Assembly (NCBI GenBank): GCA_028282645.1
Contig: JANQHM010000176.1
Coordinates: forward strand, 1-36,077
Direction: 5' to 3'
From: Candidatus Gastranaerophilales bacterium
Lineage (GTDB): Bacteria > Cyanobacteriota > Vampirovibrionia > Gastranaerophilales > JANQFW01
Length of the DNA: 36,077 bases
A program made the position numbers and the translations under genes. Positions within the stretch are counted from its first letter, which is position 1. Each line of letters starts with the position of its first letter. The notes under the pieces were generated by a model. It was not told where the DNA came from. It searched no databases and saw only the letters and a program-made list of their open reading frames with translations. This document shows, in pieces, positions 1 to 36,077 of the stretch.

Positions 1-3
1 CGT

Positions 4-104
4 TGATAATGATTTTATCAATGTTAAACCCTCCCTAGTATACATATACATGAGGAAGGTTCTTTATTCAAGTACTTTTTTTTCTTTGCTATATCTCTAA
101 ATAA
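4..104. repeat. Terminal inverted repeat, left copy
   Basis: Bases 4-104 match the reverse complement of the last ~101 bases of the window (35977-36077) with two mismatches, at 57 and 100. Reading outward on the minus strand it contains GGGAGGGTTT followed by a TTG that could begin a reading frame (MIKSLS...) outside the window. Finding the same sequence at both ends in opposite orientation suggests a dispersed repeat that stopped assembly. An IS end or an invertible-segment boundary is also possible. Confidence 0.85.
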
Positions 105-135
105 AGCTGGATATATTCTGAAAAGAGTAATCTGA

Positions 136-312
136 AATTTAATAAAGAAAAACCACAAGCTAAAAAACTTAAAATTGGCAGAAAACCTTGCAAAGAGATC
201 ACCCAAGATTTTATCAGCAATTTTACATACAGTAGTAGCAGCCCCTGCTGTTATTGTCGGTGCAATTTTAGGAACTGCTACTGCTAAATTTGTTAAAAAT
301 AAGGAAAAATAG
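136..312 (+). CDS. Possible remnant of a small membrane protein (no clear start)
   Basis: An open frame with no ATG ends at 312. It reads ...LAENLAKRSPKILSAIL, then a hydrophobic Ala/Gly-rich helix (VVAAPAVIVGAILGTATA), then KFVKNKEK. The pattern of basic residues, one hydrophobic helix and a Lys-rich end resembles the C-terminus of the 14997-15422 protein (KNNPKVAKTG...GAIAAGTTYLITYARSKLSK). I see no ribosome binding site. A TTG at 175 is the only near-canonical start. The frame converges on the outer-membrane channel gene and follows the left terminal repeat, so it may be a truncated 3' fragment. It could also be chance. Confidence 0.25.
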   Translation, partial: NLIKKNHKLKNLKLAENLAKRSPKILSAILHTVVAAPAVIVGAILGTATAKFVKNKEK

Positions 313-319
313 TTATATA

Positions 320-1669
320 TCAAGTGTTTTCATTGTCTTCCGGTAATATTTTACCAATAGCTCTTTCCAATGCGGCAACCGCAACATTATAATCGTGTAA
401 TGCTCTGTAATATTGTAATTTTACATTTCTGTAAGTTAACTCAGCATCTTTTAATTCAATAGGATCACCCTCGCCAACGTTGTATCGTCCGCTGGCAAGA
501 TCATAGCTTTCTTTAGCTTGTTTTAAAGCTACTTTTGCAACAGGTATTTTTCTTTGTGACTCTATAAAGTTAACATGTGCCTCTTTTATTTCGTAATAAA
601 TATTCTGTCTTACGGTCTCAGCTTCCATTAAGTCTTTTTGATATTCAGCTTTAGCCTCATCTACCTGTTTTTTTATTGAATATGCGTTAAATACAGGAAT
701 TTGAAAGCTAAAGCCAAGGTTCCACCCGGGATCAATATTAGAATTGGTACCTTGTACCGAATACCCTGCAGATCCTTTTAAATCAGGAAAATAAATTTTA
801 TTTGCCAGGCTGATATATTTTTTATCAGCATTTGTTTTAATTACTGCTGATTTATAATCAGGTCGCTTTTCATAAGCAATATTTAAGGCTTCATCAAAAT
901 TATACTGTTTTTCTTTATATTCAAGCTTGTCTTTTAAAGTATATTCAGGCGGCGCAGATATACCCATAGCCCTGTTAAGGTTTGCAATAGCCACGTCAAT
1001 ATAGTTATCCGCCTGAATTAGTTGTAGCCTGGCGTTGCTTAAATTTACCTCAGCGGTAAGAACATCTATTTTAGGCCTTGTTCCTACTTTATAAAAAGCC
1101 TTTGCCCTTTCCAGGTGTTGTTTATATACTTTAACAGATTCAATTATTACTTTTTTATTATGATAAGTTAATAATAATTGGTAATAAGCCTTCTTAACAT
1201 CAAAAACAATATTATTTTTAGTTGTTTTTAACTGATGTTTAGAAATATTATGATAATCTTTACTAATAGCTATGGTAGTCCCGGTTTTACCAAAATCACT
1301 AATCAGCTGATTTACGGATATTCCGCCCAGTTCGTAAGAATTAAATGAGTTATCATTAGTAAAGTTTCTGTTTTGCCTTGTGATAGAACTGTTTAACCTT
1401 GAAAAACCGGTAGATAAAGATAGCTTGGGAAAATGCCTACTTTTTTCTATACCTATTTTACTGTTAAATATATGTGTATTGCTTATTGCCGCTTTGATTG
1501 CAGGACTGTTATTCAATGCAATATTAATACATCTGAACATAGTCAAGTTTGCATTTTTTTCTATGCCGCTTTTTATAACACTAACTTTTTTTTCTTCTGC
1601 TATTGAACTTCCAGCGGCTATATTAATTAAAAGAACAAGTATAACCAGTTTATTAATTAACTTTCTCAT
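320..1669 (-). CDS. TolC-family outer-membrane efflux protein
   Basis: This is the outer-membrane channel of a tripartite RND pump. I start it at the ATG at 1669 rather than 1714, because AGAGGGG lies 7 bases upstream and the protein then opens with a normal signal peptide (MRKLINKLVILVLLINIAAGSSIAEE). The mature part shows the duplicated long-helix architecture of the OEP family: LNNSPAIKAA near the start, a first helical repeat with QLISDFGKTG, and a second repeat with KRPDYKSAV and YDLASGRYNVGEGDPIELKDAELTYRN near the end. At about 449 residues it has normal family length. Its start overlaps the end of the RND gene by 17 bases, so translation is probably coupled. It is the last gene of the tetR-led operon. 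The exported substrates cannot be read from sequence. Confidence 0.92.
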   Translation of the reverse strand: MRKLINKLVILVLLINIAAGSSIAEEKKVSVIKSGIEKNANLTMFRCINIALNNSPAIKAAISNTHIFNSKIGIEKSRHFPKLSLSTGFSRLNSSITRQNRNFTNDNSFNSYELGGISVNQLISDFGKTGTTIAISKDYHNISKHQLKTTKNNIVFDVKKAYYQLLLTYHNKKVIIESVKVYKQHLERAKAFYKVGTRPKIDVLTAEVNLSNARLQLIQADNYIDVAIANLNRAMGISAPPEYTLKDKLEYKEKQYNFDEALNIAYEKRPDYKSAVIKTNADKKYISLANKIYFPDLKGSAGYSVQGTNSNIDPGWNLGFSFQIPVFNAYSIKKQVDEAKAEYQKDLMEAETVRQNIYYEIKEAHVNFIESQRKIPVAKVALKQAKESYDLASGRYNVGEGDPIELKDAELTYRNVKLQYYRALHDYNVAVAALERAIGKILPEDNENT

Positions 1670-4600
1670 ATACAACCCCTCTTTCTTGTATATTAAAATT
1701 ATTATTACTGTCATTATTACTGCTAAAATATTCTTTTATAGATTGAATTAAAGCATATATCGCCGGAACTAAAAATGTTCCTATCACGGCAGCGGCTATC
1801 ATTCCGCCAAAAACCGCAATACCTATAGAGCGTCTGCTTTCAGCACCTGCCCCCATGGCTGTAACCAAAGGTATGATACTAAAGATAAATGACAATACTG
1901 TCATCATAACAGCTCTGAATCTTAACTTTGCTGCAGTTATTGCGGCTTCCTTTATAGGCATACCGTTTTCTCTTTGTTTTTTAGCAAATTCAACTATAAG
2001 AATAGCATGCTTTGTTGCCATACCAATCAGCATAACCAAACCAATTTGTGAGTACATATTCAAGCTCCCTCCGGTAAAAAACATCGCCATTAGTCCTCCC
2101 AAAATTGCAACAGGGGCGACCAATATTACCGCAAAAGGTATTGTCCAGCTCTCATATAGAGCGACAAGAAATAAATAAACAAATACTATTGCCAATCCTA
2201 AGATAAGAAATGTTTGGCCGGAAGATTCTTTTTCCTGTTTTGATGTCCCGGACCAGGTATAAGCGTAACCTTTCGGTAATATTTTTCCAGCAAGTTCTTC
2301 CATAGCTGTTAATGCCTGGCCGGAACTAGTGCCAAAAGCAGCAGCACCTTTGATACTTACTGATCTGAATAAGTTATATCTGCTTAATTTTCGTGGACCC
2401 ACTTTAGAATCTAAATTTACCAAAACATTAAGCGGCAGCATTTTACCGTCTTTGTTTCTTACATATAGGTTGCTTATATCGTTGAGAGAATTTCTGAATT
2501 GTTTGTCCGCCTGCATTTTTACCTGAAATACCCGCCCAAGCTTGTTAAAATCATTAACATACAGTGAACCCAATTGTACTCCAAGCGTGTTATATATATC
2601 AGAGATGGGAACGCCTTGAGCCAAAGCTTTTTCTCTATCTACATCAACAAACACCTGTGGCAAATTTGCCTGATAAGTAGTAAAAACTCTTTGTAATCGG
2701 GGATCTGTATTAGCTGCAAATATTAGCTTCCAAGCTACTTCTGCCAGTTCTTGAGGGGTGTGATCACCTATATCCTGCAACATAAAGTCAAATCCGCCAA
2801 ACATACTCAATCCGGTTATGGCCGGGGGGACAAACGCAAAAAGGTTACCCTCTTCTAGCATGCCGTATCTTCCGTATATTTGGCCAAGTATTGCTTTTAA
2901 TGATTTATCAGGTGTTGTTCTTTTATCCCAAGGTTCTAATATAGCAATAATAATAGCTGAATTAGAGCCGTCCCATCCGCAATGGCCTATTACTCTACTG
3001 ATACCGGAGATTTGTTGTATGCCTGCTTCTACTTTTTTAGATACTTCGCTGGTTCTTTGCAAAGATGCACCATCAGGTAATTGTAAACTGGCTAATATTA
3101 CCCCTTGATCTTCCTGTGGTAAAAAGCCGGCAGGTACAAATTTGAATAATGCAACACTGCTACCTATTAACATAGCAAGTGTTAATACAATAACAACAGG
3201 CCTTTTAACAAGGTCTTTAGCTATATCAAGATAAAGTTTAGTAACATAGTCGAATAATACATTAAACCAGCCGAATAATTTTTTGCTGGCGCTTGTTTTA
3301 CTGGTTTTTATCATGGTTGCACATAATGCCGGAGCAAGTGTAAGAGCTATTAAAGAAGATATAGTAACTGCTATAGATATAGAAGAGGCAAAGTGTTTAT
3401 ATAGCTTACCGGAAATGCCGGGAAGAAAAGCAACAGGTACAAATACTGCCAACAATACTGCTGTGGTTGCAATAATCGCACCGCTGACTTCTTCCATTGT
3501 TTTAAGTGCGGCTTCTTTTGGTTTTAAACCTTTTTCCAGGTGTCTTTGAACGTTTTCGATAACAACGATTGCGTCATCAACTACAATACCTACTGCCAGC
3601 ACTAATCCGAACATTGTAAGAGTATTAATAGTAAACCCTAGAGCCTGCAATGCTGCAAATGTACCTATTATGGATACAGGTATAGCAACAACAGGAATCA
3701 AAGTAGCTCTGCTATTTTGTAGAAATACAAAAGTAACGCCAGCGACCAGTAATAATGCTACTAATAGCGTTATTACCAACTCTTTTAGCGATTCTTTTAT
3801 AAACTTTGTATCATTCCATACCGTGTTAACCTCTATGCCTTCCGGGAAGTTTTTTGATAAAATTTTAACCTCTTTTATTACTCTGTCTGCGACATCTATT
3901 GCATTAGCATCACTTAGTTGAGTAACTGATAAAGCAATTATATCTTTTGAGTCTACTCTGCCGAATGAGCTATAAGATGTAGCCCCGAGTTCTACTTTTG
4001 CTATATCTTTTAATCTGACTAGTGAACCATCTTTATTTGCTCTTATAATTATATTTTCAAATTCTTGAGGGCTTTTGAACCTGCCCTTTGTAATTATAGG
4101 AAAATTAAATTGCTGGTCTTTATACATAGGCTCTTGCCCGATACTTCCTACAGCAACCTGAACGTTTTGGGTTCTTATTGCATTTTTTACGTCACTGACT
4201 GTAAGTCCGAGGCCGGCCATTTTTTCAGGGTTTGTCCAGATTCTCATACTATAATCCTTTACCCCGAACAATGTAACTTCAGCGACCCCGGGCAGTCTTG
4301 CAATTTTATCTTTCAACTGAATTGAAGCAAAGTTATGCAAAAACAAGCCATCATATTGATTGCTTTTTGAACTTACACTTAGAACCAGTATACCCGGCCC
4401 CCCTACGGTTTGTTTTACTACAAGTCCTTGCCTTTTTACTTCTTCTGGCAATCTGGGGGTGGCAAGAGAAAGCCTATTTTGAACGTTTACAACTGCCATA
4501 TCAGGGTCAGTGCCAACTTTAAAAAATACACTTAAGCTATACACTCCGTTAGAGCTTGAAGATTCCATATATAACATATCTTCAACACCATTAATCTCTG

Positions 4601-4802
4601 ATTCTATGGGTGCAGCAATTGTTTCTTCGATAACTTCTGCGTTAGCTCCGGGATATGCTGTTCTTACTACAACCTGTGGAGGTGTAATTAAAGGGTATTT
4701 TTCAAGAGGCAAAAGTGTCATGGATATTAAACCTACCAAGACTATCAGCATAGATATTACTACTGCAAATCTTGGTCTAAAAATAAAGAACTTACTGAAC
4801 AT
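1653..4802 (-). CDS. RND multidrug efflux transporter (HAE-1, AcrB-like)
   Basis: This is the inner-membrane proton-driven pump of the operon, 1049 residues, the usual HAE-1 length. It begins with a membrane segment and then the typical PLITPPQVVVRTAYPGAN entry of the first periplasmic loop. The proton-relay acids are present in TM4 (GIVVDDAIVVIENVQ), and the TM10 lysine is present in GMATKHAILIVEF. GFLPQEDQG marks the start of the second periplasmic half. The start codon has GGAGG 7 bases upstream and overlaps the end of the fusion-protein gene by 11 bases. With the upstream TetR regulator this is a standard drug/bile/solvent efflux operon. Substrate specificity is unknown. Confidence 0.96.
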   Translation of the reverse strand: MFSKFFIFRPRFAVVISMLIVLVGLISMTLLPLEKYPLITPPQVVVRTAYPGANAEVIEETIAAPIESEINGVEDMLYMESSSSNGVYSLSVFFKVGTDPDMAVVNVQNRLSLATPRLPEEVKRQGLVVKQTVGGPGILVLSVSSKSNQYDGLFLHNFASIQLKDKIARLPGVAEVTLFGVKDYSMRIWTNPEKMAGLGLTVSDVKNAIRTQNVQVAVGSIGQEPMYKDQQFNFPIITKGRFKSPQEFENIIIRANKDGSLVRLKDIAKVELGATSYSSFGRVDSKDIIALSVTQLSDANAIDVADRVIKEVKILSKNFPEGIEVNTVWNDTKFIKESLKELVITLLVALLLVAGVTFVFLQNSRATLIPVVAIPVSIIGTFAALQALGFTINTLTMFGLVLAVGIVVDDAIVVIENVQRHLEKGLKPKEAALKTMEEVSGAIIATTAVLLAVFVPVAFLPGISGKLYKHFASSISIAVTISSLIALTLAPALCATMIKTSKTSASKKLFGWFNVLFDYVTKLYLDIAKDLVKRPVVIVLTLAMLIGSSVALFKFVPAGFLPQEDQGVILASLQLPDGASLQRTSEVSKKVEAGIQQISGISRVIGHCGWDGSNSAIIIAILEPWDKRTTPDKSLKAILGQIYGRYGMLEEGNLFAFVPPAITGLSMFGGFDFMLQDIGDHTPQELAEVAWKLIFAANTDPRLQRVFTTYQANLPQVFVDVDREKALAQGVPISDIYNTLGVQLGSLYVNDFNKLGRVFQVKMQADKQFRNSLNDISNLYVRNKDGKMLPLNVLVNLDSKVGPRKLSRYNLFRSVSIKGAAAFGTSSGQALTAMEELAGKILPKGYAYTWSGTSKQEKESSGQTFLILGLAIVFVYLFLVALYESWTIPFAVILVAPVAILGGLMAMFFTGGSLNMYSQIGLVMLIGMATKHAILIVEFAKKQRENGMPIKEAAITAAKLRFRAVMMTVLSFIFSIIPLVTAMGAGAESRRSIGIAVFGGMIAAAVIGTFLVPAIYALIQSIKEYFSSNNDSNNNFNIQERGVVYEKVN

Positions 4803-5967
4803 TAGCAGCCTCCTTTTTCTTCATAGGCATTTTAGGCATTTGGGAGGCTAGCATTACAGGCATTTGCGGCCTGATTTTCAAAAGACCGGAGCCTATAATT
4901 TTATCACCGGCTTTTAGGCCTTCTTTTACAATCCAGTAAGTCTCGTGTTCGCCTTCAATTTTTATTCTTTTTATTTCAACAATGTTATTTTTTCCTAGTG
5001 TATAAACATATTTGCCCACACCGTCTTCTAAAACCAAAGCTTGCTGAACAACAACTTTAAGTGTTGGGATATTGTTATATAACAATACATTTACGTATTG
5101 TCCAGGGATTAACAGATTAGCAGAATTTTTAAACTCTGCTCTTAATTTAATAGTGCCGGTTGTTTCGTCTATTTGATTATCGGAAAAATTTAGAATGCCC
5201 TTAGTATCAAACTTAGTACCGTCAGAAAATTTTAAGCCAACTTTTAAATTATTATTTTTTTTGTGTTTTTTACCAGTTAATTTGTATTTTGTATAATCTA
5301 TAGCCGGTACGTTAAAACTTACATTAACAGGGTTGAACTTTACAATAGATGCAAGTGCCCCGGATTGAGGACCTACATAGTTGCCCAGTGTAATATTAAC
5401 GCTGCCTATTTTTCCGTTAATTGGAGAATAAATTTCAGTGTAACCTAAGTTTATCTCAGCTTGTCTTAATCTGGCAATTTTAGCTTTAATACTGGCTTGA
5501 GACTTTTGAACGGCTGCAAGGCTATTATCATATTTTGATTTGCTTATATAATCATTTTTTATTAACTCTTCTGCTCTAGTTAGATTCTTTTTTAATTCTT
5601 CTAAAGCAGCTTTTTCTTTTAAAATATCAGCTTCTGCTCTTTCTACAGCCGCTATATATTCTTTTTGCTCAATTCTATAGAGTAAATCGCCCTTTTTGAT
5701 TATTTGACCTTCTTTAAAATATCTTTTATCAAGATATCCTTTGACCCTAGCCCTTATATCAACTTTATCCTGGGTTTTTACTCTTCCTACATATTCTTTA
5801 ACCTCAATAATATTTTGTTCTTTTATTGTTTCTAATTTAACAACAGGAGGAGGCATTTTAGACATTTGCTGCATTTGTTGCGATTTCATTTGCTTCATTG
5901 ATATAGCATGGTTAATACCAAAGCCTAATGCCCCTAAAATAATTAAAATAACTATAATTTTTTTCAT
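4792..5967 (-). CDS. RND periplasmic adaptor (membrane fusion protein, HlyD/AcrA family)
   Basis: This adaptor links the RND pump to the outer-membrane channel. An N-terminal hydrophobic segment (IIVILIILGALGFGINHA) anchors it. There is no lipobox cysteine, so it is probably membrane-anchored rather than a lipoprotein. Next come the lipoyl-like half (VGRVKTQDKVDIRARVKGYL), a Lys/Glu/Ala-rich coiled-coil hairpin (about residues 110-170), the second lipoyl half (YSPINGKIGSVNITLGNYV) and the beta-barrel with GTIKLRAEFKN and LIPGQYVNV. The N-terminal linker and the C-terminal tail are both Met/Lys/Pro-rich (QMQQMSKMPPP and MPKMPMKKK), an unusual symmetry. Ribosome binding site GAGGATAGG. It lies 44 bases downstream of tetR. 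Confidence 0.94.
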   Translation of the reverse strand: MKKIIVILIILGALGFGINHAISMKQMKSQQMQQMSKMPPPVVKLETIKEQNIIEVKEYVGRVKTQDKVDIRARVKGYLDKRYFKEGQIIKKGDLLYRIEQKEYIAAVERAEADILKEKAALEELKKNLTRAEELIKNDYISKSKYDNSLAAVQKSQASIKAKIARLRQAEINLGYTEIYSPINGKIGSVNITLGNYVGPQSGALASIVKFNPVNVSFNVPAIDYTKYKLTGKKHKKNNNLKVGLKFSDGTKFDTKGILNFSDNQIDETTGTIKLRAEFKNSANLLIPGQYVNVLLYNNIPTLKVVVQQALVLEDGVGKYVYTLGKNNIVEIKRIKIEGEHETYWIVKEGLKAGDKIIGSGLLKIRPQMPVMLASQMPKMPMKKKEAANVQ

Positions 5968-6011
5968 TAACCTATCCTCTTTTTACCAATACCTTTTAAT
6001 TCATTATTGAA

Positions 6012-6644
6012 TTAATTGGACTTTATATCATTTATACCCGCTTTCATAAAGCTTACTGATCTATTCACAAGTTGATCTATCTGTTCTTTGCTTGGCTGTT
6101 CGCTGCCAAATAGCTTATGTTTTACACCTATACCTTTGCATAAGAACATAGTTTGAGCTATTACTTCCATACAACAAAAGTTAACGTCAAATTCATCTGC
6201 ATCATTACCAAGCAAGCCTTTCATTATATTTTTAATGATTTGATAATGGGGTTCTAGCACATTTTTCATAATATAATCTTTAACTTCTAATGTATAAGCT
6301 ATATTTTCTTCATTTGATAATATTTTGTAGAACCAGCTGTCTTTTTCGTTACTAAATATTGAAGATAATCTTGATCTAACCAGTTCGGTTAGTTGATCTT
6401 CCGGCTTATATTGTTTTATATTTTTTAAAAATTTATATACATTGGTAAACTCATAAGCTTTAACGCAGGCTTCTTTAAACAAGTTTTCTTTATTTCCAAA
6501 GTAATAGTTAACAGAAACCTGATAAGTATTTGCTTCTTTACAAATATCCCTAATTGTAGTAGATTTATAGCCTTTTTCCGCAAATAGCTTACAAGCAACT
6601 TCCAGAATTTCTTCCCTAGCGTTTTTTTCTAAAATTTCGTTCAT
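6012..6644 (-). CDS. TetR/AcrR-family repressor of the efflux operon
   Basis: First gene of the efflux operon and probably its autoregulated repressor. I start it at 6644 (MNEILEKNAREEIL, 210 residues). The 22 extra codons of the longer frame would be translated from the promoter and operator. The N-terminal helix-turn-helix is clear: ILEVACKLFAEKGYKSTTIRDICKEANTYQVSVNYYFGNKENLF, with the YYFGNKE signature of the family. The C-terminal ~150 residues form the ligand and dimerisation half and resemble the TetR_C (CerR/YbiH) type, with hydrophobic helices and EVIAQTMFLCKGIG. The ligand cannot be predicted. Confidence 0.93.
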   Translation of the reverse strand: MNEILEKNAREEILEVACKLFAEKGYKSTTIRDICKEANTYQVSVNYYFGNKENLFKEACVKAYEFTNVYKFLKNIKQYKPEDQLTELVRSRLSSIFSNEKDSWFYKILSNEENIAYTLEVKDYIMKNVLEPHYQIIKNIMKGLLGNDADEFDVNFCCMEVIAQTMFLCKGIGVKHKLFGSEQPSKEQIDQLVNRSVSFMKAGINDIKSN

Positions 6645-6673
6645 ATTTAGTTCCAATTTTTTAAAATGTTTGT

Positions 6674-6691
6674 ATAATACAGTTGTATTAT
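6674..6691 (-). promoter_or_regulatory. Candidate TetR operator upstream of the efflux operon
   Basis: ATAATACAGTTGTATTAT is a perfect inverted repeat of two 8 bp half-sites around a 2 bp centre, a typical size for a TetR-family operator. It lies 30 bases upstream of the chosen tetR start and just inside a -35-like TTGACA (minus strand, 6705-6710), so a bound repressor would block RNA polymerase. I do not see a convincing -10 at standard spacing. Confidence 0.7.
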
Positions 6692-6710
6692 GCAAGCGTA
6701 TTAATGTCAA

Positions 6711-7044
6711 GTCTAAAATTTTTAAGTCTGTAATATTAATTTATAAATATTTTAAACGCTAAACTTTATTGCTTAAAAATCAAGCAATAAGTTAAAAAAA
6801 GAGTAACCTAAAATTTAATTTAAAACCTGTATTAAATTTTAAGAAATATAAAACCACAGCTAAAAAAATAAAAGCTCCACAGCCTTAATTTAGGAATGTC
6901 CCTTGTGTTTTTTATTTTGCCAAAAAGAGTTTATGATTTTCGAAAATATATATTTTTAATTATAATGCCGTATTATTTAAAATACAATCGTTTTTGATGC
7001 CACTTTTTACAATATTTAACTTTTCAAAAATGCATTTCTTAAAA
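6711..7044. other. AT-rich gap between the tetR promoter and the first terminator
   Basis: No convincing reading frame is present. Bases ~6798-6876 resemble 119-172 (AAGAGTAACCTAAAATTTAA and AACCACAGCTAAAAAA against AAGAGTAATCTGAAATTTAA and AACCACAAGCTAAAAAA). Both stretches also share the tail of the 3'-flank repeat seen at 14741 and 16930. I see nothing else in it. Confidence 0.4.
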
Positions 7045-7077
7045 AAGAAAAAACAGGATTTTTTCCTGTTTTTTCTT
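7045..7077. terminator. Bidirectional intrinsic terminator-like hairpin
   Basis: AAGAAAAAACAGGA pairs perfectly with TCCTGTTTTTTCTT across a five-T loop. T-runs follow the ACAGGA/TCCTGT core on both strands. The pilin-like gene already has its own terminator at 7184, so this may be a backup. It could also end a transcript that comes from the 6711-7044 gap on the plus strand. Confidence 0.7.
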
Positions 7078-7183
7078 GAAGGGTTTTTTATAATTTATTC
7101 AACTTTAGAGGGAGAAAGCTTTTTTTGATTAAATTAACAAAAAGTTACTTAAATATAAAATTAATATATATATTAAAAATAAA

Positions 7184-7215
7184 AACAAAAGACAGGAATA
7201 GGTCCCTGTCTTTTG
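7184..7215 (-). terminator. Intrinsic terminator of the first pilin-like gene
   Basis: On the minus strand GCAAAAGACAGG and CCTGTCTTTTG form a hairpin around an eight-base loop, followed by a T-rich tail. It lies ~50 bases past the stop of the 7263 gene. An almost identical hairpin follows its paralogue at 9082. Confidence 0.85.
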
Positions 7216-7262
7216 CATTTGTAAGTAATTTTATATGGTGTATTTAAATATTACATACTAAC

Positions 7263-8942
7263 TTATGGCTTGATCCCAGTCCTTTCATTGATGTTATTAG
7301 TGCCGTTTGGTTTATCTTTATAATCAGACGAGTCAGTAGTATTCATAGGGTCAGTAGTATCATTAAGGTCATCAGGGTCAATAGAATCAGGTGGCATTTT
7401 TTCTGGTGGAAGTTGATCAACAACCTCAACCGGTTTTTCGTATGCTTTAGGGTCAATTACACATATATTATTTTCTTTTTTTCCATTGAGAGAATCGCAT
7501 AGGGCATCGTTATTATAACTACCTGTAAATATTTCAAAGAAGTTACCTTCTAAATATACTTCTATTTTTTTTGCAATATCATCTTTAACTTCTTGACTTA
7601 TATTTGGGTCATTATAAATTTCTTCTAATTTTTCTTTTATAGCTTTTAATTTAATAATATTGTTCGTTGTTGTATCAGGGTTAGTAATAATATTATATCC
7701 GTTGTTTATAACATCATAGGTACAGCCCCATCCTGTAGTATTACATGTACCTTCATGTTCTGTACCCGGAGCCCCCATTGGGGTTATTCCTGTTGCTGTA
7801 ATTTCGAACCCGAAAAAGTCAACCCCCATATTCTTGTCCTCAAAACTATCTACCGGTCCATTAGTTACCCATAAATTATAACTGCCAGAAGTATTTTTTG
7901 AACCTAGGTACATTTCTTGTCCGTTTGCAAATTTAAACCAACCATTCCATAATTCTTGTGTTATGGACATACTACGCGAGTCCTTTTGTTTTACTGTAAA
8001 AGGAGTGTCATAGCTGGCCTTATCCTCTATATAGGAAACAAGATCAAACTCTTTTTCATCTAAGTAATCCCTAAGTATACGATCAAAGAAATCTTTTTCA
8101 TTAATATCTATTGAACCATCTTTATCGATGATGGTTGCAGAAAGCAGCTGTAACCTATCCCAGCCTTGGATAAAAGTTGTTGTGTCTATACTATCGGCTG
8201 ATGATTCTTCTGGTAAAGATTCAACAATCTCAACAATTTCTTCTAATATTGTTTCTCTACTGTCGATTGTATAAGTAAGCTGTTCACCCATTTTAAGTAA
8301 ATCTTTTGTATAAGTTTTTAACAAACTTTTTTCCGGACCTTCTGGTAGTTGATTAAGAATCTTATTTAACTCTGTATATAAATCTTTTGCAACATCACCT
8401 TCTTTTTTTAAATCTACTGCAATATCCAGATCGTTAATTACTTTAAGCAATGGATCATTTTTTCCACTAACAGTGGCTTCGTCTTTTAGTATGTATTCGT
8501 CTATTGTGTCATTATATATTTTTAGTGCCTGATCTAATCCTGAAGTATGAATATTAGTAGTTTCAGTTATTTTTTGAATTTGAGCAATATATTTTTTGGC
8601 AATATAAGCAAGGTCTTTCATGTTACCGGCGGAACCGTTAGTTTCAATTAACTTTCCACCACCTGAGCTACTTCTTATATAGGCTTCAATAGGTGTTTTT
8701 AAAACCTGGCCGCTAAGAGTTAATTCAGTATTTGTTAATAAACTGGGACTTACTTTGGGAATATCAGCTCTACTGGAATTTGATTCAAACATAGCTAATT
8801 TGCCTTTATCCTGGAATATATTTGAAATGTTATCACCAAAGAGAGCAAAAGAAAAAAATCCGACCAAAAGCACCCCTGCGGTAATTAGGCCTATTTCTGC
8901 AGGAGTGGAGCCGTTTTTGTACTTAAAGTTTTTAATACACAT
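7263..8942 (-). CDS. Large Flp/type IV pilin-like secreted protein (paralogue 1)
   Basis: A 559-residue protein with a pilin-type N-terminus: a short basic leader (KNFKYKNG), a processing site G|STPAE with Glu at +5, and a ~20-residue hydrophobic helix (IGLITAGVLLVGFFSFALFG) ending DNISNIF as in Flp pilins. A prepilin peptidase would be expected to cut after the Gly. Unlike 50-60-residue Flp pilins it carries a ~530-residue extracellular part. This is helical at first. Around residues 330-410 comes a pilin-fold-like segment (WFKFANGQEMYLGSK, GVDFFGFEITATGITPMG, CNTTGWGCTY), then a Cys pair (ALCDSL and NICVIDP) and a Pro/Asp/Thr-rich tail. Ribosome binding site AAGGAT. It is the downstream member of a tandem duplication. 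It could be a minor pilin, adhesin or surface filament subunit. No assembly ATPase or peptidase is nearby. Confidence 0.75.
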   Translation of the reverse strand: MCIKNFKYKNGSTPAEIGLITAGVLLVGFFSFALFGDNISNIFQDKGKLAMFESNSSRADIPKVSPSLLTNTELTLSGQVLKTPIEAYIRSSSGGGKLIETNGSAGNMKDLAYIAKKYIAQIQKITETTNIHTSGLDQALKIYNDTIDEYILKDEATVSGKNDPLLKVINDLDIAVDLKKEGDVAKDLYTELNKILNQLPEGPEKSLLKTYTKDLLKMGEQLTYTIDSRETILEEIVEIVESLPEESSADSIDTTTFIQGWDRLQLLSATIIDKDGSIDINEKDFFDRILRDYLDEKEFDLVSYIEDKASYDTPFTVKQKDSRSMSITQELWNGWFKFANGQEMYLGSKNTSGSYNLWVTNGPVDSFEDKNMGVDFFGFEITATGITPMGAPGTEHEGTCNTTGWGCTYDVINNGYNIITNPDTTTNNIIKLKAIKEKLEEIYNDPNISQEVKDDIAKKIEVYLEGNFFEIFTGSYNNDALCDSLNGKKENNICVIDPKAYEKPVEVVDQLPPEKMPPDSIDPDDLNDTTDPMNTTDSSDYKDKPNGTNNINERTGIKP

Positions 8943-8969
8943 AATATAATCCTTTTCATTATCATGTTT

Positions 8970-8990
8970 CTATAGTTTATATTCCCAAAA
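8970..8990 (-). promoter_or_regulatory. Conserved promoter-proximal box of pilin-like gene 1
   Basis: A 21 bp stretch (minus strand GGGAATATAAACTATAG at its centre) is identical to one upstream of the paralogue at 11069-11089, at a similar distance from the start codon (~28 bases). Surrounding bases are less conserved, apart from a shared A/T-rich block. It probably holds the -10 region or a regulator site. Which one cannot be decided here. Confidence 0.55.
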
Positions 8991-9081
8991 ATTTGATTTT
9001 TTAAACATTTTTTTTGATTAAATTAACAAAATGTTACCTGAGTATAAAATTAATATATGTATTGCAAATAAATAAATAATA

Positions 9082-9121
9082 AAAACAAAAGACAGGGACC
9101 TATTCCTGTTCCTGTCTTTTG
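9082..9121 (-). terminator. Intrinsic terminator of the second pilin-like gene
   Basis: Reading the minus strand, GCAAAAGACAGGAACAGG pairs with CCTGTCTTTTG, allowing a small bulge, and is followed by a T-rich run. The hairpin is nearly the same as the one at 7184. The flanking bases are also alike (TTTGATTAAATTAACAAAA upstream in both), so the terminator was copied with the gene. Confidence 0.82.
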
Positions 9122-9136
9122 CAGTTATAAGTAATT

Positions 9137-11041
9137 TTATTGTGAAGCCTGTATATTAATATTTACATTATTCTTGTCATTGTTGTTTGGATTAACGGTA
9201 GAGTCAGGAGCAATATTTGTACTATCATTAGGATTAATTGGTTTCACACTAGTTGTATCAATAATCTCTGGTGGCATTATATCGATAACAGGTGGCGAAT
9301 TAATAATATCTGTGGGCGGAGTATCAATAGGCTTGCTATAAACATTAGGGTCAATAACACATTTGTTATTTTCTATAGTTCCCTGCAAGGTACTACATAA
9401 GGCATCGTTATTGTAACTGCCTTTAAATACTTCAAAGAAATTACCTTCCAAATATACTTTTATTTTTTTAGCAAGATCTTCTTTTGTTTCTTGAGCAATA
9501 TTTGGATCATTATAAATTTCTTCTAATTTTTCCTTTAATTTTATTAAATTTTGATATTTAAGAAGTGTTGTACTTGTACTACTGAATGTATTGTTGTTGG
9601 ATAATTTAGCCATGTCACTGGTACATCCATATCCGGTAGTGTTACATGTACCCTCATATTGTGATCCCGGATCTCCCATAGAAATTATACCTGTTGGAGT
9701 TACTTCAAATCCAAATAAGTCGGTTCCGATAGTCATAGGGTCAGTAGATGCAGTCAATGTTACCCAAAGTTTATGATAGCCGGTAACAGGATCTTTTGTA
9801 CCTACAAACATTTCTTGTCCGTTTGAAAATTTAAACCAGCCATTATATGTTTCTGTCGAACCGGTGAATATTTGAATATAACTGCTGCTGCTACTACTGC
9901 TTGATGATGATGAACTTGAACTGCTAGAGCTTGCACTGCTTGATGATGAGCTTGAACCGTTACCTGAGCTGCTTGCACTGGCACTACAAGCAGTTGTGGT
10001 ATTTATATCTACAATATCTCCACTTGCGCTTGCAATACAGCCGTTTGTAGCTCCATATGCATATATTGATGACTCTACAAGATCAAATTCTGATCCGGTT
10101 AAGTAATTTTTTAGATAGTCATATGCGTAGTCTGGAGGCGTAATTGTAACTTCAGTAGCTATAATAGTATCAGATAACAAGTTTAACCTGCCTATACCTT
10201 GTCCAAAAATATTAGTAAGGCTAGTGTTAACTAGTGTAGAAGAAGATGGGGTTGTATCATTTAAAGCAGGGTCAGTATTGGCACCGGTTGTAGTAGTGTC
10301 TTGAGCAGTATCATTTATAACTAGCTCAATTATTTCTTCATAAAGCAGTTGTTTGTTTCTGCTATCTACAAAATAAGTAATCTGTTTGCCCATATTTAGT
10401 AAATCATTTACATATGTTTTTAAAATAAATTTTTCCGAACTATCAGGTAATTGATTAAGGGTACTATCCAATTCTTTTGATAAAATTTTTGCGGCATCAC
10501 CTTCCTGTGCCAGGTCTATAGCAAAATCCAGTTCATTAATTATTTTAATCAGAGGATCTTTTGTACCGCTAACTATTGAATCATCTTTTGCTATATATTC
10601 ATCAACAATATTATTAAATGACTTTAATGCATTATCCAGACCCGAAGTATCAGCATTAACTCTTTTAGAGTTTTCTTGAATTTGAACTATATAATTTTTT
10701 GCAATATAAGCAAGGTCTTTCATGTTACCTGCAGATCCGTTTGTTTCAATTAAATTGCCTCCTCTGGAAGTACTTCTTATATATGCTTCGACAGGAGTTT
10801 GCAAAGACTGATTATTTAAAAATACTTCAGTGTTTGATAATAAATTGGGGTTAACATTAGGAATGGAAGCTCTGCCTGAATTAGATTCAAACATTACTAA
10901 ACTGCCATTATCTCGAAAAATTTCTCCAATGCTACCACCAAAGAGGGAATAAGCAAAAAAGCTTACTAAAAAAATTCCGGCTGTAATTATACCAATTTCA
11001 CCTATGTTGGAGCCTTTTTTGCAGTTAAAGTTATTACGCAT
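9137..11041 (-). CDS. Large Flp/type IV pilin-like secreted protein (paralogue 2, poly-Ser)
   Basis: Paralogue of the 7263 gene, 634 residues. It has the same leader and processing site (CKKG|SNIGE), hydrophobic helix (IGIITAGIFLVSFFAYSLFGG), helical middle (ETNGSAGNMKDLAYIAK is shared) and C-terminal module (WFKFSNGQEMFVGTK, GTDLFGFEVTPTGIISMGDPG, CNTTGYGCTSD, ALCSTLQ...CVIDP). The tail is Pro/Asn/Thr-rich. It differs mainly by an insertion of about 60 residues before the conserved module. That insertion has a Cys pair (GCIASAS...TTACSAS) and then a run of about 25 serines broken by single Ala or Gly-Asn-Gly. Such tracts act as flexible, often glycosylated linkers in surface proteins; that role here is inference. 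Ribosome binding site AAGGAT. Confidence 0.75.
   Translation of the reverse strand: MRNNFNCKKGSNIGEIGIITAGIFLVSFFAYSLFGGSIGEIFRDNGSLVMFESNSGRASIPNVNPNLLSNTEVFLNNQSLQTPVEAYIRSTSRGGNLIETNGSAGNMKDLAYIAKNYIVQIQENSKRVNADTSGLDNALKSFNNIVDEYIAKDDSIVSGTKDPLIKIINELDFAIDLAQEGDAAKILSKELDSTLNQLPDSSEKFILKTYVNDLLNMGKQITYFVDSRNKQLLYEEIIELVINDTAQDTTTTGANTDPALNDTTPSSSTLVNTSLTNIFGQGIGRLNLLSDTIIATEVTITPPDYAYDYLKNYLTGSEFDLVESSIYAYGATNGCIASASGDIVDINTTTACSASASSSGNGSSSSSSSASSSSSSSSSSSSSSSSSYIQIFTGSTETYNGWFKFSNGQEMFVGTKDPVTGYHKLWVTLTASTDPMTIGTDLFGFEVTPTGIISMGDPGSQYEGTCNTTGYGCTSDMAKLSNNNTFSSTSTTLLKYQNLIKLKEKLEEIYNDPNIAQETKEDLAKKIKVYLEGNFFEVFKGSYNNDALCSTLQGTIENNKCVIDPNVYSKPIDTPPTDIINSPPVIDIMPPEIIDTTSVKPINPNDSTNIAPDSTVNPNNNDKNNVNINIQASQ
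9881..9957 (-). repeat. Poly-serine coding tract in pilin-like paralogue 2
   Basis: The run uses AGC, AGT, TCA and TCT codons in mixed order, not one repeated triplet. It is therefore not a young slippage microsatellite, and the serine content is probably kept by selection. The paralogue lacks it. Confidence 0.85.
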
Positions 11042-11068
11042 AATATTATCCTTTATAATTTTTATGTC

Positions 11069-11089
11069 CTATAGTTTATATTCCCAAAA
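11069..11089 (-). promoter_or_regulatory. Conserved promoter-proximal box of pilin-like gene 2
   Basis: Identical over 21 bases to 8970-8990 and placed the same way upstream of the paralogous gene. Followed upstream by a similar A/T-rich block (AAACATTTTTTTT on the plus strand). Confidence 0.55.
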
Positions 11090-11181
11090 TTTTAAATTTT
11101 TAAACATTTTTTTTTATTAAATTAATAAAATGAAACATTTCTTTATAAATATTATTTTGGTACCTATTTTATGAATACTTG

Positions 11182-11241
11182 ATAATTATATTAAAAATAC
11201 TGCCCCCTAATTAGAGAGGGCAGTATTTTTAATATAATTAT
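11182..11241. terminator. 24 bp perfect hairpin, bidirectional terminator candidate
   Basis: ATAATTATATTAAAAATACTGCCC at 11182-11205 is perfectly complementary to 11218-11241 around a 12-base loop that itself contains CTAATTAG. The GC-rich top (CTGCCC/GGGCAG) next to A/T-runs fits an intrinsic terminator for the minus-strand 11437 gene. It would also shield the pilin-like gene downstream. Confidence 0.75.
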
Positions 11242-11280
11242 ATGAGGATTATTTTTGTATATATGTGTATGTCTTTTTAC

Positions 11281-11375
11281 TACTGGTACTCAATTAAATT
11301 TCAAATTATAGAATGAGCCTGTACACTTTTTAACGCTCCTGCTTCGCTATTCAGAATTTAGCCTATTTTATCAGC
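11281..11375 (-). repeat. 3'-flank repeat R1, copy A
   Basis: On the minus strand it reads GCTGATAAAATAG, then AGCGAAGCAGGAGCGTTAAA, and ends GAAATTTAATTGAGTACC. The order and sequence of blocks match the copies at 14741 and 16930. It begins 62 bases after the stop of the 11437 gene, in the same orientation, and is followed by the hairpin at 11182-11241. Confidence 0.8.
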
Positions 11376-11436
11376 TATTTACTCGATTGAATAAAAAGTA
11401 TTTAAGTATAAATAACATTCAAATGTTTTTGATTAA

Positions 11437-12129
11437 TTAATTAACTAAGCCAAACATTTGCATCATAGCTAGTATAAACGGTGGAATACCGGCAAATTGA
11501 TCTTGACATTGATCATCGCCATATTCATCATTTTTTTCAAATAAATAAGGATGGTCCTTTTTAAACTCTTCCAAATCCTCTTTGCTAATAATCTCATCCG
11601 GAGTACCTTTAGGATTTTTTGCTGTATCCAGGTCTTCAAGAAGTTTCGGATTATCCAGCAAGACCTTTGCGGCTTCTACTAATTCCGGTGAATATTTCCC
11701 ATCTTTGTTTTTTGCGATGGCCTTTAGATCACCATTACCCATCAATCCATCTTTATCCTTTTCTCCGTTTCTAGCATTTTGTACTTGATCAAAATTTTCT
11801 ATGATTAAATCTAATGCTGTTCCTACATCCATTTTTTTATTTTCACTTTCGACTTTATTACAGGTTCCACCTAATAAGGAGAAAAACATCATCATTAATG
11901 GATTACCTTGACATCCTCCCATCATAGACATCAGTATCATCATTATCATTGAATCAGAAGTATTTTCATTTTCTCCCATCATGGACATCATCATCATCAT
12001 TAACGGATCAGGAGTACCCTGCCCCGGAAAAATTGAACCTCCAAAATTTGCTTGACCACCAGAAGAATAACTCTGCCCATACGGTACCATCATAAATGGG
12101 TTAAACCCAGTATTCGAACAATTACACAT
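11437..12129 (-). CDS. MCNC-type Met-rich protein with EF-hand-like region (paralogue 1)
   Basis: Not recognised as a named family. The 230-residue protein begins MCNCSNTGFNPF. Its N-terminal half is dominated by Gly/Gln/Ser-rich stretches and three methionine-rich hydrophobic patches (LMMMMMSMMG, MIMMILMSMMGG, LMMMFFSLLGG). The region at about 100-200 is soluble and helical, with two acidic loops (EKDKDGLMGNGD and IISKEDLEEF) and the pattern ALDLIIENFDQ...DLKAIA...AAKVLLDNPKLLEDLD. This resembles degenerate EF-hand pairs reported in some secreted translocon-type proteins of the HrpF/NolX kind, but the resemblance is weak. It shares start, layout and leader with the next gene upstream. GGAGG lies 6-7 bases before the ATG. 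There is no signal peptide. It may be a secreted or surface-associated calcium-responsive protein; function unknown. Confidence 0.7.
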   Translation of the reverse strand: MCNCSNTGFNPFMMVPYGQSYSSGGQANFGGSIFPGQGTPDPLMMMMMSMMGENENTSDSMIMMILMSMMGGCQGNPLMMMFFSLLGGTCNKVESENKKMDVGTALDLIIENFDQVQNARNGEKDKDGLMGNGDLKAIAKNKDGKYSPELVEAAKVLLDNPKLLEDLDTAKNPKGTPDEIISKEDLEEFKKDHPYLFEKNDEYGDDQCQDQFAGIPPFILAMMQMFGLVN

Positions 12130-12253
12130 ATAATACCTCCTACACCTTATACCTTATACCTTATTTTTATTGCATTTTTAGATTTATGTTTAGATATAAA
12201 TAAAATCTAATTTTTTCTGACTTGTATTAAAAATTTATTTTTTTATATTTTTT

Positions 12254-12320
12254 GACTTTACCTTAACACTATAACCTATTATTATAAAAACAAAACTCTT
12301 TAAATAATTGCCTAAATTAA
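12254..12320 (-). promoter_or_regulatory. Conserved upstream box of MCNC paralogue 1
   Basis: About 65 bases are shared with 13297-13360. On the minus strand both contain TTTTGTTTTTATAATAATAG followed within a few bases by TTAAGGTAAA. The TATAAT is a likely -10 element, which would give a ~130-base leader here and ~290 bases in the paralogue. Confidence 0.55.
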
Positions 12321-12407
12321 ATAAAAAATTTTAAAAAAATATATTTTATTAAAAACTATTATAATGATACTACCCTAATCAGACAGGCTCTTAGCATATT
12401 ATATGAG

Positions 12408-13007
12408 TTATATATCAAACTTTTTATCTACAAAACTAGGATTCTCTTCAATATATTTATCGATGTCTCCTATTGTAAACTTTTCATCTTTGTCATTGTC
12501 TTTGTCATTTGCTTTTTCCATATTGTCAAATATGTCACGATGATTTAACAGGAACTGTGCAGCGTCTTTTAACTCTTGGCTATAACCATTAGTATCAACT
12601 ATTTTTTGTAAATCGCGAATGTGTACTTTTTGATTAGCCTTACCATCTATTGTGTCTATTATCGAAAAATTAGCTTTAATTATTTCTAATGCTTCGCGAG
12701 CAGAAATTTGGTTATTATCATCTTCTTCCAGATCTTCTTCTGCTGGCTCGTATGATTTTTCTACATTACTTTTTTCCGTATTTTGATTTTTTTTCCCGCA
12801 TATTGATCCCATTAACCACATCATGGGGATCATCATAGGATCAAAGCTTCCAGCTTGTCCATTATTATATTGAGGCACACTAGTACCATTACATGTTGTT
12901 GAAAAAATTGAGCTTGTACAGGGTGTTTGATTAAAACCCTGGCCTGTTGAGCTTAAAGGCCAATTACCGAAAAATGGGTTCATTCCGGCAGTTGCACAAT
13001 TACACAT
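12408..13007 (-). CDS. MCNC-type protein with EF-hand-like region (paralogue 2)
   Basis: A 199-residue paralogue of the 11437 gene. It starts MCNCATAGMNPF, has a Gln/Ser/Thr/Asn-rich segment with several cysteines (TPCTSS, STTCNG), one Met/Trp-rich patch (MMIPMMWLMGSICG) and an acidic linker (EPAEEDLEEDDNN). The C-terminal helical module aligns with its sister: AREALEIIKANFSIIDTI, DLQKIVDTNGYSQELKDAAQFLLNHRDIFDNME, KFTIGDIDKYI. An Asn/Asp/Lys run (NDKDNDKDE) replaces the second acidic loop. The leader TAGGAGGTATTAT before the ATG is identical to that of its sister. No signal peptide is seen. Function unknown; a calcium-binding role is only a suggestion from the acidic loops. Confidence 0.68.
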   Translation of the reverse strand: MCNCATAGMNPFFGNWPLSSTGQGFNQTPCTSSIFSTTCNGTSVPQYNNGQAGSFDPMMIPMMWLMGSICGKKNQNTEKSNVEKSYEPAEEDLEEDDNNQISAREALEIIKANFSIIDTIDGKANQKVHIRDLQKIVDTNGYSQELKDAAQFLLNHRDIFDNMEKANDKDNDKDEKFTIGDIDKYIEENPSFVDKKFDI

Positions 13008-13296
13008 ATAATACCTCCTACCTTGTATACCTTATCTTTTATGCCTTAAATTACCATTTTTGATTAAAGATAACAGTTGCATAATTCTTTTATAGTTATA
13101 ATAGATATTTATTAAAATCTTATTTCTACAAAACCAATATCTATCATTTCATTTAAAAAATTTACTAGCGTTATTATACTGTTTCCAAAGTCAATTTTAG
13201 ATTAATCTTTATAAACACTGTTGAATAATCTGAAAAGTATTTTAGAGATAGTATACAGCCTGTAACAACTGTTGAAATTTTTACACATTTTTAAGT

Positions 13297-13360
13297 TTTA
13301 CCTTAATACCTTCATCTATTATTATAAAAACAAAATTCTTTTTAAAATTGTCTAAAATTA
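13297..13360 (-). promoter_or_regulatory. Conserved upstream box of MCNC paralogue 2
   Basis: Matches 12254-12320, including the TATAATAATAG block (minus strand, -10-like at 13321-13326). It lies ~290 bases before the start codon, further away than in the sister gene, so the leader here is longer. Confidence 0.55.
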
Positions 13361-14009
13361 TAAAAAGAATGTTTTTTTATACTCATTAGTAATAAAATAT
13401 TTTTGAGTTGATATTAAAGTAAGCTGTTGTAACATTTATTAATATTTTTATTATTATTTAGCAATTTTATAATTTTGTTTGTCTTTATATAAATAAGCAA
13501 GGCAGTAAATTAAGATAATCAATGGTGGTAACATAGACACTTAGGTAGTCAAAATTTAGGAGGTTCAAAACGAAGTCATACAGCTTATTTATCCTGATTT
13601 AAAGAATGGAAAAAGTATAAAAAATAAGTTGTTTAGTTTAACCAGGTTTAAATTATTGGTAATTAGAAATTAAATAGTTGAGCATATCATAATAGTATTG
13701 TTATATACTAACCAGGTTGAAATACTTTGAGCATCATATAATTTAGATTTAGTAATTGAGGTAAACAAAAACAAGTCAGAATCAGTTTAAATTAAAATGA
13801 AATATTTATAATGAGCTACTGTTATTAGAATTTAGCTATAATGTAAAATTGAGTTTAAATATTAAGCAGAAAAATTCTATATAATAAAAAAATGAATTTT
13901 TTCTTAATATATAAACAAATGTAAAGTTTGATTTTATAAAATATATAATCTCTTAAAAACAAACAAAGTTAAGTTAACTCTCTCTCTAAGTAATTATCTG
14001 GTAATAATC
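13361..14009. other. Long AT-rich gene-free region with degenerate direct repeat
   Basis: No supported reading frame and no tRNA-like fold. AACCAGGTT occurs at 13640 and 13710, and each copy is followed by TTGAGCAT(AT)CATA (13678 and 13728), giving a degenerate direct repeat. TTAACTCTCTCTCTAAG at 13974-13990 is complementary to the AGGAGAGAGA ribosome binding site of the 14184 gene. The region ends in a strong terminator although no plus-strand gene precedes it. Confidence 0.45.
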
Positions 14010-14037
14010 TCTGGTATTAATATACCAGATTTTTTTT
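14010..14037 (+). terminator. Orphan intrinsic terminator
   Basis: TCTGGTAT and ATACCAGA form a perfect 8 bp stem with a TAAT loop, followed by eight T. It points to the plus strand. There is no plus-strand gene for 14 kb upstream other than the doubtful fragment at the left end, so it must end a non-coding transcript or act as an attenuator for the 14184 gene. Confidence 0.8.
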
Positions 14038-14183
14038 GTTCAATAGCAATTATTAGAAATATATTGTTTTTATAAAAATAGAGAGAGTAAATATTAAATA
14101 TATACAAAATAAAGGCTTAAATATAAACTCTTAATTTAATAAACAAAATAAAATTTGAAAGAAGATAAAATAGGAGAGAGAAA

Positions 14184-14648
14184 ATGAGCATTAATAATAT
14201 GTTTAATTTTCCTACCATAAATCCCAATGGTCTACAAACCGGCGAATTACAGGTAGGCAAGCAGGGTATTTATCAAAACGGTGAAAATATTTTCACTACA
14301 GCAACAAGCGGTTTCCCTGATAATATACAGGCTAATAGCAACTACCAATTAAACTTGGGAGCATTTACAGATAATGCTGTTTTACAAAACACGGCTACTC
14401 AGCCATATGCCGCAGGTCCAAATGATATTAATATTGGGCATAGCATTCAAGATAATATAAATTTGTTCGGTAATAATGTAAATGAATCAAATGTTTTAAA
14501 TAAAAAAGATTACACTGCACCCGGCCAATTAATGGGTGGATTTAAGGTACCAAACGTTAATGTAGATACAAATTTACAAATAAACTCAGCAATTGGTGAT
14601 CCTACCCAAGGTATTATGGGGCAATTAAAAGCTCTTTTAAACTTTTAA
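14184..14648 (+). CDS. Unknown Asn-rich protein
   Basis: Not recognised. It has 154 residues and no signal peptide or membrane helix. It is rich in Asn, Gly, Gln and Thr (MFNFPTINPNGLQTGELQVGKQG; LFGNNVNESNVL) and has a short hydrophobic C-terminus (GIMGQLKALLNF). The ribosome binding site is strong (AGGAGAGAGA, 4 bases before the ATG). The stop is followed by an R1 repeat. The composition suggests a structural or surface-associated protein like the MCNC pair across the gap, but there is no motif to prove it. Confidence 0.65.
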   Translation: MSINNMFNFPTINPNGLQTGELQVGKQGIYQNGENIFTTATSGFPDNIQANSNYQLNLGAFTDNAVLQNTATQPYAAGPNDINIGHSIQDNINLFGNNVNESNVLNKKDYTAPGQLMGGFKVPNVNVDTNLQINSAIGDPTQGIMGQLKALLNF

Positions 14649-14672
14649 TCAGATAGAATTATAGAATAAAAT

Positions 14673-14889
14673 TAATAAACAAAGGCTATTCATTTTATAC
14701 TAATTCAAAAATAATTTTCAGATTATTTAATAGTGTTAAAGCTGATAAAATAAGCTATTCGTCTGAATTGCGAAGCGGGAGCGTTAAAAAGTGAAATGGT
14801 CAATTTTACTTTTTATAAGCTCATTTAAAGAGAAATCTGAAATTTAATTGAGGACCAGTATAATTAATGAATGGCTTTTGTTTTTATTA
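14673..14889. repeat. ~215 bp segment bounded by imperfect inverted repeats
   Basis: ACAAAGGCTATTCATT at 14679-14694 pairs with AATGAATGGCTTTTGT at 14866-14881. The arm extends to over 20 bases with a 2-base bulge. The two internal mismatches become G-U pairs in the plus-strand RNA. The segment encloses R1 copy B. It could be a miniature element or a structured 3' UTR. Confidence 0.55.
14741..14862 (+). repeat. 3'-flank repeat R1, copy B
   Basis: Contains GCTGATAAAATAAGC, then TTGCGAAGCGGGAGCGTTAA, then AAATCTGAAATTTAATTGAG. Starts ~90 bases after the stop of the 14184 gene, in the same orientation. It is longer than copy C because of a 40-base insert (AAATGGTCAATTTTAC...) that shares GCTCATT with copy A. 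Confidence 0.82.
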
Positions 14890-14996
14890 CAGTTTTAAAA
14901 CTTTAAGTTATATTAACATTTATAAAAATTTACTAATTAATTTATCATTTGTTTAGTAAAATAATAAAAAATAAACAGTGGTGGTTTAGTTTTAAA

Positions 14997-15422
14997 ATGA
15001 ATGTTTCAAAATTAGGTTTTAGGTCTAATCTGCTTAATAATAAGCAAGATAATAATAAAGTAAAAACCGGAGCTTTAGTCGGGGTAGGACTAGGCTCTGG
15101 CATCGGTATATTTGAAATATCAGGTTTAAATCCCGATGAGATGGCTAAAGAGACTAAAAATCTATTAGACCAACCTGTTGGATATAGAGAATCTTATTAT
15201 AAGTCACTTAAAGAGACTTATTGCATAAAAAAACGCATCTCTTTATCTACTATTCTTGATAATAAGCAATTGCAGAAAGAAATAAAATATTGGAATTTTG
15301 TGAAAAATAATCCTAAAGTGGCTAAAACAGGTATTATAACAGCACATGCTCTTGTTATGGGAGCAATAGCCGCTGGTACTACTTATTTAATAACATATGC
15401 AAGAAGTAAACTATCTAAGTAG
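14997..15422 (+). CDS. Unknown small membrane protein
   Basis: Not recognised. I prefer the ATG at 14997 (MNVSKLGFRSN, 141 residues) to the TTG at 14949, though neither has a strong ribosome binding site. There are two hydrophobic segments: a Gly-rich one near the N-terminus (TGALVGVGLGSGIGIFEISGL) and one near the C-terminus (TGIITAHALVMGAIAAGTTYLITYA). They flank a basic central region. The ends are Lys-rich. The C-terminal helix resembles the fragment ending at 312. It is a possible two-helix membrane protein of unknown role. Confidence 0.6.
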   Translation: MNVSKLGFRSNLLNNKQDNNKVKTGALVGVGLGSGIGIFEISGLNPDEMAKETKNLLDQPVGYRESYYKSLKETYCIKKRISLSTILDNKQLQKEIKYWNFVKNNPKVAKTGIITAHALVMGAIAAGTTYLITYARSKLSK

Positions 15423-15635
15423 ATGATAAAAAGTTTTTATTTTAGTAAAAACTTTGATTTCTGAATTTGCCTGATTTTGTTAATACTTTTTTAATTGTAA
15501 AAAAAAATTAAGTTTTAGATATATTTTTTTAATAATAGCAATTTTTTTTTGTGTTCTTGTTTTAATATAATCGAAAAGGGAAAAATAAATTTATGATAAT
15601 ATAGACAAATTTTGTTCGGAGGTTATAACATAAAA

Positions 15636-16913
15636 ATGGTTACTATTGAAAAACCACCTGTAAGAGAGAGAGCATCAAATGACGATGTATCCGAGGGGAT
15701 TGAAGTGCTAGATTTGCAGGACAAAAAAATTGTTACAAAAAAAAATTTGCATCGTATTGATATAAGCGAGCTGCCAAGCAAGCTGCCAGACTTTGATGAT
15801 TCAAATGAAACAAAGGATAATATTCTTGCAAACTGGTTAATAGAATGGATTGAAGAATCATTCAAGAAAGGAAAAGTTCATGTAAATGAATTATTACCAA
15901 AGAAAAATGTCCTTGCTGCTCATTTAGGAATTAGTATAGGCACTGTTCAAACAGCTATCCGTTATATTGAAGACAAAGGTTACGTTGAATCAAAACAAAG
16001 AATTGGTACCTTTATACGTGATTATACGCAGCCGGTTGCCCAATTAAGAAAGCAAACCTCTAAAAGAGAGCAAGCAGTTCTTGCCTTAAAGAAAATTATT
16101 ATTACAAATGGTTATAATATTGATGAGCCTCTTCCTTCATCAAGAGAACTGGCTAAAATAATTGGAAGTGCACCTAATACAACTTGCTTGGCTTTAGAAT
16201 ACTTAGCCAGTAATGGTATTCTTGAATCTAAAGGCTCTAGGGGGAATAAAGCCAACTGGGTGTTAAAACAAATTCCTGCATTCAATAAAGAAAAATTAGC
16301 AACTGATGTAGTATTAGATTCTGATACGTTAGTTGATCAAGTGGAAAGAGATTTAAAAGAATTAATAAATAAAAGATACGAAGTAAATGATAAGCTTCCC
16401 TCTCATTTTGAATTAGCTGAAATACTTAAAGTAAGTATAAAAACTGTTCACGATGCAATGAAAAGATTAGTGGCTCAGAATATTTTAAGATCAAAACGAG
16501 GACGCTACGGTACTTATATCTTAAGAATGCCTTCTGATTTACAAACTGCTTCGGGCAAAGAAAATGCTATATTTGCCCCGGCAGAGGATGCCAGCTTGTA
16601 TAACTACGAAAAAATAGAATGCCATTTAAAAGTACTAATTAAAGAAAATTACAAAGTTGGTGATAAATTACCTGCAATGGGCAAACTGGCCGGTGAATTA
16701 AATGTAAGCAGCAATACAATAAGAAAAGCTCTTCAAAGATTATCTGATGATAACATCGTTAAATTTTCCAGAGGAAGATACGGCGGTACATTTGTTACAC
16801 AGATACCCTTGGAGTCTTTTGAAGATTTAACACAGTTTACTTGGCTGGCAGTTAACCAAGAACATATGTCCGCTTATAGTAATGGTATATCAAGTAATGA
16901 CGATTCTAGGTAA
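15636..16913 (+). CDS. Transcriptional regulator with four tandem GntR-type winged helices
   Basis: I start it at the ATG at 15636, because GGAGG at 15618-15622 would lie inside the longer TTG-started frame. The 425-residue product is almost entirely four GntR-like DNA-binding domains, at about 62-129, 142-212, 231-297 and 322-388. Each has a helix pair, an LPS-like turn (LLPKKNVLAAHLGIS, PLPSSRELAKIIG, KLPSHFELAEILKVS, KLPAMGKLAGELNVS) and a wing ending GTFI, ANWV, GTYI or GTFV. No effector-binding domain (FadR-C, UTRA or aminotransferase) is present, whereas ordinary GntR proteins have one winged helix plus such a domain. Domains 3 and 4 share RGRYGxT(Y/F). It would bind an extended or multipartite site. 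The R1 repeat and a terminator follow, so it is its own transcription unit. Targets are unknown. Confidence 0.85.
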   Translation: MVTIEKPPVRERASNDDVSEGIEVLDLQDKKIVTKKNLHRIDISELPSKLPDFDDSNETKDNILANWLIEWIEESFKKGKVHVNELLPKKNVLAAHLGISIGTVQTAIRYIEDKGYVESKQRIGTFIRDYTQPVAQLRKQTSKREQAVLALKKIIITNGYNIDEPLPSSRELAKIIGSAPNTTCLALEYLASNGILESKGSRGNKANWVLKQIPAFNKEKLATDVVLDSDTLVDQVERDLKELINKRYEVNDKLPSHFELAEILKVSIKTVHDAMKRLVAQNILRSKRGRYGTYILRMPSDLQTASGKENAIFAPAEDASLYNYEKIECHLKVLIKENYKVGDKLPAMGKLAGELNVSSNTIRKALQRLSDDNIVKFSRGRYGGTFVTQIPLESFEDLTQFTWLAVNQEHMSAYSNGISSNDDSR

Positions 16914-16929
16914 ACTTAAATCAGGTAAA

Positions 16930-17012
16930 AACTAATAGAATAAACTATTTTTTGAATTGCGAAGCGGGAGCCTTAAAAAGTGAAGTCTGAAATTTAATTG
17001 AGTACCTGTATA
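16930..17012 (+). repeat. 3'-flank repeat R1, copy C
   Basis: Contains TTGCGAAGCGGGAGCCTTAA directly joined to AAGTCTGAAATTTAATTGAG, lacking the middle insert of copy B. It starts within 20 bases of the stop of the quadruple-GntR gene, in the same orientation, and is followed by the terminator at 17027. Confidence 0.82.
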
Positions 17013-17026
17013 AAACATCCGAATGA

Positions 17027-17079
17027 AATAATAAAAAAAGAAACCGATTAGTAATAAACCGGCTTCTTTTTTTATTATT
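17027..17079 (+). terminator. Intrinsic terminator of the quadruple-GntR gene
   Basis: AATAATAAAAAAAGAA pairs perfectly with TTCTTTTTTTATTATT, and the stem continues with CCG/CGG at the top after one mismatch. The T-tract is inside the stem. It separates this gene from the histidine kinase. Confidence 0.8.
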
Positions 17080-17171
17080 AATTACTTATGCCCTTTTTTC
17101 CAATATATTTATTAATAACAATTTGCTTAAATTAAGTATGTATTAAATATAAACAAATAGAGCGGTTTAAA

Positions 17172-19511
17172 ATGGTTAAAGCATATTTGTATCGAAAAAA
17201 ACGCTATCCGAGTTTGTATAAAAAGCTTTTGCCGGAAGCTGAACTTATAAAGAAAAAAGAATCTTTACTGAGAAGAATAAGTAAAAAATTTTCAGAAAAT
17301 TATAATTTAAAAGAAGTTGTAAAAATATTATCTGAAGAAGTGTCCAGGGAATTTGACTTTGAAAACCTGGTTTTTCTGGAGCTTTTTCCCAGGTTTGAAG
17401 GCAAAGTAAGAATCAAGAGTGAATATGAAAATTTTGCATCAGTTAATGGTGATAAAATTATAAATCTGAATGCGGATGATTTTCAGCTGCTAAGTGAAAC
17501 TATTTTTAAAGATCAGCCAAGTTTAATAATTGATAGTATAAATAATAGTAAATTTTCAAAACAGTTTAAAAATAGTTGCAGAAAGCAGGGGATAAACTTT
17601 GCAGCTTTTTTCCCGGTAAGAAGTAAAAATGAAATATGGGGTCTTATTGTATTTACAGGCAAGTCTTACAGATATCTTTATCCGCCTTTAGTTGAACTGT
17701 TAAAGGGCTTATCTGATGAAATGTTTTTAATGATAAAAAATGCAAAACTTCTTACAACTTGCGAAGCTTTGTTTGAAAGGGAAAGTATTCTTAAAAATAT
17801 AACTAATAAAACTCTTAGTTGCAAAAATCTTACTTACGCACTAAATAGCATATCAGAAGAAATAGCTAGGATTTTTGATATTGATACTGTGGCTATAAGG
17901 CTTTTTGATAAGACATTGATGACTTTTTCCGATACACTTGGAGAATATCGACGAAGTGAAGATATACCTTCAGTAAAAGGAAAATTTTTGAATAAAAAAA
18001 ATCTTAATGACTTTATATGGAATAAACTTTTTATAAATTATGAATCTATAATTGTAGATGACATAAATAAAGCAGACCTCCCCGAAAACATAAAGAACAG
18101 TCTGTTGGATCTGAATGTTAGGTCTGCTGTTTTCTTTCCTATTTTGTATAAAGAAGAGCCCATGGCAACTATTTTCCTTGCAAATACCAGAGAAACTTAC
18201 CCTATTAGAAAAGACTTGTATGAGTTTTTGATACCTATTGCCAATCAACTGGCTGTTTGTATAAACTTATTTGAGGCTAATGAAAAGTTAACGCAGTCAC
18301 TTGCTGTTGAAAAAACTACAAAAGAATTGATATTTAAGTTAAAGGAAGATGATCATCATGACAAAATTTTTAGCTCATTTTTACAGCCTTCTCTGGAATT
18401 ATTTGATGTAGAAAGAAGTATGCATTTGCACTTTGATAGAGACCAAAATATACTTGTAAATCTCGAAGATTTAAAGAATCCTGCTTTTACAAAACTTTTA
18501 AATAAACAGATTCTTGATTCAAATAATACTATAGAATTTATATTAAACAGTAAAAAAAATATATGGGCAGTTAATAATGTTGAAACTGATATAAACAATG
18601 AAAAACTTAAAGAATTTCTGCTCGCAAATAATATTAAAGCTTTTCTTGCACATTATAATGCTTGTATTTGTGAAGAATGTTATGCCCCGGCATTAGAAAA
18701 ATTTAATAAATATGCAGTTAATCTTATTTGTTCTTCAACACCCAGAATTTGGCATTCTTCTGAAATAGAAAGCTTTAGGCTTATAGCCGAGACCATTACA
18801 CTGATTTACAGGCAAATGTCTCAAAGAAAAGAGATTGAATATACTAAGAAAACTTTTCTTGCTACCCTTACTCATGATTTGAGAAGTCCCATAATGGGTG
18901 AACAAAAAGCTCTTGAATATATAATTGCTAAAAAACCCGAAACTTCTTTAAGCAGCTTTGTTGAATTTTTGCAGGATATGTATTATACAAACCAAGATTT
19001 GCTTAATATAGTAAATAACATACTTATGGTTTATCATTATGAGTCAGGCCAAATAGATTTAAATATCAGCAGAGCAGAAATTAAGGATATAATAGATGCT
19101 TCTGTCCGTTCTGTTCAACACCTTGCAAAAGAAAAACAGACAATAATAAATGTAAAATACGAAGATACGATTTCTTTGGTCAGGTTGGATAAAAATCAGA
19201 TATCTAGAATTCTTACGAATTTGATAAGTAATGCTGTAAAACATAATCCTCCAGGTATAAATATAGATATTGAAGTTAAAAAATCAGATAATGATATACG
19301 TTTCTCTGTAATAGATAGCGGCAAGGGAATACCTGAGGAAAATAGAGAATGTATTTTTAACAAATATCCTACCCGCAAAGGGCAAATAGGTACAGGACTC
19401 GGGTTGTATCTTTCAAAGCAAATTGTTGAAGCTCATAACGGTAAAATATGGTTTAAAACACAAGAAGGTAAAGGTACAGGCTTTACTTTCAGCATACCTT
19501 TGAACCTATAA
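17172..19511 (+). CDS. GAF-domain sensor histidine kinase next to kaiBC
   Basis: A 779-residue soluble kinase without membrane helices. After a short basic N-terminus come two clear GAF-like sensory domains (about 30-185 and 195-345). A third, more divergent one lies at about 365-540 and has a CICEEC cluster. Then come the HisKA dimerisation helix with the H-box (LTHDLRSP, His568) and the HATPase domain with N-box (ILTNLISNAVKHN), G1 (DSGKGIPEE) and G2 (GTGLGLYLSKQIVEAHNG). The GAF-plus-kinase layout recalls CikA, but there is no C-terminal pseudo-receiver and no KaiB-like domain as in SasA. Its position 180 bases upstream of kaiB suggests a role as input or output kinase of the Kai module; that is inference. 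No response regulator is in the window. The ribosome binding site is weak. Confidence 0.88.
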   Translation: MVKAYLYRKKRYPSLYKKLLPEAELIKKKESLLRRISKKFSENYNLKEVVKILSEEVSREFDFENLVFLELFPRFEGKVRIKSEYENFASVNGDKIINLNADDFQLLSETIFKDQPSLIIDSINNSKFSKQFKNSCRKQGINFAAFFPVRSKNEIWGLIVFTGKSYRYLYPPLVELLKGLSDEMFLMIKNAKLLTTCEALFERESILKNITNKTLSCKNLTYALNSISEEIARIFDIDTVAIRLFDKTLMTFSDTLGEYRRSEDIPSVKGKFLNKKNLNDFIWNKLFINYESIIVDDINKADLPENIKNSLLDLNVRSAVFFPILYKEEPMATIFLANTRETYPIRKDLYEFLIPIANQLAVCINLFEANEKLTQSLAVEKTTKELIFKLKEDDHHDKIFSSFLQPSLELFDVERSMHLHFDRDQNILVNLEDLKNPAFTKLLNKQILDSNNTIEFILNSKKNIWAVNNVETDINNEKLKEFLLANNIKAFLAHYNACICEECYAPALEKFNKYAVNLICSSTPRIWHSSEIESFRLIAETITLIYRQMSQRKEIEYTKKTFLATLTHDLRSPIMGEQKALEYIIAKKPETSLSSFVEFLQDMYYTNQDLLNIVNNILMVYHYESGQIDLNISRAEIKDIIDASVRSVQHLAKEKQTIINVKYEDTISLVRLDKNQISRILTNLISNAVKHNPPGINIDIEVKKSDNDIRFSVIDSGKGIPEENRECIFNKYPTRKGQIGTGLGLYLSKQIVEAHNGKIWFKTQEGKGTGFTFSIPLNL

Positions 19512-19584
19512 TATATTTTTAAAAATTTTTATTATTTATTTTAAATTTATTAAAAGCCTTTTGGGGAATATATTCAAAATTAAA

Positions 19585-19671
19585 ACACCTTAAAATTGTT
19601 ATAAGTATTATAAGCTCTACTGGTATACTTTAAATTTATTTAGAAACATCAGAACTCGATATACAATACTT
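19585..19671 (+). repeat. Possible decayed copy of miniature element R2
   Basis: ACACCTTAAAAT..., TAAGCTCTACTGGTATACTT and AACATCAGAACTCGATAT resemble, in the same order, the interior of the R2 copies at 32782 and 26969. The terminal GGT...ACC motifs are no longer recognisable. It lies directly upstream of kaiB and could therefore contain or disturb its promoter. Confidence 0.3.
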
Positions 19672-19691
19672 AGGAAAAAATTAAAAAAATT

Positions 19692-19967
19692 ATGAACAAG
19701 AAATACATATTTAAACTTTTTATATACGGGCAATCTGATGATTGTAAAAATGCAATAAAAAACCTGACAAAAATATGTGAAGAAAAACTTCACGATAATT
19801 ATGATTTAAAAGTTATAGATATTAAAGAAGCTCCTGAAGAGGCGGAAGAAGAAAGATTGATCGCAGTTCCAACGCTCATAAGGGAATTGCCTGCACCCGA
19901 GAGAAGGATAATAGGCAACTTTAAAGACAAGGATAAGGTTCTGGCAGCTTTAGATCTTACTGAATAA
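19692..19967 (+). CDS. kaiB: Circadian-clock-type protein KaiB
   Basis: At 91 residues it is near the usual KaiB length. It has the thioredoxin-like start (YIFKLFIYGQSDDCKNAIKNL) and the KaiB core (YDLKVIDIKEAPEEAEEERLIAVPTLIRELPAPERRIIGNFKDKDKVLAALDL). In cyanobacteria KaiB switches fold to bind phosphorylated KaiC and drive its dephosphorylation phase. The residues around the fold-switching C-terminal half (VPTLIRELPxPERRIIG) are close to those of clock KaiB. The kaiC start follows 19 bases downstream, so the two are co-transcribed. No clear ribosome binding site precedes the ATG. KaiB homologues also exist outside clocks, in stress responses, so a rhythm is not implied. Confidence 0.93.
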   Translation: MNKKYIFKLFIYGQSDDCKNAIKNLTKICEEKLHDNYDLKVIDIKEAPEEAEEERLIAVPTLIRELPAPERRIIGNFKDKDKVLAALDLTE

Positions 19968-19986
19968 TTGCAAAAAGAGGTTAACT

Positions 19987-21528
19987 ATGGAAAAAACATA
20001 TTTTAGTGCAGCCGAAAATGAAGTAAAAAAGGTAAAAACTCATATAGAAGGATTTGATCAAATATCACGAGGAGGAATTCCATATCAAAGAAATACATTG
20101 ATTGCAGGTACATCCGGTTGCGGGAAAACTATTTTTGCAATGCAGTTTTTGGCTAATGGTATTACTTGTGATAATGAAAATGCAGTTTTTGTAACTTTTG
20201 AAGAGCCACCAAAAAACATAATTGAAAATATGAGGTCTTTTAACTGGGATATAAAAAAATGGGAAGAAAAAGGAGAATTTATTTTTGTTGATGCTTCTGT
20301 AGCTCATGAGCCGGTACCAACCGGAGAATATAGTTTAATAGCTCTATTAACTCGTATTGAAAATGCAATTAAAAAAGTTAATGCAACTAGAGTGGCCATA
20401 GACTCGCTAGGCTCTCTATTATATCAATTTCAGAATGATAGAATTATCAGACGTGAGTTGATTGTACTGGTAAACAGATTAAAACAGCTCAACGTAACAG
20501 TAGTCATGACTGCAGAAAGAGTAAGTGAATACGGTGAAATTTCAAGATATGGCATCGAAGAGTTTGTTTCTGATAATGTAATTATTTTAAGAAATAATAT
20601 TATCGAGGAAAAAAGGCGTAGAACCGTTGAAATATTAAAATATAGAGGAGCCTTTCATCAAAAAGGTGAATATCCTTTTACTATTCTTCCCAGAAAGGGA
20701 ATAGTAGGAACTTCTCTGACTACACTTAAAATGAATCAGCCGGTATCTGCAAAGCGTATTACATCAGGTGATAAAAAACTTGATAAAATGTGTAACGGAG
20801 GCTTTCTAAGCGGATCAATCGTTTTAATCTCGGGAGCTACAGGAACAGGAAAAACACTCTTGGTTACAGAATTTTTAAAAGGTGGTGTAGAGGCAGATGA
20901 AAAAAGCTTATTATTTGCATTTGAAGAAAGTAAGGAGCAAATTGTCCGCAATGCCAACGGATGGAGCGTTGACTTTAATAAGATGGAAAAAACCAATAAG
21001 TTAAAAATAATTGCTTTATACCCGGAAGTTTTAAACCTTGAAGAACATCTTATTGAAATTAAAACACATATTGAGAATTTTAAACCACAAAGAATAGCAA
21101 TAGATAGTTTATCCGCATTGGAAAGAATGTCATCTCCTACAAGTATTACAGAATTTGTAATAGGGCTGACTTCTTTTATTAAGGAGAAACAAATTAGCGC
21201 AATGATAACTATCAGTGCACCGACAATTATGGGTGCAGGAACTATAACGAGTGCTCATATTTCAACAATTACCGATTCAATAATTCTTTTAAGATATTTG
21301 GAACATAGAGGGTGCGTAAAACGTGGAATTACAATATTAAAAATGCGCGGTTCTTTCCATGACAGAGAAATAAGGGAGTTTTCAATAGATGATAAAGGTA
21401 TACATATTAAAAAGCCTTTCAAAAACATCCAGGGCATTTTAAGTGGCCATCCGGTTGAATACATGTATGAAGTTGTTGTTAATGAAAAAGGTATTTCTAA
21501 GGAAATTTCCAATGTTCTGGATAACTAA
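19987..21528 (+). CDS. kaiC: Circadian-clock-type ATPase/kinase KaiC
   Basis: 513 residues with two RecA-like halves, as in full-length clock KaiC. CI has Walker A GTSGCGKT (41-48) and catalytic Glu pair FEEPP (72-73). CII has GATGTGKT (283-290) and FEESKEQ (313-314). The autophosphorylation region GTITSAHISTITDSIILL keeps the Ser-Thr pair (S426-T427, equivalent to S431/T432 of Synechococcus) and the Thr equivalent to T426. The C-terminal tail (ILSGHPVEYMYEVVVNEKG...) differs from the typical KaiA-binding A-loop region, and no kaiA lies here. AGAGG lies 7 bases before the start. Expected activity: slow ATP hydrolysis with autokinase and autophosphatase activity in a hexamer, controlled by KaiB and perhaps the upstream kinase. 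Confidence 0.95.
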   Translation: MEKTYFSAAENEVKKVKTHIEGFDQISRGGIPYQRNTLIAGTSGCGKTIFAMQFLANGITCDNENAVFVTFEEPPKNIIENMRSFNWDIKKWEEKGEFIFVDASVAHEPVPTGEYSLIALLTRIENAIKKVNATRVAIDSLGSLLYQFQNDRIIRRELIVLVNRLKQLNVTVVMTAERVSEYGEISRYGIEEFVSDNVIILRNNIIEEKRRRTVEILKYRGAFHQKGEYPFTILPRKGIVGTSLTTLKMNQPVSAKRITSGDKKLDKMCNGGFLSGSIVLISGATGTGKTLLVTEFLKGGVEADEKSLLFAFEESKEQIVRNANGWSVDFNKMEKTNKLKIIALYPEVLNLEEHLIEIKTHIENFKPQRIAIDSLSALERMSSPTSITEFVIGLTSFIKEKQISAMITISAPTIMGAGTITSAHISTITDSIILLRYLEHRGCVKRGITILKMRGSFHDREIREFSIDDKGIHIKKPFKNIQGILSGHPVEYMYEVVVNEKGISKEISNVLDN

Positions 21529-21544
21529 TTTATTAATTAAGTAT

Positions 21545-22555
21545 TTATTTTAATGCTTTTTCAACTACTAATGCTTCTTTAGCTTCTTTTTCCAATTTGT
21601 TAAAAATTTCTTTTACTGAGAGAATTTCATTGTACTTTTCTATATTTCCGCCGGAAAAGAATAAACCTTCATCCAGGTTGCCTTTTTGTGCTTGATGTAA
21701 AGCATTCATTATACAAAAAGATCTACTGCATTTTTTTAAACAACTTTTGCAGGATTTAACACAAACAGAAGGATCACCACTTAAAAATTTTTCTACAAAT
21801 TTAGTTTTAATAGCTCTTGCCTTCAGCCCAACCGGACTTTCTATTAAAACTAAATCTTTAGCCTTGGATTTTATATATAATTTTTTAAACTCTTCTGCCA
21901 CTTCGCATTCTTTGCTTAAAACAAATCTGGTGGCCATTTGTACACCACTGCAACCTAATTTAAGCATTTCTATAATATCTTTACCGGAAGTTATACCACC
22001 AGCTGCTATAATAGGAATATTTTTTTTAAAGTAACCTTCTGTAGCTGCGAGAGCATTTTTAATTTCCGGAATCAAGTCTTTAATAGTTTTGCTGGTTCCC
22101 AAATGGCCGCCAGCTTCTCCACTTTCTACAATTATTCCGCTTGCGCCAAGTTTTTTAGCAATAATAGCAAGTTTAGTAGAACTAACAATTGGTATAATAG
22201 GAATATTATATTCTTGTCCAACATTAAATATATCTCTGGAGAATCCTGCTCCAAAAATAACTAGATCAATACCTTCATTCATGGCAGTATGTACAAGATC
22301 TTTAAAATCTTTAGCCGCAAACATTATATTTATAGCAAGCAAACCGTCATTATTTTCCATAAGTTCTCTTGCTTGCTTTATTTGTGTGACCAGTTCATCT
22401 TTTGTTAAGCCCGATGCTGCAATAACACCGACTCCGCCACAATTTGCCACAGCCGCCGCAAGTTTTGCAGTGCTTACTCGAATAGCCATACCGCCTTGTA
22501 TAATAGGTTTAATAGCTTTTAGAGATTCATTTATGTTTAGCGTTGGAAATATCAT
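21545..22555 (-). CDS. Nitronate monooxygenase-family flavin oxidoreductase
   Basis: A 336-residue TIM-barrel FMN protein of the nitronate monooxygenase/FabK/2-nitropropane dioxygenase superfamily. Motifs: PIIQGGMAIRVST (FMN-binding start), CGGVGVIAAS, ESGEAGGHLG with the His151 typical of the family, and IIAAGGITSGKDIIEMLKLGCSGVQMATRF (phosphate-binding). The C-terminal extension has a cysteine cluster (CVKSCKSCLKKCSRSFC) followed by GLFFSGGN, as in many anaerobe members; it may bind a metal or Fe-S cluster. The substrate cannot be told: nitronate oxidation, enoyl-ACP reduction and other flavin chemistry are all possible. It lies 62 bases downstream of the activase gene in the same direction and ends 16 bases from kaiC, convergent. 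Confidence 0.88.
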   Translation of the reverse strand: MIFPTLNINESLKAIKPIIQGGMAIRVSTAKLAAAVANCGGVGVIAASGLTKDELVTQIKQARELMENNDGLLAINIMFAAKDFKDLVHTAMNEGIDLVIFGAGFSRDIFNVGQEYNIPIIPIVSSTKLAIIAKKLGASGIIVESGEAGGHLGTSKTIKDLIPEIKNALAATEGYFKKNIPIIAAGGITSGKDIIEMLKLGCSGVQMATRFVLSKECEVAEEFKKLYIKSKAKDLVLIESPVGLKARAIKTKFVEKFLSGDPSVCVKSCKSCLKKCSRSFCIMNALHQAQKGNLDEGLFFSGGNIEKYNEILSVKEIFNKLEKEAKEALVVEKALK

Positions 22556-22617
22556 TATTAATTCTAACTTTCATAATTTAATTAAAGTAAAACAAGAACT
22601 ATTATACAATCAATTCT

Positions 22618-23625
22618 CTAGTTGGTTACATCCCATTTTCCGCAAGAACCTCCCCATCTTGCAATAATATTTCCTTTAACTTCTTTGGGGCTCTTAGGAT
22701 TAGGTGATTCGGGCTCACCTTGCAGAATAGTAATAACTTCACAGGAATTTGAGCAATCATTACATTCATGAGTTAAAGAATTAAACTTGAATTCGCTCAC
22801 TTCCCAGCCTTTAAACCTAGTTGGAGTATTTGTAAATTCATAATTTTCCATTGCAAGAAGTGCTGCACCTATTGCGCCCATTGTTTGATGATTTTCAGGT
22901 ACAATAATTTTTTGATTTAAAGCTTCTTCAAATGCTCTAACCATACCTATATTAGTAGCAACACCACCTTGGAAGACAACAGGACCTAAAATTTCTTTCC
23001 CTAAGGCAAGATTGCTAAGGTAATTTCTTACCAATGCCTGACATAATCCGTATAGCAAATCAGGAATAGGATAGCCCAGCTGTTGCTTGTGAATCAAATC
23101 ACTTTCTGCAAAAACACCGCATCGACCTGCAATTCTTGCAGGTGATTGGGACTTAAGTGCAGTAGGCCCGAATTCATTAATTGGCACGTTCAATCTGCTT
23201 GCTTGCTGATCAAGAAAACTGCCTGTTCCTGCAGCACATACTGTATTCATTGCAAAATCCGTTACTATTCCGTCTCTTAATAAAATAATTTTACTGTCTT
23301 GCCCGCCTATTTCTAAAATAGTTTGAACTCCAGATACTGTTATACTTGCAGCAACGGCATGTGCAGTAATTTCATTTTTGATAACATCAGCTCCGATTAA
23401 TGCTCCGGCAAGATTTCTACCACTTCCCGTAGTTCCAACGCCTAAAACTTCATACTTATCATTTAGTTTTTCTAAAAGATTTATCATACCTTTTTGTGCA
23501 GCAATGACAGGTTTACCAGATGTTCTTAGCATTGTGCTTTCTATATAATTACCTTGTTTATCAACTAATGCCAGCTTTGTAGTAACCGACCCAACATCTA
23601 TACCCAAGAATGCTTTTTTTGACAT
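22618..23625 (-). CDS. CoA-type dehydratase activase (BadF/BadG/HgdC family)
   Basis: 335 residues with the ASKHA ATPase fold: phosphate-1 GIDVGSVTTKLALVD, ILEIGGQDSKII, and the two cluster ligands Cys130 (MNTVCAAGTGSFLDQQ) and Cys169 (AGRCGVFAESDLIHKQQ). A 4Fe-4S cluster would sit between two subunits. Such proteins use ATP to inject one electron into 2-hydroxyacyl-CoA dehydratases or benzoyl-CoA-type reductases. The C-terminus carries an extra cysteine segment (ECNDCSNSCEV and GGSCGKWDVTN) known from long fused activases, where it is followed by a DUF2229 domain. Here the protein stops right after it, and no dehydratase subunits are in the window. Either its partners lie elsewhere or it is a shortened form of the fused protein. 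Ribosome binding site GGAG. Confidence 0.9.
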   Translation of the reverse strand: MSKKAFLGIDVGSVTTKLALVDKQGNYIESTMLRTSGKPVIAAQKGMINLLEKLNDKYEVLGVGTTGSGRNLAGALIGADVIKNEITAHAVAASITVSGVQTILEIGGQDSKIILLRDGIVTDFAMNTVCAAGTGSFLDQQASRLNVPINEFGPTALKSQSPARIAGRCGVFAESDLIHKQQLGYPIPDLLYGLCQALVRNYLSNLALGKEILGPVVFQGGVATNIGMVRAFEEALNQKIIVPENHQTMGAIGAALLAMENYEFTNTPTRFKGWEVSEFKFNSLTHECNDCSNSCEVITILQGEPESPNPKSPKEVKGNIIARWGGSCGKWDVTN

Positions 23626-24098
23626 TATATTTTTATCTCCACTAAAAAAGCTCTAAAAAACACTTTACTTACCTCATAACAAAAATACGCAAAACATACT
23701 AATATGTAAAGAGATTAATATTAATTTTAATGCTAATAACTAAATTGTAAAAATTTTACTACAGAGTTATACTTCAATTATTTTAACTATAACTTAAACA
23801 GAGTTTAAATTATAAAAAAACATATTTTCTAAGGTAAAGATTTCTCTAAAACCACTTTACAAAAGAATTAATATTGTTTTTAATAAAAAAGATTATTTTT
23901 TTATTAATAATAATCTTTAAATTTGCAAACGCAGACCTCTGAAACTTAATAGTATACTCCCTCAAAAATACTTTTCAGATTCTTTAATCAGATAGTAGTT
24001 AAAAACTCTTCAAAGATAAATAAAAAAATTTAGACAATAATTAATATTCAGTATCTTTAATAATAATGACGAATAATGTAGAAAAGGGTAGGAATTTA
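23626..24098. other. Divergent intergenic region, activase and symporter
   Basis: AT-rich, with no reading frame. AAAGATTATT (23888-23897) and AATAATCTTT (23909-23918) form a 10 bp AT hairpin that is followed by a T-rich run on the minus strand, so it could be a weak leader terminator for the activase. CTCTGAAACTTAATAGTATACTCCC near 23936 resembles the tail of the R1 repeat. Otherwise nothing is seen. Confidence 0.35.
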
Positions 24099-25514
24099 AT
24101 GGGAAAATCGAAATTAACGTTATTTATTTTTGCAGCTCTTATTTTAGGCGTATTATTTGGCTGGCTGCTGCCGGACACTGCAGTGCAATTAAAGCCATTG
24201 GCTGATTTGTTCCTTAAAATGATTAAAATGATCATTGCTCCTTTGCTATTTGCAACGCTTGTTGTGGGAATAGCAGGACACGGCTCATCTAAAGGCTTAG
24301 GTAAAATCGGTCTAAAAACTATTATTTACTTTGAAATAGTAACTACAATTGCTCTTATAATAGGTTTGGTAACAGCAAATTACTTTCAAATTGGTAAAGG
24401 CTTTGCATTGCAAGCATCTCAACAAGGAATGGAAGATCTTACAAAATTGACTCAAAGTGCAATGCACCATGGTGGTCAGGGCATGAAAACTTTTGCTCAA
24501 CCAGAGTCATTCTTGGATGTGATAAAGCATTTTATGCATATGCTTGTTGATATGGTTCCAACAAGCGTAATTGAAGCAATGGCAAGTGGAAATATATTAC
24601 AAATTGTTGTTTTTGCCGTATTTTTTGCACTGGCTCTTTCCACCGTTGGGGAAAAAGGCCGTCCGGTTATTCAAGGACTTAATTCTTTAGCTGAAGTAAT
24701 GTTTAAGTTTACTGAATACGTAATGTTCTTTGCTCCAATGGGTGTATTTGCAGCTATAGCAACTACAATCGGTCAAAATGGTATCGGCATTATTGCTGAA
24801 TATGCTAAATTAATTGGTGTATTATATTTGGCTTTAGTTGTATTTGTAGTCTCAGTTTTAGTTGTTGTATGCTCTATAGTAAAAATACCGTTTTTAACAT
24901 TGATTAAGGCAATAAAAGAACCGGCTGTACTGGCATTTTCTACGGCCAGCAGTGAAGCCGCATTGCCCAAAGCAATGGAAATAATGGAAAAATTTGGTGT
25001 TCCTAAGAGAATTGTCAGCTTTGTAATGCCAACAGGTTACACTTTCAACCTGGACGGCAGTACTTTGTACTTATCCCTTGCAACTATATTTGTTGCTAAT
25101 TTGTCCGGGGTGGAGCTTTCTATAGGTCAACAAATTATGATAATGTTGGCGTTGATGTTAACAAGCAAAGGTATAGCTGCTGTACCTAGGGTTTCACTAG
25201 TTGTACTGACCGGAACATTAATGAGTTTCAATATTCCAATTGCAGGTGTAGCTGTTTTATTGGGTATTGACCAATTACTAGATATGGGAAGAACAACTGT
25301 AAACCTAATAGGTAATTGCGTTGCAACTGTTGTTGTCTCAAGGTGGGAAAACTGTTTTAATTTTGAAAGAATGAAAGCATTTGCCTCAAATGAAAATCAT
25401 ACTCTGGAAGCAGAGTTTGAAGAATTTAAATTAAAAGTTGATCATGAACAGACTGAACCTATAGCTATACAAACAACTAAGCCGGAAAAAGCTGAACAAT
25501 GTTTTATAGAATAA
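24099..25514 (+). CDS. Dicarboxylate/amino acid:cation symporter (DAACS family)
   Basis: Sodium- or proton-coupled carrier for glutamate/aspartate or C4-dicarboxylates, in the inner membrane. I choose the ATG at 24099 (MGKSKLTLFIF, 471 residues), which has GGTAGGA 6 bases upstream, over the ATG at 24066. The family signatures are all present: helical hairpin 1 with a Ser-rich motif (AFSTASSEAALPKAME), TM7 GYTFNLDGSTLYL (NMDGT-like), hairpin 2 TSKGIAAVPRVSLVVL, and TM8 DQLLDMGRTTVNLIGN with the conserved Asp and Asn. A His/Gln/Met-rich loop (SAMHHGGQGMKTF) and a Glu-rich C-terminal tail are extra. A terminator follows. The substrate may connect to the racemase and fumarase in this window, but this is not provable here. 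Confidence 0.94.
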   Translation: MGKSKLTLFIFAALILGVLFGWLLPDTAVQLKPLADLFLKMIKMIIAPLLFATLVVGIAGHGSSKGLGKIGLKTIIYFEIVTTIALIIGLVTANYFQIGKGFALQASQQGMEDLTKLTQSAMHHGGQGMKTFAQPESFLDVIKHFMHMLVDMVPTSVIEAMASGNILQIVVFAVFFALALSTVGEKGRPVIQGLNSLAEVMFKFTEYVMFFAPMGVFAAIATTIGQNGIGIIAEYAKLIGVLYLALVVFVVSVLVVVCSIVKIPFLTLIKAIKEPAVLAFSTASSEAALPKAMEIMEKFGVPKRIVSFVMPTGYTFNLDGSTLYLSLATIFVANLSGVELSIGQQIMIMLALMLTSKGIAAVPRVSLVVLTGTLMSFNIPIAGVAVLLGIDQLLDMGRTTVNLIGNCVATVVVSRWENCFNFERMKAFASNENHTLEAEFEEFKLKVDHEQTEPIAIQTTKPEKAEQCFIE

Positions 25515-25536
25515 AAATTTTTATATAATTTACAGT

Positions 25537-25583
25537 AAAAAAATACCCCCTAAAAAGTATTATAACTTTGGGGGTATTTTTTT
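25537..25583 (+). terminator. Intrinsic terminator of the symporter gene
   Basis: AAAAAAATACCCCC pairs with GGGGGTATTTTTTT around a 19-base loop, ending in a T-run. It is 22 bases past the stop. Confidence 0.88.
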
Positions 25584-25720
25584 AGTCTCCTAAATATTTC
25601 AAATGTATCCTTTCTATTCCTGAAAAAATTTTAAATGATTACATAATTAATTATGTGCTATTTAAATCAAGAGTATATCTTGTCTGGTTTAAACATTAAG
25701 TTTTATTAACATGAATTTAA

Positions 25721-26923
25721 TTATTTTAATACATTTTTATAAATATAATCATTTATAATGCAATAAATACCTTTTAATGATTTATTTTGTGCTAACTTAA
25801 GGCAATCCTCATATTCAGGTTTTGCCGTTATTATTTTTCCTTGGTTATTTTTACCTATTTTTATTCTTATTTCTCCCAGATTTTCAATGTTAGCGGTAAC
25901 TATTTCTCTGTCCAAAGTACTTCTATCAATACTATAGCTTCTGATTCCAAAGGAGGTTGTTTCTTTAAAGATTATATTTTCCAGATTATTTTTATATTTT
26001 TGCTTGCAAATAACTTTTAAAACACATGCCGGACGTGATTTTTTCATTATCACAGGAATTATATAGGCTTCCAGAGCGTTATTTTCATAAAGTTTATTCA
26101 ATACATTTTCGTATAGTTCAGGCTGCATATCGTCAATATTGGTTTCCAAAACTAAAATATTATCCTGATAATTAGTATTTTCCTCTGCTTCTCCTATGGT
26201 CAAGCGCAGCACATTAGGAAGATTTTCTAAATCTTTTTTTCCTGCACCGTAGGCAACTTTGTTAATCTTGCTCAATTTAGGATATGTTATGAATTCATCG
26301 CATATTGTTGTTAAAATAGCTGCGCCGGTAGGAGTTAACAGCTCTGCTTTTTCTATGCCTTGATTATCAATCGGCCAGTGTGACTGATTTATTAAGTAAA
26401 GCGTTGCCGGTGCAGGTACCGGTATTGTGCCATGTGCGCATTTTACCAATCCGCTACCTGTATTTACAGGGCTAATATAAACTTTATCTATACTTAAAGA
26501 TGTATAAAGGATAGAAAAGCCTACGATATCAACAATTGCATCAATTGCTCCAACTTCATGGAAATGAATTTCATCGAGTGATTTTTGATGAATATGCGCC
26601 TCTGCTTTTGCCAGGTTTGTAAAGATTTTTTTTGCTAAATTTTTTGCCCCAACTGATATTTCAGAGGAATCAATAATATTTACAATACAGTTCAAGCCTC
26701 TGTGGTGATGTTCGTGTTTTTCCAGTTCTACGCTAGCGTCAGTTGCTTTTATACCTTTTTTTAGGGTGTTTGATATTTTTATTTTATATTGATTGTTAAT
26801 TTCTTTTATTTTTTTTAATTCTTTAAAAAACCAGTCCTGGTCAATATCTAAATCCAATAGAGCCCCCAAAATCATATCGCCGCTGGCTCCTGCAAAGCAT
26901 TCAAAAAAAGCTACTTTTTTCAT
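25721..26923 (-). CDS. larC: Nickel-pincer cofactor biosynthesis protein LarC
   Basis: 400 residues, full length in a single frame. LarC inserts nickel into the pyridinium bis-thiocarboxylate nucleotide in a CTP-dependent reaction, completing the nickel-pincer cofactor of lactate racemase and related enzymes. Hallmarks: CFAGASGDMILGALLDL at the N-terminus, the metal-rich EKHEHHHRGL, IHFHEVGAIDAIVDIVG, HGTIPVPAPATL, LLTPTGAAIL, ETNIDDMQPELYENV and FKETTSFGIRSY. LarB, LarE and LarA are not in the window, so the rest of the pathway must lie elsewhere. Ribosome binding site AAGGA. Divergent from the zinc-ribbon gene, with an R2 element in between. Confidence 0.94.
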   Translation of the reverse strand: MKKVAFFECFAGASGDMILGALLDLDIDQDWFFKELKKIKEINNQYKIKISNTLKKGIKATDASVELEKHEHHHRGLNCIVNIIDSSEISVGAKNLAKKIFTNLAKAEAHIHQKSLDEIHFHEVGAIDAIVDIVGFSILYTSLSIDKVYISPVNTGSGLVKCAHGTIPVPAPATLYLINQSHWPIDNQGIEKAELLTPTGAAILTTICDEFITYPKLSKINKVAYGAGKKDLENLPNVLRLTIGEAEENTNYQDNILVLETNIDDMQPELYENVLNKLYENNALEAYIIPVIMKKSRPACVLKVICKQKYKNNLENIIFKETTSFGIRSYSIDRSTLDREIVTANIENLGEIRIKIGKNNQGKIITAKPEYEDCLKLAQNKSLKGIYCIINDYIYKNVLK

Positions 26924-26968
26924 ACTATCTTAAATCCTTATTTTAAGTTATTATCAGATTAGTTATTT

Positions 26969-27060
26969 GGTAATGGTCATCACTTTTTTTATCTCATAGC
27001 TACAAGCTTTAATAGAACTTAAGTTTGATTAAAAATATCAAAATTCGATAGACCACTACC
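26969..27060 (+). repeat. Miniature element R2, copy a
   Basis: A 92 bp segment starting GGTAATGGTCATCAC and ending GACCACTACC; the ends are inverted repeats with one mismatch in 10. It aligns along its length with 32782-32879 (AGCTACAAGCTTT, ACTTAAGTTT, CGATAGACCACTACC). It lies between divergent genes. No clear target duplication flanks this copy, which suggests an older insertion. Confidence 0.75.
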
Positions 27061-27104
27061 GGTTTTATTTTATAATGATAAGAAAAAAAAATTAAGAGGG
27101 AAAT

Positions 27105-27419
27105 ATGCCTGATAATATCAATGTTAATGTTTATCCAAGGCTCACATTAAAATGTAAGTGCGGAAATGAATTTAGTATTAATGTAATGAGATTGAGAGAT
27201 AATGAGCCTGTTATTTGTATGATATGCGGTAAGCAGTTTAATTCTGAGCTGGGAGAAAAATTTGCAAAAGCACTAGAGGATTTATATCACGTTAAATATC
27301 AACTGGAAAGAGATTGTTATCCGTTTCATTTCTCTTTTGTCTATAATACTTCCTATCCTCAGCCGCCTATTCCGTGTTCGTTTGAAAAATTTGAAGAAGC
27401 CGAAAAATCAGCTGATTAA
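27105..27419 (+). CDS. Small zinc-ribbon protein of unknown function
   Basis: 104 residues. CKCG at 17-20 and CMICGKQF at 38-45 form a CxC...CxxC zinc-ribbon-like site in the N-terminal half. The rest is helical (GEKFAKALEDLYHVKYQLERD) and then aromatic and Pro-rich (YPFHFSFVYNTSYPQPPIPC). There is no membrane segment. GAGGG lies 6 bases before the ATG. Its last 12 bases overlap the end of the convergent M50 peptidase gene inside a palindrome. Role unknown. Confidence 0.75.
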   Translation: MPDNINVNVYPRLTLKCKCGNEFSINVMRLRDNEPVICMICGKQFNSELGEKFAKALEDLYHVKYQLERDCYPFHFSFVYNTSYPQPPIPCSFEKFEEAEKSAD

Positions 27420-27426
27420 TCGGCTT
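27397..27426. terminator. Palindrome shared by two convergent gene ends
   Basis: AAGCCGA and TCGGCTT flank ATCAGCTGAT, giving a nearly perfect 30 bp palindrome. It contains the stop codons of the zinc-ribbon gene (TAA) and of the M50 peptidase gene (TGA, minus strand). It probably works as a coding-embedded bidirectional terminator or transcript-stabilising hairpin. There is no long T-run. Confidence 0.55.
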
Positions 27427-28094
27427 GCTACCAAATCGATCAAAAATACAATAATATAAAATACAATATTTGAAATTTCATAAATAAAACCAAAACCGGT
27501 TGTGTATAATAAAAAAATAAGAATCAAAAGACCGTAGGGTGCTATTTTAAAGTATGCTTCGGCTATTTTTTCGGGTAATAGGTTTCTTATAATATTAGCG
27601 CCGTCTAAAGGTGGTATGGGTATTAAGTTAAATATACCCAAAAGAATATTCACTCTTATAATTAAAAAAAGCATGCGTTCAAATATTGATAAATTTGTAA
27701 TTTCGCCCCCGTTAGAGCTAAAAACAGTAAAGTAAAATATGCTCGTAAATAATATTGCCATTAAGAAGTTGCTTAATGGACCGGCTAAGCCTACTAATGC
27801 AATTTTATACCTGCCGGAAATATTCTGCGGATTGATTATTACGGGCTTAGCCCAACCTATGCCCACTATAAACAGCATTAGTGTACCTGCAATATCAAGG
27901 TGAGCAAACGGATTTAGAGTAAGCCTGCCTTGCTCTTTAGGTGTGTTATCACCAAACTTGTAGGCTGTAAATCCATGAGCCCATTCGTGTATGACTATGC
28001 TTATAATCAATGGTATTGATATTGTTGCAAACACCGTTAAAAATTCTACAAAGCCTTTTTCAGTAAGTATTTTAAATAATTCTACAATTAGCAT
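27408..28094 (-). CDS. M50-family intramembrane metalloprotease (site-2 protease-like)
   Basis: 228 residues with five or six membrane segments. The zinc site is complete: HEWAH at 36-40 in the second helix and IPIPPLDGANII (the N-x-P-x-P-x-x-D-G type third ligand). In between is GRLTLNPFAHLDIAGT, typical of the short FtsH-independent S2P/YwhC subgroup, which lacks a PDZ domain. Such enzymes cut membrane substrates, for example anti-sigma factors, though substrates of this small subgroup are generally unknown. Ribosome binding site AGGGAA. It overlaps the convergent zinc-ribbon gene by 12 bases. Confidence 0.9.
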   Translation of the reverse strand: MLIVELFKILTEKGFVEFLTVFATISIPLIISIVIHEWAHGFTAYKFGDNTPKEQGRLTLNPFAHLDIAGTLMLFIVGIGWAKPVIINPQNISGRYKIALVGLAGPLSNFLMAILFTSIFYFTVFSSNGGEITNLSIFERMLFLIIRVNILLGIFNLIPIPPLDGANIIRNLLPEKIAEAYFKIAPYGLLILIFLLYTTGFGFIYEISNIVFYIIVFLIDLVASRLIS

Positions 28095-28201
28095 AATTTT
28101 TTCCCTAGTTGTTTTAATTATTAATTTATAAATTAAAAACTTTAGATTTTCAATAATTTAACTTTTTTTCATTCAAATTTTAAAAAATTAAAATAAAAAA
28201 T

Positions 28202-28224
28202 GACTACTAGAACCCTAGCAGTCG
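28202..28224 (-). terminator. Intrinsic terminator of the 28260 gene
   Basis: On the minus strand GACTGCTAG and CTAGTAGTC form a stem with one internal mismatch, followed by CATTTTTTATTTT. It lies 35 bases past the stop of the 28260 gene. Confidence 0.75.
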
Positions 28225-28259
28225 GAATATCGATAAAAGAGAAAAAAAAATTATGGTTT

Positions 28260-29651
28260 CTAAATCCCAAAATACTTCTTAACTAAGTCGGGATTAAGCT
28301 TAGGTTGTTCATTAGCAATAACATCATATGGTATACCCGCATGGTGTATCTTAGGTATTAACTCACGTGCTGATATCTCGATAGGTCCGTCATAATCATC
28401 ATCTGTATCATTACAAATGAAGGTTATATTTCCGTTTTTATCTTGCTTTGATCCAATTACGGTTATTTCATGACCGCCAATGATAGATCTGTTTCTGTCA
28501 ATTTCCGTGATGCCGATTATAATATTAGTTTCCTTTTTTAATGACTTTAATAAATGATTTAAAGTTGAATTATAGTCATAATTAAATCCGGTTAATTTAG
28601 CATCATCATCAACTTCTTGATAAGTCACGGATGTTTTTCGGCTTTCGCTATCCACAATAGTCTCTGCAAAGTTCTTTTCAGCTTCTGTTAAGCCTTTACC
28701 ATCTACTACACTTTCTTCTTCTCTTTTATCATTCAGTGTATTATAAGTATTAGCACTACCTAATTGCATAAATGTAGACTGCATCAGTACATCCAATGCC
28801 GAGCGTGTAGTTGCCTTATGGAAAAAGCTTTGAGCCCTGGCTCTTTCAATTGCATTTCTATCCGGCCTTATGCGGACTTCGACAGTATCATTATCAAGCA
28901 TTTTATAGTCTAGTCCATAGCCTTTCATTGCTTGTTTTGCTTCTTCCTTGCTTTCGGAGATATTATCTATTTTTAATTTTGATTTTACACACATATCCTG
29001 ACTGGTTAGTCCTGCTACAAATCTGGTGTATTCAGCGGGTTTTTTATAAGCCAGATTAAACTCCATACTTGCTGCTACACAAGTACCGCTATAGTTTACC
29101 TTCATATTATGTGGAATATCAATAGCTTTAAATTTTTTAGTTGGTGATGTAGGATCACTATAAGGTGTGGTTAAAGAATTAAACCAATGATTTGCAATTA
29201 ACGTACCTGTTAAGTAGTCGGGTATGTCGCCAAACCGCTGATTGATTTTAAAAGGATTATTTAGGGTTTTGAGTGTTTCATTATATATTTTTCTTTGATT
29301 TAGTCCTTTAATCCTTGGCTCATAAAGGATTTTATATAAGTTCTGCAAAGTTGAAGATTTATCATTGGATTTAGTTGAGGTTAACCTTCCGGCTTTTAAC
29401 AAGTTATCAAGATATTTTTGCTCTTCCGGTGTGGAAACTTGCATTAGGATATTATAAATTTTTTTATCCAATGGATTTTGGATAAAGTTAGAAGGTACAT
29501 TAAGTATTACACCACCTGCTTTAAAGCTTAATTGCGGTGCAGGCGTGCATCCTTCTGTATTTATGTTGGTAGATAGTGGAGCATTATTCTTTACCAATGC
29601 CATACTATGCAAATATGCTGATTTTATATTTGGTACAAACTTAGCTTCCAT
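28260..29651 (-). CDS. Unknown protein with papain-like Cys/His/Asn pattern
   Basis: 463 residues, not matched to a named family from memory. Near residue 190 is YSGTCVAASMEFNLA, a typical nucleophile-helix motif of papain-fold enzymes (Cys191 at a helix start after Gly-Thr). About 200 residues later come IIGGHEITVIGSK (His394 on a strand) and GNITFICNDTDDD (Asn414/Asp415). This order and spacing fit a C39/C1-like cysteine peptidase or transglutaminase core, with a long helical insert between. The N-terminus has APQLSFKAGGV; a short (S/N)FxG/A motif near the N-terminus is common in hypothetical proteins of gut Melainabacteria as far as I recall. No signal peptide. Ribosome binding site AGGGGA. 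Its own terminator follows. The catalytic role is inference. Confidence 0.6.
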   Translation of the reverse strand: MEAKFVPNIKSAYLHSMALVKNNAPLSTNINTEGCTPAPQLSFKAGGVILNVPSNFIQNPLDKKIYNILMQVSTPEEQKYLDNLLKAGRLTSTKSNDKSSTLQNLYKILYEPRIKGLNQRKIYNETLKTLNNPFKINQRFGDIPDYLTGTLIANHWFNSLTTPYSDPTSPTKKFKAIDIPHNMKVNYSGTCVAASMEFNLAYKKPAEYTRFVAGLTSQDMCVKSKLKIDNISESKEEAKQAMKGYGLDYKMLDNDTVEVRIRPDRNAIERARAQSFFHKATTRSALDVLMQSTFMQLGSANTYNTLNDKREEESVVDGKGLTEAEKNFAETIVDSESRKTSVTYQEVDDDAKLTGFNYDYNSTLNHLLKSLKKETNIIIGITEIDRNRSIIGGHEITVIGSKQDKNGNITFICNDTDDDYDGPIEISARELIPKIHHAGIPYDVIANEQPKLNPDLVKKYFGI

Positions 29652-29846
29652 TTTCCCCTGAGTCTATTTTTATTTATTTAACTATAATAAAAAAAAACAA
29701 AAAGACTAAAAAAATGCCCTTGAAAATAAAAATGTTAACATTTTTAAATAAGAATATTTTTTATATATTTTTAATTTAATTTTTTACTTAATGTATAATT
29801 ATCTAAGAATAATAATTTCTACCAGTTATGAATAAAGGTAGTTTTA

Positions 29847-31196
29847 ATGAGAATAAAAAGTATTGAAGTAGAAAATTTTAAGAACTTTGAGCAGGAGCGC
29901 GTTGAGTTTGATGATTTTAATGTGTTTGTCGGGGCTAATGCTGCGGGGAAATCTAATTTTGTCAATTTAATTAAATTTTTTAAAAATATAAATGAAAAGG
30001 GTTTAAAGAAAGCTATCGGTGAGCTTGGTGGGTATAAGTATTTTAAAAATATTAATTGCCCTGATAAGCCATTTAGATTTCGTATAGAGTTTGATTATGA
30101 GAAAGAGTTAAAGTTATATGAAAAATTTTTTGTAGATAGTGATGTTATAATAATTTATATCCAAAATTTTATTTACGAATTTGTCATAGATATAAAAGAT
30201 GAAAAAATTTATATTATAGATGATAAATTAAACGTTAAAGGTCAATCTAAAAAACTGTATCTAGCAACTAGTGATATAAAAAAATATGCTGATCAACATG
30301 ATATAGATATGAGTAAAGCCATAGACATTGCAACTTTTAATCCATCAATCATTAAGGGAGATACAAAACCAGATGACTTTAGTATAAATGTATTAAGTAA
30401 AGATTTAAAAGCAATAGACTCTACTCAAAAAGACATTGATGTAAAATTTGAGGCTCCAGATTATCTTAAGAAAGATTACTTCATTCCCGTTATAAATCAA
30501 AGTACTGAAAAAGGAAAGCTTATTTTAGAGTCAGACTATTTTGATAGGTTAATTAGAAGGTTAAAGCCTTTTAAAGTAAACTTATATGACTTTAACCCTA
30601 AAAAGGCCGTAAGACAATGCACTATATACGATGAAAACTTACTGGAAGAAGACGGCAGCAACTTGCCAATGGCAATAAAAAATATTTTAAAAGATGAGAA
30701 AAAGAAAAATAAGTTTCATAACCTCGTAAGCTATGCACTACCATTTATAGAAAGCATTGATACTCTTGAACTGCCTTACGACAATATTTTCTTTGAAGTA
30801 AAAGAAAAATCATCAGGCAAAACGTTTCTGGCAAATGTGCTGTCCGACGGGACAATAAATATAATAGCAATAATCGTAGCACTGTTCTTTGAAGATAATG
30901 ACGTAGTTGCACTGGAAGAGCCGGAAAGATTTATACACCCAAGCTTGATATCAAGCGTAGTAAGTCTGTTAAACGACGTAGCAGGCGCAAAGCAAATTAT
31001 TGTATCAACTCATAACTCCGAAGTAGTAAGATACTCAGGAGCTGAGCGGTTGCTTTTGGTATCCAGAGACAAAAACGACACGTCTAAAATCACTCGCCCC
31101 GCAGAAAGCGAAAACTTAAAAGTGCTCCTTGAAAATGATTTAGGAGTAGCGGATCTATTTGTTGATAATATGTTGGAAGGGCTGGACAAGTGTTAG
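29847..31196 (+). CDS. OLD/AbiLi-like AAA ATPase (RecF/SMC-type)
   Basis: 449 residues with the split ABC-type ATPase layout: N-terminal MRIKSIEVENFKNFEQ, Walker A VGANAAGKSN (28-37), a long middle insert (about 90-290), then signature-like LSDGTINIIAII, Walker B VVALEEPERFIHP and the H-loop IIVSTHNSEVV. No Toprim nuclease domain is fused. Such AAA_21 proteins commonly sit in two-gene defence units with a Toprim/DUF4276- or RloB-type partner encoded immediately downstream. Here the downstream frame starts with a GTG overlapping the stop but is broken. A defence role (AbiL/RloA-like) is inference. It could also be a housekeeping repair ATPase. Ribosome binding site AAAGGTAG. Confidence 0.82.
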   Translation: MRIKSIEVENFKNFEQERVEFDDFNVFVGANAAGKSNFVNLIKFFKNINEKGLKKAIGELGGYKYFKNINCPDKPFRFRIEFDYEKELKLYEKFFVDSDVIIIYIQNFIYEFVIDIKDEKIYIIDDKLNVKGQSKKLYLATSDIKKYADQHDIDMSKAIDIATFNPSIIKGDTKPDDFSINVLSKDLKAIDSTQKDIDVKFEAPDYLKKDYFIPVINQSTEKGKLILESDYFDRLIRRLKPFKVNLYDFNPKKAVRQCTIYDENLLEEDGSNLPMAIKNILKDEKKKNKFHNLVSYALPFIESIDTLELPYDNIFFEVKEKSSGKTFLANVLSDGTINIIAIIVALFFEDNDVVALEEPERFIHPSLISSVVSLLNDVAGAKQIIVSTHNSEVVRYSGAERLLLVSRDKNDTSKITRPAESENLKVLLENDLGVADLFVDNMLEGLDKC

Positions 31197-31311
31197 TCAT
31201 TTTTGTAGAACAAATTATTTACTTGATATATTACAAGATTATGATATTAATGAAGCAATGGAGCGAAATAAATCGTTTAATGACTTTGTTATAAAATATA
31301 GCTTGGTATAG
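31190..31311 (+). pseudogene. Broken remnant of the ATPase partner gene
   Basis: A GTG at 31190 overlaps the ATPase stop (AAGTGTTAG) and reads VLVIFVE, the usual first strand of Toprim/DUF4276-like partner proteins. After seven codons the sense continues in another frame as NYLLDILQDYDINEAMERNKSFNDFVIKYSLV, ending at 31311. This looks like a protein C-terminus. A full partner would be ~180-250 residues, so the middle seems deleted and the ends joined out of frame. The next gene starts 15 bases later. The reading relies on short stretches and family memory. Confidence 0.55.
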
Positions 31312-31326
31312 GAGAGAGGAGAAATT

Positions 31327-32082
31327 ATGAATATCGCAATAATATCTGACATACACGGAAACATGGAAGCACTAGGTGCAGTGCTCGAGGATATCAAAAA
31401 ACAAGACATAAATAAAATACTAATTTGCGGTGACTTGGCAATGGCCGGACCTGAACCGGTAGAAACCCTGGACTTTATAATGGAATACGCCAAAAGTAAT
31501 GACGTGGAAATAATCCGGGGCAACACTGATGAAATGCTGGTAAATGCAACCGGCGAGCCGGATGATAAATTCACCCCTCCTAACAAAATTATGGCAGAGT
31601 CTTTGTTTTATGCGCAAAAGCTGCTTGAGTCCGAACACACAGACTTTTTAAAGAATTTACCCCCACAAAAAACAATTAATATAGGTGCATCATCCATCCT
31701 TATGGTACACGGCTCTCCCAGACGAAACAATGAAGATATCTTGCCTGCAATGAAAGAACAAGCCTTAAGAGAAATTATTAGTGGTGTTGAGGAAGACATA
31801 ATTGTTTGTGGCCATACTCATTTACCGGCAGTTTATAGAGTTGACCACAAAGCTGTAATAAATGTAGGTAGCGTAGGCCGACCATTCACCGAAGACCAAA
31901 AGGCTTGCTATGTAGTGTTAAAGTTTGACAGTAAGTCTAAGGATTTCCGTATAAATATTAAAAAAGTAGAGTATGACGTGGAAAGCGCGGCAAAGAAGCT
32001 GGAAGAACAGAAGTTTGAAGGTGCTGATAAGTTGGCGCACATGCTTATAAAAGCTACGTCAAGATATCCTGAAGTTGTATAA
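31327..32082 (+). CDS. YfcE/MJ0936-type metallophosphoesterase
   Basis: 251 residues with the full calcineurin-like metal site: SDIHGN (Asp8, His10), ICGDLAMAGP, IRGNTDE in place of the usual GNHD, MVHGSPRR and CGHTHLPAVY, then NVGSVGRP. This set matches the compact phosphodiesterase family (YfcE-like), which hydrolyses phosphodiester model substrates with Mn2+/Ni2+. Some relatives act on cyclic nucleotides. The natural substrate is unknown. The C-terminal ~40 residues (DVESAAKKLEEQKF...) are helical, as in the family. Strong ribosome binding site GGAGAGAGGAG. tmk starts 12 bases later, so the two are an operon. Confidence 0.9.
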   Translation: MNIAIISDIHGNMEALGAVLEDIKKQDINKILICGDLAMAGPEPVETLDFIMEYAKSNDVEIIRGNTDEMLVNATGEPDDKFTPPNKIMAESLFYAQKLLESEHTDFLKNLPPQKTINIGASSILMVHGSPRRNNEDILPAMKEQALREIISGVEEDIIVCGHTHLPAVYRVDHKAVINVGSVGRPFTEDQKACYVVLKFDSKSKDFRINIKKVEYDVESAAKKLEEQKFEGADKLAHMLIKATSRYPEVV

Positions 32083-32093
32083 GGTAAATAATT

Positions 32094-32786
32094 ATGAGCA
32101 AAAAGGGTTTATTTATAACATTTGAAGGTGCTGACGGCTGCGGTAAATCAACGCAAATGGAGAAAATTACACAGTATTTGTTATCAAAGGATCTTGAACT
32201 TATGGTTACAAAAGACCCGGGCGGTACTGATTTAGGTAAAAAATTAAGAGAAATATTACTCGGATACAAGGGTAAGATTTATGAAAACTGCGAGCTATTC
32301 TTGTATCTGGCCGATAGGGCGCAGCATATTGATGAAAAAATAATCCCTGCTTTAAAACAAGGTAAAATAGTGCTTTGTGACAGATATATTGACTCTACCC
32401 TAGCGTATCAGGGATATGGCCGGGGTTTGGATAAGGATAAAATATTAGAGCTAAACAATATTGTTTCGCACGGGTTAATCCCGGACTTGACCTTATATTT
32501 TGATGTTGATACTGAAATTGCAATGCAAAGAATCGGTAATGATAAGGATAGGTTAGAATCTGAGGGCATTGAATTTTATAAAAAAGTACGCGAGGGCTTT
32601 TTAGACCTTGCTAAAAAACAAAAAAGAATTAAAATTATAGATTCTGCTCAGGATATAGAAAGCGTTTTTACGCAGGTTAAAGCTGAGATAGACAAATTTT
32701 TAATTCCCGGTAAAAATAATAGATCTTTAGATAAGGGGCAACTTCTTAGGCAGAACCTTAGAAAAGCAGATTCAAAAAATAGGTGA
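32094..32786 (+). CDS. tmk: Thymidylate kinase
   Basis: 230 residues. It converts dTMP to dTDP with ATP in DNA-precursor synthesis. Seen: P-loop FEGADGCGKST (10-20), DPGGTDLGKKLREILL, ADRAQH, the DRY-type motif CDRYIDSTLAYQGYGRG, and the LID with DRLE. The ~20-residue Lys/Arg-rich C-terminal tail (NNRSLDKGQLLRQNLRKADSKNR) is beyond the normal family end. The last Arg codon and the stop come from an inserted R2 element. Removing the element and one target copy gives ...DSKNICSRE before a TAA. Ribosome binding site is weak (AAGGTAA). Catalysis should be unaffected. Confidence 0.96.
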   Translation: MSKKGLFITFEGADGCGKSTQMEKITQYLLSKDLELMVTKDPGGTDLGKKLREILLGYKGKIYENCELFLYLADRAQHIDEKIIPALKQGKIVLCDRYIDSTLAYQGYGRGLDKDKILELNNIVSHGLIPDLTLYFDVDTEIAMQRIGNDKDRLESEGIEFYKKVREGFLDLAKKQKRIKIIDSAQDIESVFTQVKAEIDKFLIPGKNNRSLDKGQLLRQNLRKADSKNR

Positions 32787-32879
32787 TGGTCATCACCTTT
32801 CTTATCTTATGGCATAGCTGTAAGCTTTTGATATAACTTGAGTTTACTTGTAAGCATCAGTACTCAACTGACCACTACC
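32782..32879 (+). mobile_element. Miniature element R2, copy b, with 9 bp target duplication
   Basis: A 98 bp element beginning GGTGATGGTCATCACC and ending GACCACTACC, with imperfect terminal inverted repeats. Perfect 9 bp direct repeats CAAAAAATA flank it at 32773-32781 and 32880-32888. Its interior aligns with 26969-27060. It carries no gene. The GGTGATG start and 9 bp duplication recall IS1-family ends, so a non-autonomous IS1-like element is possible; that family call is tentative. Confidence 0.82.
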
Positions 32880-32913
32880 CAAAAAATATATGCAGCAGAG
32901 AATAATAAGTATC

Positions 32914-33378
32914 CTATTCCCTACTATGATTGAATAAGCTGTTACCGTGAGAGTCAACCACTATTGATGTATTAACTTGACCAAATCCCGCAATAGTATC
33001 GTTTACTTCTCTTAGTTCATTAACCGATTTTACTACGACTTTTAGCATAAAATCATTAGTACCGGTGATTCTTAGGCATTCAACAATTTCCGGTATTGTT
33101 TTGACCAGCTCTACAAACTTTTTTTCCTGAAATCCGAATATACCTGAAATATTTACCAGGATAACTGCCATAATGTTTAAATCCAACGATTCATAGTTTA
33201 CCTTGATAGTGTATTTATCTATAATACCCAAATCTTCAAGTTTTCTTACTTTATCTGCTACTGTTGAAGATGATAAATTTACTATTTTACCAATTTCTGT
33301 ATATGAAATTCTTGCGTTTTCTTCTAAAAGGGCAAGGATTTTTAGTGAAGTATCATCTATTTTAAAATTTAGTGTCAT
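32914..33378 (-). CDS. Lrp/AsnC-family transcriptional regulator
   Basis: I start it at 33378 (MTLNFKIDDTSLKILALL, 154 residues), because the longer frame to 33447 runs through the promoter. N-terminal winged helix: DDTSLKILALLEENARISYTEIGKIVNLSSSTVADKVRKLEDLGIIDKYTIKVNYE, the standard AsnC helix-turn-helix. The C-terminal RAM effector domain follows (AVILVNISG, VECLRITGTNDFMLKVVVKS). It would form dimers or octamers that sense an amino acid. Divergent from the Asp/Glu racemase gene with a 115 bp shared regulatory region, so it may control racemase expression in response to its amino acid. Confidence 0.92.
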   Translation of the reverse strand: MTLNFKIDDTSLKILALLEENARISYTEIGKIVNLSSSTVADKVRKLEDLGIIDKYTIKVNYESLDLNIMAVILVNISGIFGFQEKKFVELVKTIPEIVECLRITGTNDFMLKVVVKSVNELREVNDTIAGFGQVNTSIVVDSHGNSLFNHSRE

Positions 33379-33418
33379 TTTTAAATATTCCTTTATTTTT
33401 AAGGTAAAAAACAAAAAT

Positions 33419-33447
33419 ATTATATAAATTCGGGTAGTTTTAGTCAA
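33419..33447 (-). promoter_or_regulatory. Sigma-70-type promoter of the Lrp gene
   Basis: On the minus strand TTGACT (33447-33442) and TATAAT (33424-33419) are separated by exactly 17 bases. This is close to consensus. It sits 40 bases before the chosen start codon and supports the shorter protein. Confidence 0.8.
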
Positions 33448-33493
33448 ACTTTTGTACTTTTATTAATATAGAGAATAAATCGGAGGCTATATC

Positions 33494-34183
33494 ATGAAAA
33501 CCATAGGCTTGCTTGGAGGAATGAGTTGCGAGTCGACAATTGAATACTATAGAATTATCAATCAAGAAGTGCGAAAAAGGCTGGGCAAAAATAATTCCGC
33601 TAAGATATTACTGCATAGTTTTAATTTTCAGGAAATCGTGGATTTGCAATTTAAAAGTGAATGGGATAAATTAGGTGAATTATTAGCAGAAAATGCGATG
33701 AAATTAGAAAAAGACGGTGCTGATTGTATTCTAATATGTACAAATTTAATGCACAAAGTCGCGCCTGCTATACAAGAGAAGATATCAATACCTTTAATCC
33801 ATATGTGCGATAGTGTGGCTAATGAAATTAAAAAACAAAATATAGATACTGTCGGACTTTTAGGGACTATTTTCACCATGGGTGAGCACTTTTATAAAGA
33901 TAGAATTAAAGATCACGATATAAAGGTATTAACTCCTCAGGCTAAAGATGCCGGTGTTGTTAGCGATATTATATATCAAGAATTATGCCGGGGCATCTTA
34001 ACTGATGAATCTAAGGAAACATATTTAAAAGTGATCGGAGAACTAAAAGAAAAAGGCGCTAAAGGTGTTATTTTAGGCTGTACAGAGATCCCGCTTCTTA
34101 TACAGCAACAGGATACTGATTTACATGTCTTTAACACTACTCAAATACATGCGCTCAGTGCAGCTGAATTTGCATTGAGCTAA
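33494..34183 (+). CDS. Aspartate/glutamate racemase family protein
   Basis: 229 residues, cofactor-independent two-cysteine racemase. Seen: IGLLGGMSCESTIEYYRIIN at the N-terminus, first catalytic Cys in ICTNLMHK (Cys82), second in GVILGCTEIPLL (Cys196), and FNTTQIHA near the C-terminus. The CTNLMHK form is that of the aspartate racemase/YgeA subgroup rather than MurI glutamate racemase. Substrate may be Asp, Glu or a hydantoin-like amino acid. CGGAGG lies 7 bases before the ATG. A terminator follows. The divergent Lrp-type gene is a likely regulator. Confidence 0.9.
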   Translation: MKTIGLLGGMSCESTIEYYRIINQEVRKRLGKNNSAKILLHSFNFQEIVDLQFKSEWDKLGELLAENAMKLEKDGADCILICTNLMHKVAPAIQEKISIPLIHMCDSVANEIKKQNIDTVGLLGTIFTMGEHFYKDRIKDHDIKVLTPQAKDAGVVSDIIYQELCRGILTDESKETYLKVIGELKEKGAKGVILGCTEIPLLIQQQDTDLHVFNTTQIHALSAAEFALS

Positions 34184-34237
34184 TCCCCTATAAACTTTCC
34201 AAATCAAACTTTCAATGTTTGGTATTTTTCCCGCCTA

Positions 34238-34286
34238 AAGTTTTTAAGGAAGAGATCTATTTTCTCCTTAAAAACTTATTTTTTTA
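34238..34286 (+). terminator. Intrinsic terminator of the racemase gene
   Basis: AAGTTTTTAAGGA pairs perfectly with TCCTTAAAAACTT (13 bp) around a 14-base loop, followed by ATTTTTTTATTT. Confidence 0.85.
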
Positions 34287-34369
34287 TTTATTATATAGGT
34301 GCATAAAAAAATTTACTGTTTTTAATATAATGATTCTAGTAATTGAATTTTGGCAGGGGAGTAAAATTT

Positions 34370-35833
34370 ATGAATGCTAATATAACAATTATTTCTTCTG
34401 ATACAATAACCAAAACAGTTTCTGAATTGTGTAGGTACGCTAATATATATATCTATAAAGACTTGTATGATTCTATTTTACAAGCATATAATAAAGAAAC
34501 TGCCGAAAGTGCAAAAGATATACTTGCTCAGCTCCTGCAAAATATCGAACTTGCAGCAAAAAAGCAGCGTCCTATTTGTCAGGATACAGGAATGACAGTT
34601 GTATTTGCAGAAATAGGTCAAAATGTCCTAATAAAGGGTGAAGATATCGAATCAGCAATAAATAAAGGAGTTAAGCAGTCGTATAAAGAAAATTTTTTCA
34701 GAAAATCTGTTGTGGATGATGCGGTTTTTAAAAGAAAAAATACCGGCACAAACACCCCTGCTGTTATTCATTATGAAATGGTCCCGGGAGATACTGCCAA
34801 AATTACGGTTGCGCCTAAAGGCTTTGGCAGTGAAAATATGAGTGCTATTGCAATGCTAAAGCCGGCAGTTGGAGTAGAAGGTTTAAAACAGTTTGTTATT
34901 GAATCAATTAAAAAAGCAGGCTCAAATCCTTGTCCGCCTATTAAAATTGGAGTAGGCATAGGTGGAACTTTTGAAAAAGCAGCACTTTTATCAAAAAAAG
35001 CATTGTTAAAATCCATAAAATCAGAAACAGAACTGGTTAAAAATCAGGAAATTGATCCGTTTGCAAGACTGGAATTAGAACTGACAAGAGAAATAAATGA
35101 ATTAAATATTGGCGCAGCAGGTTTGGGCGGTGATACTACCTTGTTAGGGGTAAGCGTATTAGGCTATCCTACTCATATTGCATCTATGCCAGTTGCCGTA
35201 AACGTATGTTGCCATGCTGCAAGACATGCCGCTGCCATAATAACAGGTGCAGAAGTTGACTTTTTGCTGGACGATTTAAAAACAGATTTTCATAATGGAA
35301 TAGATACCAAATTAGACGGTATTAAAGTAAATGCAGATGACGCAGAATTAATAAAAAAGCTTAAAAAAGGCGAAAAAGTACTTTTAACCGGTGAAATTTA
35401 TACAGGTAGAGATGCAGCACATAAAAAGCTTGTTGAATGTATTAACAAGGATGAGTCTTTACCGTTTGACCTCAAAGGAAAACTAATATATTACGTAGGG
35501 CCATGCCCTTCAATTAACGGTGAAATTATCGGGCCGGCAGGGCCTACAACAGCCTGTAGAATGGATAAGTATGCACCTGTTTTAATGGATAAAGGATTAT
35601 TAGGCTCTATAGGCAAAGGTATGCGTTCTTTAGAGGTAATTCAATCTATAAAGAAAAACAATTCTATATATTTTATAGCAACAGGCGGAGCAGCTTCTTT
35701 ACTGGCAGAAAAGATATCATCCTGTGAGCTTGTCGCCTATCCTGAACTGGGGCCCGAAGCCATATATAAAATACACGTTATTGATTTTCCGCTGATTGTT
35801 GCTATTGACAGTACAGGTGATAGTATTTATTAA
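34370..35833 (+). CDS. Class I fumarate hydratase, single-chain (alpha+beta fused)
   Basis: I start it at 34370 (MNANITIISS, 487 residues), because AGGGGAG lies 8 bases upstream; the TTG at 34343 has no such site. It interconverts fumarate and malate using a 4Fe-4S cluster. Residues 1 to ~290 form the alpha-type domain with cluster cysteines Cys70 (RPICQDTGM), Cys188 (SNPCPPIKIGVGIGG) and Cys280/281 (VNVCCHAARH), plus GLGGDTTLLG. From ~300 the beta-type domain follows: GEIYTGRDAAHKKL, YYVGPCPS, IIGPAGPTTACRMDKY, MLIGKG-like SIGKGMRS, and GGAASLL. Many anaerobes encode the two halves as separate genes. Tartrate dehydratase is a close alternative. The oxygen-labile cluster fits an anaerobe. Confidence 0.92.
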   Translation: MNANITIISSDTITKTVSELCRYANIYIYKDLYDSILQAYNKETAESAKDILAQLLQNIELAAKKQRPICQDTGMTVVFAEIGQNVLIKGEDIESAINKGVKQSYKENFFRKSVVDDAVFKRKNTGTNTPAVIHYEMVPGDTAKITVAPKGFGSENMSAIAMLKPAVGVEGLKQFVIESIKKAGSNPCPPIKIGVGIGGTFEKAALLSKKALLKSIKSETELVKNQEIDPFARLELELTREINELNIGAAGLGGDTTLLGVSVLGYPTHIASMPVAVNVCCHAARHAAAIITGAEVDFLLDDLKTDFHNGIDTKLDGIKVNADDAELIKKLKKGEKVLLTGEIYTGRDAAHKKLVECINKDESLPFDLKGKLIYYVGPCPSINGEIIGPAGPTTACRMDKYAPVLMDKGLLGSIGKGMRSLEVIQSIKKNNSIYFIATGGAASLLAEKISSCELVAYPELGPEAIYKIHVIDFPLIVAIDSTGDSIY

Positions 35834-36050
35834 ATAATATTCTTATGTTTTCCCTGTTTTTTGCTGTTTCAATCACATAAGCAATAATATCAGGGCAAAT
35901 AGCCCATTTTGAGCTTTCAGCTTGTTCAATATACTTGCATTCAAGACCAGACTCCTGACCTGTTACATATAGAAGATTATGTAGAGATATAGCAAAGAAA
36001 AAAAAGTACTTGAATAAAGAACCCTCCTCATGTATATGTATACTAGGGAG
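35798..36050 (-). CDS. Possible 3' part of an unknown gene running through the right repeat
   Basis: A minus-strand open frame without a normal start runs from inside the right terminal repeat: ...GSLFKYFFFFAISLHNLLYVTGQESGLECKYIEQ, then AESSKWAICPDIIAYVIETAKNRENIRILFNK. It ends inside the fumarase 3' end. The part after the repeat is protein-like in composition. The left copy of the repeat leads into a different continuation, so the repeat may have truncated this gene. Not recognised; low certainty. Confidence 0.3.
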
Positions 36051-36077
36051 GGTTTAACATTGATAAAATCATTATCA
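35977..36077. repeat. Terminal inverted repeat, right copy
   Basis: This is the inverted partner of bases 4-104. In this copy CCCTCCT and GGGAGGG flank a TGTATATGTATAC centre, giving an imperfect hairpin. The AGGGAGGGTTTAACA stretch followed by TTGATAAAATCA looks like a ribosome binding site and start codon of a gene that runs off the right end. Its identity cannot be told from six codons. Confidence 0.85.

What the first reader, a model, noticed from the sequence alone, without database searches (positions are those of the whole stretch)
17172..21528. KaiB-KaiC module with a GAF sensor kinase but no KaiA in an apparently non-photosynthetic relative of Cyanobacteria
The sequence shows full-length KaiC with both Walker A sites, both catalytic Glu pairs and the S426-T427 phosphosite pair (plus the preceding Thr), a KaiB 19 bp upstream, and a three-GAF histidine kinase before them. 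In Synechococcus, KaiC phosphorylation at this Ser/Thr pair is the clock state variable. If the host is a non-phototroph, the module may be an hourglass timer or stress switch rather than a light-set clock. The kinase lacks both the SasA KaiB-like domain and the CikA pseudo-receiver, so it would be a new type of Kai-linked kinase if it interacts.
Basis: partly seen in the sequence, partly recalled or inferred. Interest (0 to 1): 0.85.

Follow-up and report, generated by a model that had tools for sequence, protein, structure and literature searches.

The report
KaiBC-kinase module in dark cyanobacterial relative
A non-photosynthetic cousin of cyanobacteria carries the core KaiB and KaiC clock proteins next to a sensor kinase but has no detectable KaiA, an arrangement already known from other bacteria, probably a simple one-shot timer rather than a full daily clock.

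Summary
The genes are real: a 779-aa histidine kinase (HK), kaiB and kaiC lie co-directionally at 17172-21528, with intact KaiC catalytic sites and T421/S426/T427. One detail is too strong: only two GAF domains are supported, not three. The host belongs to a two-species genus of Gastranaerophilales (Vampirovibrionia), without detectable KaiA, KaiA3, SasA or reaction-centre genes. HK-KaiB-KaiC is syntenic in the congener. KaiC is absent from the other 144 genomes (39 other genera) sampled in the order. KaiC is closest by identity and marker residues to the KaiA-independent KaiC3 type (57-59%; 48-52% to KaiC1), but the tree does not settle its position. A kinase beside kaiBC is not new: it is published for non-cyanobacteria, and seen here in Obscuribacterales, Anaerolineae and Cereibacter. 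This kinase differs: relatives at 33-41% identity without kai are membrane-anchored 4HB/HAMP-GAF kinases, whereas this one is soluble, lies upstream, and carries a CxCxxC insertion they lack. An RpaA-like regulator exists but is universal in the kai-less relatives. Best reading: a KaiA-less, ATP/ADP-sensing hourglass with a kinase partner. The kinase-Kai interaction is inferred, not shown.

The parts
17172..19511 (+). Soluble sensor histidine kinase, 779 aa: GAF1 (weak, res 46-180), GAF2 (res 223-364), unassigned region 375-548, HisKA (559-622, LTHDLRSP with H568), HATPase (673-778)
   Evidence: syntenic in congener at 78% identity
18663..18680 (+). Codons for C498-I-C500-E-E-C503 (CxCxxC) in an insertion of the third sensor region, kept as CICPDC in the congener and absent from six homologous kai-unlinked kinases
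19692..19967 (+). kaiB (91 aa); lacks the C-terminal tail of KaiB1 and has Ala (A86) at the S. elongatus G88 position
19987..21528 (+). kaiC (513 aa, two KaiC domains), KaiC3-like by identity and marker residues; no KaiA-binding tail of KaiC1 and no ~50-aa coiled-coil tail of KaiC2
20107..20130 (+). KaiC CI Walker A GTSGCGKT
20833..20856 (+). KaiC CII Walker A GATGTGKT
21247..21267 (+). KaiC phospho-site segment T421...S426-T427 (S. elongatus T426, S431, T432)
17027..17079 (.). Hairpin with T-run between the 4xGntR gene and the kinase: probable (bidirectional) terminator; the congener has a fully paired version with changed base pairs
15612..16913 (+). Upstream neighbour: regulator with four GntR-type winged helices, 89% identical and syntenic in the congener; probably a separate transcription unit

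Best explanation
A KaiA-less KaiB-KaiC timer with a dedicated soluble histidine kinase. KaiC forms a hexamer that autophosphorylates at S426/T427 without KaiA, because it lacks the KaiA-dependent A-loop and tail, at a rate set by the ATP/ADP ratio. KaiB switches fold, binds the CI ring and promotes return to the unphosphorylated state. The result is an hourglass restarted by each energy or redox shift, not a self-sustained oscillator. The adjacent kinase reads the KaiB/KaiC state, or feeds redox or metabolic signals in through its GAF and Cys-rich sensor region, and passes phosphate to a response regulator encoded elsewhere, possibly the RpaA-like one. Shown here: gene content, residues, synteny and absences. 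Inferred: hourglass behaviour, kinase-Kai interaction, redox input and regulator partner.
For: Intact KaiC catalytic and phospho-sites. No KaiA in G000 and no KaiA3 in G000 or G001. The C-terminus lacks the KaiA-binding segment; 36 KaiC3-type against 16 KaiC1-type residues at 81 diagnostic columns. KaiC3 proteins phosphorylate without KaiA (PMC5520375). A KaiBC-only system works as an hourglass driven by ATP/ADP (PMC10076222). HK, kaiB and kaiC are syntenic in the congener, with KaiC 91% and HK 78%. Kinases flank kaiBC in independent lineages. Homologous kinases without kai are membrane-anchored, this one is soluble. No terminator-like site was called on the + strand between HK and kaiB.
Against: No expression, interaction or phosphorylation data. 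The kinase is less conserved than KaiC (78 against 91%), and 180 bp separate HK from kaiB, so kaiBC may have its own promoter. Two congeners are a small sample for conserved synteny. R. sphaeroides KaiC relies on a C-terminal coiled coil for stability that this KaiC lacks. The tree position of KaiC is weak (83/75; AU does not reject grouping with KaiC1 or Obscuribacterales).
Confidence: 0.45

Rival explanations
1. The kinase is only a neighbour. KaiBC is its own transcription unit and acts alone or with unlinked partners; the GAF kinase belongs to a locally expanded Gastranaerophilales kinase family that happens to lie upstream.
For: The closest kinases (33-41% identity) are in kai-less genera and the genome has 19 matches to this kinase; 180-bp gap before kaiB; the kinase diverges faster than kaiC; it lies upstream whereas Obscuribacterales kinases lie downstream and are PAS type.
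Against: Synteny is kept in the congener although the genes just upstream of the GntR regulator diverge; kinases recur beside kaiBC in unrelated lineages; this kinase lacks the membrane module of its homologues.
Confidence: 0.3
2. KaiBC is a stress or metabolic-state switch rather than a timer: KaiC phosphorylation simply reports ATP/ADP or redox state and the kinase adjusts stress genes.
For: The reviewed literature links a non-cyanobacterial KaiC (KaiC2 of Legionella) to stress response (PMC5520375); no light or clock-input genes were identified here; KaiB carries Ala at the G88 position, a change reported to favour the fold-switched form in S. elongatus KaiB, which would shorten any delay.
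Against: The cited stress example is KaiC2, a different subgroup (35-38% identity here); a KaiBC-only system can keep hourglass time (PMC10076222).
Confidence: 0.2
3. A genuine self-sustained oscillator with an unrecognised KaiA substitute, for example the kinase itself acting on KaiC.
For: All KaiC sites needed for ordered phosphorylation are present; KaiA3 shows that KaiA function can hide in a response-regulator-like protein (PMC11372060); kaiA-less Synechococcus keeps a damped rhythm that needs SasA (PMC7205874).
Against: No KaiA or KaiA3 domain found in the genome; KaiA-binding tail absent.
Confidence: 0.05

Closest known systems
KaiB-KaiC-histidine kinase clusters of non-cyanobacterial bacteria (R. 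sphaeroides KaiBC-HK; first kaiC context of De Luca et al. 2011, PMC3164672)
   Same: kaiBC without kaiA, next to a histidine kinase lacking SasA-type KaiB and CikA-type receiver domains
   Different: Kinase upstream rather than immediately downstream; GAF-type and soluble with a CxCxxC insertion; R. sphaeroides uses KaiC2 with a coiled-coil tail and an HWE kinase
Cyanobacterial KaiA3-KaiB3-KaiC3 system (Synechocystis; PMC11372060)
   Same: KaiC 57-59% identical, more KaiC3- than KaiC1-type marker residues, same S-T phospho-sites, kaiB directly before kaiC
   Different: No KaiA3 detected; a kinase sits where kaiA3 usually lies; KaiC branch is long and its grouping with KaiC3 only weakly supported
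kaiB-kaiC-PAS kinase loci of Obscuribacterales (same class)
   Same: Non-photosynthetic Vampirovibrionia with kaiBC and an adjacent kinase
   Different: Kinase downstream and PAS type; KaiC 52-54% identical; two of them carry a KaiA3-like gene nearby
Synechococcus KaiABC-SasA/CikA-RpaA clock
   Same: KaiC phospho-sites, Walker and catalytic motifs; an RpaA-like regulator exists in the genome
   Different: No KaiA, SasA or CikA-type kinase beside kaiBC; the RpaA-like regulator is universal in kai-less relatives

Membership tests
KaiC (double-domain, circadian type) | Two KaiC ATPase domains scoring above TIGR02655 and NF006799 cut-offs | tested here: met
   574.4 against 546.25 and 655.6 against 408 bits
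KaiC (double-domain, circadian type) | Walker A and EE in CI and CII, T426/S431/T432 equivalents | tested here: met
KaiB | KaiB domain PF07689 above cut-off | tested here: met
   86.8 against 27 bits; it falls short of the cyanobacterial equivalog TIGR02654 (74.9 against 145.3)
KaiC3 subgroup | Groups with KaiC3 in a tree with good support | tested here: inconclusive
   With KaiC3, Anaerolineae KaiC and L137 at 83/75; AU does not reject own+KaiC1 (p 0.249) or own+Obscuribacterales (p 0.117); 36 against 16 marker residues favour KaiC3 over KaiC1
KaiC3 subgroup | KaiA3 gene present with kaiB3/kaiC3 | tested here: not met
   KaiA3 C-domain profile: no match in G000 or G001
KaiABC oscillator | KaiA present | tested here: not met
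   PF07688 none in G000; MAG is 96.8% complete
KaiABC oscillator | Self-sustained KaiC phosphorylation rhythm | not testable with these tools
   needs purified proteins
SasA | N-terminal KaiB-like domain on the kinase | tested here: not met
   P0001 has no PF07689 match; kaiB is the genome's only PF07689 match
CikA | C-terminal pseudo-receiver after the kinase core | tested here: not met
   Protein ends at the HATPase domain (673-778 of 779)
KaiBC-HK cluster of non-cyanobacteria | Histidine kinase gene beside kaiBC, no kaiA | tested here: met
KaiBC-HK cluster of non-cyanobacteria | Kinase functionally coupled to KaiBC | not testable with these tools
   needs binding or phosphotransfer assays

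The most novel reading that the evidence does not exclude
A redox-set KaiBC timer in a dark-living cyanobacterial relative: a membrane GAF kinase lost its membrane module, gained a Cys-cluster sensor and was recruited to KaiBC, so that redox change rather than light sets and reads the timer.
Probability: 0.12. Interest if true: 0.7.

Novelty: new member of a known kind. Interest (0 to 1): 0.4.

Why it matters
Vampirovibrionia are a non-photosynthetic lineage related to cyanobacteria, so their Kai genes bear on whether the cyanobacterial clock was built on an older light-independent timer or whether Kai genes moved in later. Here KaiC is patchy (2 of 146 sampled Gastranaerophilales, one genus of 40) and not clearly sister to Obscuribacterales KaiC, which leans towards horizontal gain but does not prove it. 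The locus gives a compact three-protein system in which a KaiA-free timer and a non-SasA, non-CikA kinase could be tested directly.

Tried and rejected
Fold of the kinase with a two-sequence alignment: pLDDT 34, unusable, so no fold search was run. PF07688 match in G065: two in-frame stops, just over the cut-off (24.9 against 22.2 bits), probably chance. ARAGORN tRNA-Ile at 20603-20692 on the minus strand lies inside kaiC and is taken as a false call. RpaA-like regulator as Kai-specific output: rejected as evidence, since it is present in 59 of 60 genomes of the order sample, nearly all kai-less. Window KaiC as a KaiC1 nested among cyanobacterial clock KaiC: not seen, since KaiC1 is one clade at 100/99 without it. 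KaiC2: rejected (35-38% identity, separate clade 100/100). A GntR gene beside the homologous kinases: no match in the stretches held, only in the two congeners. PDB sequence searches with sensor regions 1 and 3 gave nothing firm.
Full report
WHAT IS THERE. Three co-directional genes occupy 17172-21528: a 779-aa histidine kinase, kaiB (91 aa) and kaiC (513 aa), with 180 bp between kinase and kaiB and 19 bp between kaiB and kaiC. KaiC exceeds the curated cut-offs for circadian-type KaiC (TIGR02655 574.4 against 546.25; NF006799 655.6 against 408). It keeps both Walker A motifs, both Glu pairs, and T421, S426 and T427, the equivalents of S. elongatus T426, S431 and T432. KaiB passes PF07689 but scores well under the cyanobacterial KaiB equivalog. 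The kinase has HisKA and HATPase domains, one clear GAF (223-364) and one weak GAF (46-180) that is firm in a homologue. The third sensor region is not recognised as GAF, so 'three GAF' is only partly confirmed. It ends at the HATPase domain and has neither a KaiB-like nor a receiver domain.

HOST. The window lies in G000 (3.1 Mb, 96.8% complete). The single congener held, G001, has a contig of the same length (55205) as JANQFW010000027.1, 'Candidatus Gastranaerophilales bacterium isolate PL23b_bin.2'. No photosystem reaction-centre protein is found in G000 (PF00124). The host is therefore a Vampirovibrionia (Melainabacteria) member and, as far as tested, not a phototroph.

KAI PARTNERS. Own-genome searches find one PF07689 domain, the kaiB itself, so no SasA, and no KaiA (PF07688). 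Because the best cyanobacterial matches proved to be KaiC3-like, and their partner KaiA3 is only weakly seen by the KaiA model (E 0.033), I built a profile from the C-terminal domains of five cyanobacterial KaiA3 genes plus two related proteins of Obscuribacterales. It has no match in G000 or G001. An RpaA-like response regulator is present (L169, 56% to a presumed cyanobacterial RpaA, 38% to RpaB; the RpaB reference is confirmed by NCBIfam, the RpaA one rests on my recognition of the sequence). It has 61-92% counterparts across the order in genomes without kaiC, so it is not evidence of a Kai output pathway.

DISTRIBUTION AND DESCENT. KaiC occurs in 2 of 146 sampled genomes of the order, both in this genus, one of 40 genera. 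The congener keeps the whole block: GntR regulator 89%, kinase 78%, kaiB 84%, kaiC 91%. By identity KaiC is nearest to KaiC3-type proteins of cyanobacteria (57-59%, five with kaiA3-kaiB3-kaiC3 order) and to an Anaerolineae KaiC (57%), then KaiC1 (48-52%) and KaiC2 (35-38%). In the tree it joins Anaerolineae and KaiC3 with weak support (83/75), outside a KaiC1 clade of 100/99. The AU test does not reject grouping with KaiC1 (p 0.249) or with Obscuribacterales (p 0.117). Marker residues favour KaiC3 over KaiC1, 36 against 16 of 81. Horizontal gain by this genus is the simpler reading of such a patchy distribution, but repeated loss is not excluded, and other phyla were thinly sampled.

THE KINASE. 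Its best relatives are other Gastranaerophilales kinases at 33-41% identity in genomes without kaiC. Those examined are about 1070-1170 aa and start with membrane modules (4HB/HAMP or other) followed by GAF domains. The window kinase and its congener copy have no transmembrane-like stretch. They alone carry C498-x-C500-x-x-C503 in an insertion of the third sensor region; six homologues lack it. So a membrane GAF kinase appears to have become a soluble one beside kaiBC. That is suggestive, not proof, of recruitment. A kinase beside kaiBC is itself ordinary. De Luca et al. report that nearly all non-cyanobacterial kaiC-kaiB clusters have a histidine kinase or GGDEF/EAL protein immediately downstream (PMC3164672). 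R. sphaeroides has kaiC-kaiB-HWE kinase. Aquisphaera has an 'ATP-binding protein' gene directly before kaiBC, whose domains I did not check. The Obscuribacterales loci have kaiB-kaiC-PAS kinase, and the Anaerolineae contig has kinases on both sides. Position and sensor type differ from case to case, so these associations look repeatedly evolved.

MECHANISM. The C-terminus of this KaiC lacks the KaiA-binding segment of KaiC1 and the coiled-coil tail of KaiC2. KaiC3 proteins phosphorylate without KaiA (PMC5520375), and a KaiBC-only system from R. sphaeroides works as an ATP/ADP-driven hourglass (PMC10076222). I therefore favour a KaiA-less hourglass whose state the kinase reads or modulates. KaiB has Ala at the position of S. 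elongatus G88, and G88A is cited as favouring the fold-switched form (PMC12618002), which would make KaiB binding quicker; this is a lead only. Transcription: a hairpin with T-run separates the GntR gene from the kinase, with changed pairs in the congener, and no terminator-like site was called on the + strand between kinase and kaiB. Kinase-kaiB-kaiC may be one unit, but a kaiBC promoter in the 180-bp gap is possible.

VERDICT. Real genes, correctly read in essentials. The claim of a new type of Kai-linked kinase is overstated in kind but has a specific kernel (soluble GAF kinase, Cys cluster, upstream position). I found no paper in the held open-licence library that describes kaiBC in this class, which is weak evidence of absence. 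Known kind of system, new host genus, untested mechanism.

Noticed in passing
L081:12194-13042 and L083:576-1412: In two Obscuribacterales-like genomes a receiver + KaiA3-like C-terminal domain protein is encoded close to and divergent from kaiB-kaiC; in L081 it follows a phytochrome-type kinase (PAS_2-GAF-PHY). Possible KaiA3-type system in non-photosynthetic relatives; L083 also weakly matches RsbU_N, so assignment is open.
   Followed up: partly
L202-L206 (G083, G088, G092, G079, G064; family f12): KaiA3-profile matches (E 1e-35 to 1e-12) in open frames of 301-1188 aa in genomes where no full-length KaiC was listed; may be RsbU_N-like domains.
   Followed up: no
window 11276-11379 (-), 14764-14863 (+), 16927-17013 (+): Three copies of an intergenic repeat holding TTGCGAAGCGGGAGC and TCTGAAATTTAATTGAG; the core motif is not expected by chance; much of the copy before the kinase gene is missing in the congener, so it may be mobile.
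   Followed up: partly
window 15612-16913: A 433-aa protein with four GntR-type winged-helix domains, 89% conserved in the congener, directly upstream of the module; unusual architecture, function unknown.
   Followed up: no
window 29847-31196: AAA ATPase of the AbiEii/OLD-like group matching many PADLOC defence models (best HEC-01A, 6e-46).
   Followed up: no
L137 (G348): A cyanobacterium with kaiB-kaiC flanked by long proteins with kinase-like matches on both sides and a very divergent KaiC (branch 1.29), besides its kaiABC.
   Followed up: no
window 7263-11041: Two large proteins (559 and 634 aa) without Pfam or NCBIfam match; relatives of the first occur in two copies in the congener, and it has no PDB sequence match.
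   Followed up: no

What the first reader, a model, noticed from the sequence alone, without database searches (positions are those of the whole stretch)
32773..32888. Miniature element R2b inserted in the end of tmk with a perfect 9 bp target duplication
CAAAAAATA flanks a 98 bp segment with GGTGATGGTC...GACCACTACC ends. Removing the segment and one repeat restores a frame reading DSKNICSRE then TAA, whereas the present gene ends DSKNR within the element. This is direct evidence of transposition and of a coding end remodelled by a MITE. The intact duplication implies a recent event.
Basis: partly seen in the sequence, partly recalled or inferred. Interest (0 to 1): 0.75.

Follow-up and report, generated by a model that had tools for sequence, protein, structure and literature searches.

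The report
IS1-type miniature transposon ending tmk gene
A 98-letter parasitic DNA element without genes of its own, one of about 180 copies in this gut-type cyanobacterial relative, jumped into the last codons of a DNA-synthesis gene and gave it a new stop signal; it is a new family of a well-known kind of element and is probably moved by an IS1-type transposase.

Summary
Window 32782-32879 is a 98-bp element flanked by an exact 9-bp direct repeat (CAAAAAATA), and tmk ends inside it. It belongs to a large family: 183 left-end matches (at most 1 mismatch) in the 3.11-Mb own genome, 0 in the reversed control. Of 87 full-length copies with flanks, 44 have an exact 8-bp and 6 an exact 9-bp target duplication (about 1 and 0.2 expected). 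For another copy, removing the element plus one duplication gives a repeat that occurs uninterrupted elsewhere. The likely mover is an IS1-family transposase: a resident IS1 fragment ends in the same ACCACTACC, and full IS1 copies in relatives carry similar ends and 8-bp duplications. The host is a Candidatus Gastranaerophilales genome; the family is rare in its one congener and in one genome of another family, and unseen in 283 others. The effect on tmk is small: the last 5 residues of a non-conserved tail are replaced by one, and the kinase domain is intact. An exact empty tmk site could not be found, because the congener lacks the element but has diverged there. Recency is not specifically supported. 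A new family of a known kind, of modest interest.

The parts
32782..32879 (+). Miniature element, 98 bp; variant of the 93-bp family consensus with a 5-bp CTTAT duplication also seen in congener copy L210
   Evidence: 93% identical to consensus; 183 left-end matches in own genome
32773..32781 (+). Target duplication, left copy CAAAAAATA
   Evidence: family statistics
32880..32888 (+). Target duplication, right copy CAAAAAATA
32782..32791 (+). Left terminal inverted repeat GGTGATGGTC; contains the TGA stop now used by tmk
32870..32879 (+). Right terminal inverted repeat GACCACTACC (= GGTAGTGGTC on the other strand, 8 of 10 like the left); last 9 bp identical to the end of the resident IS1
32781..32798 (+). 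Self-complementary left end AGGTGATGGTCATCACCT (7-bp stem, 4-nt loop), terminator-like by pattern only
32094..32786 (+). tmk, thymidylate kinase (Pfam PF02223 over residues 10-194); last codons replaced by the element
32914..33447 (-). Convergent Lrp/AsnC-type regulator gene downstream of the insertion
26969..27060 (+). Second, older copy of the family (75% to consensus, no exact duplication); absent at the orthologous place in the congener

Best explanation
A non-autonomous miniature inverted-repeat transposable element of about 93-98 bp with no coding sequence, mobilised in trans by an IS1-family (DDE, InsA/InsB-type) transposase that recognises GGTRRTGG-type ends and makes staggered cuts giving 8 bp (sometimes 9) duplications of AT-rich target. 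One copy inserted 17 nt before the pre-insertion end of tmk (its stop included). The element carries a stop codon at positions 3-5 of each end (TGA left, TAG right), so a gene it enters in that frame is closed at once, and tmk lost only its last few non-conserved residues. Shown: element, family, duplications, a related empty site at another copy, intergenic bias, IS1 in the genome and its shared end. Inferred: that IS1 transposase is the mover, and that the tmk tail before insertion read ...SKNICSRE.
For: 135 exact matches to a 16-position left-end pattern and 183 with at most 1 mismatch to an 18-mer, 0 in reversed controls. 92 full-length copies among the DNA fetched, mostly 93 bp; exact 8-bp duplications in 44 of 87 and 9-bp in 6. 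AT-rich, roughly symmetric target. Related empty site: L028 copy against uninterrupted repeat in L006, joined exactly at CTTATTTT. IS1 transposase fragment in own genome (NF033558 E 1.6e-22; PF03400 E 4e-16) whose stop runs straight into CCACTACC. Complete IS1 in relatives: 797 bp with GGTAGTGGCT ends and duplication TCAATTTT, and 805 bp with duplication GAAAAATG. 59 of 68 testable copies intergenic, about 50 of 68 random points genic. The congener lacks the element after tmk. IS1595 absent; IS256 and ISL3 fragments lack these ends.
Against: No complete IS1 in this draft genome (the fragment starts at a contig edge, and its 5' half was not found). Sequence shared with IS1 is limited to about 9 terminal bp at the right end; the left end GGTGATGGTC differs at two positions from GGTAGTGG ends. 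No exact empty site for tmk itself. About 40% of full-length copies show no exact duplication.
Confidence: 0.85

Rival explanations
1. The element is a MITE, but moved by a transposase of another family (IS256, ISL3, IS1595 or an unassembled IS) that also makes 8-9 bp duplications; the IS1-like end is coincidence.
For: Left end differs from known IS1 ends; the resident IS1 is only a fragment. IS256 and ISL3 fragments exist in the genome.
Against: IS1595 not found. No GGTGATGG/GGTAGTGG ends beside the IS256 or ISL3 fragments. 9-bp identity with the resident IS1 end, the same 8-bp AT-rich duplication in relatives' IS1, and the same end in the congener's IS1 remnant.
Confidence: 0.12
2. A conserved functional repeat (RNA, protein-binding or terminator element, REP/ERIC-like) kept by selection, with duplications by chance.
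For: Self-complementary, terminator-like left end; intergenic bias; RNA fold slightly better than shuffles (z -2.05 for the consensus).
Against: 44 + 6 exact duplications against about 1 expected; related empty site; no Rfam match to the element; no enrichment between convergent genes (16 of 59 against 24% of random intergenic points); absent from 283 order members.
Confidence: 0.02
3. The element is a MITE as described, but the former tmk end was not ...SKNICSRE: later changes on either side of the insertion altered the flanks, and the frame that appears on removal is a chance one.
For: Tail beyond about residue 203 has no counterpart in the congener (tmk ends LVSKDITIIS) or other relatives.
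Against: The frame is open up to the insertion, so some stop after the site was used before; the duplication is still exact, and simple removal gives TAA 5 codons on.
Confidence: 0.15

Closest known systems
IS1 family insertion sequences (InsA/InsB', DDE transposase)
   Same: Shared terminal ACCACTACC with the resident IS1; 8-bp duplication in two complete relatives' copies; AT-rich target; GGT..TGG-type ends
   Different: No transposase gene; 93-98 bp rather than about 800 bp; left end GGTGATGG; homology limited to the ends
Bacterial MITEs such as Correia (Neisseria) and Chunjie (Geobacter), as reviewed in PMC10969869
   Same: Short, non-coding, inverted ends, target duplications, mostly intergenic, many degraded copies; copy number in the range of Correia (>120) and ERIC (150-711)
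   Different: Smaller than the full-length Correia (204 bp) and Chunjie (235 bp) elements; IS1-type ends; a host order where my literature searches found no MITE report
Rickettsia palindromic elements (as described in PMC10969869)
   Same: Can alter the ends or products of genes they enter
   Different: RPEs insert in frame and are read through; this element closes the frame at once (TGA/TAG at positions 3-5) or after a short tag

Membership tests
MITE (non-autonomous transposable element) | Short, no transposase gene | tested here: met
   98 bp; a stop begins within 53 nt of either end in every frame
MITE (non-autonomous transposable element) | Terminal inverted repeats | tested here: met
   GGTGATGGTC / GGTAGTGGTC, 8 of 10
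MITE (non-autonomous transposable element) | Target duplication of fixed length | tested here: met
   8 bp in 44 and 9 bp in 6 of 87 copies; control means 0.92 and 0.23
MITE (non-autonomous transposable element) | Empty sites showing insertion | tested here: met
   Related empty site for another copy (L028 against L006); not available for the tmk copy
MITE (non-autonomous transposable element) | Many interspersed copies | tested here: met
   183 left-end matches in 3.11 Mb, control 0
IS1-derived MITE | Ends shared with an autonomous IS1 in the same genome | tested here: inconclusive
   Right end shares 9 bp with the resident IS1 fragment; left end of that IS1 not assembled
IS1-derived MITE | 8-9 bp duplication as made by IS1 | tested here: met
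   Complete IS1 copies in relatives have 8-bp duplications; MITE 8-9 bp
IS1-derived MITE | Mobilisation in trans by IS1 transposase | not testable with these tools
   Needs an experiment
IS1 family insertion sequence | Encodes InsA/InsB transposase | tested here: not met
   No room for one: 98 bp with stops in all frames; it is at most a derivative

The most novel reading that the evidence does not exclude
The element acts as a portable gene end: its self-complementary left end (terminator-like) and end-placed stop codons let it land in the last codons of genes and replace both stop codon and transcription terminator with little cost, which would help explain its spread to about 180 copies in one species.
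Probability: 0.1. Interest if true: 0.5.

Novelty: new member of a known kind. Interest (0 to 1): 0.3.

Why it matters
It documents a large, lineage-restricted burst of an IS1-type MITE in Candidatus Gastranaerophilales, an order for which my searches found no MITE report. The family-wide duplications and a related empty site give clean evidence of transposition. It also shows a recurrent mild outcome: insertion in the last codons of genes, which changes the C-terminus by a few residues (tmk and at least three others). For annotators, gene ends and assembly breaks in this lineage may be shaped by this repeat.

Tried and rejected
Exact empty tmk site: congener region lacks the element but cannot be aligned at the site; the tmk and post-element flanks have no other convincing match among the DNA fetched. 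5' half of the resident IS1: not found in own genome, nor other copies of its right end. Other parent families: IS1595 none, IS256 and ISL3 fragments without matching ends. Known RNA: no Rfam match in the element. Promoters: none beyond chance in the region and none inside the element. Copies in phages, plasmids or viral contigs: none. L135 and L003 were tried as extra empty-site examples: the L135 self-match is a second partial element copy and the L003 alignment does not cross the site cleanly, so only L028/L006 is used. L037 was first counted as an insertion inside a gene; I now read its stop as lying inside the duplicated target, so that gene is unchanged. L129 has an imperfect duplication, so its inferred pre-insertion end is approximate.

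Full report
Observation. The sequence at 32773-32888 is as described: CAAAAAATA, a 98-bp segment with ends GGTGATGGTC and GACCACTACC, CAAAAAATA. tmk (32094-32786, Pfam thymidylate kinase over residues 10-194) ends ...ADSKNR*, its TGA being element bases 3-5. Taking out the element and one repeat gives ...ADSKNICSRE*. A second, degraded copy lies at 26969-27060 (75% to the consensus).

Family. The window is one whole contig of a 3.11-Mb, 307-contig genome. Relatives found through tmk are named Candidatus Gastranaerophilales. A 16-position left-end pattern matches 135 times in the own genome and never in the reversed control; an 18-mer with at most one mismatch matches 183 times. Of 123 distinct elements in the DNA I fetched, 92 are full length and 68 of the 87 with usable flanks are exactly 93 bp. 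Mean divergence of 93-bp copies from their consensus is 3.6%, and between copies 6.4%, as expected of copies made from one or a few sources. The window copy is a 98-bp variant carrying a 5-bp CTTAT duplication that also occurs in congener copy L210.

Target duplications. Among 87 copies, 44 have an exact 8-bp and 6 an exact 9-bp duplication; shuffling the flanks between copies gives means of 0.92 and 0.23. The tmk copy is one of the 9-bp minority, or 8 bp plus a chance C. Targets are AT-rich and roughly symmetric.

Empty sites. Some copies sit in another repeat family. For L028, removing the element and one CTTATTTT gives a sequence matching an uninterrupted copy in L006 (90% over 153 bp; alignment). 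This demonstrates insertion. For tmk itself there is no such comparison: the only congener (tmk 83% identical) has no element there, and its tmk ends LVSKDITIIS*, so it is an absence but not an exact empty site. At the second copy the congener also lacks the element and carries a different repeat in the same intergenic space.

Effect on genes. Of 68 testable copies 59 are intergenic (2 more could not be placed), while about 50 of 68 random points in the same DNA fall inside ORFs. ORFs were called by a simple script, not a gene finder. The 7 scored as inside genes all lie within 26 nt of a gene end. Examples: L171 changes the last residue only; L017 and L026 gain 11 and 6 residues, using the element's own ...GQLS(T/I)DAY(K/R) reading; tmk loses 4 net. 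Each end of the element has a stop at positions 3-5. The intergenic bias is best explained by selection against gene disruption (inference). There is no excess between convergent genes (16 of 59, against 24% of random intergenic points), which argues against a role as a terminator, although the left end is self-complementary and terminator-like.

Mover. IS1 was tested because of the duplication length and ends. The genome has one IS1-family fragment at a contig edge whose stop codon runs into CCACTACC, so that it shares the last 9 bases with the element. The congener has a short remnant with the same end. Complete copies in relatives are 797 bp (G009, ends GGTAGTGGCT/AGCCACTACC, duplication TCAATTTT) and 805 bp (G021, duplication GAAAAATG). 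IS1595 was not found, and the IS256 and ISL3 fragments lack such ends. The left end of the resident IS1 is not assembled, so derivation from IS1 is likely, not proven.

Distribution. With the same search the congener has 20 matches, one genome of another family (G025) has 14, and 283 other genomes of the order have none. Many congener matches are one copy carried along inside a larger multicopy repeat. The G025 elements are 71-78% identical to the consensus against 37% for shuffled sequence, and two of them (L194, L205) show 9-bp duplications by eye. The high copy number is therefore specific to the window's lineage. The distribution searches used the left end, so copies with diverged left ends are missed. 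No match was found in phages, plasmids or viral contigs.

Literature. A review of prokaryotic MITEs (PMC10969869) gives no hit for the word IS1 and lists families with comparable copy numbers. A search on Gastranaerophilales and transposition found no MITE report. The library is limited, so this is weak evidence of novelty.

Verdict. It is a new family of a known kind.

Noticed in passing
window 13214-13255, 14696-14863, 16953-17013, 23952-23987: A second high-copy repeat of roughly 100-150 bp (AAAATACTTTTCAGA ... AAAGAGTAATCTGAAATTTAATT); 42 distinct contexts of its core in 0.32 Mb of fetched own DNA. It looks like another miniature element and is itself a target of the tmk-type element.
   Followed up: partly
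window 26969-27060 and L217 about 6440-6540: The same intergenic space holds the tmk-type element in this genome and the second repeat family in the congener.
   Followed up: yes
window 4-104 and 35977-36077: Both contig ends carry the same 101-bp repeat in inverted orientation (also seen in L016), so the contig appears to be broken at a repeat.
   Followed up: no
L195, L198, L201, L204, L208, L213 (congener G001): One element copy (GGTGATAGTC variant) sits inside a larger multicopy repeat and appears to have been copied with it at least six times; similar repeats without the element occur in L119 and L186 of the own genome.
   Followed up: partly
window 7120-9142 and 9009-11155: Two neighbouring regions about 1.9-2.1 kb apart share long stretches at 70-86% identity, probably a tandem gene duplication.
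   Followed up: no
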